NCBI GenBank assembly: GCA_017472965.1
Contig: JAFUNR010000040.1
Span: 1-46,225, forward strand
Direction: 5' to 3'
Length of the DNA stretch: 46,225 nucleotides
Source of the DNA: Oscillospiraceae bacterium
GTDB taxonomy: Bacteria; Bacillota; Clostridia; Oscillospirales; Ruminococcaceae
The notes beneath the pieces were generated by a model, which was given only the letters and a program-made list of their open reading frames with translations, did not search any database and was not told the origin of the DNA. Made by a program: the position numbers and the translations under genes. How positions within the stretch are numbered: position 1 is the stretch's first letter; every line of letters starts with the position of its first letter. Positions 1-46,225 of the stretch are shown here, piece after piece.

Positions 1-50
1 GCATCGCCCTCATGAACATAACCGCAAACCTGACATACCCATTTAGCCAT
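1..50 (-). CDS. Rubredoxin-like domain protein (rubrerythrin type), N-terminus only
   Basis: Only the first 16 codons lie in the window; the gene runs off the left edge. The reading MAKWVCQVCGYVHEGDA contains CxxCG followed by Y-V-H-E-G-D, the first iron-binding knuckle of a rubredoxin domain. It is the usual N-terminus of reverse rubrerythrins and rubredoxin-flavoprotein fusions in anaerobic Firmicutes, which detoxify peroxide or oxygen. The start is supported by GGAGG at 60-64 (minus strand) nine bases before ATG, and by a near-consensus promoter at 135-163. Which of these proteins it is cannot be told from the visible part. Confidence 0.7.
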   Translation of the reverse strand, partial: MAKWVCQVCGYVHEGD

Positions 51-134
51 AATCTTTATCCTCCGTTTTTCCTTTTTGGAATTTATTTTTTCGTTTCTTC
101 GTCCGGGGGAGCCATCCTCCCTGACTGTGGTTTT

Positions 135-163
135 ATTATAGCATATCTTTCATAGGATTGCAA
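135..163 (-). promoter_or_regulatory. Sigma-A type promoter of the rubredoxin-like gene
   Basis: On the minus strand, -35 TTGCAA (158-163), a 17-base spacer and a perfect -10 TATAAT (135-140). It points to the rubredoxin-like gene about 80 bases downstream. Confidence 0.75.
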
Positions 164-182
164 TAGGTTTTTGAAAAATTAT

Positions 183-197
183 TGAGAATTATTCTCA
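183..197. promoter_or_regulatory. Fur/PerR-family box (7-1-7 inverted repeat)
   Basis: A perfect inverted repeat TGAGAAT-T-ATTCTCA. The 7-1-7 layout is that of Fur-family operators (Bacillus Fur TGATAAT-n-ATTATCA; PerR TTATAAT-n-ATTATAA). It lies about 20 bases upstream of the -35 of the rubredoxin-like gene and just past the stop of apbE, so it could act on the redox gene. It could instead fold as a weak 5-bp hairpin after apbE, but no good T-run follows. Confidence 0.6.
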
Positions 198-204
198 TTT
201 ATTT

Positions 205-1269
205 TTATGAGACAAACACGACCTCCAGATCCTCCGCTGCCGGACGGAAGCCCTCGCGCAGGCTTTCGGAGACATACAGCGTGCCCTCCTCATCCAGCAG
301 CAGCACGCCGGCGGGCGCGGTGCGCATCCATTCCAGCGCGTTATCTCTGCCCCAGCAGAACAGCGCGGTGGACCAGTGATCCGCCGATGCACCGGGGTGT
401 TCCCCCGCATCCGCCGGCCACACAACGCCCACCGAAACGATATCGCTCTGCGCCGGATAACCGGTGTGGGGATCGATGATGTGGTGATAAATGACACCGT
501 CCTGTTCAAAATAGCGCTCGTACGCACCGGAGACCGCCACTACACCGTCACCGATCAGGAAGCTGGCAATATAACTGCCGGCACTGCCCTTGGGATCGCG
601 GAATCCGATACGGAAGGGCGAGCCGTCCGTATTGCCGCCCACTGCGCAGATGTTGCCGCCGATGGAGGTCAGTGCATGCTCAACGCCCTTCTCCAGATAC
701 AGCTGCCGCAGCACATCGCAGGCATAGCCCTTGGCAACGCCGCCCAGATCCAGCGCCTGACCTGCCCGGGGCAGATATACCGTCCCTTCCTGCGCATCCA
801 ACTGTACGGAGCCGTCATCCACCAGCGGCAGTGCGGCATCTATTTCCGCCTGTGAGGGGATCTGCGGATCGGCCGCCATGATATCCCACAAACGGGAAAG
901 CGGCGCAACGCTCACCTGAAAGCTGCCCCTGCTCTGTGCGCTGAGGGCAAGCGCCGTATCCAGCAGATCAAAGGTCTGTGCCGAAACCGCCACCGCACGA
1001 CTGCCCGCCGCGGCATTGACAGCGGCGATCTCGCTGGTTTCTTCAAACAGGGAAAGGCGCTGCTCCATTGCAGTCAGTGCATCATATGCCTGCTGCGAGG
1101 TATGCTTTGCCGCCGGCCCCCACAGAGTCTGGGTGAGTACGGTATCCATCACATAATCGGTACGGTTCACCTGCACATTTTTTCGGCGCTCCGCAATACC
1201 GACACCGGCAAGCACCGCTGCGGCGGCAAAAACACACAGCGCCGCAAGGATTTTTCCTTTTTTGGTCAT
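205..1269 (-). CDS. apbE: FAD:protein FMN transferase (ApbE family)
   Basis: ApbE enzymes attach FMN covalently to a Thr of partner flavoproteins (for example Rnf or Nqr subunits) outside the membrane, using FAD and Mg2+. Numbering from the upstream ATG (358 aa), the diagnostic blocks are DLGGVAKGY at 178-186, SIGGN at 206-210, SGAYERYFE at 251-259 and HHIIDPHTGYP at 266-276, the last carrying the metal-binding Asp/Thr. A Lys-rich start then one hydrophobic stretch (about 10-30) gives a membrane anchor or signal peptide without a lipobox Cys. I place the start at the second ATG (1269), because GGAG lies six bases before it and nothing precedes the ATG at 1281. It is transcribed alone; no partner flavoprotein is in the window. 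Confidence 0.9.
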   Translation of the reverse strand: MTKKGKILAALCVFAAAAVLAGVGIAERRKNVQVNRTDYVMDTVLTQTLWGPAAKHTSQQAYDALTAMEQRLSLFEETSEIAAVNAAAGSRAVAVSAQTFDLLDTALALSAQSRGSFQVSVAPLSRLWDIMAADPQIPSQAEIDAALPLVDDGSVQLDAQEGTVYLPRAGQALDLGGVAKGYACDVLRQLYLEKGVEHALTSIGGNICAVGGNTDGSPFRIGFRDPKGSAGSYIASFLIGDGVVAVSGAYERYFEQDGVIYHHIIDPHTGYPAQSDIVSVGVVWPADAGEHPGASADHWSTALFCWGRDNALEWMRTAPAGVLLLDEEGTLYVSESLREGFRPAAEDLEVVFVS

Positions 1270-1341
1270 AACATTCTCCATTTTTTATGAAACAGCGAAG
1301 GGAACGCCGCCCCGCCGCCGTTTTCATTGATGTTCCATAAC

Positions 1342-1369
1342 AGTATACCACAGATTTGCCCGGCAGCAA
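1342..1369 (-). promoter_or_regulatory. Promoter of apbE
   Basis: Minus strand -35 TTGCTG (1364-1369), 16-base spacer, -10 TATACT (1342-1347), about 75 bases before the apbE start. Confidence 0.55.
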
Positions 1370-1413
1370 ATACGCATAAACAGGAATTTATGTGTAAACA
1401 CTACTTGCAGGGC

Positions 1414-1442
1414 TTGCAAAGCCGGAGCATTTCGTGTACAAT
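1414..1442 (+). promoter_or_regulatory. Promoter of the DUF4358 lipoprotein gene
   Basis: -35 TTGCAA (1414-1419), 17-base spacer, -10 TACAAT (1437-1442), with the ATG of the lipoprotein about 80 bases downstream. Confidence 0.65.
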
Positions 1443-1523
1443 TATTCTAGGGTAGTTCGGCCTGCCGGACTGCCGCTCTGTTATGCAAACGACCGTTATT
1501 ATTTATTAAGGAGTATATGTATC

Positions 1524-2069
1524 ATGAAAAAGTTTCTTTGCCTGATCCTGTGTGTGCTGATGGCCTGCAGTCTGCTGACCGCCTGCGGCAGCAAGACCTC
1601 CACCGAAAGCACCGAATCCGAAGCCGCCGACCTGAATCTGACCGACATCGTTGCCGCCGTTGAGGCTGTGGCTCCCGTTGCCATGGCGCAGGAGCTGAGC
1701 CCCGCCATTGAGGGCAGCGATGCTTTCATGACCGACCTGTTCGGTCTGGATCTTACCACCGTTGAGGACTATTACGGCAAAACCACCATGGTCAATGTGA
1801 GCAGTGATGTTGTGCTGGCTGTCAAGGCCGCTCCCGGCCAGATCGATGCCGTCAAGGCCGCTCTGGAAGCCCGCCGCGATGCGGTTGCCGCCAGCTTTGA
1901 GATGTATCTGGCCGATCAGTACGAGAAGGCTCTGGCCGGCCGTGTGGTCACCAAGGGCGATTATGCTCTGCTGGTCATCGGCGGCGACGGTCAGCGTGTG
2001 GTGGACGAAGGTGTTGATGCCGTGTACGCCGAGATCGACAAGGCGATCGATACCGCGCTGAACGGCTAA
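1524..2069 (+). CDS. DUF4358 family lipoprotein
   Basis: A 181-aa secreted lipoprotein: MKK start, hydrophobic core and lipobox L18-T-A-C21, then a Ser/Thr/Glu-rich linker. The mature part (residues about 35-181) resembles DUF4358, a Firmicute family usually found beside an MBOAT acyltransferase and a DHHW protein, exactly as here. Its biochemical role is not known; by context it may be an outer-face accessory of polymer or sugar acylation. The start is fixed by an AAGGAG motif at 1508-1513, ten bases before ATG. The open frame extends to an ATG at 1434, but that would bury the signal peptide and overlap the promoter. Confidence 0.8.
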   Translation: MKKFLCLILCVLMACSLLTACGSKTSTESTESEAADLNLTDIVAAVEAVAPVAMAQELSPAIEGSDAFMTDLFGLDLTTVEDYYGKTTMVNVSSDVVLAVKAAPGQIDAVKAALEARRDAVAASFEMYLADQYEKALAGRVVTKGDYALLVIGGDGQRVVDEGVDAVYAEIDKAIDTALNG

Positions 2070-2114
2070 GCGGACACTTAACACGGATTTAAGCTTTGTA
2101 TCCTCTGTTTACGC

Positions 2115-2143
2115 TGGACATTTGATCCAAAACAGCGTATACT
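2115..2143 (+). promoter_or_regulatory. Promoter upstream of the MBOAT gene
   Basis: -35 TGGACA (2115-2120), 17-base spacer, -10 TATACT (2138-2143). Predicted transcription start is near 2150, only about 14 bases before the strong hairpin at 2164. Confidence 0.5.
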
Positions 2144-2163
2144 GAAGGTATCGCAGAGCAAGG

Positions 2164-2208
2164 CCGGTATCGCGTCCCGAAGGACGGCCGCGATACCGGC
2201 TTTTCGTT
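2164..2208 (+). terminator. Hairpin with T-tract between the DUF4358 and MBOAT genes
   Basis: Perfect 12-bp stem, GCCGGTATCGCG (2164-2175) with its complement at 2190-2201, then TTTTCGTTT. It ends the DUF4358 transcript, but it also lies downstream of the promoter at 2115-2143, so it may act as an attenuator or 5' stabilising stem for the MBOAT-DHHW message. Confidence 0.75.
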
Positions 2209-2242
2209 TATCATTCATACGCCGCAAGGGAGGTCTCGCGCT

Positions 2243-3625
2243 TTGGTCTTTTCAACGCTGCTGTTTCTGTTCCGTTTTCTGCCCGCCGCACTGCTGCTGT
2301 ATTACATTGTGCCGGCAAAATGGAAAAACTTTGTGCTGTTCATCATCAGCCTGGTTTTTTATTCCTGGGGTGAGGTGCGCTACTTTCCCATCATGATCTT
2401 CAGCACCATACTGGATTATACCTGCGGACAGGCCATCGAACGCAACCGCGATAAGAAGGCGATATGCAACACTGCGCTGCTGGTTTCGGTGATCGTCAAT
2501 CTGGGTATGCTGTTCTTCTTCAAGTACACCGATTTCTTCATCACCAACATCAATGCGCTGTGCGGCACCGCCATTCCGCTGCTGCAGCTGACGCTGCCGC
2601 TGGGCATCAGCTTCTACACCTTCCAGACCATGAGTTATACCATTGATGTGTACCGCGGCGATACCCCGGCAGAAAAGAACATCATCAATTTCGGCGCATA
2701 TGTCACCATGTTCCCGCAGCTGATCGCCGGTCCCATCGTGCGCTATACGGATGTTGCCGAGCGGCTGAACATCCTGAAGGGCCGCATCACGATGGACCGC
2801 ATCGACGAAGGCATCTCTCTGTTCATCTTCGGTCTGGCCAAAAAGGTGCTGATCGCCAACAGCGTGGGTGCGCTGTGGACCGAGGTGAACGCCATGGGGC
2901 TGGATACCGTTTCCACCCCGCTGGCATGGCTGGGCATTCTGGCTTTCACCTTCCAGATCTATTTCGATTTCTCCGGCTATTCGCTGATGGCCATCGGTCT
3001 GGGCAAGCTGCTGGGCTTCGATTTTCCCGACAACTTCAACCACCCCTACATCAGCAAAAGCATCACCGAATTCTGGCGGCGCTGGCATATGACGCTGGGC
3101 ACCTGGTTCCGCGAGTATGTCTACATCCCGCTGGGCGGCAACCGCAAGGGCAAGGGCCGTCAGATCTTCAACATGGCGGTGGTGTGGTTCGCCACCGGCT
3201 TCTGGCACGGCGCGGACTGGAACTTTATCCTGTGGGGTCTTTTCTACCTTGTGCTGCTGATGATCGAAAAGCTGTGGCTGCTGAAAAAGCTGGATAAGCT
3301 TCCGGTGCTGGCCCACATCTATACCATGCTGTTCGTGGTGATCGGCTGGGCCATATTCGAGATCACGGATCTTTCCCAGCTGGGCTGCTTCCTTGTCAAG
3401 CTGTTCGATTTCTCCGGCGGCGTTTCCGCAGCGTACTATCTGCGCAACTACGCGGTGATCTTTCTTCTTGCTGCTGTATTCAGCACGCCGCTGCCCATCC
3501 GTCTGTACGATAAATTCAAGCACAAGACATGGGCCCGCTGGCTGTGCCTGACCGTGCTGCTGGCGCTGGTGATCGCGTACCTTTCCAACGCCACCTATAA
3601 TCCGTTCCTGTATTTCCGCTTCTGA
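2243..3625 (+). CDS. MBOAT family membrane-bound O-acyltransferase (AlgI/DltB-like)
   Basis: A 460-aa polytopic membrane protein of about ten hydrophobic segments. MBOAT enzymes move acyl groups across the membrane on to extracellular polymers. The family core is clear: FQIYFDFSGYS (237-247), ITEFWRRWHMTLGTWFREYVYIP with H282, and the invariant histidine H322 in GFWHGADWNF. The length matches the AlgI type. Translation starts at TTG 2243, nine bases after GGGAGG. The DHHW partner starts 19 bases after the stop. This MBOAT-DHHW pairing parallels AlgI with AlgJ/AlgX in alginate acetylation; the polymer modified here is unknown. Confidence 0.92.
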   Translation: MVFSTLLFLFRFLPAALLLYYIVPAKWKNFVLFIISLVFYSWGEVRYFPIMIFSTILDYTCGQAIERNRDKKAICNTALLVSVIVNLGMLFFFKYTDFFITNINALCGTAIPLLQLTLPLGISFYTFQTMSYTIDVYRGDTPAEKNIINFGAYVTMFPQLIAGPIVRYTDVAERLNILKGRITMDRIDEGISLFIFGLAKKVLIANSVGALWTEVNAMGLDTVSTPLAWLGILAFTFQIYFDFSGYSLMAIGLGKLLGFDFPDNFNHPYISKSITEFWRRWHMTLGTWFREYVYIPLGGNRKGKGRQIFNMAVVWFATGFWHGADWNFILWGLFYLVLLMIEKLWLLKKLDKLPVLAHIYTMLFVVIGWAIFEITDLSQLGCFLVKLFDFSGGVSAAYYLRNYAVIFLLAAVFSTPLPIRLYDKFKHKTWARWLCLTVLLALVIAYLSNATYNPFLYFRF

Positions 3626-3644
3626 TGAAAGGAGGTATTTTGAC

Positions 3645-4823
3645 ATGAAAAATCTGTGGAAAGAATTGAAAAAATACCCCATCGTCATTTTTTTCCTGTG
3701 CTTTCTGGTGATCTACACCATCGGTGACTGCTTTGCCCGCGCCAAGAAATACGACGAATACGAAAACCGCAATCTGGCACAGTTCCCCAGACTGACATGG
3801 GAGGGACTGGTGACCAACAAGTGGACACAGGAGTATGAGACCTATGTGCAGGATCAGTTCCTGCTGCGCCACGAGTGGATCACCGTCAAAAGTTTCGCCG
3901 AAAGCCTGCTGCTGCGCACCGAAAACAACAGCGTCATCTATGGCGAGGACGGCTATCAGTTCTACAAATTCAGCCGGCTGAACACCGGTACCGACGGCGT
4001 GACCACCCAGCTGGCTCAGAATACGGAGTTTCTGGCCCGTTTTGCCGCACGCCATCCCGGCAAGGTGAATGTGATGCTGGTACCCAGCGCCTCCAATATT
4101 CTTGCGGACAAGCTGCCGGCGGGTGCTCCCATTCTGGACGAAAACCCGCTGATGGACGAATTCTTTGCCAAAGTGGGCAAGACGGCACAGGTCATCGATG
4201 TGCGCGATGCCTTCCGCGCAAACGCACAGGATTACCTGTATTACCGCACCGACCATCACTGGACCACCGACGGCGCGTATCTGGCGTATCTGGCCGCAGC
4301 CGAAGCCCTTGAAGCCGGTGCTTTTGACCCCGCCGCACACACCGCCATCGAGGTGGAGGGCTTCACCGGCACCAATTACAACAAGAGCCTGAAGCACAAT
4401 ACCGAGGAGGATGTGCTGAAATACTATGAGCTGGATAACACCCTGACGATCAAACAGCTTCTGCCCGACGGCAGCGAGCTTTCCGCCGATGAGGGCGGGC
4501 TGTACGATCCGGAAAAGCTGGAGATCCGTGACAAATACGCCATGTTCCTGCGTGGCAACAACGGCTATTCCACCATCGAAGGCAGCGCAGACAACGGCCG
4601 GCGCATCCTTGTCATCAAGGACAGCTATGCCAACTGCTTTGTGCCCTTCCTGACGGCAGATTACGAACAGATCGATGTGGTGGATCTGCGTTTCTGGAAA
4701 TACAATGTGGAAACGCTGATGGAGCTTTTTGATTACGATGAGGTACTGGTGCTGTACAACTTCCAGACCTTTACCACCGAGACCACGCTGTTCTATCTGA
4801 ATGCCATGGTCAACGAAAACTAA
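3645..4823 (+). CDS. DHHW family protein (AlgX/DltD-like SGNH fold)
   Basis: A 392-aa protein with one N-terminal membrane anchor (about 11-28) and an extracytoplasmic domain. The family name motif is present as TDHHW (202-206), after the early ENRNLAQFP block (40-48). A Ser in KDSYAN (S327) together with D203/H205 would make the Ser-Asp-His set by analogy with AlgX/AlgJ/DltD. These proteins take the acyl group delivered by the MBOAT partner and pass it to an extracellular acceptor. A very strong AAAGGAGG site precedes ATG 3645, and the gene is the last of the operon. Confidence 0.88.
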   Translation: MKNLWKELKKYPIVIFFLCFLVIYTIGDCFARAKKYDEYENRNLAQFPRLTWEGLVTNKWTQEYETYVQDQFLLRHEWITVKSFAESLLLRTENNSVIYGEDGYQFYKFSRLNTGTDGVTTQLAQNTEFLARFAARHPGKVNVMLVPSASNILADKLPAGAPILDENPLMDEFFAKVGKTAQVIDVRDAFRANAQDYLYYRTDHHWTTDGAYLAYLAAAEALEAGAFDPAAHTAIEVEGFTGTNYNKSLKHNTEEDVLKYYELDNTLTIKQLLPDGSELSADEGGLYDPEKLEIRDKYAMFLRGNNGYSTIEGSADNGRRILVIKDSYANCFVPFLTADYEQIDVVDLRFWKYNVETLMELFDYDEVLVLYNFQTFTTETTLFYLNAMVNEN

Positions 4824-4850
4824 AACCGGAGCTTTTCCCGAAAACCAAAA

Positions 4851-4900
4851 GCACCCGTTTCCGCAGCGGCAGGCGCCGTACGGAACGGGTGCATTTTTTT
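4851..4900. terminator. Bidirectional terminator between DHHW and GH29 genes
   Basis: Stem GCACCCGTTTCCG (4851-4863) with CGGAACGGGTGC (4881-4892), followed on the plus strand by seven T and flanked on the other side by an A-run (AAAACCAAAA), so it can serve both convergent genes. Confidence 0.85.
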
Positions 4901-4916
4901 ACGCACAGACAAAGGA

Positions 4917-5936
4917 TCACTTTTGCAGACGGCTGCCCACGGCTCGGAAGATCTGCTGCGCGGGTGCGGGGATGCGGCCAAGGGGATCGGGCCCCACATT
5001 CAGCAGCAGGTTGACCCCGCGGGCATCCAGACGGTTCAAAAGCTCCAGAACCTCCTGCGGGGATTTCCAGTTGTTGTCATAGGGCTTGTAGCCCCAGGTA
5101 TCGTTGAGGGTGGCGGGGCATTCGTACAGCCCGCTGAGCACGCTGTGCTTTTCACGGGAAGCCGCCAGTGCACCGACATCGAAATCGTGCTGGTTATCGC
5201 CGGTGGAATGGTAATCGCCGATGCCGTTGCCGATGCGGGAATTGATCAGGCAATCGGGCTGGTGATGCTTGACCAGCGCGGCAAGCTCGCGGCTTTGCTC
5301 CGGGGTGATCGAGCTGGGGCAATCGAACCACATCAGACACAGCTCGCCGTAACCGGTCAGCAGCTCCTTGACCTGCGGCTTGATTTTTTCCTCAAAGCAC
5401 TGCGCGTAGTTTTTGGCGGCCTCATCCGGGAAATCCCAGTTGTTGGTCCAGTAGGCATCGCCCTCGCGACCGGTTTCGCCCGCCCAGCTCTTGCCCAGCG
5501 GACCGCCGCCGCCGTTCGGTTCGTGCCAATCCAGATCCTGTGAATAGTAAAGGCCCAGCTTCATATTGCGGCGGGCACAGGCATCGGCCAGCTCGGCAAT
5601 GATATCGCGGCCGAAGGGAGTGGCATCCACCACATTCCAGCGATCCACCTTTGTATGATACAGACAGAAGCCGTCATGGTGCTTGGCGGTGATGACAACA
5701 TAGCGGAAGCCGGCATCGCAGGCCATCTGCACCCATTCATCCGCATCAAAAAAGACCGGATTGAAAGCCCGCGCCAGCTTTTCATATTCGGCGATGGGAA
5801 TGCGGTAATACTGCTGCGCCCATTCACCGATGCCCTGCATACGCCGGCCCTGCCACTCGCCGCCCAGCAGCGTGTACAGACCCCAGTGCACCATCATGCC
5901 GTATTTCGCTTCGCGGAACCACTGTTTTGCATCCAT
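4917..5936 (-). CDS. Alpha-L-fucosidase-like glycoside hydrolase, GH29
   Basis: A 339-aa cytoplasmic enzyme (no signal peptide) releasing alpha-linked L-fucose by a retaining mechanism. Family marks: AKYGMMVHWG near the start, TAKHHDGF (83-90) binding the sugar, GLYYS (128-132) and the nucleophile D205 in LMWFDCPSS. It ends with NLLLNVGPDPLGRIP, closing the catalytic barrel, and lacks the extra C-terminal beta-sandwich of longer members. The start at 5936 has GGAGG seven bases upstream; the frame reaches an ATG at 5981 without a site. The GNAT gene upstream is 100 bases away with no visible terminator or promoter between, so the two may share a message. Confidence 0.9.
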   Translation of the reverse strand: MDAKQWFREAKYGMMVHWGLYTLLGGEWQGRRMQGIGEWAQQYYRIPIAEYEKLARAFNPVFFDADEWVQMACDAGFRYVVITAKHHDGFCLYHTKVDRWNVVDATPFGRDIIAELADACARRNMKLGLYYSQDLDWHEPNGGGGPLGKSWAGETGREGDAYWTNNWDFPDEAAKNYAQCFEEKIKPQVKELLTGYGELCLMWFDCPSSITPEQSRELAALVKHHQPDCLINSRIGNGIGDYHSTGDNQHDFDVGALAASREKHSVLSGLYECPATLNDTWGYKPYDNNWKSPQEVLELLNRLDARGVNLLLNVGPDPLGRIPAPAQQIFRAVGSRLQK

Positions 5937-6036
5937 GTGTGTATCCTCCTTTTTTATTCCGGCGCTGCCGGCTGCTGACAAAACGCACCGCCCGCCGCTT
6001 CAGGCTTTACAAAAGTTTCAAAACCATCCGCTCCGT

Positions 6037-6507
6037 TCAATCCAGCTCTTTCACATACAGACGGTCGATCCCGCCGCCGTAATTCACAATATTCTTTACA
6101 TAGCGGTAACCGTATTTTTCGTACAGACCGATGTGCTCCGTGGGAATATGGGTTTTGTCAAAACCGTTTTCTTTTGCATAGGCATTAGCAAAATCGATCA
6201 GCCTGCCGCTGATTTTGTGCCCGCGAAATTCCTCTGTCACAAAGATCGTGGAGACCCACGGGTAAATCTCCGGCAGCGGATAGTAATCCGTTCGCATCAG
6301 AGTGGCCATCCCCACGATCCGGTCATCAATGAGCGCCGCAAACGGAGTCTCCCAATCGGTAAATTCCCAGTTTGTCACCATCTGCAGGGTATGCGATTTT
6401 ACCTCTGTCCACGAAAAGTTTCCGATAAAATCCAGCAGCTGCTTCTGCAGTTCCGAAGCCTTATCCACCTTTTTGATCTCCAGCGATACAAGCTCTGCAC
6501 TTTTCAC
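6037..6507 (-). CDS. GNAT family N-acetyltransferase
   Basis: A 156-aa acetyl-CoA-dependent acetyltransferase; the substrate is unknown. Visible features are the central strand PWVSTIFVTEEFRGHKISGRLI, with the acetyl-CoA pyrophosphate loop written as FRGHKISG rather than the canonical Q/RxxGxG/A, and the C-terminal GLYEKYGYRYV block typical of the fold. I chose GTG 6507 as start because a GGGGG/GGAG region precedes it and the promoter (6538-6566) lies just upstream; a longer frame to 6672 would run through that promoter. Confidence 0.75.
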   Translation of the reverse strand: MKSAELVSLEIKKVDKASELQKQLLDFIGNFSWTEVKSHTLQMVTNWEFTDWETPFAALIDDRIVGMATLMRTDYYPLPEIYPWVSTIFVTEEFRGHKISGRLIDFANAYAKENGFDKTHIPTEHIGLYEKYGYRYVKNIVNYGGGIDRLYVKELD

Positions 6508-6537
6508 AGCTCCGTCCCCCGTTCTTTCTTTAAGTGG

Positions 6538-6566
6538 ATTATACCACAGACCGCCGTGGTTTACAA
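6538..6566 (-). promoter_or_regulatory. Promoter of the GNAT (and probably GH29) gene
   Basis: Minus strand -35 TTGTAA (6561-6566), 17-base spacer, -10 TATAAT (6538-6543), divergent from the promoter at 6609-6636. Confidence 0.7.
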
Positions 6567-6608
6567 GAAACCCCCGCCGTGTCTCCGCAGATTTTGCGGC
6601 GCAGCTTC

Positions 6609-6636
6609 TTGCTTTTGACCGCAGATATGCTACAAT
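6609..6636 (+). promoter_or_regulatory. Promoter of the sialidase-like gene (copy 1 of a repeated leader)
   Basis: -35 TTGCTT (6609-6614), 16-base spacer ending in TGC (extended -10), -10 TACAAT (6631-6636). The stretch from here to the ATG closely resembles that before the gene at 8067. Confidence 0.65.
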
Positions 6637-6670
6637 GAAAGCAAAGCAGTGATCAATACGGAGGTGTACC

Positions 6671-7963
6671 ATGAAGCTGAAAATGGGAAAAGAAGTCCTG
6701 ATCTGTCAGGGAATGCGCCCCGAAGAGCATCTGTGGGGGCCGTATCAGTTTCCGATCCCCTATAATCTGGGAGACAGACTGGTCGTATCCGTCCATGTGG
6801 AGGAGGACACCATCGAACATTTCGGACTGCCCTGGCGCTGGTTTGAAAGCCGGGATCAGGGCGAAAGCTGGCAGGAGGTGGATGCCTCTATAGCAGCGCA
6901 GTGCGGGCTTCGTCTGCCCAACGGCGACAGACTCTATTTTCCGCAGGAATCCGGATACAGCATCCGGGATGCATACAGCTTTCCGCCGCCTGACCGGCTG
7001 ACCCCCGGCTATGATTTTACCAAACAGGCCGAGGAGGGAACCATGCCTTATCCTGACGGCATGACCGGCTGGTGGTGCGGTGTCACGATCCGCGCCTATA
7101 ACGCGGACCGGCTTCCTCCAAGTCTTGCCAAAAAGGAATGGAACGCAAAGCGCATCCCTGCCGGCGAAACGCAGGCCATCGATGTAAAGGTTCCTGTAGA
7201 CTGGCCTTATCTGACGCGTGTGGTTTTTAACAACAACTGTGTGCTGAAACCGATCTTCCCACGGGGCACGCCGAAGCTGGGACCGGACGGTGCCATCTGG
7301 ATCGCCACCTATTCCGGAGAGGGACACCTGAATCCGGAAAACGGACAGTACAGTCCTTACTATTCGGCAGAGCTGTTCCGCTCCACCGACAATGGACACA
7401 GCTTTTATCTGCACGCACACATGGAATATCCGGCCGATGGGAAGGAATATCCCTATCTCAGCGGCGGCTTCAGCGACAGCGATTTCGCATGGATGCCGGA
7501 CGGCTCCATGGTCTGGTTTCTGCGCAGCGCATGGTATGGTTCCACAGGTCTGGAATGGGCACCCATGTATCAGACACGCTCCACCGATGGCGGCCGCACA
7601 TGGTCAAAACCGGAAAAATTTGCATTCACCGGCATTCTTCCGCGGCTGTGTCCGCTGAAATGCGGCACGACTCTGCTGTGCTATGCCCGCCCCGGCATCT
7701 TCGTTCAGGCAAGTCTGGATGACAGCGGCACTGCATGGAGCGAGCCGCTGGTGGTCATGACACCGGATGACCGCAGCCATCTGGCCAATATCCCCATCAC
7801 ACAGCCCCGTTTCCATGAATGGGACGGCGCCTGCAACAATCCGGAGCTGATCGCACTGGATGACCGCACGGCGCTGCTGGTTTACAGCGATTTCTATTAT
7901 CCGGATGCGGAAGGCATCAAGCGCAAATCCATTCTCTGCCGCCGGATCACCGTAGAGGATTGA
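6671..7963 (+). CDS. BNR/Asp-box sialidase-superfamily protein
   Basis: A 430-aa cytoplasmic protein built as a beta-propeller with Asp boxes (S-x-D-x-G-x-x-W type): SRDQGESW (60-67), STDNGHSF (238-245), STDGGRTW (304-311) and a looser SLDDSGTAW (347-355). This is the hallmark of sialidases and related exo-glycosidases. The canonical FRIP motif of GH33 is not evident at the N-terminus, and I could not place the full arginine triad, so sialic acid as substrate is uncertain; unsaturated or other acidic sugars are possible. GGAGGTG precedes ATG 6671. No signal peptide. The stop codon sits inside a perfect hairpin (7960-7980). Confidence 0.8.
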   Translation: MKLKMGKEVLICQGMRPEEHLWGPYQFPIPYNLGDRLVVSVHVEEDTIEHFGLPWRWFESRDQGESWQEVDASIAAQCGLRLPNGDRLYFPQESGYSIRDAYSFPPPDRLTPGYDFTKQAEEGTMPYPDGMTGWWCGVTIRAYNADRLPPSLAKKEWNAKRIPAGETQAIDVKVPVDWPYLTRVVFNNNCVLKPIFPRGTPKLGPDGAIWIATYSGEGHLNPENGQYSPYYSAELFRSTDNGHSFYLHAHMEYPADGKEYPYLSGGFSDSDFAWMPDGSMVWFLRSAWYGSTGLEWAPMYQTRSTDGGRTWSKPEKFAFTGILPRLCPLKCGTTLLCYARPGIFVQASLDDSGTAWSEPLVVMTPDDRSHLANIPITQPRFHEWDGACNNPELIALDDRTALLVYSDFYYPDAEGIKRKSILCRRITVED

Positions 7964-7980
7964 CAGGCAACGCCTGTCAA
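7960..7980 (+). other. Perfect 9-bp hairpin spanning the stop codon
   Basis: TTGACAGGC (7960-7968), loop AAC, then GCCTGTCAA (7972-7980). The TGA stop of the sialidase-like gene is in the left arm. No T-run follows directly, so it is not a standard terminator; a loose T-rich stretch starts near 7996. Confidence 0.6.
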
Positions 7981-8003
7981 AATGCGAAAGCCGCTTCTTT
8001 TTC

Positions 8004-8031
8004 TTGCAATCGGCCGCAGATGTGCTATAAT
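8004..8031 (+). promoter_or_regulatory. Promoter of the LURP-one-like gene (copy 2 of a repeated leader)
   Basis: -35 TTGCAA (8004-8009), 16-base spacer ending in TGC, -10 TATAAT (8026-8031). CCGCAGAT before the -10 and AATACGGAGGTG before the ATG are shared with the leader at 6609-6671. Confidence 0.75.
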
Positions 8032-8066
8032 AACAGTAAACCTGTGAGGAATACGGAGGTGCCGCC

Positions 8067-8543
8067 ATGAAACTGCTTTTCAAACAAAGATTTTTCTCGT
8101 GGCTGTGCTGCTACGACATTTACAACGAAGCCGGTGAAACGCTTTACACCGTCAAAGGAGAACTGTCGTGGGGACATCAGCTGCGCATTTACGATGCCGC
8201 CGGCCGCGCCGTCGGTATGGTCAAGCAGGTCCTTCTTACCTGGCTGCCCAAATTCGAAATCTATCTCGATGACCGGTACATAGGCTGCATCTGTAAGGAG
8301 TTTTCATTCTTCAAGCCGAAATTCAGCATCGATTTCAACGGCTGGCAGGTGGACGGTGATTGGTTTGAATGGGATTACAACATTCTGGACGCCGGCGGCT
8401 GGAGCATCGCCCATGTTTCCAAAGAGCTTTGGAACCTGACGGACACTTACTCGATCGTTGTGAATGATCCGCAGGACGCGCTGTGCGCGCTGATGCTGGT
8501 GCTGGCTATCGACGCAGAAAAGTGCTCGCGCAGCAACAACTGA
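8067..8543 (+). CDS. LURP-one-related / YxjI family protein
   Basis: A 158-aa soluble protein with the short beta-strand pattern of the LURP-one-related (Tubby C-terminal-like) fold, shared with Bacillus YxjI and phospholipid scramblases: repeated strands such as YDIYNEAGETLYTVKGEL, LRIYDAAGRAVGMVKQ and FEIYLDDRYIG. The fold wraps a central hydrophobic helix; here the C-terminal ALCALMLVLAIDAE segment would be that helix. The molecular function of bacterial members is unknown. The start has GGAGGTG eight bases upstream. The next gene starts 25 bases after the stop, so they probably form an operon. Confidence 0.75.
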   Translation: MKLLFKQRFFSWLCCYDIYNEAGETLYTVKGELSWGHQLRIYDAAGRAVGMVKQVLLTWLPKFEIYLDDRYIGCICKEFSFFKPKFSIDFNGWQVDGDWFEWDYNILDAGGWSIAHVSKELWNLTDTYSIVVNDPQDALCALMLVLAIDAEKCSRSNN

Positions 8544-8568
8544 GACCGGGCGCAGCGGAGGTGACGGA

Positions 8569-8904
8569 ATGAATTCCGCATATTACATATTTCTGGTACT
8601 GCTTATTCTGTGGCTGCTGTACACACAACGCAGAAACCTGTGGATGCTGCGGCAGCTGAGATCCCGAAAACCAAAGGAGAAAATCGAAATGAAGGCGCTT
8701 GCAGAACGGTTCATCGAAAAGGAAGTCATCCTGTACACATTCAACGGCAACCAGATCACCGGTTTCATCCGCGAGGTGACGGACGGCGCACTGCTGGTGG
8801 AGACCGGCGGCACACCGGAGGCTGTCAATCTGGATTTTGTCGTGCGCATCCGGGAATATCCCCGTAAGAAGAACGGCAAAAAGAAATCCGTGGTCCTGGA
8901 CTGA
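8569..8904 (+). CDS. Small membrane-anchored protein with DUF6897-like domain
   Basis: A 111-aa protein: a hydrophobic N-terminal helix (about 5-18), a basic linker, then a small beta domain (about 45-103) with FIEKEVILYTFNGNQITG and VNLDFVVRIREYP. That pattern resembles the short Firmicute family DUF6897, thought to be an Sm-like barrel; I am not certain of the assignment. It has a GGAGG site before ATG 8569, follows the LURP-one-like gene at 25 bases and ends before the terminator at 8919. Function unknown. Confidence 0.7.
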   Translation: MNSAYYIFLVLLILWLLYTQRRNLWMLRQLRSRKPKEKIEMKALAERFIEKEVILYTFNGNQITGFIREVTDGALLVETGGTPEAVNLDFVVRIREYPRKKNGKKKSVVLD

Positions 8905-8918
8905 ACCGAGCACAAAAT

Positions 8919-8956
8919 AAACTCTCCCGCCTGCAGCAGTGCAGACGGGAGAGTTT
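8919..8956. terminator. Bidirectional terminator between the small membrane protein and ABC-F genes
   Basis: Stem AAACTCTCCCGCCTGCA (8919-8935) with TGCAGACGGGAGAGTTT (8940-8956), one mismatch, with T-rich tails on both strands. Confidence 0.8.
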
Positions 8957-8981
8957 GTATTTCAGCGGTTTATCCGGTCAA

Positions 8982-10580
8982 TCAGCGGTTTGCCTTCCAC
9001 TCCAGAAATTCCTCGTAATTGCCGGTGCGGTCCAGACACCCGGGGGTGCCGGCACGCAGTTCGATGATACGGGTGGCGATATCATCGATGAACTGATGAT
9101 CGTGAGAAGCAAAGATCAGGTTGCCCGGGAAAGCGGCAAGGCCGTCATCCAGTGCCTGAATGCTTTCCAGATCCAGATGGTTGGTGGGCTGATCCAGCAG
9201 CAGCACATTGGCGCCGGTCATCATCATGCGGCTGAGCATGCAGCGCACCTTTTCGCCGCCGGAAAGCACTCTGGCAGGCTTATACACCTCGTCGCCGGAG
9301 AACAGCATCCGGCCAAGGAAGCCGCGTAGATAGGTTTCGGTGGGATCGGGGCTGTACTGGCGCAGCCACTCCACCAGATCGCCCTCGAAGCCCTCAAAAT
9401 AGGCGGAGTTATCCAGCGGGAAGTAGCTCTGGCTGGTGGAAACACCCCATTTGTAGCTGCCGGAATCCGGCTCCAGCTCGCCGGCAAGAATGCGCAGCAG
9501 CGCGGTGTTGCCGGCCTCGTTCTCGCCCACCAGAGCGATCTTGTCGCCATGGTTGACGGTAAAGCTGACATTGTCCAGCACCTTGACACCGTCCACGGTT
9601 TTGGTCAGCCCCTCCACAAAAAGGATATCCTTGCCGGCTTCGCGGTCAGGGGTAAAGCCCACAAAGGGATACCGGCGGCTGGAGGCGGGCATCTCCTCGA
9701 TCTGGATGGAATCGAGGATCTTTTTGCGGCTGGTGGCCTGACGGGACTTGGATTTGTTGGCAGAGAAGCGGCGGATGAAATCCTGCAGGTCACGGATCTT
9801 CTCCTCTTTCTTCTTATTCTGATTGCGGATCAGCTGCTGGATCAGGCGGCTGGATTCGTACCAGAAATCGTAGTTGCCGGCGTACATCTGCACCTTGTTG
9901 TAATCGATATCCACCGTGTAGCTGCACACGGCATTGAGGAAATGACGGTCATGGCTGACCACGATGGTGGTATAGGGATACTCGATGAGGAATTCCTCCA
10001 GCCAATTGATGGCATCGATATCCAGACCGTTGGTGAGCTCGTCCAGCAGCACAATGGTAGGCTGACCGAACAGAGCCTTTGCCAGCAGCACCTTCACCTT
10101 CTGGCGGCCGTCCAGTGCGGACATATCGGCATAGTGCAGCTCCATGGGGATACCCAGACCGTTGAGCAGCTGGTCAGCCTCGGTTTCGGCATCCCAGCCG
10201 TTCATCTCGGCAAATTCGCCCTCCAGTTCTGCGGCGCGCTCACCGTCCGCCTCGGTGAAATCCTCCTTGGCATACAGGGCGTTCTTCTCGCAGATGATCT
10301 GGTACAGGCGGGGATTTCCCATGATGACGGTATCCATCACAGAATAGGCATCATATTTGAAATGATCCTGCTCCAGCACGGACATACGGTCATCCTTGCC
10401 CATAGCGATCTCGCCGGTGGTGGGCTCCAGCTCACCGGAAAGGATGCGCAGCAGGGTGGATTTACCCGCACCGTTGGCGCCGATGATGCCGTAGCAATTG
10501 CCCGGCTTAAAGGTGAGATCCACATGCTTATACAGGGTGCTGCCCGCAAACTGCAGGCTGACATCGGATACAGTTAACAT
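8982..10580 (-). CDS. ABC-F family ATPase (YkpA/YbiT-like) with one degenerate ATP site
   Basis: A 532-aa soluble protein with two ABC domains and a linker, of the ribosome-associated ABC-F class, closest in feel to the YkpA/YbiT branch (YAGNYDFWYESS and SKSRQATSRKK in the linker). Domain 1 has a good Walker A (GANGAGKST, 34-42) and Walker B D180-E181 but a changed signature, LDGRQ (156-160), and LTNGLD. Domain 2 has a normal signature LSGGE (439-443) but Walker A GENEAGNT (352-359), with the Lys replaced by Asn, and LLDQP, with Gln464 in place of the catalytic Glu. Thus one composite site is intact and the other wholly altered. GGAG lies nine bases before ATG. It follows hemW by 54 bases. 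Confidence 0.92.
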   Translation of the reverse strand: MLTVSDVSLQFAGSTLYKHVDLTFKPGNCYGIIGANGAGKSTLLRILSGELEPTTGEIAMGKDDRMSVLEQDHFKYDAYSVMDTVIMGNPRLYQIICEKNALYAKEDFTEADGERAAELEGEFAEMNGWDAETEADQLLNGLGIPMELHYADMSALDGRQKVKVLLAKALFGQPTIVLLDELTNGLDIDAINWLEEFLIEYPYTTIVVSHDRHFLNAVCSYTVDIDYNKVQMYAGNYDFWYESSRLIQQLIRNQNKKKEEKIRDLQDFIRRFSANKSKSRQATSRKKILDSIQIEEMPASSRRYPFVGFTPDREAGKDILFVEGLTKTVDGVKVLDNVSFTVNHGDKIALVGENEAGNTALLRILAGELEPDSGSYKWGVSTSQSYFPLDNSAYFEGFEGDLVEWLRQYSPDPTETYLRGFLGRMLFSGDEVYKPARVLSGGEKVRCMLSRMMMTGANVLLLDQPTNHLDLESIQALDDGLAAFPGNLIFASHDHQFIDDIATRIIELRAGTPGCLDRTGNYEEFLEWKANR

Positions 10581-10634
10581 GACTACGGCTCCTTATGCAT
10601 TCGATCGATTACTTTTTGTATTGTTTTGACGGAA

Positions 10635-11717
10635 TTATACAAGATTACAAAGGATACTGTTCTGCACCAGCAGGCCGCGCGGGGTCAGACGGATACGGTC
10701 ACCATCCAGCGCGGCAAGGCCGTTCTTTTCGCACCGGCGCAGAAAGGCTTGCTGCGCCGCGCTGAAGCTGACACCCCAGCGCCCCTGCAGTTCGGCGAGC
10801 GAAAGCCCCTTTGCCAGCCGCAGCTGCAGCAGGATGAAATCCTCGGCAGTGCATTCGCCGTCCGGCACAGGCTGTGCGCCGGCGATGAATGCGGCGGTAT
10901 CTGCCGGATAGCAAAAGCGGCGGCTGCCAATGCAGCTGTGCGCCGCAGGGCCGATGCCCAGATAATCCTGACAGTTCCAGTAGCAGAGATTGTGCCGGCT
11001 TTCGTATCCCGGAAGGGCAAAATTGGATATCTCGTACTGCGCAAAACCCCGGGCGGCGCATTCCTCCACACAGGCAAGGTAGAAATCAGCGGCGGCATCC
11101 TCATCCGGCAGCCCCTGCGGAGGAGACTTGCCGAAAGGGGTACCCGGCTCGATTTTCAGAAGATAGCTGCTGATATGCTTTACGCCGCAGCCGCACAGCA
11201 GCTCCAGCGTGTCATACAGCTCTTTTACAGAGTATTCCGGCAGTGCCAGCATCACATCACCGCTGATATTCTCAAACCCGGCCGCCGCTGCGTTCTGCAG
11301 CATGGTGCGGCTCTCGGCAGCGGTATGGATGCGTCCCAGCCGGTGCAGCGAAGCATCACTTGCGCTCTGTACGCCCACGCTCAACCGGTTGGCGCCAGCG
11401 GTGCGAAAATCCCGCAGCTTTGCGGCATCCGCTGTACCGGGGTTTGCCTCCAGCGTAATCTCGGCATCCGGCAGCGGTTCCAGTGCATCAAGCAGTGCTT
11501 CCAGCTGACGGGCGTTCAGCAGGCTGGGCGTACCGCCGCCGAAATAGACAGTGGCGGGGCGCCGCCAGCTCTCCTTTTGTTTCCACCGGGCGATCTCGCG
11601 CCGCAGTGCATCAATGTATTCCTGCGGCACGCTGCGGCTGCAGCCCAGTGAATAGAAGTCGCAGTAATTGCACTTCTGAAAGCAGAACGGAATATGAAGA
11701 TAGATCCCGAGCGTCAC
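10635..11717 (-). CDS. hemW: Radical SAM HemW-like protein (coproporphyrinogen oxidase family)
   Basis: A 360-aa radical SAM enzyme with the cluster motif C12-FQK-C16-NY-C19, followed by YFGGGTPS and EANPG. HemW proteins bind haem and probably insert it into target enzymes; they were formerly named HemN-like coproporphyrinogen III dehydrogenases. The position just after lepA is the classical Firmicute order. The start is GTG 11717, with AGAGGGGG eight bases before it. A moderate hairpin with T-run lies between lepA and this gene. Confidence 0.92.
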   Translation of the reverse strand: MTLGIYLHIPFCFQKCNYCDFYSLGCSRSVPQEYIDALRREIARWKQKESWRRPATVYFGGGTPSLLNARQLEALLDALEPLPDAEITLEANPGTADAAKLRDFRTAGANRLSVGVQSASDASLHRLGRIHTAAESRTMLQNAAAAGFENISGDVMLALPEYSVKELYDTLELLCGCGVKHISSYLLKIEPGTPFGKSPPQGLPDEDAAADFYLACVEECAARGFAQYEISNFALPGYESRHNLCYWNCQDYLGIGPAAHSCIGSRRFCYPADTAAFIAGAQPVPDGECTAEDFILLQLRLAKGLSLAELQGRWGVSFSAAQQAFLRRCEKNGLAALDGDRIRLTPRGLLVQNSILCNLV

Positions 11718-11758
11718 GGCTGCAGCCCCCTCTCGCTTGAAAATTGTACGGTGACAGG

Positions 11759-11792
11759 AAAAACGGCCCGCCGCCCCAAAGGCACGGGTCGC
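11759..11792 (-). terminator. Possible weak terminator or attenuator between lepA and hemW
   Basis: On the minus strand, CCCGTGCC can pair with GGGC-G-GCGGG (one bulge, one G-T pair), followed by GTTTTTCC. The stem is imperfect, so partial read-through into hemW is likely. Confidence 0.4.
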
Positions 11793-11815
11793 TTTTCGTT
11801 TTTCGGATTAACAGA

Positions 11816-13618
11816 TCAGCTGTCCAGCTTGAGAACGGCGGTAAATGCCTCGCTGGGTACTTCCACGCTGCCCAGCTGGCGCATCTTCTTCTTGCCTTCC
11901 TTCTGCTTTTCCAACAGCTTTTTCTTACGGGTGATATCGCCGCCGTAGCACTTGGCAAGCACATCCTTACGCATGGCTTTGACCGTCTCGCGGGCAATGA
12001 CACGCCCGCCGATGGCAGCCTGAATGGGGATCTCGAACAGCTGACGGGGGATATTTTCCTTGAGTTTTTCAGCCAGACGGCGGCCGCGGTCATAGGCTTT
12101 GTCGGCGTGAACGATCAGGCTGAGGGCATCCACCGACTCGCCGTTGAGCAGCAGATCAAGGCGCACCAGCTTGCTGGCCTTATATTCCTTGATCTCGTAA
12201 TCATAGCTGGCATAACCGCGGCTGCGGCTCTTGATGCAATCGAAGAAATCGTAGATGATCTCGCCCAGCGGCAGCTCGTAGTGCAGATCCACACGGGTGG
12301 CATCCATGTACTTCATATCAATAAAGATGCCGCGGCGATCCTGACAAAGCTCCATCAGGCTGCCCACATAATCGGTGGGGGTATAGATGTGCGCGTTGAC
12401 ATAGGGTTCCTCGGCGGTGGCCACCTTGGCGGGATCCGGAAAATCGGTGGGGTTGTAAACCACGGTCTTTCCGCCGTCGGTCAGGGTGAAATGGTATTCC
12501 ACGCTGGGGGCGGTAGTGACCAGATCCAGATCGAATTCACGCTCCAGGCGCATGGTGATGATCTCCAGATGCAGCAGACCGAGGAAGCCGCAGCGGAAGC
12601 CGAAGCCCAGCGCGGTAGAGGTCTCCGGCTCAAAGCTGAGAGAGGCATCATTGAGCTGCAGCTTTTCCAGTGCATCGCGCAGATCACCGTAGCGGGCACC
12701 ATCCGCAGGGAACACACCGCAGAACACCATGGGAGTAACCTTGCGGTAACCGGGCAACGGCTCATCGCAGGGATCGTTTGCCAGCGTGACGGTATCGCCC
12801 ACACGGGTATCGCGCACATTCTTGATGCTGGCGGTGATGTAGCCCACCTCGCCGGCGGAAAGCTCGGCACAGGGGGCCAGCTGCAGTGCACCCATATGAC
12901 CCACATTGACCACATCGAATTCGCAGCCGGTCTCCATCATGCGGATGGTATCGCCCGCCTTTACCCGGCCGTTGACCACACGGACATAAACGATAACGCC
13001 CTTGTAGCTGTCATAAATACTGTCGAAGATCAGTGCCTGCAGCGGTGCATCGGGATCGCCGGCGGGTGCAGGCACATCGCGCACCACAGCCTCCAGCACA
13101 TCCTTTACATTCAGGCCGGTCTTGGCAGAAACGCGGGGCGCATCCATGCAGGGCAGGCCGATGACATCCTCCACCTCCTGCGCCACGCGGTCGCACTCGG
13201 CGCTGGGCAGGTCGATCTTGTTCAGGATGGGCACGATCTCCAGATCATGCTCCAGAGCCATATAGGTATTAGCCAGTGTCTGAGCCTCCACACCCTGCGT
13301 GGCATCCACCACCAGCACGGCACCCTCACAGGCAGCAAGGCTGCGGCTGACCTCGTAGCCGAAGTCCACATGGCCCGGGGTATCGATGAGGTTAAGCTGG
13401 TACTCCTCGCCATCATCGGCGCGGTAGAGCATATTGACGGCGCGGGCCTTGATGGTGATGCCGCGCTCCTGCTCCAGTTCCATATCGTCCAGAACCTGAT
13501 CGTACATCTCGCGGTCATCCACCGCTTCGGTCAGCTGCAGAATGCGGTCTGCCAGCGTGGATTTGCCGTGGTCAATGTGGGCGATGATACAGAAATTGCG
13601 AATTTTGCTCTGATCCAT
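11816..13618 (-). CDS. lepA: Elongation factor 4 (LepA)
   Basis: A 600-aa translational GTPase of standard length that back-translocates or remodels stalled ribosomes. G motifs: AHIDHGKST (13-21), DTPGH (79-83), NKID (133-136); RGITI is the G2 block (52-56). The C-terminal LepA-specific part is present ([21 protein letters not shown]). The start is ATG 13618, with GGAGG twelve bases upstream. It lies in the minus-strand series ttcA-alr-lepA-hemW with short gaps. Confidence 0.97.
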
Positions 13619-13674
13619 ATACGGGTCATTCCTCCAATGCAGCCGGCGGCTGCGGTTTTTCTATAATTCCGGTC

Positions 13675-14856
13675 TCAGTCCTCAAGATAATCGGTATGCG
13701 CCACCTCTGCGCCGTTCCGGCGGTACAGGCGCGGCACCCGGCGGGACAGACCGCAGATGACGGTGTAATTGATGGTGCCGGTCTTTTGCGCCACGGTATC
13801 GATGGTATCCGCCGCCTCGCCGCCGAACAGGGTGACGATATCGCCGGCGCGGGTCTCGGGGATATCCGACACATCCAGCATCAGCTGATCCATGCAGACA
13901 TTGCCGATCTGCGGCGCGGGACGGCCGTGGATGCTGCACACGCCTTTATTGGACAGACCGCGGGGATAGCCGTCGGCATAGCCGGCGGTGACGGTGGCGA
14001 TACGCATATCCTGCGGGGCACAGAAGGTGCGGCCATAGCTGACATATTCCCCTTTTTTCAGCGTCTTGACCATAGCCACGCGTGCCTTCAGGCAAAGTGC
14101 GGGGCGCAATTCGTGACAAAACGGAGCCTGCTCCGGCGAAGGGGCAAGACCATACTGCACGATACCCGGGCGCACCAGATCGTAGCGGGGCACCGCATCG
14201 CTGAACAGCGCAGCGGAGTTGCAGCAATGCACGGTCTGCAGCTTTGCGCCGCAATCCCGCAGCTGGCGCAGCGCATCCAGAAAGACAGCGTGCTGGGCAT
14301 CGGTATAGGCAATATCCTCATCCGCATCGGAATCCGCCACGCAGAAATGGGTGAACGCACCGGTGATATTCAACCAGGACAGACCGCAGCATTCCCGCAG
14401 CTGCTCGTTGGCGGTATCCGCATCGGAGAGCACCGCAAAGCCGATGCGGCCCATGCCGGTATCCAGCGCCAGATGTACCTGCACCCGCACGCCTGCAGCG
14501 GCAGCGGCAGCATTCAGCTGGTATGCAAAATCCATATCCGGCACGGTCTGGACAAGATCCATCTCCACCAGACGGGCGGCAGCGTGGGGCGGCGTATAGC
14601 CAAGGATCAGGATCGGCTGACGGATACCGGCACGGCGCAGGCGCTCGGCCTCCGGCAGACAGCTGACCGCAAACCAGTCGGCAGCACCGATATCGGAAAG
14701 ATAGTGCGCGATGATGATATCGCCATGGCCGTAGGCATCCGCCTTGACCACCGCCATCACAGCGGCACCGGCCGCCTTGCGCCGGATGACCGCGTGATTA
14801 TTCGCAAGGGCATCAAGATCGATCTCGGCCCAGCAGCGCAGCTGTGTATGATCCAC
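13675..14856 (-). CDS. alr: Alanine racemase
   Basis: A 393-aa PLP enzyme making D-alanine for peptidoglycan. The PLP lysine is K38 in VVKADAYGHG and the second catalytic base is Y274 in YVSYGRTF; the fold-III barrel and C-terminal beta domain are complete. The start is GTG 14856, just after AGGGGA. It lies 24 bases after ttcA and 56 bases before lepA, suggesting one transcript. Confidence 0.95.
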   Translation of the reverse strand: MDHTQLRCWAEIDLDALANNHAVIRRKAAGAAVMAVVKADAYGHGDIIIAHYLSDIGAADWFAVSCLPEAERLRRAGIRQPILILGYTPPHAAARLVEMDLVQTVPDMDFAYQLNAAAAAAGVRVQVHLALDTGMGRIGFAVLSDADTANEQLRECCGLSWLNITGAFTHFCVADSDADEDIAYTDAQHAVFLDALRQLRDCGAKLQTVHCCNSAALFSDAVPRYDLVRPGIVQYGLAPSPEQAPFCHELRPALCLKARVAMVKTLKKGEYVSYGRTFCAPQDMRIATVTAGYADGYPRGLSNKGVCSIHGRPAPQIGNVCMDQLMLDVSDIPETRAGDIVTLFGGEAADTIDTVAQKTGTINYTVICGLSRRVPRLYRRNGAEVAHTDYLED

Positions 14857-14879
14857 AAAATCCCCTGCCTTTCATCGTT

Positions 14880-15644
14880 TTATCCGTTTCTTTCAATCCA
14901 TTCCCGCTTTTTGCGGCGGCCCGGGCTGGTGGGGGTCCAGTTGTCCAGTCCGGATTTCTGCAGTGCTCCCAGCATTTTCTGCCGGAAGGCCGGATCTCTG
15001 TGCACCATATCCCGCACAAATTCCTTCATATTCTCCCGCTCGGTAACACCGTCGGCCGGGCAGCGGCTTTTGACCACCGGCAGTTCCAGCGCACGCACGG
15101 CACGCTGTACCTCGGCCTCGGTGGCAAGCACCATGGGACGGATACAGACAAGCTCCTTGCGCGAAAGATACATCTTCGGCGCAAAGCTGCCGATGCGGCC
15201 CTCGCGCCAGAGGTTCATATAAAAGGTTTCAATGGCATCGTCCAGATGGTGGCCCAGCGCGATCTTATTGCAGCCCAGCTCCACCGCTGTATCGTGCAGT
15301 GCACCGCGGCGCATTTTTGCGCACAGTGCACAGGGGTTTTCCTCTTTGCGCACATCGAAGATGATACGCCCGATATCGGTGCGCTTTATGACATAGGGGA
15401 CATCGTATTTCGCAAAAAGCTCCTGCAGCGGGGTATAATCGGCGGGCTCGCCGCCGAACTGGGGATCCAGCGAAAGAGCGGTTATCGCAAATGGCTTTTC
15501 GTAGTATTTGCGCAGCCGCGCCAGCGCAACGGTGAGTGCGACACTGTCCTTGCCGCCGGAAACGCCTACGCAGACATGATCGCCCGCTTCGATCATTTCA
15601 TACTCTTGCATCGCCTTGCGCACAAGGCCTTCCAGACGCTGCAT
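14880..15644 (-). CDS. ttcA: TtcA/TtuA family tRNA thiolation protein
   Basis: A 254-aa PP-loop ATPase that adenylates a tRNA base for sulfur transfer. Seen: the PP-loop SGGKDS (29-34), C105-AL-C108 in NPCALCAKMRRG (iron-sulfur ligands in TtcA), GHHLDDAIET (131-140) and C195 in RCPADG. The family makes 2-thiocytidine-32 in tRNA; TtuA-type variants thiolate U54, so the target base is uncertain. Start ATG 15644 has GGGAG eight bases upstream; the frame reaches 15668 without a site. First gene of the minus-strand housekeeping series. Confidence 0.85.
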   Translation of the reverse strand: MQRLEGLVRKAMQEYEMIEAGDHVCVGVSGGKDSVALTVALARLRKYYEKPFAITALSLDPQFGGEPADYTPLQELFAKYDVPYVIKRTDIGRIIFDVRKEENPCALCAKMRRGALHDTAVELGCNKIALGHHLDDAIETFYMNLWREGRIGSFAPKMYLSRKELVCIRPMVLATEAEVQRAVRALELPVVKSRCPADGVTERENMKEFVRDMVHRDPAFRQKMLGALQKSGLDNWTPTSPGRRKKREWIERNG

Positions 15645-15681
15645 AAGCCGCACTCCCCCTTTTATCATATTTAACTGTATT

Positions 15682-15710
15682 ATTATATACGAAAAATTCC
15701 GGAAAGTAAA
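15682..15710 (-). promoter_or_regulatory. Promoter of ttcA-alr-lepA series
   Basis: Minus strand -35 TTTACT (15705-15710), 17-base spacer, -10 TATAAT (15682-15687), about 38 bases before the ttcA ATG. Confidence 0.7.
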
Positions 15711-15764
15711 GCAAAACCGTACTTTGCAGCAAAATACACAAAAAGCAGAATCTGTTTTTTAAAT

Positions 15765-15827
15765 TTGCGTTTTGAGAATTCGCGAGAAAACAAGAGAAAA
15801 CAAGAGAAAATCGAAGCTTGCGTTTTG
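15765..15827. repeat. A-rich tandem and direct repeats before the rplM promoter
   Basis: The 10-mer GAGAAAACAA occurs twice in tandem (15784-15803) with a third partial copy, and TTGCGTTTTG flanks it at 15765-15774 and 15818-15827. The 10-bp period keeps the A-tracts on one helix face. The region lies 27 bases before the -35 of rplM. Confidence 0.7.
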
Positions 15828-15853
15828 TAAATTAAAAAATCTCAAAAAGGGTA

Positions 15854-15882
15854 TTGACACCGTGCTTCGGATTTAGTATAAT
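15854..15882 (+). promoter_or_regulatory. Consensus promoter of rplM-rpsI
   Basis: Perfect -35 TTGACA (15854-15859), 17-base spacer and perfect -10 TATAAT (15877-15882). The best promoter in the window, as expected for ribosomal protein genes. Confidence 0.9.
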
Positions 15883-15936
15883 CATACTCGTGCCCGAATG
15901 GGTGCAGGCTCTGAAACCGGAGTCTGCGGATGTGTC

Positions 15937-15989
15937 AGGTGGCGTAAGCAAAGCCTGTGAGGAGATCATCGGCTGTGCTTTCGTCACCT
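15937..15989 (+). promoter_or_regulatory. Structured 5' leader of rplM (candidate L13 autoregulatory site)
   Basis: Inside the about 140-base leader, AGGTGGCGTAAGCA (15937-15950) pairs with TGCTTTCGTCACCT (15976-15989) with two mismatches, and the helix continues inward as AGCC (15952-15955) with GGCT (15971-15974). There is no T-run, so it is not a terminator. Position and size fit an L13 leader of the kind known in other Firmicutes. Confidence 0.55.
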
Positions 15990-16027
15990 AACGATCTCGA
16001 TTGAAAATCAATATGGAGGAACAAAAC

Positions 16028-16456
16028 ATGAGCACTACTATGGCAAAACCCGAAACGGTTGAGCGCAAATGGTATGTCATCGATGCTGCCGGCAAGCCCC
16101 TGGGCCGTACCGCTGCTGCTGTCGCCACCCTGCTGCGCGGCAAGCACAAGGTCACCTACACCCCCAACGTGGATTGCGGCGATCATGTCATCGTCATCAA
16201 CTGCGACAAGGCTGTGCTGACCGGCAACAAGCTGGAGAAGAAGTTCTATCGTTATCATTCCGGTTGGATCGGCGGTCTGAAGGAGATCCAGTACAAAACT
16301 CTGATGGCCAACAATTCCGACAAGGCTATGATGCTGGCTGTGAAGGGCATGCTGCCCAGCAACACCATGGGCGCCAACGAGCTGAAGCGTCTGCGCTGCT
16401 ACAAGGGTGCTGAGCACGACAATGCCGCTCAGAAGCCCGAAGCCTACAACGTGTAA
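16028..16456 (+). CDS. rplM: 50S ribosomal protein L13
   Basis: A 142-aa large-subunit protein of standard length; WYVIDAAGKPLGR and the VKGMLPSNTMGANELKRLRCYKGAEH block are diagnostic. The start is ATG 16028, with GGAGG eight bases before it; two upstream in-frame ATGs lack such a site. Followed by rpsI after 16 bases in the usual two-gene operon. Confidence 0.97.
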   Translation: MSTTMAKPETVERKWYVIDAAGKPLGRTAAAVATLLRGKHKVTYTPNVDCGDHVIVINCDKAVLTGNKLEKKFYRYHSGWIGGLKEIQYKTLMANNSDKAMMLAVKGMLPSNTMGANELKRLRCYKGAEHDNAAQKPEAYNV

Positions 16457-16472
16457 TAGGGGGTAACGAAGA

Positions 16473-16871
16473 ATGTACGAAACCAAGCCTTATTTTTATG
16501 GTACCGGTCGTCGTAAGCAGTCCGTGGCCCGTGTCCGCGTTTACAGCGGTACCGGCAAGATCACCATCAACGGCCGCGACATCGACGATTACTTTGGTCT
16601 GGAGACCCTGAAGCTGGTCGTTCGTCAGCCCCTGGCTGCCGCCGAGATCGAAGGCAAGTTTGACATCGTTGTCCGCGTTGCCGGCGGCGGTGTTTCCGGC
16701 CAGGCCGGCGCTATCCGTCACGGTCTGTCCCGCGCCCTGCTGCAGTACGACGAGAACCTGCGTCCCGTGCTGAAGAAGGCCGGCTTCCTGACCCGCGATC
16801 CTCGTATGAAGGAGCGTAAGAAGTACGGTCTGAAGGCCGCCCGTCGCGCTCCCCAGTTCTCCAAGCGCTGA
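16473..16871 (+). CDS. rpsI: 30S ribosomal protein S9
   Basis: A 132-aa small-subunit protein. [14 protein letters not shown] at the start and the C-terminal RRAPQFSKR tail, which reaches toward P-site tRNA, are diagnostic. Short GGGGG site before ATG 16473. Ends before the strong terminator at 16913. Confidence 0.98.
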
Positions 16872-16912
16872 TTTATCTCCGCTTGCGGGTACGAGAGACG
16901 ACTCTTGTTTTC

Positions 16913-16949
16913 AAAAGATCCGAAACCTGCGGGTTTCGGATCTTTTTTT
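16913..16949 (+). terminator. Terminator of rplM-rpsI
   Basis: Stem AAAAGATCCGAAACC (16913-16927) with GGTTTCGGATCTTTT (16932-16946), perfect, ending in seven T. Confidence 0.92.
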
Positions 16950-16980
16950 GTGCAAAAACGGTATCCGAAGCGCATCGCCC

Positions 16981-17009
16981 TTGCCAGCGCCGGCTTTTTG
17001 TGCTATATT
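16981..17009 (+). promoter_or_regulatory. Promoter of the GH106-like gene
   Basis: -35 TTGCCA (16981-16986), 17-base spacer ending TGC (extended -10), -10 TATATT (17004-17009), 40 bases before ATG 17049. Confidence 0.6.
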
Positions 17010-17048
17010 TATGCCGAAAAAGACCGGTGGAAAGGAACGGAGGATCAG

Positions 17049-19604
17049 ATGGATAAGCACCTGCAGGAATGTCTTTCAGACAGCTTTGAAAAGGAATATG
17101 TACTGCCCTTCTTCTGGCAGCACGGCGAAAGCCATGCGCTGCTGCAGCAGGAGATGGATGCCATTTACGACAGCGGCTGCCGCCAGTTCTGTGTGGAAAG
17201 CCGCACCCATGAGGATTTTTGCGGCGAAAGCTGGTGGGAGGATTTCGGCTTTATTCTGGCTTATGCCGAAAAGCGCGGCATGAAGGTCTGGCTGCTGGAT
17301 GACAAGCGCTTCCCCACCGGCTATGCCAACGGCAGTGTGACCGACCATCCCGAGCTGGGCATGGTGCACCTGCGGCAGTTTTTCCGCGATTATGCCGTGA
17401 CCCGCGGACCGTTGACACTGCTGGTACCGCCGCTTGGAGAAAAAGCCGTGCTGGAGCGGGTCGTCGCCTACCGGCTGAACGAAGCCGGTGACGGCATTGT
17501 GGGCGAGGGCGTTGATCTGACCGCGCAGGTACGGGAGGGTCTGGTATACGCGGTGCTGCCCGCGGGGCTGTGGCGTGTTTATTTCATCCATTGCGGCAAT
17601 TTTGCCCCCGCACACAAGCAATGCTGGATCGATATGCTCAATCCCGAATCGGCAAAGCTGATGCTGAAGGCGGTGTATGAGTCCACCTATGCCCATTTTT
17701 CCCGCTATTTCGGCAACACCTTTGTGGGATTCTTCTCGGATGAGCCCAGCTTCGCCAACGAAAGCGGGCACTACTACTCCATCCCGGGCAAGGAGGATAT
17801 GCCCCTGCCCTACCGCAGCGATCTGTGCAGCCTTCTGGCAGAAAAGCTGGGCAAAACGGAAGCCGAAGTTTTTGCGCTGCTGCCTGCGCTGTGGCACACG
17901 CTGGAAACCCCCGATGGCGCAGCCATGCGCTGCTTCTACATGGAGACCATCACCAAGCTCTACCGGGAGAATTTTTCCGCCATGCTGGGCGACTGGTGCC
18001 GCGCCCGCGGCGTGATGTACATCGGTCATGTCATCGAGGATAACGGCACGCATATGCGCCTTGGCTACGGTGCGGGGCATTTCTTCCGCGCACTGGACGG
18101 ACAGGATATGGCCGGACTGGATGTGGTGCTGCACCAGATCGTACCCGGCTTTACCGGCGCACGCCATGCGGCCTCCATTGCGGGCACCTATGCCTATCCG
18201 GAGATGTTCCACTATCTGCTGGCCAAGCTTGGATCCTCTCACAGCCATGTGGATCCGCTGAAAAAGGGCCGCGCCATGTGCGAGATCTACGGCGCATACG
18301 GCTGGGCGGAGGGCCTGCCGCTGATGAAACGGCTGACCGACCATATGCTGGTCAACGGCATCAACCGCTATGTGCCCCACGCCTTTACGCCGAAGCACAA
18401 CGACCCCGATTGCCCGCCCCATTTCTACAATGGCGGACAAAACACCCAGTTCGCCCTGTTCGGCAAGCTGATGGACTATATGCAGCGTGTCAGCCATCTG
18501 ATCTCCGGCTGCACCCACCGCGCCGATGTGGCGGTGCTGTACGCGCCCGAGGGCGAATGGGCCGGCTGCGGCCGCCAGCTGCCGGAAAAGGTGACCCGCA
18601 CGCTGACACAAGCGCAGATCGATTTCGATATTCTGCCCGCCGACCGCCTGTGTGAGACCGCTGTGCGGAATGCCAAGCTGCTTTTGAACGGCGAAAGCTA
18701 CGGCGCGGTGATCGTGCCATACTGCCACACCCTGCCCGCATGGATACTGGAGCAGCTGGCCGCCATCGCCGGACAGATGCCGGTGATCTTTGTGGATGCG
18801 CTGCCCGAAGCCGCCGCCGGCGCCGGCAGCGCCGCTGCGTATACCGCCGACTGCCGCGCCATCCCGCTGGAGCAGCTGGCCGGCAGCCTGCGCGGCGCGG
18901 ACCTTGCGCAGCTGACACTTTCCGCTGCGCTGCCGCTGGTACGCTTCTATCATGTCAGCCGCGGCGGGTGCGAGACCTATCTGTTTGTCAACGATGATAT
19001 CTGGAACACCGCCGACTTCACCGTACAGCTGCAGGGCGAAGATTTTGCTCTGTATGATGCAATGCACAACACGCTGAGCCGTCCGCAATGTACCGCCGCA
19101 GGGGTGCGCCTTTGCATTGCGCCGGGGGATATGGTCATCGTGACAAGCGGCGTAACACAGCCGCTTTGCGCGGCGGTTTATGAGGACGGGCTGACCGCCG
19201 TGCCCGTTCAGACGACATATACCGTCAGCAAGCGGGCCGCCGGCAGCAGGGAATACCTGCCCGCCGCCCCGGCGCTTGCGGATATCACGGCGGAGGATCC
19301 CACCTTCTGCGGGACGATCCGCTACGAATTCACCCTGCCTGAAACAAAGGGCGAAAAGGTGCTGCTGGATCTGGGCGTTGTGGGCGAAACAGCCGAGCTG
19401 TGGGTAAACGGCGTCTATGCCGGCTTTGCACTGTGTGACCCGTATGTGTTTGATGTGACCGGTCTGCTGACACAGCCCGAAAACACCCTGCGGGTGGAGG
19501 TGCTCAATAATCAGGCCTACCGGCTGCGGGATAATTTCTCCACTTTCCTGCCGCTGCCGGCCTCCGGTATGCTGGGGCCTGTGGTGCTGAAAATCAAAGC
19601 CTGA
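17049..19604 (+). CDS. GH106-like glycoside hydrolase
   Basis: An 851-aa cytoplasmic protein. The N-terminal part is a TIM-barrel-like region with WLLDDKRFPTGYANG (81-95) and FFSDEPSFAN (228-237), whose Glu (E232) is a candidate acid/base. The middle (about 490-640) resembles a Rossmann-like A4-type domain, and the C-terminus (about 760-851) is a jelly-roll with ELWVNGVYAGF and DPYVFDVTGLL. This layout and these motifs resemble GH106 alpha-L-rhamnosidases and related unassigned glycosidases. Typical GH106 members are longer and secreted; this one has no signal peptide, so substrate and family are tentative. GGAGG lies five bases before ATG; single-gene unit with its own promoter and terminator. 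Confidence 0.65.
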   Translation: MDKHLQECLSDSFEKEYVLPFFWQHGESHALLQQEMDAIYDSGCRQFCVESRTHEDFCGESWWEDFGFILAYAEKRGMKVWLLDDKRFPTGYANGSVTDHPELGMVHLRQFFRDYAVTRGPLTLLVPPLGEKAVLERVVAYRLNEAGDGIVGEGVDLTAQVREGLVYAVLPAGLWRVYFIHCGNFAPAHKQCWIDMLNPESAKLMLKAVYESTYAHFSRYFGNTFVGFFSDEPSFANESGHYYSIPGKEDMPLPYRSDLCSLLAEKLGKTEAEVFALLPALWHTLETPDGAAMRCFYMETITKLYRENFSAMLGDWCRARGVMYIGHVIEDNGTHMRLGYGAGHFFRALDGQDMAGLDVVLHQIVPGFTGARHAASIAGTYAYPEMFHYLLAKLGSSHSHVDPLKKGRAMCEIYGAYGWAEGLPLMKRLTDHMLVNGINRYVPHAFTPKHNDPDCPPHFYNGGQNTQFALFGKLMDYMQRVSHLISGCTHRADVAVLYAPEGEWAGCGRQLPEKVTRTLTQAQIDFDILPADRLCETAVRNAKLLLNGESYGAVIVPYCHTLPAWILEQLAAIAGQMPVIFVDALPEAAAGAGSAAAYTADCRAIPLEQLAGSLRGADLAQLTLSAALPLVRFYHVSRGGCETYLFVNDDIWNTADFTVQLQGEDFALYDAMHNTLSRPQCTAAGVRLCIAPGDMVIVTSGVTQPLCAAVYEDGLTAVPVQTTYTVSKRAAGSREYLPAAPALADITAEDPTFCGTIRYEFTLPETKGEKVLLDLGVVGETAELWVNGVYAGFALCDPYVFDVTGLLTQPENTLRVEVLNNQAYRLRDNFSTFLPLPASGMLGPVVLKIKA

Positions 19605-19615
19605 TATTTCTGAAT

Positions 19616-19657
19616 CTTTGCGGCGCACAGAAATGATCTGTGCGCCGCAAAGTTTTT
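19616..19657 (+). terminator. Terminator of the GH106-like gene
   Basis: Perfect 16-bp stem CTTTGCGGCGCACAGA (19616-19631) with its complement at 19637-19652, then five T. It may also serve the convergent lipoprotein gene. Confidence 0.92.
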
Positions 19658-19702
19658 ACGATTTTTTGACATTTCGTATTTTACGCGGATCATCGCATCC
19701 GG

Positions 19703-20257
19703 TTACCCGCCGGCTGCGGCGGAGGACTGCTCCGGCACAAGGGTATAAGTGGAATGGACCCGCCACGGGGCTTCTTCCGATCCGACAGGCAACAGAGACA
19801 CCACCCACAGCACACCGTCTACCTCCAGCAGAAAACAATGCTCTGCCAGTGGTTGATACCGCACCGTATCGTACTGTGAACACAGGCTTTTCACCGGCGT
19901 ATCGTCATACAGCATATCTTCCTTCGGCTCTTGTTCAAACAGCGCATTCCAGCTTTCATCGGTATAAGGAAATTCCTGCCAGCACCAGTACACATTTTCG
20001 ATGCGGCGCGCATCCTCCGCCGTTCCCTCACGAGGCAGCCATACAAAGGCATCTGTTTCCGTTATGTAACGCACGCCGTTGTCATCCTTCGGGATCCAGA
20101 ATGCCGCCCGCGGACCGATATACAGCCCTTTTTCCGTCACATAGCTCTCACCGGGTACAAGCGCAGCGGACGGGGTCTGCCGTGCGGCACAGCCTGTCAA
20201 AAGAAGCAGGCACACAGCCATCACTGCCATCAAATGATACCGCCGTTGTTTTCTCAT
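19703..20257 (-). CDS. Putative lipoprotein of unknown function
   Basis: A 184-aa protein with a signal peptide ending in the lipobox L20-T-G-C23, so it should be lipid-anchored outside the membrane. The mature part is rich in Trp and acidic residues (IENVYWCWQEFPYTDESW; two Cys at about 104 and 141); I recognise no family. The start at ATG 20257 has GGGAG just upstream and keeps the signal peptide; the frame continues to 20377 but would run through the promoter at 20288-20316. Confidence 0.75.
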   Translation of the reverse strand: MRKQRRYHLMAVMAVCLLLLTGCAARQTPSAALVPGESYVTEKGLYIGPRAAFWIPKDDNGVRYITETDAFVWLPREGTAEDARRIENVYWCWQEFPYTDESWNALFEQEPKEDMLYDDTPVKSLCSQYDTVRYQPLAEHCFLLEVDGVLWVVSLLPVGSEEAPWRVHSTYTLVPEQSSAAAGG

Positions 20258-20287
20258 TCTCCCGTCCTCCCTGTGCGTTTTCTTTTG

Positions 20288-20316
20288 ATTATACTCAAAA
20301 ATCCTATGCCGCGCAA
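20288..20316 (-). promoter_or_regulatory. Promoter of the lipoprotein gene
   Basis: Minus strand -35 TTGCGC (20311-20316), 17-base spacer, -10 TATAAT (20288-20293). Confidence 0.65.
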
Positions 20317-20404
20317 CCGAAAATTCTTCCGTTTTCACATGCTTTTCACAATTATCCGTTATACTGCAAAATAACACATATTACAGATGCAGGGAGGGAT
20401 ACCG

Positions 20405-20926
20405 ATGGAATTCACCTTTGAAACCGCCTACGATCAAAAGGCCGTTACCGCCATGGTACGCGCATTGCGCAAAACGCAGCGCAAAAAACGCAGCCGCCGC
20501 AGCCACATCTTCGGCTGGATCGTCATCGCACTGGGTACACTGCTGTCCGTCTCCGATTTCATCAACAGCCGTGTGGATGCCGGAACGGTGATCACGCTGC
20601 TCACCGTCCTGCTGCTGCTGGCAGTTTTTGTCTGGGAGGATTCCATCAATGCTTACATCGCCCGCAAGCGCACCCTGCCGGGGCTGATGCACACCTCCGC
20701 CGTATTCACCGCTGACAGCTACCGCACCGCCACGGAAATGGGCAACACCGAGTGGTTTTACCCCAACATTCTGAGTGTTGTGGAGCTTCCTGCATATTTC
20801 GTCTTTCTTTTCAGCAAAAACCATGCGCAGGTCTATGCCAAAGCCGGTATGACCGGCGGCAGCGCAGAAGAATTCTGCGCCTTTATCGCCGAAAAGACCG
20901 GCAAAGAAGTACTGCACATCAAATAA
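20405..20926 (+). CDS. YcxB-like membrane protein
   Basis: A 173-aa protein with a basic segment (about 22-34), two membrane helices (about 36-56 and 60-76) and a cytoplasmic beta-rich C-terminal domain (about 95-173) with the pattern VELPAYFVFLFSKNHAQVYAKAGM, typical of the YcxB family. The function is unknown. The start at 20405 follows GGGAGGG by six bases. Two TTTTCACA direct repeats (20332-20339, 20343-20350) lie upstream, ahead of a TATACT (20360-20365); no convincing -35. Confidence 0.75.
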   Translation: MEFTFETAYDQKAVTAMVRALRKTQRKKRSRRSHIFGWIVIALGTLLSVSDFINSRVDAGTVITLLTVLLLLAVFVWEDSINAYIARKRTLPGLMHTSAVFTADSYRTATEMGNTEWFYPNILSVVELPAYFVFLFSKNHAQVYAKAGMTGGSAEEFCAFIAEKTGKEVLHIK

Positions 20927-20956
20927 GCCGTTCTTTACGAGTCTGTATATACATAT

Positions 20957-21027
20957 AAAACACCGCATCCGCGGCCCAGAGAGCGCTCTCAAAGGAAGCT
21001 CCCAAGGTCCGGATGCGGTGTTTTTTT
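20957..21027. terminator. Long-loop bidirectional terminator between ycxB-like and PAQR genes
   Basis: AAAACACCGCATCCG (near 20957-20971) pairs with CGGATGCGGTGTTTT (21010-21024); seven T follow on the plus strand and GTTTTATATG on the minus strand. The 38-base loop holds a smaller GAGCGCTC palindrome (20991-20998). Confidence 0.8.
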
Positions 21028-21040
21028 GCTGCAACTGCGG

Positions 21041-21715
21041 TTATACAATATGATACATAAAGATATAATGGCACAGGCTGCCGCCCATAATGAACAGATG
21101 GAACAGCTCGTGATGCCCGAAAGCACGCTTCACTGCGTTTTTCGGCTTCAGTGCATAGATGACGCCCCCGGCGGTATACACCACGCCGCCTGCCAGCAGC
21201 CAGAAAAAACCCGACGGTGAAAGTGCTGCGATCACCTGCGGCATGGCCGTCAGGCAGCTCCACCCCATAGCGATGTAGATGACGGAGGATACCCACTTCG
21301 GGCAGCCCACCCAACACAGCTTGAACAGTGTGCCCGCAGCCGCCAGCCCCCACACCAGCGCCAGCAGACGGCTGCCCACCGCAGCATCCAGCGCCACGGT
21401 GCACACCGGTGTATACGAACCGGCGATCAGGTAAAAAATCATGATATGATCCAGCTTTTTCAGAATGCGCACACCGCAGGTCGAAAGCTGAAAGGTGTGA
21501 TAGGCTGTGCTTGCGCCATACAGCAGCACCATCGTCAGCATAAAGACGCTCAGACTGGCAAGCGCCGAAAAATCCGCACCGCCGATCGCAGCATGCACCA
21601 GAAGCGGCGGCATAGCCACGACCGCCGCACAGAAAGCGATAAAATGGGTCAGCGCACTGACCGGATCTTTTACATGAAATGCACCCGACAGCGGCACATT
21701 CAGCTTCTCGTTCAC
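21041..21715 (-). CDS. Hemolysin III / PAQR family membrane protein
   Basis: A 224-aa seven-helix protein of the hemolysin III (YqfA, adiponectin-receptor-like) family. The zinc-binding set is seen as YGASTAYHTF (H73), LDHIMIFYLIAGSYTP (D89), and HELFH (H202, H206). The fold is that of a membrane-embedded hydrolase; bacterial members affect membrane lipid state, and true hemolytic action is doubtful. Start GTG 21715 follows GAGGTGGT. Own near-perfect promoter at 21747-21775. Confidence 0.92.
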   Translation of the reverse strand: MNEKLNVPLSGAFHVKDPVSALTHFIAFCAAVVAMPPLLVHAAIGGADFSALASLSVFMLTMVLLYGASTAYHTFQLSTCGVRILKKLDHIMIFYLIAGSYTPVCTVALDAAVGSRLLALVWGLAAAGTLFKLCWVGCPKWVSSVIYIAMGWSCLTAMPQVIAALSPSGFFWLLAGGVVYTAGGVIYALKPKNAVKRAFGHHELFHLFIMGGSLCHYIFMYHIV

Positions 21716-21746
21716 AATTACACCACCTCTTAATTTATCAAGTGCA

Positions 21747-21775
21747 ATTATATCTCGTTTTCGATTTTATGTCAA
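21747..21775 (-). promoter_or_regulatory. Consensus promoter of the hemolysin III gene
   Basis: Minus strand -35 TTGACA (21770-21775), 17-base spacer, -10 TATAAT (21747-21752). Confidence 0.88.
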
Positions 21776-21805
21776 GAGTTTTTCAATAACCGATGAAAAG
21801 TTTTT

Positions 21806-21849
21806 AAAAAGGACAGTTCCGCAGAAATCCTCTGCAGAGCTGTCCTTTT
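21806..21849 (-). terminator. Terminator of DUF1836-fRMsr unit
   Basis: AAAAAGGACAG (21806-21816) pairs with CTGTCCTTTT (21840-21849), with further pairing inside; read on the minus strand the stem ends in CCTTTTTAAAAACTTTT. Confidence 0.8.
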
Positions 21850-21863
21850 CACACTGTTTCTGT

Positions 21864-22340
21864 TCACAGGGCAAACTGTTCCAATACTGCCGCGACCTGC
21901 CGCAGGCCGGCCTCGTCCTCTGCCGAGAAACGCTCCAAAAGCGGACTGTCAATATCCAGCACACCGACCACACAGCCGTTTTTGTGCAGCGGCAGCACGA
22001 TCTCGGATCGGGAAGCGCCATCGCAGGCGATATGCCCCGGGAATGCATGCACATCCGGCACACGCTGTACGGCATCCTGTGCCGCCGCCGTGCCGCACAC
22101 GCCGCGGCCCAGCGCAATTTCAATGCAGGCTGGCTTACCCTGAAACGGTCCCAGCACCAGCCGGCCATCCTGCATCAGATAAAAGCCAACCCAGTTGATA
22201 TCCTCCAGAAATTCATTCAGCAAGGCACTCGCATTGGCAAGATTGGCCGTGGTATGGGGCACACCCTCGCACAGCGCACGCAGACCGGCGCAAAGCTGCG
22301 GATACAGCTGTCCGGCTTCCGGTTTTTTCATGTCAAACAC
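21864..22340 (-). CDS. msrC: Free methionine-(R)-sulfoxide reductase (GAF type)
   Basis: A 158-aa GAF-domain enzyme that reduces free Met-(R)-sulfoxide. The family blocks INWVGFYL, GPFQGKPACIEI, GRGVCGTAA, FPGHIACD, SRSEIVLPL and GVLDIDSP are all present. The three redox cysteines are C72, C82 and C106, with the same 10 and 24 residue spacing as in the E. coli enzyme. Start GTG 22340 has GAGGTG seven bases before it; an in-frame ATG three codons later lacks a well-placed site. It lies 11 bases after the DUF1836 gene, in one transcript. Confidence 0.92.
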   Translation of the reverse strand: MFDMKKPEAGQLYPQLCAGLRALCEGVPHTTANLANASALLNEFLEDINWVGFYLMQDGRLVLGPFQGKPACIEIALGRGVCGTAAAQDAVQRVPDVHAFPGHIACDGASRSEIVLPLHKNGCVVGVLDIDSPLLERFSAEDEAGLRQVAAVLEQFAL

Positions 22341-22351
22341 CGGCGCTCACC

Positions 22352-22894
22352 TCACCCTTTCTGCACCTGCTCGGATTCCTCCCGGTGCAGCTGCTCAAAG
22401 CATTTGTTCAGATAAACCTTGTGCGCCACTGCCACAATGGTGGTGCGCAGGATCTGTTTTTCATCGGTGTTGGTCGCGCCGATGGTATCCAGCATATCCT
22501 TCAGACCAAACACATGCTGCAGCACATTGTGCAGCTCTTCACAGAAATAATCGTAGGCTCTTTGCGGCGTATAAGCCTTGTTCTGCAGGCCAAAAATGAA
22601 AAGCAGACGGATATCCTCCATGGAGAGCACGGATTTTGCTACGGCAATGAAGATCAGATAGGCGATCTGCTCGCGCCCGTACTGCTTTTTGACCGGGTTT
22701 GCCACCAGCCCCTTTTTGACATAATTGCTGATCATGGAGCCGGTGATGGCACCATCCTGCAGCGGGGCCAGATATTCGGCAATATACTTGGTGGTCTGTT
22801 CCAGATACAGGCCCACATTGGGGATCTCCTCATAACGGGGCAGACGGAATTCAGCGATCGAACGCATGACAGCGTCCTTTGATATCTGTTTCAT
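22352..22894 (-). CDS. DUF1836 family protein (MerR-like DNA-binding fold likely)
   Basis: A 180-aa protein of the Firmicute DUF1836 family. The segment ITGSMISNYVKKGLVANPVKKQYGREQIAYLIFIA (about 50-84) reads like a MerR-type winged helix (recognition helix then tyrosine-arginine turn), so a regulatory role is plausible but unproven. The rest is helical. The start at ATG 22894 follows AAGGAAGGATC. It leads the operon with fRMsr, which hints at oxidative-stress related control. Confidence 0.82.
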   Translation of the reverse strand: MKQISKDAVMRSIAEFRLPRYEEIPNVGLYLEQTTKYIAEYLAPLQDGAITGSMISNYVKKGLVANPVKKQYGREQIAYLIFIAVAKSVLSMEDIRLLFIFGLQNKAYTPQRAYDYFCEELHNVLQHVFGLKDMLDTIGATNTDEKQILRTTIVAVAHKVYLNKCFEQLHREESEQVQKG

Positions 22895-22918
22895 GACGAT
22901 CCTTCCTTTCTGCTCTCT

Positions 22919-22947
22919 ATTGTACGCCAAAATTTACAATTCGTCAA
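22919..22947 (-). promoter_or_regulatory. Promoter of DUF1836-fRMsr
   Basis: Minus strand -35 TTGACG (22942-22947), 17-base spacer, -10 TACAAT (22919-22924). Confidence 0.75.
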
Positions 22948-22978
22948 TAAAACCTTCACAAGAGTTTTCAAAAAACGC

Positions 22979-23007
22979 TTGACGGCGTTCTCGATGGGTT
23001 GTAAAAT
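22979..23007 (+). promoter_or_regulatory. Promoter of the DegV gene
   Basis: -35 TTGACG (22979-22984), 17-base spacer, -10 TAAAAT (23002-23007). Divergent from the DUF1836 promoter. Confidence 0.65.
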
Positions 23008-23060
23008 ACCATTGAACAGGTTATGCAAAAACCGATTGAAGCAAAGGACGGTCTGCTATT

Positions 23061-23900
23061 ATGAAATTCAGAATTGTTACGGATTCCTCTGCCAATACAT
23101 TCTCCATGCCGGGCGTGGATCTTGTCAGCGTTCCGCTGAAGATCGTCACCGCCGAGACCGAATATGTGGATGATGCTGCGCTGGATGTGAACGGCATGAT
23201 CGATGCGCTGCAGCAGTACAAAGGCAAAAGCGGCTCCGCCTGTCCCAACACGGAAGAATACCTGCAGGCCTTTGAAGGGGCTGATCGCATCTTTGTATTC
23301 ACCATCACCCGCAATCTTTCGGGCAGCTATTCTGCCGCGGTAACAGCGGCACAGGAATACGAATGTGCCCACCCCGGCGCAAAGGTCTGGGTAGCGGATA
23401 CGCTGAGTGTAGGGCCTGAGGTACTGCTGCATCTGGAGCACCTGTGCGAGGGCATCCGCTGCGGCGAAACCTTTGAAACACTGTCCGTCCGGCTGGAACA
23501 GCGTATCAAAAACACCCGCCTTGTATTTGCACTGAAATCGCTGACCAATCTGGCGCGCAACGGACGCGTCAGCCCGGTGGTGGCCAAAATGGCCGGCATT
23601 CTGGGCATCCGTCTGGTTGGCCGCGCCAGCGATGAGGGCACACTGGAGCCGCTGCACAAATGCCGCGGCGAGGAAAAGGCGCTGGCTGCCATTGTGAACG
23701 AAATGAAGGAGCGCGGCTGGTGCGGCGGTGCGGTACGCATTGCAGAATGTCAGGCCAAAGAAACCGCCGCGGCACTGAAAAGACGGCTGCGCATGATCTT
23801 TCCCAAGGCCGACATCCGTATCGCTCCCTGCACCGGACTGTGCAGCTTTTACGCCGAAAGCGGCGGTATTCTGGTGGGCTATGAGGGAGATATGGGTTAA
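23061..23900 (+). CDS. DegV family fatty-acid-binding protein
   Basis: A 279-aa two-domain protein of the DegV/FakB family, which holds a fatty acid for phosphorylation by FakA or acts as a carrier. Seen: RIVTDSSAN at the start, SGSACPNTEEY in the lipid loop (the usual form has T/S-SQPS), TITRNLSGSY with the Ser that binds the carboxylate, and the C-terminal GGAVRIAECQAKE domain. No FakA gene is nearby. The ribosome-binding site is weak (AAAGGA, long spacing). Confidence 0.9.
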   Translation: MKFRIVTDSSANTFSMPGVDLVSVPLKIVTAETEYVDDAALDVNGMIDALQQYKGKSGSACPNTEEYLQAFEGADRIFVFTITRNLSGSYSAAVTAAQEYECAHPGAKVWVADTLSVGPEVLLHLEHLCEGIRCGETFETLSVRLEQRIKNTRLVFALKSLTNLARNGRVSPVVAKMAGILGIRLVGRASDEGTLEPLHKCRGEEKALAAIVNEMKERGWCGGAVRIAECQAKETAAALKRRLRMIFPKADIRIAPCTGLCSFYAESGGILVGYEGDMG

Positions 23901-23938
23901 AACCGTTTTCTGCCCGCGGTCACCGTATAAAAGCTTTG

Positions 23939-23964
23939 AAAAAAGAGCCCATGGGCTCTTTTTT
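23939..23964. terminator. Bidirectional terminator between DegV and AraC genes
   Basis: Self-complementary AAAAAAGAGCC-CATG-GGCTCTTTTTT; the A and T runs make it active in both directions for the convergent genes. Confidence 0.88.
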
Positions 23965-23987
23965 CATGCGCCGGGCAGCAGTGCAAA

Positions 23988-24851
23988 TCACTGCACATAG
24001 GATTCAGTATCCGGTTTTTGTCGCCACACACCGGGAGAAACGCCGCAGATGCGTCGGAAACTGCTGACAAAATGGCTGGGTGAGCCGAATCCGGTCTGCC
24101 GTGCAATGTGCGCCGCCGTCAGATTGGTATACTGCAGCAGTTTCTTCGCCTGTTCGATGCGATACCGCAGCAGATATTCATGGGGAGTCATCCCCATCTC
24201 TGCGCGGAATCGGCGGATCAGGTGCGATTCCGACACATAAAAAGCTGCTGCCACCTCCTGCAGCGGCAGCGGCTGATCGTGCCGCCGTTCCATATAGGCA
24301 GCCACCTGCTCAGCAAAGCCGGAGCCTTCTTTTGCCCCCTGCTGCTGCAGCGCCAGTCCCACCCGATGCAGCAGCATACCGGTGCCGGCTGAAATCGCCC
24401 ACTGATAGCCGGCTGCCTTTTCCTCGGCGATCCGCATCAGCTCCTCTGCGGATTCTGCACAGCTCTCCGCGCCATGCTCCGCCAGCACACCGCAGCGTTC
24501 GACGATCTCATCCAACAGCCGAAGGGCCGCCTCCCCGCACGGATGCGCCCAATAAAACTCCCACAGCTTACCCGGCGCGGTACAGTAGCTGTGCGCCCGG
24601 TGCTGCGGCAGTACCGCTACACTGCCCTCCGTCAGCACATACTCTCTTTCTTCCAGCCGCATTCTGCCTTCGCCTTTCAGTGTGATGAGCAGCAGATAGC
24701 CGTGCCTGCCGGCCTCCCGCTGTATCCGATACAGCTCATTGCAGCAATGCCAGCCCAGCGCCGTATAGGAAAACATCATCTGTACGCTCCAATGCGGCAG
24801 CGGGGGCTTTGCAAACCGCACCTTGCCGAAATCCCCATCCACATCATACAT
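23988..24851 (-). CDS. AraC family transcriptional regulator
   Basis: A 287-aa regulator: an N-terminal cupin-like sensing domain (about 25-120, with GYLLLITLKGEGRM and LPQHRAHSY) and a C-terminal double HTH (about 183-279) with AAAFYVSESHLIRRFRAEMGMTPHEYLLRYRIEQAKKLL and the conserved IARQTGFGSPSHFVSSFRRICGVSPGVWR. Such architecture usually senses a sugar or similar small ligand. It is divergent from the UROD-like gene, its likely target. GGAGGG lies six bases before ATG 24851. Confidence 0.93.
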   Translation of the reverse strand: MYDVDGDFGKVRFAKPPLPHWSVQMMFSYTALGWHCCNELYRIQREAGRHGYLLLITLKGEGRMRLEEREYVLTEGSVAVLPQHRAHSYCTAPGKLWEFYWAHPCGEAALRLLDEIVERCGVLAEHGAESCAESAEELMRIAEEKAAGYQWAISAGTGMLLHRVGLALQQQGAKEGSGFAEQVAAYMERRHDQPLPLQEVAAAFYVSESHLIRRFRAEMGMTPHEYLLRYRIEQAKKLLQYTNLTAAHIARQTGFGSPSHFVSSFRRICGVSPGVWRQKPDTESYVQ

Positions 24852-24919
24852 TCCGATCCCTCCTTATATCAAAAAACACGCACAATATATCATAATTTCG
24901 CCATTTCTCTTTCATTATA

Positions 24920-24948
24920 TTGACATTTCATCACAAATGCAATAGGAT
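24920..24948 (+). promoter_or_regulatory. Promoter of the UROD-like gene
   Basis: -35 TTGACA (24920-24925), 17-base spacer, weak -10 TAGGAT (24943-24948). A strong -35 with a weak -10 suits activator control by the adjacent AraC regulator. Confidence 0.55.
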
Positions 24949-24983
24949 GAAGCCAAATAAAACATTCTGCAGGAGGGATGTTC

Positions 24984-26045
24984 ATGTTTACCAAAGAACG
25001 CTTTACCCGTATGTACGAACACCGTGAGGCCGACCGTGTTCCCATCATCGACAGCCCGTGGGCCGGCACCATCCGCCGCTGGCAGCGGGAGGGTATGCCC
25101 GTCGGCATGGACTGGGTCGATTATTTCGACACCGACAAGATCGCCGGCATCGGCGTGGATATCACCCCCCGCTATGAGGAAAAGGTGCTGGAGGATACCG
25201 ACCGCTATCAGATCGTCACCAGCAACTGGGGCGTGACCATGAAGCACTTCAAGGAGGAGGACTCCTCCCCCGAGTTTCTGGATTTCAAGGTGGTGGACGA
25301 GGCCAGCTGGGCCGAGGCCAAGGCCCGCATGACGCTGGATGACGACCGCATCCCCTGGGATATGCTGAAAAAGAATTATGACCGCTGGGTGGCCGAGGGC
25401 CGCTGGATCATCGGCAACTTCTGGTTCGGCTTTGATGTGACCCATTCGTGGATGATGGGCACCGAAAATCTGCTGATGGCCATGATCGATGAGCCGGAGC
25501 TGGTGCAGGATATGTTCGCCACCTATCTGGACCGCTGCATGAAGCTGTTTGAACGCATCTGGGATGCGGGCTATCACTTTGACGAGGTGCACTGGCCCGA
25601 TGATATGGGCTACAAGGGCACCACCTTCTTCTCCCCCGCCACCTACCGGCAGATGGTACAGCCGTTTCACAAGGCGGCAGTGGACTGGGCCCACAACAAG
25701 GGCATCTACGCCCGTCTGCACAGCTGCGGCAACATCATGTCGCTGGTGCCGGATATCGTCGCCACCGGTATGGATGCGCTGAATCCGCTGGAGGTCAAAG
25801 CCGGCATGGATGCCATCAAGCTGAAAAAGGAATACGGCGATAAGCTGGTGCTGCACGGCGGTATCAACGCCGTGCTGTGGGATGATGCCGATGCCATCAT
25901 TGCAGAGATCGACCGTGTCGTACCGATATTGAAGGAGAACGGAGGCTTCATTTTCTCCTCCGATCATTCCATCCCCAACAGCGTTTCGCTGGACAATTTC
26001 AGAAAGATCGTGGCCGAGGTCAAGCGCGTTGGCAGCTACGATTGA
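24984..26045 (+). CDS. Uroporphyrinogen decarboxylase (HemE/MtaA)-superfamily protein
   Basis: A 353-aa TIM-barrel protein of the UROD superfamily, which includes haem-pathway HemE and corrinoid-linked methyltransferases. Seen: WPDDMGY (204-210), LHSCGN (245-250) and FIFSSDHSIPNSVS near the end. The N-terminal HemE signature (PVWxMRQAGR) is absent, and no other tetrapyrrole gene is near, so it is not classical HemE. It lacks an obvious third Cys to complete the MtaA zinc site. Many gut Firmicutes carry such proteins beside carbohydrate genes, with unknown function. Start at 24984, six bases after GGAGGG; the ATG at 24978 directly abuts the site. Confidence 0.8.
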   Translation: MFTKERFTRMYEHREADRVPIIDSPWAGTIRRWQREGMPVGMDWVDYFDTDKIAGIGVDITPRYEEKVLEDTDRYQIVTSNWGVTMKHFKEEDSSPEFLDFKVVDEASWAEAKARMTLDDDRIPWDMLKKNYDRWVAEGRWIIGNFWFGFDVTHSWMMGTENLLMAMIDEPELVQDMFATYLDRCMKLFERIWDAGYHFDEVHWPDDMGYKGTTFFSPATYRQMVQPFHKAAVDWAHNKGIYARLHSCGNIMSLVPDIVATGMDALNPLEVKAGMDAIKLKKEYGDKLVLHGGINAVLWDDADAIIAEIDRVVPILKENGGFIFSSDHSIPNSVSLDNFRKIVAEVKRVGSYD

Positions 26046-26058
26046 TCATTGTATAAAA

Positions 26059-26105
26059 AACGGCTGCGCCGGAGGAGCATATCCGGTGCAGCCGTTCTTT
26101 TTCTT
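26059..26105. terminator. Bidirectional terminator between UROD-like and CPBP genes
   Basis: AACGGCTGCGCCGGA (26059-26073) pairs with TCCGGTGCAGCCGTT (26082-26096), one mismatch; CTTTTTCTT follows on plus and TTTTTTATAC on minus. Confidence 0.85.
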
Positions 26106-26110
26106 CAGGA

Positions 26111-26863
26111 TCAGCAAAACAGCAGCCAAACCGTTTTGCTGACAATATGCAGCAGTGCATGGCTGAGCATGGCATACTGGATGCCGTATTTGCGGTACAG
26201 CCTGCCGAACAGCAGACCAAAGCCGCCGTTGAGCAAAAAGCACCGCAGCAGGATGACCGGTGTCAGTCTGCCGAACAGGATCGCTGTTGCGGGCAGATGC
26301 CCTGCGGCAAACAGCATCGCCGCGACCACATTGGCGGCGATGAGCACGCCGGCGGGAACCGTCTCTTTTTGACGGAAGAACAGCTTCCAGCCAAGCCATG
26401 CCAGCAGACTCATGAAAAACAGCCGCAGCATCAGTTCTTCCATGATGCCGCCATAAAGTACGCTGGCAAGCCACGCATTGACGGTGGCGGGTGTGGCAGC
26501 ACTTTCCTTTACCGCGGGGATCCATGCGCCGAACACCCACGGATCCAGGCTGAACACCGCCCCGCCCGCAAGGCTGAGCAGCACACAGTGCAGCAGGCCT
26601 TTTTTCTCAAAGGCAAACGGGCGAAGCAGCCCCATTGACTGTGCCAGCAGGCCGCCGACGATACCGCAGAACAGCGCATACAGCACCGTCTGCAGCACAG
26701 TGATGACAGTCAGCATTTCCAGACTGCCGATCTGCCCGATCAGCTGCGCCACCGTGGCGGCATCGTAGCTTTCCAGCTGGTAAAGCGTGACGAAATACCC
26801 GCCCACTGCCGCCGCGGGCAGCAGGGCAAGGGTGAAAAGCAGCGGCCGCTTAAGTGTTTTCAT
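26111..26863 (-). CDS. CPBP family intramembrane glutamic endopeptidase
   Basis: A 250-aa polytopic protein of the CPBP (Abi, Rce1-like) family. The catalytic set is E142-E143-x3-R147 in GGIMEELMLR, H189 in FAAGHLP, and H235/H239 in SHALLH. Family members cleave within the membrane and serve in prenyl processing, bacteriocin immunity or signalling; this one has no peptide bacteriocin gene nearby. The start (ATG 26863, after GGGAGG) lies inside the end of the MerR gene, overlapping by 14 bases, so translation is probably coupled. Confidence 0.9.
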   Translation of the reverse strand: MKTLKRPLLFTLALLPAAAVGGYFVTLYQLESYDAATVAQLIGQIGSLEMLTVITVLQTVLYALFCGIVGGLLAQSMGLLRPFAFEKKGLLHCVLLSLAGGAVFSLDPWVFGAWIPAVKESAATPATVNAWLASVLYGGIMEELMLRLFFMSLLAWLGWKLFFRQKETVPAGVLIAANVVAAMLFAAGHLPATAILFGRLTPVILLRCFLLNGGFGLLFGRLYRKYGIQYAMLSHALLHIVSKTVWLLFC

Positions 26864-27584
26864 CGCTTGCCTCCCTGCAGGTCTCCACGCAGAAGCCCTT
26901 ATGACCGCAGGCGGGACAGGTCAGCCTGCGGGTGTTCACCGTGTGATTGGCAAAGAACATCTCTTTGAAGCCCGGCTGGAACACATTGTGACAGGACGGA
27001 CAGATGTACCACACATTCCGGTAATAAAAACGCACCAGACACACGGTCCCGATCACAACCAGACACAGCGCCGCAGCAAACAGCCACCAGTTTCCGGTCT
27101 TGATGCCGTAGATCAGACCGACCCATTCGAGCAGATCCAGCGGCACACCCACGCCGAGCATGATCCCGCGAATGCGGTGCAGTTTCTTTTTGCTTTCCAT
27201 AACCTTTGCTATGTCGCCGATGGATTCCACCGAGAACCGCTCCACTTCCTTGATGCCGCGCCGCAGCTTTTCCAGCTTTTCCAGCTGTTTTTGCCGCTGC
27301 ATGATCTCTGCTGTCAGATCCTTCTGCTGTTCTTCCAGCAAAAGCTCGATCACATTTTCCGGATGATCCTCCTGCAGCAGCTGGGCAATGGTGTTGATGG
27401 GCAGACCCAGTTCCCGCAGAAAGCAGATGATCTTCATCCGGTTGAGATCCTCCTCCGAGTACAGCCGCCGGCCGCCCTCGGAAAGTGCACTTGGTACAAG
27501 GATGCTGCGGGTATCGTAATACTGCACCGTGCGCACCGTGACCCCGCACAGCTTCGCCAGCTCTCCCGTGGTGTATTTTGACAT
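26850..27584 (-). CDS. Membrane-bound MerR family regulator with C-terminal zinc ribbon
   Basis: A 244-aa protein with an N-terminal MerR winged helix (about 4-75: YTTGELAKLCGVTVRTVQYYDTRSIL), a long coiled coil (about 75-130), two membrane helices (about 140-160 and 166-186) and a C-terminal zinc ribbon C195-x2-C198 ... C223-x2-C226. This puts DNA binding and metal/redox or peptide sensing on one membrane-tied chain. The start at ATG 27584 follows GGAGGTG by six bases; the GTG nine bases earlier overlaps that site. Downstream CPBP gene overlaps by 14 bases. A MerR-type promoter with a dyad lies just upstream. Confidence 0.88.
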   Translation of the reverse strand: MSKYTTGELAKLCGVTVRTVQYYDTRSILVPSALSEGGRRLYSEEDLNRMKIICFLRELGLPINTIAQLLQEDHPENVIELLLEEQQKDLTAEIMQRQKQLEKLEKLRRGIKEVERFSVESIGDIAKVMESKKKLHRIRGIMLGVGVPLDLLEWVGLIYGIKTGNWWLFAAALCLVVIGTVCLVRFYYRNVWYICPSCHNVFQPGFKEMFFANHTVNTRRLTCPACGHKGFCVETCREASDENT

Positions 27585-27609
27585 AGCGTTCACCTCCTTC
27601 GGTACTGCC

Positions 27610-27640
27610 AGAATAACACATAACGCAGCGTTACAAGCAA
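27610..27640 (-). promoter_or_regulatory. MerR-type promoter with 19-bp spacer and central dyad
   Basis: Minus strand -35 TTGCTT (27635-27640) and -10 TATTCT (27610-27615) are 19 bases apart. A perfect dyad TAACGC-A-GCGTTA (27621-27633) sits between them. This is the classic layout of promoters that MerR proteins untwist, so the gene is probably autoregulated. Confidence 0.7.
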
Positions 27641-27673
27641 GCCCTTACGCAGGAGGATTTTTCCCTTTTCTTT

Positions 27674-29011
27674 TTATTGTTTTTTCATTCGCAGGTAGTA
27701 TCCGGTGTACAGCGGCAGCTCCAGTTCCAACACAGCACTGCCCGTAAAGGTCAATGCCATCACCGGCTGCAGATCGCGATCAGCATCCAATACACAGAGC
27801 TCTGCCCGGGTGGGTGCATCCGCATCCAGTCCGGTCAGCTCCAGCCGCAGCATACCGCCATCGGCGGTATCGTCGTCCACATAGCGGGTGACATACACCG
27901 CCGCGCCGTCCGCGCCTTTTGCTGCAGCGCAGTAGACAGTGGGATCTTCCGAAACACTGTGCACACAGCCGCCCAGTGCATACATACTGCCCCATGCCAG
28001 AAAAGGATAATAGCCCTTCAGCGGATCGAGGATGACAGGAGAAAACATGCCGTTCCAGTTGCTGGGACGGGCATCGTAATACATCAGATGATCCAGCGGC
28101 GAACGCTGTGCTGCGCACAGCACGGCACCGTAAAATGCCGCAGCCTTCAGTGTACGCTGAGTCCGCATGGTTTCACCGTACTCTGCACCACGCCACCCTT
28201 TGACATAGTTCCACTCATTGAGGATCAGCTCGGTATTTTTGTCATAGCCGTATTTCTGCAGCACCTTTTTGCCGTATTCCGCCACATCGGTCAGTTCCTC
28301 CGGCTCTTTTGCGTAGCAGTGGAAGGAGAAGAAATCCAGCGGCAGCCCCTCCTGCTGCAGGCGGGTAAACAGCAGCTCGTTGAAACGGTCATTCCTACTG
28401 GTGCACAGGGCGGGGCCGCCGATTTTCAGCTGCGGGAAGCAGCTTTTCAGATGGCGCAGTGTGATGGCAAAAAGCTCGGCAAACTGCTCTGCCGTGCCAA
28501 GCCAGCAGGGATTGGGAACATCACCGTTATCCGGCTCATTCCAGATCTCCCAGTATTCGATATCCATGTGGAAGCCGTTGGCCCAGCCTTCGTTATAGTG
28601 CCGAACGAAATGCTCACAGATCACCGCCCACTTTTGAAAATCGGACGGCGGATAAGCGCCCACTTTTTTCTCATGCTCGATGGATGCGCCCAGCCGGAAA
28701 AAAGGCTTTGTCCCCGCAGCAAGGATACTTTGCAAATACCGGTCCGTCTGTTCAAAATCATAGGAAGCAGGGTCCATGGCATCGGCATCGAAATTGCGGA
28801 ATACCCGGTGGACATCCACCGTATGCTCACCGCCGTAACCGGCATAAAATGACGCATCATGGGTACGGGCATAGGGAATATTGGCAGCGGAATATGTTTC
28901 ATAATTCCCCATAGATGTGTGCAGACTGCCCTTGACAGGACCGTTGTTGACGGAATGCATGGGCTTGATCGCGCCATCGGCGCGGGAAAAATCAACGCGG
29001 ACAGTACTCAT
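27674..29011 (-). CDS. GH39-like glycoside hydrolase
   Basis: A 445-aa cytoplasmic clan-A retaining glycosidase. The acid/base is E159 in YWEIWNEPD and the nucleophile E266 in LILNEWN; HSVNNGP near the start and the C-terminal beta-sandwich fit GH39 (beta-xylosidase, alpha-L-iduronidase and relatives). Specificity cannot be read from sequence. ATG 29011 follows GGGAGGG by about twelve bases; the frame extends to 29071 but past the promoter. It is divergent from the MFS transporter and 89 bases before the MerR gene. Confidence 0.85.
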   Translation of the reverse strand: MSTVRVDFSRADGAIKPMHSVNNGPVKGSLHTSMGNYETYSAANIPYARTHDASFYAGYGGEHTVDVHRVFRNFDADAMDPASYDFEQTDRYLQSILAAGTKPFFRLGASIEHEKKVGAYPPSDFQKWAVICEHFVRHYNEGWANGFHMDIEYWEIWNEPDNGDVPNPCWLGTAEQFAELFAITLRHLKSCFPQLKIGGPALCTSRNDRFNELLFTRLQQEGLPLDFFSFHCYAKEPEELTDVAEYGKKVLQKYGYDKNTELILNEWNYVKGWRGAEYGETMRTQRTLKAAAFYGAVLCAAQRSPLDHLMYYDARPSNWNGMFSPVILDPLKGYYPFLAWGSMYALGGCVHSVSEDPTVYCAAAKGADGAAVYVTRYVDDDTADGGMLRLELTGLDADAPTRAELCVLDADRDLQPVMALTFTGSAVLELELPLYTGYYLRMKKQ

Positions 29012-29042
29012 AAATAAATTTTCCCTCCCTGTGTTTTTCTTC

Positions 29043-29071
29043 ATTATAATACAGAGTATGGTGAACGACAA
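29043..29071 (-). promoter_or_regulatory. Promoter of the GH39-like gene
   Basis: Minus strand -35 TTGTCG (29066-29071), 17-base spacer, -10 TATAAT (29043-29048). Confidence 0.65.
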
Positions 29072-29085
29072 GACCCACTTTTTTC

Positions 29086-29113
29086 TTTACTTTTCTGCTT
29101 ATTGTGTTATAAT
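29086..29113 (+). promoter_or_regulatory. Promoter of the MFS transporter gene
   Basis: -35 TTTACT (29086-29091), 16-base spacer, TGT-TATAAT extended -10 (29108-29113). Back-to-back with the GH39 promoter, so one regulator could control both. Confidence 0.65.
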
Positions 29114-29147
29114 GATTCCGACATTATTCCGTACAAGGAGACTCGCT

Positions 29148-30401
29148 ATGACCGCTGCCATACAAAATTTCAAGCGGACGAAGTTCGCCTGTTTTTACAC
29201 CTATGTCGCCATGTCGTCGGTATTCAGCCTGCCGCCGCTGCTGTTCGTCACCTTTCGGGAGACCTACGGCATTTCCTACACGCTGCTGGGCACGCTGGTG
29301 CTGATCAATTTCTGCACCCAGCTTACCATCGACCTGATCTTTACCTTCTTCACCAAATACTTCAACATCAAAAAGACGGTGCGCGTGATGCCGCTGCTGA
29401 CAGCGCTGGGGCTTTCGGTCTATGCGCTGGTGCCCACGCTGTTTCCGCAGCACGCCTATGCGGGCCTTGTGCTGGGCACGGTGATCTTTTCGGTGGCGGC
29501 GGGCCTGTGCGAGGTGCTGCTCAGCCCGCTGGTGGCGGCGCTGCCCTCGGATAATCCCGAGCGGGATATGAGCCTGCTGCACTCGCTGTACGGCTGGGGC
29601 GTGGTGCTGGTGGTCGGTGTCAGCACCCTGTATTTTGCGGTATTCGGCACCGAAAACTGGATGTATCTGACGCTGTTCTGGGCGCTGCTGCCGGTGGGCA
29701 GCTTTGTGCTGTATTCCGTATCTCCCATACCGGCAATGGATCTGACCCACAGCGACGGCGCTTCGCCGAAAAAGGCCGCAAAGCGCACGGTGGGCATGGC
29801 GCTGTGCGTGGCGTGCATCTTCCTTGGCAGCTCGGCGGAAAATGCCATGACCAACTGGATCAGCGCCTTTATCGAAAACGCACTGCACATTCCCAAGGCG
29901 GTTGGCGATATTCTGGGCCTGGCGCTGTTTGCATTCCTGCTGGCCTCCACCCGCACGATCTACGCCAAACACGGCAGGAACATCTACAAGATGCTGCTGG
30001 TCAGCATGGCGGGTGCATTTATCTTTTATGTGGTGGCGGGCATCTCGCCCAGCACGCTGGTGGCGATGCTGGCGTGCGTGCTGCTGGGCATCTGCACCTC
30101 GATGCTGTGGCCGGGCACGCTGATCCTGATGGAGGAAAAAATGCCCAACCCCGGCGTGGCAGCCTACGCGCTGATGGCCGCCGGCGGCGATTTCGGCGGG
30201 TCGATTGCGCCGCAGCTGCTGGGCGCTATGGTGGACAGCGTCGCCGCCAGCGATTGGGGCATTGCACTGGCGCAGAGCATGGCCATCTCGCCCGAGCAGG
30301 TGGGCATGAAGGCCGGCGTGCTGGTCTCCTCGCTGTTCCCGCTGGCCGGCATCGGCGTTCTGCTCATCATCGGCCGTTATTTCAAAAAAGTGAAGCTTTG
30401 A
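29148..30401 (+). CDS. MFS transporter (sugar permease-like)
   Basis: A 417-aa integral membrane protein with twelve hydrophobic segments in two halves, of the major facilitator superfamily; closest in layout to the FHS/fucose permease-like group (LLHSLYGWGVVLVVGV; MAAGGDFGGSIAPQLLGAMVD). The divergent GH39-like gene suggests it imports that enzyme's substrate, but this is inference. Start ATG 29148 after AAGGAG; ends before the terminator at 30408. Confidence 0.88.
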   Translation: MTAAIQNFKRTKFACFYTYVAMSSVFSLPPLLFVTFRETYGISYTLLGTLVLINFCTQLTIDLIFTFFTKYFNIKKTVRVMPLLTALGLSVYALVPTLFPQHAYAGLVLGTVIFSVAAGLCEVLLSPLVAALPSDNPERDMSLLHSLYGWGVVLVVGVSTLYFAVFGTENWMYLTLFWALLPVGSFVLYSVSPIPAMDLTHSDGASPKKAAKRTVGMALCVACIFLGSSAENAMTNWISAFIENALHIPKAVGDILGLALFAFLLASTRTIYAKHGRNIYKMLLVSMAGAFIFYVVAGISPSTLVAMLACVLLGICTSMLWPGTLILMEEKMPNPGVAAYALMAAGGDFGGSIAPQLLGAMVDSVAASDWGIALAQSMAISPEQVGMKAGVLVSSLFPLAGIGVLLIIGRYFKKVKL

Positions 30402-30407
30402 ACATAA

Positions 30408-30447
30408 CAAAAAACAGCCGTCCGCTTTTCCCGGACGGCTGTTTTTA
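30408..30447. terminator. Terminator between the MFS and Cys/Met lyase genes
   Basis: AAAACAGCCGTCCG (30411-30424) pairs perfectly with CGGACGGCTGTTTT (30432-30445), with a T-run on plus and TTTTTTGTTATG on minus. Confidence 0.9.
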
Positions 30448-30475
30448 TGTACCTTATATCCTGTATAAAGCCAAA

Positions 30476-31651
30476 TCAGTCAGGCAGACAGGACAGCGCC
30501 TGCTCCAGATCGGCGATCAGGTTATCCACATTTTCCAGACCCACATGCAGACGCACCAGATACTCGGGGTTGCCGTGGGCAATGCTGTCGCCGTCACAGT
30601 TGATGAAAATGGCAAGGCTCTCGAAGCCGCCCCTGCTGCAGCCGTTCTGGAAGTAATGCAGCTTGCCGATGAAGCTGCGGATCTGCTCCGGCGTGCCGTT
30701 GGGCACGATGCTGAGCAGGCCGTTGGTGCCGGTCAGATACTTGGCGAACAGCTCCTTCTGCTCGTAGGTTTCGGAGCCGGGGTAGTACACCTTTTTCACC
30801 TTGGGGTGTTTTTCCAGATAAGCCGCCACCTTCATGCCGTTTTCGCCATGCTGCTTCAGACGCAGCGGCAGGGTGCGCAGGCCGCGGATGAGCAGCCAGG
30901 AGGAATGCGGATCCATGATGCCGCCGAACAGGGTGCGATCCACATTCTGGATCTCCTGAATGATCTCGCGCCGGGCGACCAGTGCGCCGCCAACGATATC
31001 GCTGTGGCCGCCCAGATATTTGGAAACGGTGTGGCAGACGATATCGATGCCGTGCTTCAGCGGCTGCTGGTGCAGCGGCGTGGCGTAGGTGTTATCAATG
31101 ACGGTACCGATGCCGCGGGCCCTGGCGATGGCGGCAACCGCTTCCAGATCCTGCATTTTCATGGTAAAGGTGCAGGGGCTTTCCAGATAGATCAGTGTGG
31201 TCTCGGGACGGATGGCAGCCTCGATCTCCTCAACGGAGTTGCCCTCCACCAATGTGAATTCCACACCGAATTTACGGGGGAAGAAGCCCTTGAGCAGGCA
31301 CTGTGCGCCGCCGTAGGAGGAAGCTACCATAACCACATGGCAGTTCGCCTTGAGGAAGTACATAATGCCTGTGCTGATGGCAGCCATGCCGGAAGCAAAG
31401 CACAGGGCACCGTCGCCGCCTTCCAGCGCGGCGATCTTGCGCTCGGCAATATCGGTGGTCGGGTTGGCGGTGCGGCTGTAGGCATAGCCGGAGCTCTGAA
31501 TGCCGTTGGCTTCGGTGGGCTGCACAAATAAAGTATTCTGGAAAATCGGCGGCACGATGGCGCCGCAGAACTTGCCATAGTCATCGCCCAGATGGGCGCA
31601 GATATCTTCCACTGTAGTGTATTTGCGATCCTCTTCGGTCAAAAATGCCAT
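30476..31651 (-). CDS. Cys/Met metabolism PLP enzyme (cystathionine/methionine gamma-lyase type)
   Basis: A 391-aa fold-I PLP enzyme. PLP lysine K211 in HTVSKYLGGHSD, D186 in VIDNTYATP, and YSRTANPT (58-65) binding phosphate of the partner subunit. The family includes methionine gamma-lyase, cystathionine gamma-lyase/synthase and O-acetylhomoserine sulfhydrylase; SGFxxYSR-type residues alone do not separate them. The leader is about 43 bases, too short for an S-box or T-box. ATG 31651 follows GAGGAG. Confidence 0.9.
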   Translation of the reverse strand: MAFLTEEDRKYTTVEDICAHLGDDYGKFCGAIVPPIFQNTLFVQPTEANGIQSSGYAYSRTANPTTDIAERKIAALEGGDGALCFASGMAAISTGIMYFLKANCHVVMVASSYGGAQCLLKGFFPRKFGVEFTLVEGNSVEEIEAAIRPETTLIYLESPCTFTMKMQDLEAVAAIARARGIGTVIDNTYATPLHQQPLKHGIDIVCHTVSKYLGGHSDIVGGALVARREIIQEIQNVDRTLFGGIMDPHSSWLLIRGLRTLPLRLKQHGENGMKVAAYLEKHPKVKKVYYPGSETYEQKELFAKYLTGTNGLLSIVPNGTPEQIRSFIGKLHYFQNGCSRGGFESLAIFINCDGDSIAHGNPEYLVRLHVGLENVDNLIADLEQALSCLPD

Positions 31652-31700
31652 TGGTGTTCTCCTCTCTTCGTTCAAAAACAAACGGTAAAGTACCGCCTGT

Positions 31701-31729
31701 ATTCTACCATCGAACAGCGGGAAAGTAAA
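31701..31729 (-). promoter_or_regulatory. Promoter of the Cys/Met lyase gene
   Basis: Minus strand -35 TTTACT (31724-31729), 17-base spacer, -10 TAGAAT (31701-31706). Confidence 0.6.
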
Positions 31730-31748
31730 CGGCAGCTTCACCAAATTT

Positions 31749-31770
31749 AAGTGTAAAATTCTGTACACTT
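31749..31770. promoter_or_regulatory. Inverted repeat between divergent lyase and GH125 promoters
   Basis: AAGTGTA (31749-31755), 8-base spacer, TACACTT (31764-31770), perfect arms. It lies 20 bases upstream of the lyase -35 and 58 before the GH125 -35, a fitting place for a regulator site. No T-run, so not a terminator. Confidence 0.5.
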
Positions 31771-31827
31771 TTCCCTTTTGCTGCAGCCGCCGCCGTTTTT
31801 TCGCCGCTGTTTTACAGACCGGTCCTC

Positions 31828-31856
31828 TTGCCCCGCAGCAAAAAATATGCTATTCT
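31828..31856 (+). promoter_or_regulatory. Promoter of the GH125 gene
   Basis: -35 TTGCCC (31828-31833), 17-base spacer ending TGC, -10 TATTCT (31851-31856). Confidence 0.55.
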
Positions 31857-31891
31857 TTTGAAAAAGCAATTTATGAACGGAGTGAACCGCT

Positions 31892-33187
31892 ATGACTGCT
31901 GCCGATAAACTGCGTGCCCGCATCCAGCCGATGAAGGAGGCGCTTGCCCCCTGCCCCGGTCTGTGGGAGCTTTTTGAACGCTGCTATCTGAACACCATCG
32001 AGACCACCGTACAGCAGACCCCCGGCGATACCTTTGTCATCACCGGCGATATTGCCGCCATGTGGCTGCGGGATTCCACCGCGCAGGTGCTGCATTATCT
32101 GCGCTTTGCCGCCGAACCGGAGGTTTCCGCCATGCTGGAGGGTCTGATCGCGCGGCAGGCCGCCTGCATCCTGCGCGACCCTTACGCCAACGCCTTCAAC
32201 CGTGAGCCGTCTGATTACAAGCCTTACAACGACACGCCCCGTGCAAGCGACTGGGTATGGGAGCGCAAATATGAGATCGATTCCCTGTGCTATCCGCTGT
32301 GGCTGGCCGAAAAGTACCACGCCCGCACCGGCAGCACCACTTTTCTGACCAAAGATTTCCACGCCGCCCTTCGCTGCGTGGTGGAGCTGCTGCGGCTGGA
32401 GCAGGATCACAGCCGTTCGCCCTACCGGTTTGAGCGCACCGACTGCCCGCCCGGCGATACGCTGGTGCGGGAAGGACGCGGCTCACCGGTGGCTGTCACA
32501 GGCATGACATGGAGCGGCTTCCGCCCCAGCGACGATGCCTGCCGGTACGGCTATCTGGTCCCCTCCAATCTGTTCGCCGCCCGCGCCATGCGCTCGGCCT
32601 GCGTGCTGGCCGGCCTTTTGAATGATCCGACACTTGCCGCCGAGGCTGAAGCGCTGGGCGAGGAGATCGCCGCGGCAGTGCGCAAGCACGGCACCGTGGA
32701 GCATCCGGAGCACGGCACGATCCTTGCGTATGAAGTGGACGGCCTTGGCAATGCCAACCTGATGGATGACGCCAATGTACCCAGTCTGCTGGCACTGCCC
32801 TATCTGGAGGTGTGCGCACCGGAGGATGCACTTTACCAGAACACCCGCCGCTTTGTGCTGAGCAAAGAGAACCCCTATTATTACACCGGTCAGCTTGCCG
32901 CAGGCGTGGGCAGCCCCCACACCCCGGGGGGCTATATCTGGCCTATCGCCTTGTGTGTGCAGGCCATGACCAGCATCGATCTGGACGAGATCGCCGCCTG
33001 TCTTCACACGCTGCTGCACACCCACGGCGGCACCGGCTTTATGCACGAAAGCTTTGATCCCAATGCACCGGAGAAATTCACCCGCAGCTGGTTCGCTTGG
33101 GCGAATTCCATGTTCGGAGAGCTGGTTTGTCTGCTGTACGAGACCGACTGGCTGGGCGAGGTTCTGGACCGGATGAAAAAGCTTTGA
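31892..33187 (+). CDS. Exo-alpha-1,6-mannosidase, GH125
   Basis: A 431-aa cytoplasmic inverting, metal-independent enzyme removing terminal alpha-1,6-mannose, as from N-glycan cores. Family marks: TGDIAAMWLRDS (51-62), GMTWSGFRPSDD (204-215, with the acid Asp at 214 or 215), NLMDDANVPSLLALPYL (289-305) and GFMHESFDP (382-390) with base E386; then FTRSWFAWANSMFGEL. Length is typical. The stop is only 10 bases from the stop of the convergent GH38, with no clear terminator between. GH125 with GH38 is a usual pairing for alpha-mannan or N-glycan use. Confidence 0.95.
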   Translation: MTAADKLRARIQPMKEALAPCPGLWELFERCYLNTIETTVQQTPGDTFVITGDIAAMWLRDSTAQVLHYLRFAAEPEVSAMLEGLIARQAACILRDPYANAFNREPSDYKPYNDTPRASDWVWERKYEIDSLCYPLWLAEKYHARTGSTTFLTKDFHAALRCVVELLRLEQDHSRSPYRFERTDCPPGDTLVREGRGSPVAVTGMTWSGFRPSDDACRYGYLVPSNLFAARAMRSACVLAGLLNDPTLAAEAEALGEEIAAAVRKHGTVEHPEHGTILAYEVDGLGNANLMDDANVPSLLALPYLEVCAPEDALYQNTRRFVLSKENPYYYTGQLAAGVGSPHTPGGYIWPIALCVQAMTSIDLDEIAACLHTLLHTHGGTGFMHESFDPNAPEKFTRSWFAWANSMFGELVCLLYETDWLGEVLDRMKKL

Positions 33188-33197
33188 GCCCGGCCGG

Positions 33198-36100
33198 TTA
33201 TCTTATCCGCACAGTCTTGATCTCGAATGCATGGAAATCCAGTGTCACGGTATCGTTTTCCACCGGAATCTCCTCTATTACATTTTCCAGCATATCGCAG
33301 ATATACGCTCTTTTGTTCTTCAGCAAAGCACTCTTTACCACCGCACGCACCGGTGCTTTCTTCGCTTCGTAAAAGCGCAGGATCAGATCGCCGCCTGCAT
33401 CCTCCGCAGGTTTCAGCGTATCCAGAAGGATGTTTTCTCTGTCGATGCAAAGCGCACTGAAGGTTTCCAGACTGCCCTCCGTCATTGCAGGCGGCACATT
33501 GAGCGCATACGCCGCCTTTACCGCCTGCGATCCCGCAAAGCATCCGTCCCAGCCGCTGAAGGCGTAGGTGAAGGTATTGATGCCGTTGTCGGCACGGAGC
33601 TGCGGCTGTATCGCTGCGCGAAGAAGCGTCAATGACAAAGTGGATCCGTTCATGCTGATGCCGTATTTGCAATCATTCATAAGCGCCACGCCGTGTGCGC
33701 CGTCATTCAGTGCACTGTAGCGATGGTTGCAGACCTCGAATCGGTCGGCATCGTGTTTTCGGGATTTATGTGTCGGCCGCTCGATATAACCGAACTGGAT
33801 TTCATTGATGGCGTTTTCCGCATGGACAGTGGAATCGAAATCCACCTTCAGCAGCCTGTGCAGTTCTCTCCAGTCGAATTCCGTTTCAAAACGCAGAACA
33901 TCGCTGCCGGCATTCAGACGGATATACTGTGTATAGGCAGAGCTGCTGATGGTGCCGGTCACCTTCAGAACACCTTCAAGACCCTCGGCGATCTTTGTCA
34001 CGGTGATGTTTTCCGCGCCGCCGCATTCAGTTTCAGCATAATGCGAATCGATATCCCATGCATCGCTGTCCCGGGGTACATCTTTATACAGCCGGAACCG
34101 GTTCAGCACCGTACCGACAAATTCCCGTCCGCTGTCTTTTCTTACATAACCGGTCACTTCGCCGCGTGAATTGATCTTCACCCGGATCTGCTCATTTTCC
34201 AGACAGAACGCACCGTTTTCCCCGCACCGGACCCTTACCGGATGATATTCCGCCGATTTTTCAGCGGGATACAGAGAAACCGCTCCGCAGGAGGGCAGCG
34301 TCACAAGCGCCCTGCAGCCCTCCGCCGTCTTTTGGACCGGCAGCAGCGTTCCCTCTGCCGTTCTGGCGCCGTTTTCAAAACGCGCCGGCAAAAGCACCTG
34401 CTCGGTTCGCTCAAAGCTCAGAGAGTTAAAAACAGTGACCGCCCCGCCGCCGGTACCGGCGGTCAGCACCTGACGGGCATCCCGGGCCGCCGCAGTGGCC
34501 TCTGTGATCACCGCTCCCACCGCTTGATGCGTTTCGTCGTTGACCCGTTCGATGGAAGAACCCGGCAGAATATCGTGGAACTGGTGCAAAAGAAGCTCTT
34601 TCCAAAGCCGCTGATTTGCCTGTGCATCAAACCGGTATCCGTTCTTTTGTGCCAGCGCACCCCAGAATTCCATTTCGCGCAAAGCAAACTCGGCCAGACG
34701 GTTGTTTTTCTTCACCAGCGCCTGCGTGGTAAAGGTTCCGCGGTGTGCGCAGAAATACAGCTCACCCACATAGGTGTTTTCCGGACCGCCCAGCTCGTCC
34801 AGATGGCGGAACATTGCCTTAGGCGACTCGAGCACTGTGGGAACGATGCCCTGAAGATTTTTCTCCCGGAGCGTATACTCCACATGATCGCGGGTCGCTC
34901 CGCCGCCGCCGTCGCCGTAGCCGAAGGGAAGCATAAAGGAATCCGTATCCGGCTGTGCCGTGGCATCCCAGATCTCATTGATGCGGTTCGGAAACGGTGT
35001 TTCATAGGTTACAAAATAGCTTGCCACCTGTGAGCCATCGATCCCCTGCCAGTTAAAATAACGGTACGGGAACGGATCCCAATCATTGTATGTCCACAAA
35101 ATTTTCTGCGTTGCAAAGTATTTTGCACCGCATTTTTTCATGATTTGCGGAAGCGCCGCCGTGTAACCGAAGGTATCCGGCAGCAGAACGATCTCGCTGT
35201 CCACGCCGAATTCCTCTTTGAAATAGCGTTTTCCGTAAAGGAACTGCCGGATCAGTGCTTCACCACCCGCCAGATTCAGATCCGGCTCTACCCAAAGCGC
35301 ACCTTCCGCAAGCCACTGTCCTTTGGCTGCCATTTCTTTGATCTGATCAAACAGATCCGGATAATACCTGCGGCACATTTCATAGGAAGCCGGCTGGGTC
35401 ATCAGATATTTATACTCCGGATACTGCTCCATCAGGCGAACCTGCGCCGCAAAGGTGCGGGCTGTTTTTCTGTGCGTTTCCTCCAGCGGCCAGAGCCACG
35501 CCAGATCCAGATGTGATTGACCGAACGCATAGCATTTCGGCATGATATCGCCGTTTTTGGCCTCGAAAACCGGGCGCAGCTCCTCCCGCGCCTTCCGATA
35601 ACTGGCACTGCGCAGCTCCTGCGGCTGCTCAAAATCTACCGTTTGGGTAAACTGCTTCAGCGCCTTGCCGATCTGCATGGCGCGAAGGGAGTTTTCCGGC
35701 AGATAACCATAAAGCCGGTCCAGCGTATCCACATCCATAAACAGCTGGTACGCATCCTCATGGAAAACACCGTATGTGGACCGGCCAAGTGTCACACGCG
35801 CACCTTCCGCCAGCGTATCCCGGATCGCAGCTTCATCCAGAACCGGACCGGTTTTTCCGGGAATAAAATGTCCGGCATAGGTCTCCATCAGCACTTCGAA
35901 GGTTTCGCCGCCGGCAGCGCAGGCCGTCAGAAGATTATCCTCGTAGTATTCCCATGGCTGCACCGGCGGCCAGTCCGCTTTTTTCCGATATGCGCCGTAT
36001 GTTTTTCCGTTTATGAACAGCGTGGATTCACCGTTCGGCACAAGATCCATCACGATGCGTTTGCCCGCCGCTTCTTCCGGCAGCACGATCGTGGCCTTGA

Positions 36101-36308
36101 ACCAGCAGTATTCCCAGGATTTTCCCCAGGTAAAGCCCTCGGAAACAGGCTCAAATTTCTGATGGATCACCTCGGTATGCCGTAAATGATCCATAGTGCG
36201 AAATGCTTCCCAGCTGATCTCGCCCAAGGGCTGATAAAAATCATCGGTCAGCGTGCGCTTCCAATGTTCCAGACGGCCGCGCCATTCCGGATGCAGTAAT
36301 GTACTCAA
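33198..36308 (-). CDS. Alpha-mannosidase, GH38 (first copy)
   Basis: A 1036-aa zinc-dependent retaining alpha-mannosidase without signal peptide. An N-terminal beta domain (about 1-250) precedes the catalytic barrel: zinc ligands H266 and D268 in GQSHLDLAWLWPLEET, nucleophile D378 in LLPDTFGYTAALPQI, and HQFHDILPGSS with a further zinc His. The C-terminal beta domains end in FEIKTVRIR. The start is TTG 36308, six to eight bases after AAGGGGGA. It is the last gene of the operon starting at 40072 and lies 58 bases after the epimerase gene. It is paralogous to, but clearly diverged from, the GH38 at 41544. Confidence 0.95.
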   Translation of the reverse strand: MSTLLHPEWRGRLEHWKRTLTDDFYQPLGEISWEAFRTMDHLRHTEVIHQKFEPVSEGFTWGKSWEYCWFKATIVLPEEAAGKRIVMDLVPNGESTLFINGKTYGAYRKKADWPPVQPWEYYEDNLLTACAAGGETFEVLMETYAGHFIPGKTGPVLDEAAIRDTLAEGARVTLGRSTYGVFHEDAYQLFMDVDTLDRLYGYLPENSLRAMQIGKALKQFTQTVDFEQPQELRSASYRKAREELRPVFEAKNGDIMPKCYAFGQSHLDLAWLWPLEETHRKTARTFAAQVRLMEQYPEYKYLMTQPASYEMCRRYYPDLFDQIKEMAAKGQWLAEGALWVEPDLNLAGGEALIRQFLYGKRYFKEEFGVDSEIVLLPDTFGYTAALPQIMKKCGAKYFATQKILWTYNDWDPFPYRYFNWQGIDGSQVASYFVTYETPFPNRINEIWDATAQPDTDSFMLPFGYGDGGGGATRDHVEYTLREKNLQGIVPTVLESPKAMFRHLDELGGPENTYVGELYFCAHRGTFTTQALVKKNNRLAEFALREMEFWGALAQKNGYRFDAQANQRLWKELLLHQFHDILPGSSIERVNDETHQAVGAVITEATAAARDARQVLTAGTGGGAVTVFNSLSFERTEQVLLPARFENGARTAEGTLLPVQKTAEGCRALVTLPSCGAVSLYPAEKSAEYHPVRVRCGENGAFCLENEQIRVKINSRGEVTGYVRKDSGREFVGTVLNRFRLYKDVPRDSDAWDIDSHYAETECGGAENITVTKIAEGLEGVLKVTGTISSSAYTQYIRLNAGSDVLRFETEFDWRELHRLLKVDFDSTVHAENAINEIQFGYIERPTHKSRKHDADRFEVCNHRYSALNDGAHGVALMNDCKYGISMNGSTLSLTLLRAAIQPQLRADNGINTFTYAFSGWDGCFAGSQAVKAAYALNVPPAMTEGSLETFSALCIDRENILLDTLKPAEDAGGDLILRFYEAKKAPVRAVVKSALLKNKRAYICDMLENVIEEIPVENDTVTLDFHAFEIKTVRIR

Positions 36309-36366
36309 AGCAAATCCCCCTTATGATAGAACCACCGGATCCCGACCCGTTAAAAATTCATGTACC

Positions 36367-37212
36367 TCACTGCACGCTCACAGTGACGTCAAAACGGAAT
36401 TCCCCGCCGGCGGCAAGGCTCCGGATACGGAATTTTTCGCAGAGCTCACCGCTTGCATTCCACGGATCGTCGATGCCGAACCACGGCTCGATGCACACAT
36501 AAGGCGCACCGGGCTTCGCCCAGATACCGAGGCAGGGCGCACCGCCGAAATCCACATGGACATTGCGGCCGTTTGCCCGCACAAGAGTCGCCCCGCGGGA
36601 GCGCAGACCGTCAAACAGCAATGCATCCTGTGCAAAGATATCCTGTGTGATGACGATTTCGCGGCTTGCATCAAACACCGGCCGACGGCTTTCGCCGAGC
36701 AGATGGTCATCATCCAGAATCAGCGAATCGGCGGTTTCCGGCTCGTCCATCACCACGCGGTCACCCATTTCGCACTGAAAGCCGGGGTGTGCGCCCAGCG
36801 AGAAATACATGGTCTTTTCTCCGGTATTCTTTACGCTGTGAGCCATGACAAAGCCGTTTTCCGTAAAAGAATAGCTCACCCGCAGCTCAAAGGCAAAGGG
36901 GTATACCGCACGGGTGGCGGCGGTATCCCGCAGCAGCAGCGTGATGCTGTCGGCGGTACGGCTTTCCACGCCGAATTCCGCTTTTCTGGCAAAGCCGTGC
37001 TGCTCCATTGCGTATGTGCAGCCTTCAAAGGTATAGGAATCGTTCTTCAGCCGGCCCACCACCGGAAACAGCAGCGGAGAGCAGCCATTCCAGATGGGGC
37101 CGCCCTGCCACAGATACTCATATGCACCGCTGCGCTTATCCACAAAACTGCGAAGCTCGGCACCGATGGCCGACGCACCAAGGCGAAAAGTATCGTTTTC
37201 GATGTAATACAT
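36367..37212 (-). CDS. Aldose 1-epimerase family protein (LacX-like)
   Basis: A 281-aa mutarotase-family protein that interconverts anomers of aldoses or sugar phosphates. Candidate catalytic residues: H72 in EQHGFAR, H142 in GAHPGF and E242 in CIEPWFG. LacX-like members sit in sugar operons. ATG 37212 follows AAGGAG; only 12 bases separate it from the kinase gene. It should feed the right anomer of released mannose (or of the trio's substrate) to the next step; that is inference. Confidence 0.9.
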   Translation of the reverse strand: MYYIENDTFRLGASAIGAELRSFVDKRSGAYEYLWQGGPIWNGCSPLLFPVVGRLKNDSYTFEGCTYAMEQHGFARKAEFGVESRTADSITLLLRDTAATRAVYPFAFELRVSYSFTENGFVMAHSVKNTGEKTMYFSLGAHPGFQCEMGDRVVMDEPETADSLILDDDHLLGESRRPVFDASREIVITQDIFAQDALLFDGLRSRGATLVRANGRNVHVDFGGAPCLGIWAKPGAPYVCIEPWFGIDDPWNASGELCEKFRIRSLAAGGEFRFDVTVSVQ

Positions 37213-37224
37213 ACCGTTTTCTCC

Positions 37225-38256
37225 TTATCCGATATAGGCATCCCATGCCGCCAGCACCTCTTCGCGGGCGGCAGTACCGGTGGTGCCGATTTTTTTTATA
37301 GTGACCGCCGAGCAAAGACAGGCGATCTGTGCGGCCTGCAGCGGGCTTGCCCCCGCCGCCAGCAGCGTGCCGTAACCGGCAAGAAATGTATCGCCCGCAC
37401 CGCAGAAATCGATGGGCGGCTCCACCTTGCAGGCAGGGCAGAGGGTGACACTGTCCGCATCCGCCACAAAGCAGCCGTGCTCGCCCAGTGTCATCAGCGC
37501 AGTGCGGCCGCATTTTGCGGCGATTTTTTCCGCCAGAAGCGAAAGCTGCTCCAGCCCGGACACAGAGCCGTCACCGAAGGCACGGGAGGCCTCCACCTCA
37601 TTGGGCTTGAGAGTGACATTGGTATAGTCGGCGGCACGGTCACGGCTGTCCACGATGACCGTCTTGCCCGCGCCGCCCAGCTCGGAGAGCCTTGTCCGCA
37701 CGGCGGGGGTGATGCAGCCGTATTTCATCTGGTCGCTGACACAGATCACATCCACCTGCGCAGCCATGGCTTCCAGTGCGGCGAGCACACGGGCCTCCGT
37801 CTGCGAACTTACCGGCTCACGGCTTTCAAAATCCAGACGGGGATCCTCGTATACCACATCGGAGATGCCGCGTCGCAGCGGCTTGATGTAGGTGTTGGTA
37901 ACACGGTCTGCATCGCGGATGATGCAGCTGCAGTCGATACCGGCAGCTTCCAGCGCCGAAAGCAGCAGCCCGCCGCGCCAATCCTCGCCCACAAGCCCGA
38001 CTACCAGCAGCTTTGCGGGCTTCAGCGCGGCAATATTATTGGCCGCGTTGCCTGCACCGCCGGGGGCAAAGCGCTCCTCCACCACAGGCAGCGGGTAATG
38101 CGGGGTCTCGCGGGAGAGTTCGCTGAGCTTCATATCCGCCAGCCAGTACAGATCCAGACACAGATCGCCGATCAGCCCCACACGGGCGTGATCCACCTTC
38201 TGCAGCAGCTCCGCCAGCCCGGTACGGATCAGCGGTTTATCCATTGTTTTATACAT
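37225..38256 (-). CDS. PfkB family sugar kinase (HldE kinase-domain-like)
   Basis: A 343-aa ribokinase-fold kinase. GDLCLDLYW (30-38), PGGAGN (65-70), KPNE (217-220) and the catalytic GAGDT (286-290, base D289) are present. These blocks resemble the kinase domain of HldE/RfaE (heptose-7-phosphate kinase) more than fructokinase or ribokinase, but there is no nucleotidyltransferase domain and no other heptose gene is near. The ATG at 38256 lies inside the end of the preceding gene (8-base overlap), so translation is coupled to the deoxyhypusine-synthase-like protein. Substrate unknown. Confidence 0.85.
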   Translation of the reverse strand: MYKTMDKPLIRTGLAELLQKVDHARVGLIGDLCLDLYWLADMKLSELSRETPHYPLPVVEERFAPGGAGNAANNIAALKPAKLLVVGLVGEDWRGGLLLSALEAAGIDCSCIIRDADRVTNTYIKPLRRGISDVVYEDPRLDFESREPVSSQTEARVLAALEAMAAQVDVICVSDQMKYGCITPAVRTRLSELGGAGKTVIVDSRDRAADYTNVTLKPNEVEASRAFGDGSVSGLEQLSLLAEKIAAKCGRTALMTLGEHGCFVADADSVTLCPACKVEPPIDFCGAGDTFLAGYGTLLAAGASPLQAAQIACLCSAVTIKKIGTTGTAAREEVLAAWDAYIG

Positions 38257-39238
38257 CCTGTCCGCTTTCCTTTCTTTGAGCCTTCATCAGCTTTTCGTAC
38301 AGATTGGGGATGGTCTGCTGGTGGTCGCCGCAGAAATGCCAGCCCTTGCCGCCGCAGCTGACGGGACGGTTGACAATGTTTTTGCGGGGTCGGTAGTAAT
38401 ACTGTGGATTCTCATAGCCGATGCTGCTGCGGTAATCGCCCAGATCGATCAAATCAAAATTGGCAGTGGTGATATCAAAGGTTGGGTATCCCAGATTGCG
38501 TGCGATGGAAATGGCCTTGAGAAACACCTCCGGCCCGATGACACCGGAACCGAAGTTCATGTAAACGCCTTTATCCATATGGGCGACAGAGTAGCAGATC
38601 TTGTGAAAATCCGTGCCGGTGGCCTTGCCGATGGCCTCGAAATCCACAATGGGATGCTGGTGGATGATATCGGTTCCCATAGCGATGTGGTAGGTGGCGG
38701 GGATATCCAGCACATAGGCATTCCACAGCACGCAGTCCTCGCGGTAGGGAAATTTATCGGGGTTCCGGTCGATGTAGCGGCCCAGCGCTTCACCGTAGCC
38801 AAGGCCGTCCTTTGCACCCTGCTGAATCGCCTCGTTCATCCAGCGGCCGGTCTGCTCCCACATACCGAAGGAGCCATCCTCGATGGCGGTGGGCACGTGC
38901 TCGGAGGTACCCCCCAGATACGCCAGTTCAAAATCGTGGATGCTGCAGGCGCCGTTGCCGGCGATGTGGGTGATATAACCCTGCTTCATCAGCTGGATCA
39001 GATAGGGCGACAGGCCGCATTTGATGACATGCGCCCCCATGGAGAAGATGATCTGCGAGCTGTTGGCTTTGGCCTTTTTGATGCGGGCCACCAGCTCGTC
39101 AAAATCCTCGCTGCCCCAGACCGGCACCTCGTATTCACCGGGCCGCTTGAGCGTTTCGATGCGCACCAGATTGATGCGGTCGTTGGCATCGTAGGTTTTT
39201 ACGCCGGAATAATCCAGCTGCATGCTTCTGCGATTCAT
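38249..39238 (-). CDS. Deoxyhypusine-synthase-like Rossmann protein of unknown function
   Basis: A 329-aa soluble protein I cannot assign to a characterised enzyme. IIFSMGAHVIKCGLSPYL, QLMKQGYITHIAGNG and GNGACSIHDFE (94-104) recall the dinucleotide-binding domain at the C-terminus of LOR/SDH-type (TIGR00300) proteins and deoxyhypusine synthase, where a GN-A-x-HD-x-E block is conserved. Further blocks are MGTDIIHQHP (187-196) and FGSGVIGPEVF (229-239). An NAD-dependent step is a guess from the fold. It sits between a HAD phosphatase (36 bases upstream) and a PfkB kinase (overlapping), so it probably works on a sugar or sugar phosphate rather than on a protein lysine. GGGGAAG site before ATG 39238. 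Confidence 0.6.
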   Translation of the reverse strand: MNRRSMQLDYSGVKTYDANDRINLVRIETLKRPGEYEVPVWGSEDFDELVARIKKAKANSSQIIFSMGAHVIKCGLSPYLIQLMKQGYITHIAGNGACSIHDFELAYLGGTSEHVPTAIEDGSFGMWEQTGRWMNEAIQQGAKDGLGYGEALGRYIDRNPDKFPYREDCVLWNAYVLDIPATYHIAMGTDIIHQHPIVDFEAIGKATGTDFHKICYSVAHMDKGVYMNFGSGVIGPEVFLKAISIARNLGYPTFDITTANFDLIDLGDYRSSIGYENPQYYYRPRKNIVNRPVSCGGKGWHFCGDHQQTIPNLYEKLMKAQRKESGQDV

Positions 39239-39274
39239 AGCTCTTCCCCTTTTATACAGTTGTTTTTTCTTCTT

Positions 39275-40072
39275 TTACAGCCCAAGGAACGCCAGCAGCG
39301 CATCCTTTTCCAGAAAATCCCCGGCGATGATATCTGCACCGGCCCTGATCAGACGCTCCCGCTTGACAGCATCCACACCGCCCGCCCGTTCATCGGTGGC
39401 AAGACCAACGGTGCGCGCTCCCGCTTCATACCCCAGACGGATCTCCACCTTGCCGTCGCCGATGACAGCCACCTCATCGCCGTGCAGTCCCTCCGCCTGC
39501 AGCAGACGGGCCATCACCTTTTCCTTGGAGCAGTTTTCCTCGCCCACCGGCGCACCGGCGATGAGGGTGAAGTACCCGTCCAGCCCCAGTGCGGCGGCCT
39601 CGGCGCAGACATCGGGATGATCGGTCCCGCTGGCCACATACAGCTTTACGCCGTGTTCGCACAGCGCCCGGAGGAACTCCTCGCTGCCTGCGATCAGATA
39701 TTCCGTGTTGGGCGCAGTCCCGGTGGTCAGACTCTCTACCCGCTTGCTGACATTTTCCATCAGACGGCGGTTGTATTCACCCTTGTACCACCACGGGTCG
39801 GTGGGGGCATCGGGGTTATTGCCCCGCTCCTGCACCGCTGCTGCCAACCACTTCATCTGGTGGATGGTCTGGATACCGGTAGAATCACTGATGTAATCCT
39901 CCACCTCTTTTTCCAATGCCGCATCCCACGGCCTGCCGCCGGAGATCATCTCCAGCATCAAAGGTTTCATCACAGCCTCCCAGCCGCAGCGCAGCGTGGA
40001 GATGGTTCCGTCAAAATCAAACAGCACGGCACGCACAGGGGTGCGGGCTGTATTCTTGTGCAGAATCTCCAT
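39275..40072 (-). CDS. HAD superfamily phosphatase
   Basis: A 265-aa HAD hydrolase: motif I DFDGT (D19, D21), motif II in VASGTDHP, motif III Lys in CSKEKVMARLL, motif IV GDGKVEI. The helical cap between motifs I and II is of the C1 type and Trp-rich (DPWWYKGEYNRRLME). The substrate is probably a sugar phosphate, by context. It is the first gene of the five-gene mannosidase operon, behind a good promoter whose -10 is covered by a candidate ROK operator. AGAGGA precedes ATG 40072. Confidence 0.88.
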   Translation of the reverse strand: MEILHKNTARTPVRAVLFDFDGTISTLRCGWEAVMKPLMLEMISGGRPWDAALEKEVEDYISDSTGIQTIHQMKWLAAAVQERGNNPDAPTDPWWYKGEYNRRLMENVSKRVESLTTGTAPNTEYLIAGSEEFLRALCEHGVKLYVASGTDHPDVCAEAAALGLDGYFTLIAGAPVGEENCSKEKVMARLLQAEGLHGDEVAVIGDGKVEIRLGYEAGARTVGLATDERAGGVDAVKRERLIRAGADIIAGDFLEKDALLAFLGL

Positions 40073-40099
40073 CGTTCTTCCTCTCGTTTTCCAAAAATA

Positions 40100-40122
40100 T
40101 TTTGTTAATTTATTTAATTATA
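40100..40122. promoter_or_regulatory. Candidate ROK operator at the five-gene operon promoter
   Basis: TTTTGTTAA (40100-40108), 5-base spacer, TTAATTATA (40114-40122). The GTTAA-N5-TTAA core matches the palindrome at 41488-41518. Its right half covers the -10 (40117-40122), so binding would block transcription. Confidence 0.6.
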
Positions 40123-40146
40123 TGCCCGCGCCGCAGGTTCTGTCAA
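40117..40146 (-). promoter_or_regulatory. Promoter of the HAD-DHS-like-PfkB-epimerase-GH38 operon
   Basis: Minus strand -35 TTGACA (40141-40146), 18-base spacer, -10 TATAAT (40117-40122). Confidence 0.8.
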
Positions 40147-40177
40147 TCTCTCTGCCATAAAAAATTCAGGCATACCT

Positions 40178-40205
40178 TTGAAAACACCGCGGAATGTGAT
40201 AATAT
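40178..40205 (+). promoter_or_regulatory. Promoter of the ROK regulator gene
   Basis: -35 TTGAAA (40178-40183), 16-base spacer, -10 TAATAT (40200-40205); 31 bases before the ATG. It is moderate in quality. Confidence 0.5.
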
Positions 40206-40236
40206 TATACCATCACGAAAAAGGAATGTGAAGCTT

Positions 40237-41382
40237 ATGACCCATGCCACCAATGCCGCAGTGATGCGCACCTCCAACCGCAAGCTGATACTGGACCTGA
40301 TCCGCCGGGGGCCGATCTCCCGCGCGGAGCTTGCCGAACGCACACAGCTGACCAGAGCATCCATCACGCAGATCGCCGATGAGCTGCTGGAGGCCGGCCT
40401 TGTGGAGCCCTGCTCCACCGACTGCAATCCGGATGCAGGCACAGCCCCCGGCCGCCGGCGCACCATGCTTGCACTGAAACACAATGCACGGTTCTTTTTC
40501 GGGGTACACATCAGCCGCCGGCGCTGCCGCGTGGGTGTGGTGGATCTGTACGGCGATGTGCTGACCGACGACGAGCTGCTGCTTGACGGTCATACCCCCG
40601 AAAGCACCGCCGATGCGGTTGCCGGGATCATCCGCAGCCAGATGGCACAGCTGCCCTACCCAAAGGAACAGTTTCTGGGCATCGGCATCAGCGCACCCGG
40701 CCCGGTGGATCACCGCGAGGGGATCATTCTCAACCCGCCCAACTTTGATGCGTGGCACAACACCCCCATCTGTGCCATGCTGTGCGAACGCACCGGTCTG
40801 CCCGCGCTGCTTGAAAAGGACACCAACGCCCGTGCGCTGGAGGAAAAATATTTCGGCGCAGCCATGAACATTTCCGGTTTTATGCTGGTACAGATCGATG
40901 AAGGTGTAGGCTCCGGCGTGATGATCCGCGATAGCCTGTACCGCGGCACACGGGGGCTTGGCACCGAGATCGGCCACACCACCATCCGCTATGACGGCCC
41001 GCCCTGCCGCTGCGGCGGCCGCGGATGTCTGGAAAACTATCTGCGCATTCCGGCACTGCTGGCCGGCAGCCGCTTTGCCGATTGGGCACAGCTGACCGGC
41101 TGCGCTAACGAGCCGGATGCAGCCCGGATCCTGGACTGTGCTGCCGAATATCTGGCCGCGGCGCTTGTCAACGCTTTCAACCTGTACGATCTGGAGCAGG
41201 TGTTTCTCTCCGGCGAGGTCGCAGCCTGTCCGCAGCCGCTGCTGGACCGGCTGACACCGCTGGTCAGCGCCCGCGTGCTGAGCCGCAGCAGCAGAACGCC
41301 GGTATCCGCCTGCAGCGGCCGGCTGCCGGTACGCACCGGAGCCATGGCAGTGCTTTATGATTTTTTCCAGCCGCGGGAATAA
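40237..41382 (+). CDS. ROK family transcriptional repressor (NagC/XylR-like)
   Basis: A 381-aa regulator: a winged HTH (about 14-55: RKLILDLIRRGPISRAELAERTQLTRASITQIADELLEAGLV) joined to a sugar-kinase-fold ROK domain. The zinc motif is C257-x-C259-x4-C264 in CRCGGRGCLE, with H247 in EIGHTTI; a sugar would bind near KDTNA (194-198) and EIGH. ROK repressors release DNA on binding a sugar or sugar phosphate. It sits between two mannosidase units, each carrying a matching palindrome at its promoter. ATG 40237 has AAGGA eleven bases upstream; a GTG three codons earlier is possible. Confidence 0.93.
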   Translation: MTHATNAAVMRTSNRKLILDLIRRGPISRAELAERTQLTRASITQIADELLEAGLVEPCSTDCNPDAGTAPGRRRTMLALKHNARFFFGVHISRRRCRVGVVDLYGDVLTDDELLLDGHTPESTADAVAGIIRSQMAQLPYPKEQFLGIGISAPGPVDHREGIILNPPNFDAWHNTPICAMLCERTGLPALLEKDTNARALEEKYFGAAMNISGFMLVQIDEGVGSGVMIRDSLYRGTRGLGTEIGHTTIRYDGPPCRCGGRGCLENYLRIPALLAGSRFADWAQLTGCANEPDAARILDCAAEYLAAALVNAFNLYDLEQVFLSGEVAACPQPLLDRLTPLVSARVLSRSSRTPVSACSGRLPVRTGAMAVLYDFFQPRE

Positions 41383-41458
41383 AGCCCCGCCAGTACGTTT
41401 TCGGCACTATTGCTAAAATTTTCTTCTGTTTTTTTACGCAGCAGAGCCTGACCCGCCG

Positions 41459-41487
41459 TTGACAGCGTACAGAAATTTGGTTAAAAT
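41459..41487 (+). promoter_or_regulatory. Promoter of the second GH38 gene
   Basis: -35 TTGACA (41459-41464), 17-base spacer, -10 TAAAAT (41482-41487), directly followed by the palindrome at 41488. Confidence 0.75.
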
Positions 41488-41518
41488 TTGTTTTAGTTAA
41501 ATCAATTAACAAAAACAA
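41488..41518. promoter_or_regulatory. ROK-type operator (31-bp palindrome) before the second GH38 gene
   Basis: Arms TTGTTTTAGTTAA (41488-41500) and TTAACAAAAACAA (41506-41518), 12 of 13 positions complementary, spacer of 5. A/T-rich long palindromes of this kind are bound by XylR-like ROK repressors. Its place just past the -10 is that of a repressor roadblock. Confidence 0.75.
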
Positions 41519-41543
41519 TTTTTCCGTGATCAGGAGGTACGCC

Positions 41544-44500
41544 ATGCACTATACCAGCCGCATCATTCTTGATAACAAGCTTTCCATGCTGAAAAGCATG
41601 ATCTATCAGGATATTCATCCCATTGATCGTTGGGAGACCCGCGAGCTTCTGTACCCCGAAGCGCTGCGGTTTGAACCGGTGGATGACTGGCATCCCATCG
41701 CCGTGGGCAGCCACTGGTTTTCGCAGTTTGATCACACCCAGCTGTTCCGCGCGGTGGTCACCATACCAGAAAGCTTTGCCGGCAGACAGCCGCTGCTGGT
41801 GCTGGATCTGGGCGGTGAGGGTCAGATCCGCATTGACGGTGAGATCGTATCGGGGATTGTTTCTTATGAAAACAAGCGCGACGGTCTGGGACTTTTCCGC
41901 CAGAACCGCTCCCGCGTGGTCGTACCCGCCAGATACGGCCCCGGCGACAGCTTTACGGTGGAGGCGGAGTGCTGTCTGAACTTCCTTGACACCGGCTACA
42001 ATCTGACGGACAAGCAGAACTCCCCTGTGGTGGAGTACACGCTGAACACCGCTTTCCTTGCCGTGGCCGATGAGGAACTGGAGGGCTACACCTTTGATCT
42101 TGCCACGGTGATGGAGGCCATTGACTGCTTCGCAAATCCCCTGGCCACTTTTGAAAGCTCCAACGCACGTGTGCTGAACGGCACGGTGCATCAGATGATG
42201 AAGGCGCTGAATGCCGACAGCTACCTGCAGGAGAAGCTGTTCGCCGCCGCCATGGCCTCGGTGAACGAGCTGCTGCTGGAATGCGGCTATGAGGAGCTGA
42301 AGGCCAGCCTGCCCGCTGCCGCCGCCGCACTGAAGGAAGGCCTTGCGGCCATTCCCCACAAGGCTCATGCCATGGTCAAATTTGTAGGACACTCCCATAT
42401 CGATACCGCGTGGCTGTGGCCGCTGAAGGAAAGCGTACGCAAATGCGGCAAGACCTTTTCCAATGTGCTGGATCTGATGGACCGGTATCCGGAATTCATC
42501 TTCGCCTGCAGCCAACCGCAGCTGTTCGCCTATACCGAAGAATTTTATCCCGAGCTGTTCGAGAAGATCAAGCAGCGTGTGGCCGAGGGCCGTATCGAAC
42601 TGGTGGGCAATGCATGGGTGGAGATGGACACCAATGTACCCGGCGGCGAGGCTCTGGTACGCCAGCTGCTGTACGGACGCCAGTACTATCTGGAAAAATT
42701 CGGCAGGGCATCCAGAGTTTTCTGGATGCCGGATGTATTCGGCTACAGCTGGGCCCTGCCGCAGATCATGAAGCGCAGCGGCGTGGAGTATTTCTTCACC
42801 TCCAAGCTGGGCAACAACGACACCAACAACTTTCCGCACTCGCTGTTCCACTGGCAGGGTGTGGACGGAACGAAGATCCTTTCCTTTCTGCAGCCGCTGG
42901 GCTATAACGGCGAAACCGGACCCGGCCACATCTCCGAGGCATACTATTATCAGAAACAGAAGGATGTATATCCTGTTTCGCTGGCGCCGGTTGGCTACGG
43001 CGACGGCGGCGGCGGCCCCAACTACCAGATGCTGGAAACCGCACGCCGATCCAAAGAACTGCCCGGTCTGCCCCGCGCCGAATTCGCCACCGCGGAATCC
43101 TTCTTCCGCGAGGCAGAGGCCGTGCAGGATCAGCTGCCGGTGTGGAACGACGAGATGTACTATGAATTTCATCGCGGCACCTATTCCAGCCAGTCCGAGA
43201 CCAAAAAGAATAACCGTAAGGGCGAGCTGCTGCTGCGCCGCACCGAAATGGCCTGCGCCATGGCTGCTGCCCTGACCGGCTGCGATTACCCAGCCCGTGC
43301 CATCGGCAAGCTTTGGAAAGCTGTACTGACCAATCAGTTCCACGATATCCTACCCGGCTCCTCCATCCATCAGGTATATGAGGACTGTGATGTCATCTAC
43401 GCCCGTACCTTTGCGCAGGCAAACGCTCTGTTTGATGAGGCCATCACCGCACTGAATACCCATATCGGCGTAGGAGACGATCAGCTGGCTGTGTGGAATT
43501 TCCTTGGCTGGCCGGTGACCGGCACGGTTTGTGCCGCGCTGACCGGCAGCTTTGCCGCACTGACCGATGAGGACGGCAGGGCGGTCAACGCCGTTGTCAC
43601 CGCAGGTGAAACCGGTACGGAATTCCTTTTTGAAGCGCAGAATATCCCCGCCATGGGTGTGAAGGTATTCACCGCAGTCGGCAAGGCCGCCGAAGCCGCC
43701 GCGGCGCTGCCTGTGCTGGAAAACGCCCATCTGCGTGTCACGCTGGACGAAAACGGCAATATTATCAGCCTTTACGACAAGCACGCCAACCGCGAGGCCT
43801 TTGCCGAGGGCACCCGTTCCAACCTGCTGACCGTGTTTGAGGATATCCCTCACCGCGAATCTGCGTGGAATATCGATCTGGAATACCAGAACCGCTTCTG
43901 GGAGCTGGACAAAGCTGAAAGTGTGGAGGTTGCAGAGACAAGCAGTGTGCGCAGTGTAGTGCGTGTGGTGCGTAAATTCCGCAATTCCACCATCACACAG
44001 GATATTGTGCTGGAGCGCGATGCCCGCCGTGTGGATTTCATCACCCATGTGGACTGGCAGGAAAAGCAGCGGATGCTGAAAACCACCTTCTGGCCGGATG
44101 TGCTTGCCGGCAAAGCAACGTACGAGATCCAGTTCGGCGCCATTGAGCGGCCCACCCACTGGAACACCAGCTATGATAAAGCCCGCTTTGAGGTGTGCGG
44201 CCACAAATGGGCGGATCTTTCCGAGGGCGGCTTCGGTGTCAGCATCCTGAATGACTGTAAATACGGTTACGATATCAAGGATAACCGGATGCGTCTGACA
44301 CTGCTGCGCGGCACAGTGTATCCCGATCCCACCGGCGATATCGGCGAACATGATTTCACCTACTCCATCCTGCCCCACAGCGGTGACTGGCGCTGCGGCG
44401 ACACGGTACGCCATGCCTATGCTCTGAATGTGCCTGCACTGCCCACCGCCGGCTGCGGCGAAGGCAAAGCCCGCGGTTTCAGCTTTGCGGCTGTGCCCAA

Positions 44501-44741
44501 CGCCAATGTCATTCTGGAAACCATCAAGGGCGCAGAGGACGGTGACGGTCTGATCGTCCGCGTATATGAAAGTCAGGGTGCCCGCGGCAAGGCGGTCATC
44601 GATTTCGGCTTTGCATTGAAGGATGCCGCCGAGTGCAATCTGATGGAGGTATACGAAAAAGAGCTGCCGGTGGACGGCAGCAGTCTGCACTTCTATATCA
44701 AGCCCTACGAGATCAAAACCTTCCGGGTACGCCCGGTGTAA
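41544..44741 (+). CDS. Alpha-mannosidase, GH38 (second copy)
   Basis: A 1065-aa zinc-dependent alpha-mannosidase without signal peptide. Zinc ligands H285 and D287 in VGHSHIDTAWLWPLKES, nucleophile D397 in FWMPDVFGYSWALPQI, and NQFHDILPGSSI. The canonical HSHIDTAWLWP block and the C-terminal KPYEIKTFRVRPV are as in bacterial cytosolic GH38 enzymes of high-mannose glycan use. Start at 41544, six bases after AGGAGG. It forms its own unit, behind promoter and operator, and ends in the terminator at 44773. The two GH38 proteins differ enough (for example QSHLD versus HSHID) to suggest different linkages. Confidence 0.96.
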   Translation: MHYTSRIILDNKLSMLKSMIYQDIHPIDRWETRELLYPEALRFEPVDDWHPIAVGSHWFSQFDHTQLFRAVVTIPESFAGRQPLLVLDLGGEGQIRIDGEIVSGIVSYENKRDGLGLFRQNRSRVVVPARYGPGDSFTVEAECCLNFLDTGYNLTDKQNSPVVEYTLNTAFLAVADEELEGYTFDLATVMEAIDCFANPLATFESSNARVLNGTVHQMMKALNADSYLQEKLFAAAMASVNELLLECGYEELKASLPAAAAALKEGLAAIPHKAHAMVKFVGHSHIDTAWLWPLKESVRKCGKTFSNVLDLMDRYPEFIFACSQPQLFAYTEEFYPELFEKIKQRVAEGRIELVGNAWVEMDTNVPGGEALVRQLLYGRQYYLEKFGRASRVFWMPDVFGYSWALPQIMKRSGVEYFFTSKLGNNDTNNFPHSLFHWQGVDGTKILSFLQPLGYNGETGPGHISEAYYYQKQKDVYPVSLAPVGYGDGGGGPNYQMLETARRSKELPGLPRAEFATAESFFREAEAVQDQLPVWNDEMYYEFHRGTYSSQSETKKNNRKGELLLRRTEMACAMAAALTGCDYPARAIGKLWKAVLTNQFHDILPGSSIHQVYEDCDVIYARTFAQANALFDEAITALNTHIGVGDDQLAVWNFLGWPVTGTVCAALTGSFAALTDEDGRAVNAVVTAGETGTEFLFEAQNIPAMGVKVFTAVGKAAEAAAALPVLENAHLRVTLDENGNIISLYDKHANREAFAEGTRSNLLTVFEDIPHRESAWNIDLEYQNRFWELDKAESVEVAETSSVRSVVRVVRKFRNSTITQDIVLERDARRVDFITHVDWQEKQRMLKTTFWPDVLAGKATYEIQFGAIERPTHWNTSYDKARFEVCGHKWADLSEGGFGVSILNDCKYGYDIKDNRMRLTLLRGTVYPDPTGDIGEHDFTYSILPHSGDWRCGDTVRHAYALNVPALPTAGCGEGKARGFSFAAVPNANVILETIKGAEDGDGLIVRVYESQGARGKAVIDFGFALKDAAECNLMEVYEKELPVDGSSLHFYIKPYEIKTFRVRPV

Positions 44742-44772
44742 CGCATTTCCTGCCGATAAAAACGGCACCGAC

Positions 44773-44840
44773 AAAAGCAGTCCGCATACGCAGCGCCCAA
44801 AGAGGGCCTTGTATGCGGACTGTTTTGTTTTTTGTTTTTT
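44773..44840. terminator. Terminator between the second GH38 and the phosphatase gene
   Basis: CAGTCCGCATAC (44778-44789) pairs with GTATGCGGACTG (44811-44822), followed by T-rich TTTTGTTTTTTGTTTTTT; the loop holds a second small GC-rich stem. An A-run on the left lets it act on both strands. Confidence 0.85.
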
Positions 44841-44879
44841 CCGGGTTTATACAAGCCGCAGATGCTGCGGAAAAAGCGT

Positions 44880-45890
44880 TCAGTCCTCCAGCATGATTTC
44901 GCGGAATGCCTCCAGGTGCGCCGCAGGCACACCGCACTCCACAAGGAAATTGGTCATGCGCTCCCGCCAGGTGGAACCCTTTTTTTGCAGCTCGGTCACC
45001 ATATCGACAAAATATTCCGCGTCGCGATTGCGGATATTCTCCCAACCGGAAAGGCTGGTCAGCTCAAAATCCTGCATCAGCTTTTCCTCATCCAAACCGA
45101 GGATCGCTTCCAGCGTAAAAGCAAGGCAGCCGGTCCGGTCCGCACCGCCCCAGCAGTGAAAGTAGGCCGGATAGTTGTTTTTATCGGCAAGCACCGCAAA
45201 CACCGTTTTCAGGTTTTCAAAGTTCACCGGTGAGATGTACTCCGTATACGCCCGCATGACCATCTGCACAAGGGTCACATCCTCCCCGATAGGCGAGCGG
45301 AGGGTATAGCCGATGGCCTCACCCCGCAAATCGATATCCGTCCGCACACCCAGCGTATCGTGCAGGGTCTTTCTGCCAACTTCGTCGATCTGCAGACGCA
45401 AATCCAGCTCCGCACCCCGCAGCAGCATGCCCTGCTTGATCCGTCTGCCTTCCGCCGTCACATATCCGCCGATATCGCGCACATTGCTGGTGGTGCCGCT
45501 GACGTACAGAAACCGCGGTGCGGCATCCACTGTCGTAAAAGAAAAGACCTCGCTTTCCTCTTTCGGGTTTGTCACCCGCCAGTAGTAGGTGGTGCCGATT
45601 TCAAAATTGTAGGCCGCAAAGCTGTTGAGCGCCTCCGCCGACAAAAATATCTTTGCAAAATCCGGCGTTTTTGCAATCTCGATCTTTGACACGTACCCGT
45701 CTTTTTGTTCCCACACAAAGGTGATTTTTGCCGGGACGGAAGGATCGTTGAACACGGCGCTTTGCTGACGGAAGCTGTACAGGTCAAGCTCTCCGGTCAG
45801 GTACTTCCTGCCGTTGGCGATGAAATCCTTTTGCATGGAGGTCTGCAGGCAGATGCATGCGCCGCTGCGCGGCTGTTTGAGTTCGATCAT
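44880..45890 (-). CDS. Tyrosine-protein phosphatase with N-terminal beta-sandwich domain
   Basis: A 336-aa protein. The C-terminal half (about 125-336) is a dual-specificity/PTP-like phosphatase with NVRDIGGY (136-143) and the P-loop H245-C-W-G-G-A-D-R252, as in the LipA/PtpB-like Y_phosphatase3 group that also hydrolyses phosphoinositides. The N-terminal part (about 45-122) looks like a fibronectin-III or purple-phosphatase-type sandwich (TYYWRVTN). No signal peptide, so it acts in the cytoplasm. ATG 45890 after AAGGGGA. Its substrate is unknown; the adjoining glycosidases do not explain it. Confidence 0.88.
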   Translation of the reverse strand: MIELKQPRSGACICLQTSMQKDFIANGRKYLTGELDLYSFRQQSAVFNDPSVPAKITFVWEQKDGYVSKIEIAKTPDFAKIFLSAEALNSFAAYNFEIGTTYYWRVTNPKEESEVFSFTTVDAAPRFLYVSGTTSNVRDIGGYVTAEGRRIKQGMLLRGAELDLRLQIDEVGRKTLHDTLGVRTDIDLRGEAIGYTLRSPIGEDVTLVQMVMRAYTEYISPVNFENLKTVFAVLADKNNYPAYFHCWGGADRTGCLAFTLEAILGLDEEKLMQDFELTSLSGWENIRNRDAEYFVDMVTELQKKGSTWRERMTNFLVECGVPAAHLEAFREIMLED

Positions 45891-45952
45891 GGCATTCCCC
45901 TTCTTTCTTCCTTTTCGCTGCCGGGCAACACGGCGGATATCTTTCCTTTCTA

Positions 45953-45981
45953 TTTATAACGCATCTGGTGTCCGAGCGCAA
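45953..45981 (-). promoter_or_regulatory. Promoter of the phosphatase gene
   Basis: Minus strand -35 TTGCGC (45976-45981), 17-base spacer, -10 TATAAA (45953-45958), about 60 bases before the ATG. Confidence 0.55.
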
Positions 45982-46125
45982 TCTCTCCGGCGGCAAAAAC
46001 GGCGTTTCTCCCTTTTTGCCAAAGGCTGTGCGGATTCTTTGTGCACATTTCGGCATAAAAAAAGCCCTCCGCTTTCCTTTTGGGTGGACTCTTCCCCAGC
46101 GAACAGACAAATAAAAAAGCACCCA

Positions 46126-46145
46126 GACGCAGAATGACGCAGAAT
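46126..46145. repeat. Tandem 10-mer at the end of the transposase gene
   Basis: GACGCAGAAT occurs twice in direct tandem (46126-46135 and 46136-46145), touching the transposase stop codon. Confidence 0.8.
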
Positions 46146-46225
46146 TACGCGGCCTTGCTTCGGATTTCGTTCGGAGTGAGGCCGTGTTTCAATGTAATGC
46201 GCTCAAAATTGTAGAAATAGATGTA
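46145..46225 (-). CDS. IS3 family transposase, C-terminal fragment (cut by window edge)
   Basis: The last 26 codons of a minus-strand gene that enters from the right edge. The reading has YIYFYNFERI followed by HGLTPNEIRSKAA and a TAA stop, the usual tail of the DDE integrase domain of IS3/IS150 transposases (Y-I-x-x-Y-N-x-x-R-I, then LTP-x-E-x-R). The DDE residues themselves lie outside. Whether the rest is intact cannot be seen. Confidence 0.85.
   Translation of the reverse strand, partial: YIYFYNFERITLKHGLTPNEIRSKAA

Follow-up and report, generated by a model that had tools for sequence, protein, structure and literature searches.

The window analysed here, a 46,225-nucleotide stretch of an Oscillospiraceae genome, carries a gene for a ROK-family transcriptional regulator (40237-41382, + strand) from which two transcription units diverge. 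The left unit runs on the − strand from 40072 to 33198 and comprises, in order of transcription, genes for a HAD-type phosphatase (39275-40072), an uncharacterised GSU2086-family protein (38249-39238; NF052581, 396 bits against a cut-off of 250), a PfkB kinase similar to the kinase domain of HldE (37225-38256; 163 bits, below the cut-off of 345), an aldose 1-epimerase-like protein (36367-37212) and a first GH38 alpha-mannosidase-like enzyme (33198-36308). Since the intergenic gaps within this unit are at most 58 bases, it reads as one five-gene operon. The right unit is a second GH38 alpha-mannosidase-like gene (41544-44741, + strand); like the phosphatase, the epimerase and the first GH38 gene it was assigned by Pfam and NCBIfam models. 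A GH125 gene (31892-33187), on the strand opposite to the five-gene operon, is without an operator-like site. A search for solved relatives of the GSU2086-family protein gave nothing better than matches to Sll1336 and Alr4995 over about 60 residues, with E values of 0.12 or worse.

The product of 40237-41382 was identified by Pfam, its solved relatives and its zinc motif. It contains a ROK domain (PF00480, 1e-42) and an N-terminal winged helix-turn-helix (MarR_2 match, residues 17-60), and can be aligned with the solved structure Lmo0178 over residues 6-364. The signature GH-x(n)-CxCGxxGCxE is the ROK zinc motif, and the kinase ATP motif DxGxT is lost in ROK transcriptional regulators; in the window protein the zinc motif GHTTIRYDGPPCRCGGRGCLE occurs at residue 246, and by eye GVHISRRRCRV stands at the place of DxGxT. 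Among curated regulator models those for the ROK proteins Mlc and NagC of E. coli scored best, each below cut-off, and Mlc structures were also among the solved relatives. Mlc and NagC are described as regulators of other sugars (PMC4856308).

An operator-like site was found at the promoter of each unit, with the ROK gene, the likely source of the protein that binds them, between the two, as the initial annotation had it. The promoter read by eye for the second GH38 gene is TTGACA-N17-TAAAAT (41459-41487, + strand; −35 at 41459-41464, −10 at 41482-41487, spacer of 17). As had been described, its −10, TAAAAT, directly abuts a 31-bp operator-like palindrome, site B (TTGTTTTAGTTAAATCAATTAACAAAAACAA; 41488-41518, + strand), which begins one base past it and occupies the start region of transcription of this gene. 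For the five-gene operon the promoter, again by eye, is TTGACA-N18-TATAAT (40117-40146, − strand; −35 at 40146-40141, −10 at 40122-40117, spacer of 18), and its −10 is overlapped by the operator-like site A (40100-40122, − strand; core 40104-40118), the core sharing two bases with TATAAT. By a hand count, the distance to the −10 is 10 bp shorter for site A than for site B, or about one turn of the helix. The two sites are 1392 bp apart, centre to centre. Site A also lies 118 bases upstream of the ROK ATG in the common intergenic region, so that it might act on that gene too; no third site was found at that gene's own start.

The two sites differ in how well they stand on their own. Site B pairs at 13/15 positions, a value reached by 1/2000 dinucleotide shuffles of its intergenic region, and site A at 7/11, its promoter-side half being ATTAA and not GTTAA. 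When compared in inverted orientation the sites are identical at 19/21 bases (2 differences), which 0/100 shuffles of the two intergenic regions reached, and the half TTAACAAAA faces downstream in both. The earlier claim of a related site on the −10 of the divergent operon stands, with an overlap of two bases and a match of 19/21, and has to be weakened as regards symmetry. ROK operators are described as having a T-rich left and an A-rich right arm (PMC4856308); as an inverted repeat of this kind on a promoter, site B fits, and site A does so by similarity, its symmetry being weak. Searching the genome with the symmetric pattern TTTGTTAA-N5-TTAACAAA at ≤3 mismatches returned 17 places including both sites, against 14 for the control. 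As this is close to background, the case for site A comes from its match to site B and its position rather than from its own symmetry, and the operator claim as a whole from the match between the sites, their positions and the comparison with relatives. A place on contig C30 with 2 mismatches to the symmetric pattern was set aside as background, its two adjacent frames giving nothing and a sub-threshold MFS match, and scanning two frames near a 3-mismatch place on contig C1 gave nothing.

Sites A and B are close to unique in this genome. Within the window GTTAA-N5-TTAA occurs at these two sites only (3 matches on both strands; 0.05 expected). A 21-base pattern composed from the two, TTTTGTTAATTNATTTAAYTA, matched them and nothing else at ≤3 mismatches in the 2.9-Mb genome (85% complete), and its reversed control gave 0. 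Since this pattern finds sites A and B only, at this tolerance no copy precedes the GH125, GH39, GH29 or GH106-like gene, in agreement with the initial annotation, whose local regulon, extending both ways over some 10 kb of target genes, is likewise borne out by the finding of just two sites. A place on contig C11 (GTTAACGGGCTTAAC, in L001), found with a 15-base pattern, was dropped because longer patterns miss it. Three more GH38 homologues are encoded in the same genome, two divergent ones on contig C8 (L046, 1067-6875) and one on contig C59 (L047, 5937-8306), and the N5 site is absent from both stretches at ≤5 mismatches.

To extend the comparison we collected relatives of the ROK protein from the family (396 genomes, 19 with a match at 1e-42; in an earlier run 148 genomes, 14 at 1e-30) and from the order (394 genomes, 15 at 1e-40), the own genome being included in each count. 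Two genomes of the genus were searched, one of them the own, and the other had no match to the ROK protein (1e-30), GH38 (1e-60) or GSU2086 (1e-30). A first pass by eye and palindrome score over the intergenic regions of eleven loci gave no match to the window site; the pattern in relatives emerged solely from systematic scans. These used the better arm of site B, as TTTTGTTAA-N5-TTAACAAAA, over at most 260 bp upstream of the ROK match. At ≤4 mismatches 6/33 same-family loci were hit (shuffle mean 0.41, maximum 3 in 60), and at ≤5 mismatches 14/33 (shuffle mean about 2.1, maximum 6). Of the 33 loci, three hand-made control patterns hit 0, 2 and 1 at ≤4 mismatches; at ≤5 they hit 3, 12 and 6, so that at the loose setting one control was also strong (12/33 against 14/33 for the real pattern). 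When 251 other letter orders of the arm were tried, 3 reached 6, all three containing TTTGTA, and none reached 14 (means 0.69 at ≤4 and 3.64 at ≤5), a control that bears out the site B arm pattern. The arm TTTTGTAAA matched 13/33 family loci at ≤4 mismatches, and palindromes sought without any pattern upstream of family ROK genes were often ATTTGTAAA-N5-TTTACAAAT, which has the length and spacer of the window site with one base changed per half-site.

The window type of operator reappeared in two other families of the order, where ROK operons that include a GSU2086-family gene have GTTAA-N5-TTGAC and GTTAA-N5-ATAAC on their promoters. In L079 (genome G480) the site, TTTTGTTAAATGAATTGACAAAT, includes the −35 TTGACA of a ROK-GSU2086 operon, and in L081 (genome G411) the site, TTTTGTTAAATCATATAACAAAC, ends just upstream of the −35 of a kinase-ROK-HAD-GSU2086 operon. 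Only these two places reached ≤2 mismatches in 309 kb of related stretches, and neither was equalled in 1000 shuffles of its upstream region (0/1000 each). The ROK proteins of these two relatives are only 34 and 39% identical to that of the window. A further 2-mismatch place, in L060, is of the GTAAA type and likewise precedes a ROK gene. The L060 stretch has two near-perfect GTAAA-N5-TTTAC-type palindromes (2630 and 2673, 10/11 pairs each) before one ROK gene. Such recurrence, together with the 19/21 identity that 0/100 shuffles reached, makes it extremely improbable that the likeness of sites A and B is an accident of two promoter regions, although both regions are AT-rich and the symmetric pattern at 3 mismatches stays near its background of 14.

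Conservation upstream of relatives' genes had been named beforehand as a test of the operator proposal, and the L079 and L081 promoters answer it positively, with several other relatives lacking a site. L004/L038 has a partial site, placed on the −35 in L038, which we left uncounted because 282/1000 shuffles do equally well, and in L067/L080 half a site is seen by eye that 717/1000 shuffles equal. No full site was found upstream in L064 or L065, and none assignable to the ROK gene in L082, L083 or L024; away from that gene, L082 (5696) and L024 (16451) have one 4-mismatch place each. L024, where the ROK gene sits beside a GH38 gene, and L064 are nearest to the window ROK in the tree. In L041 and L042, which combine a ROK gene, two GH38 genes and the same module, neither operator type precedes the ROK gene, and L042 has before its GSU2086 gene a look-alike only, at 5 mismatches. 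All of the 11 GSU2086 stretches in which no ROK homologue was detected lacked a site at ≤3 mismatches (11/11; three of them are short, 3.9 to 6.2 kb, and a ROK gene could lie outside). In L039 the sequence AAGTTTATTAAC occurs as a direct repeat (9740 and 9855) between divergent ROK and GSU2086 genes.

These data also bear on whether the palindromes belong to some global regulator instead. The main candidate is Rex, a redox repressor whose Clostridiaceae motif is given as TTGTTAANNNNTTAACAA (PMC9600882) and whose half-site, TTGTTAA/TTAACAA, is nearly identical to ours. The spacer of Rex sites is N4, against N5 in the window sites and the related ROK operators, so a Rex-type operator TTGTTAA-N4-TTAACAA does not describe them. 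The N4 pattern at ≤2 mismatches found six places in the genome, the same number as its reversed control and including neither window site. Moreover, the N5 site reappears beside ROK-linked modules, and the 11 GSU2086 stretches in which no ROK homologue was detected lack it at ≤3 mismatches. We therefore hold control by Rex or another global regulator to be highly improbable, and return to the ROK protein as the likely binder.

The type of operator goes with the recognition helix of the ROK protein. This helix is LTRASIT in the window protein, LSRAAVT in L066/L079 and L071/L081, and LTRAAVT in L004/L038, while most ROK proteins that go with a GTAAA site have K-M-T, K-M-A or K-M-S; relatives with a K-M helix carry GTAAA-N5-TTTAC. 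Calling sites at ≤4 mismatches among 54 relatives, we obtained the GTAAA type for 14/21 K-M helices (0 GTTAA, 7 without a call), the GTTAA type for 3/8 R/Q-A helices (0 GTAAA, 5 without a call), and the GTAAA type for 2/25 of the remaining helices (23 without a call). For L004 and L071 we scored the region before the operon's first gene in place of that before the ROK gene; the L071 site was first spotted in a wider scan, and the L066 site is of the GTTAA rather than the GTAAA type by one base (2 against 3 mismatches). Helix class and operator type are associated with a Fisher p of 0.0015 over the 17 called K-M and R/Q-A genes, a value that follows classes set after the sites had been seen and that counts kin sequences as independent, since all 14 K-M proteins with a GTAAA site belong to one clade. 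In the tree the clade that holds the window ROK has 13 members (support 0.925) and is separate from the one containing 20/21 of the K-M proteins, so the association is largely one evolutionary split. Next to the same GSU2086 gene the operator changes with the ROK neighbour: L085 and L040 (K-M) have the GTAAA type, and the window, L079 and L081 (R-A) have the GTTAA type. A rule in which the R-A-S/A helix reads GTTAA and the K-M helix GTAAA, with N5 geometry common to both, is likely on this evidence, and would make it possible to predict the sites of many regulators of this kind in related bacteria. L012, with a Q-A-T helix and without a call within the R/Q-A class, has TATACTTAA-N5-TTAAGTATA, and L005, with a K-S-A helix, has ATTAGTTCA-N5-TGAACTATT. 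Upstream of a ROK gene with an S-W-G helix, L045 has ATTATATCACGATGTGATATAAT (11722, 10/11 pairs), possibly a third operator class.

Because sites A and B cover two core promoters, are near-unique in the genome and recur with related ROK-GSU2086 operons, and because operator type tracks the helix, we infer that they very probably serve as operators for the ROK protein whose gene they flank, which adds weight to the proposal in the initial annotation. One ROK dimer would bind each palindrome through the half-site TTTTGTTAA with its N5 spacer. In the absence of inducer the protein would occupy the −10/+1 region of both promoters and block transcription both of the HAD-GSU2086-HldE-like kinase-epimerase-GH38 operon and of the second GH38 gene, which diverges from it. 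Its release would come from a sugar or sugar phosphate arising from the processing of mannosidic glycans, and both units would be induced together. A single signal is thus likely to switch two alpha-mannosidase genes and an uncharacterised sugar-phosphate gene set. Taken as a whole, a local and probably repressive regulon under this ROK protein, with the palindromes as its predicted operators, is in our view a highly probable reading of the locus.

The direction of control is suggested by operator position. ROK proteins may activate or repress (PMC9599254), and the L081 site ends just upstream of the −35, a place where activators also bind. However, both window sites overlap or directly follow the −10 and the L079 site contains the −35, so binding there should exclude RNA polymerase; the window ROK is thus probably a repressor, and a role as activator, or as a protein that needs the sugar for binding, is distinctly improbable. 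DNA looping by a tetramer is known for NagC, and exactly two sites, one per end of the ROK gene, would suit a tetramer joining sites A and B in a loop that encloses this gene. However, each site can act alone, and L079 and L081 have just one site each at ≤3 mismatches in the stretch read, which leaves looping rather unlikely and dimers acting at separate operators as the preferred reading.

This regulon was not described in the titles or abstract openings returned by literature searches. A two-site ROK regulon is a known type of arrangement, and the points of interest are the likely specificity rule and the unexplained module. One of the closest parallels is ManR of Thermotoga maritima, a ROK protein with a small regulon of two operons for mannan and mannoside hydrolases (PMC3750489), whose sites and mannose effector were tested earlier according to that paper, citing Kazanov et al. 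2013. The likeness, a ROK protein with a small regulon that includes mannoside hydrolases, was drawn at the level of the regulon; ManR belongs to another bacterial group and also controls a transporter, and the available passages of PMC3750489 do not name a GSU2086 module. XylR group 1 of Clostridium acetobutylicum, also a ROK protein, recognises, with EMSA support, an inverted repeat of 25 bp (ACTTattAAAnnnnnTTTaaAAAgt) that has a 5-base spacer (PMC2873477); the spacer equals that of the window sites, whereas the half-site is different and the targets are xylose genes. The pneumococcal N-glycan locus, a GH125-GH38-ROK-GH20 operon with GH92 and GH29 (PMC7075642), shares with the window GH38, GH125 and GH29 genes accompanied by a ROK gene. 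There, in contrast, the operon includes the ROK gene and the locus is turned on by the two-component system TCS07, with no GSU2086 module named in the passages available; GH20 was not found among the 30 window proteins scanned, and the window has no GH38/GH125/ROK/GH20 operon of the pneumococcal type. In Geobacter sulfurreducens hldE-GSU2086-gmhA is described as a sugar biosynthesis operon (PMC5585712), its order being taken from locus numbers. GSU2086 adjoins an HldE-type kinase gene there as in the window, where the unit differs in having a mannosidase gene and an operator-like site.

It is the GSU2086/HldE-like kinase/HAD module, not GH38, that stays with this ROK group. A GSU2086 gene is in the same stretch as an R-A type ROK gene in L079, L081, L038 and L080 (not in L083), and none of these five stretches yielded a GH38 homologue. 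The L079 and L081 stretches are 18-19 kb, and one of them also has the HldE-like kinase and the HAD phosphatase. In L080 a GmhA-like gene lies between ROK and GSU2086 (136 bits, cut-off 209), and on contig C39 of the own genome, unlinked to the window, another (139 bits, below cut-off) lies behind a ROK-family gene (L138, 808-2362). Given these genes, and given that the Geobacter locus numbers place GSU2086 between hldE and gmhA, the module has the look of heptose-phosphate chemistry, to which the mannosidases may be an addition; contrary to the latter, L024 has its ROK gene beside GH38 and no GSU2086 match in the stretch. The GmhA-like product of L138 may provide a step that the module lacks; no operator was found there, the best place in 12 kb having 6 mismatches.

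Since the module rather than GH38 stays with the ROK group, the inducer favoured in the initial annotation, mannose or a derivative, is not supported here; mannose is only a guess, possible by likeness to the Thermotoga ManR. A more specific scenario, on balance unlikely, is that ROK proteins with the R-A-S/A helix are dedicated to a heptose-phosphate-like module and GH38 was captured later. The pathway would then degrade sugars of manno configuration, which might include heptosides besides mannosides, with GmhA- and HldE-like enzymes acting in scavenging, and the inducer would be a pathway intermediate and not mannose. The locus offers a concrete putative two-site regulon for this ROK group. 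It also links alpha-mannosidases with the uncharacterised GSU2086/HldE-like genes, and so limits where the substrate of the module is to be sought.

The HAD phosphatase/GSU2086/HldE-like kinase module (37225-40072 in the window) is found across several families of the order, whether or not ROK and GH38 genes are close by.
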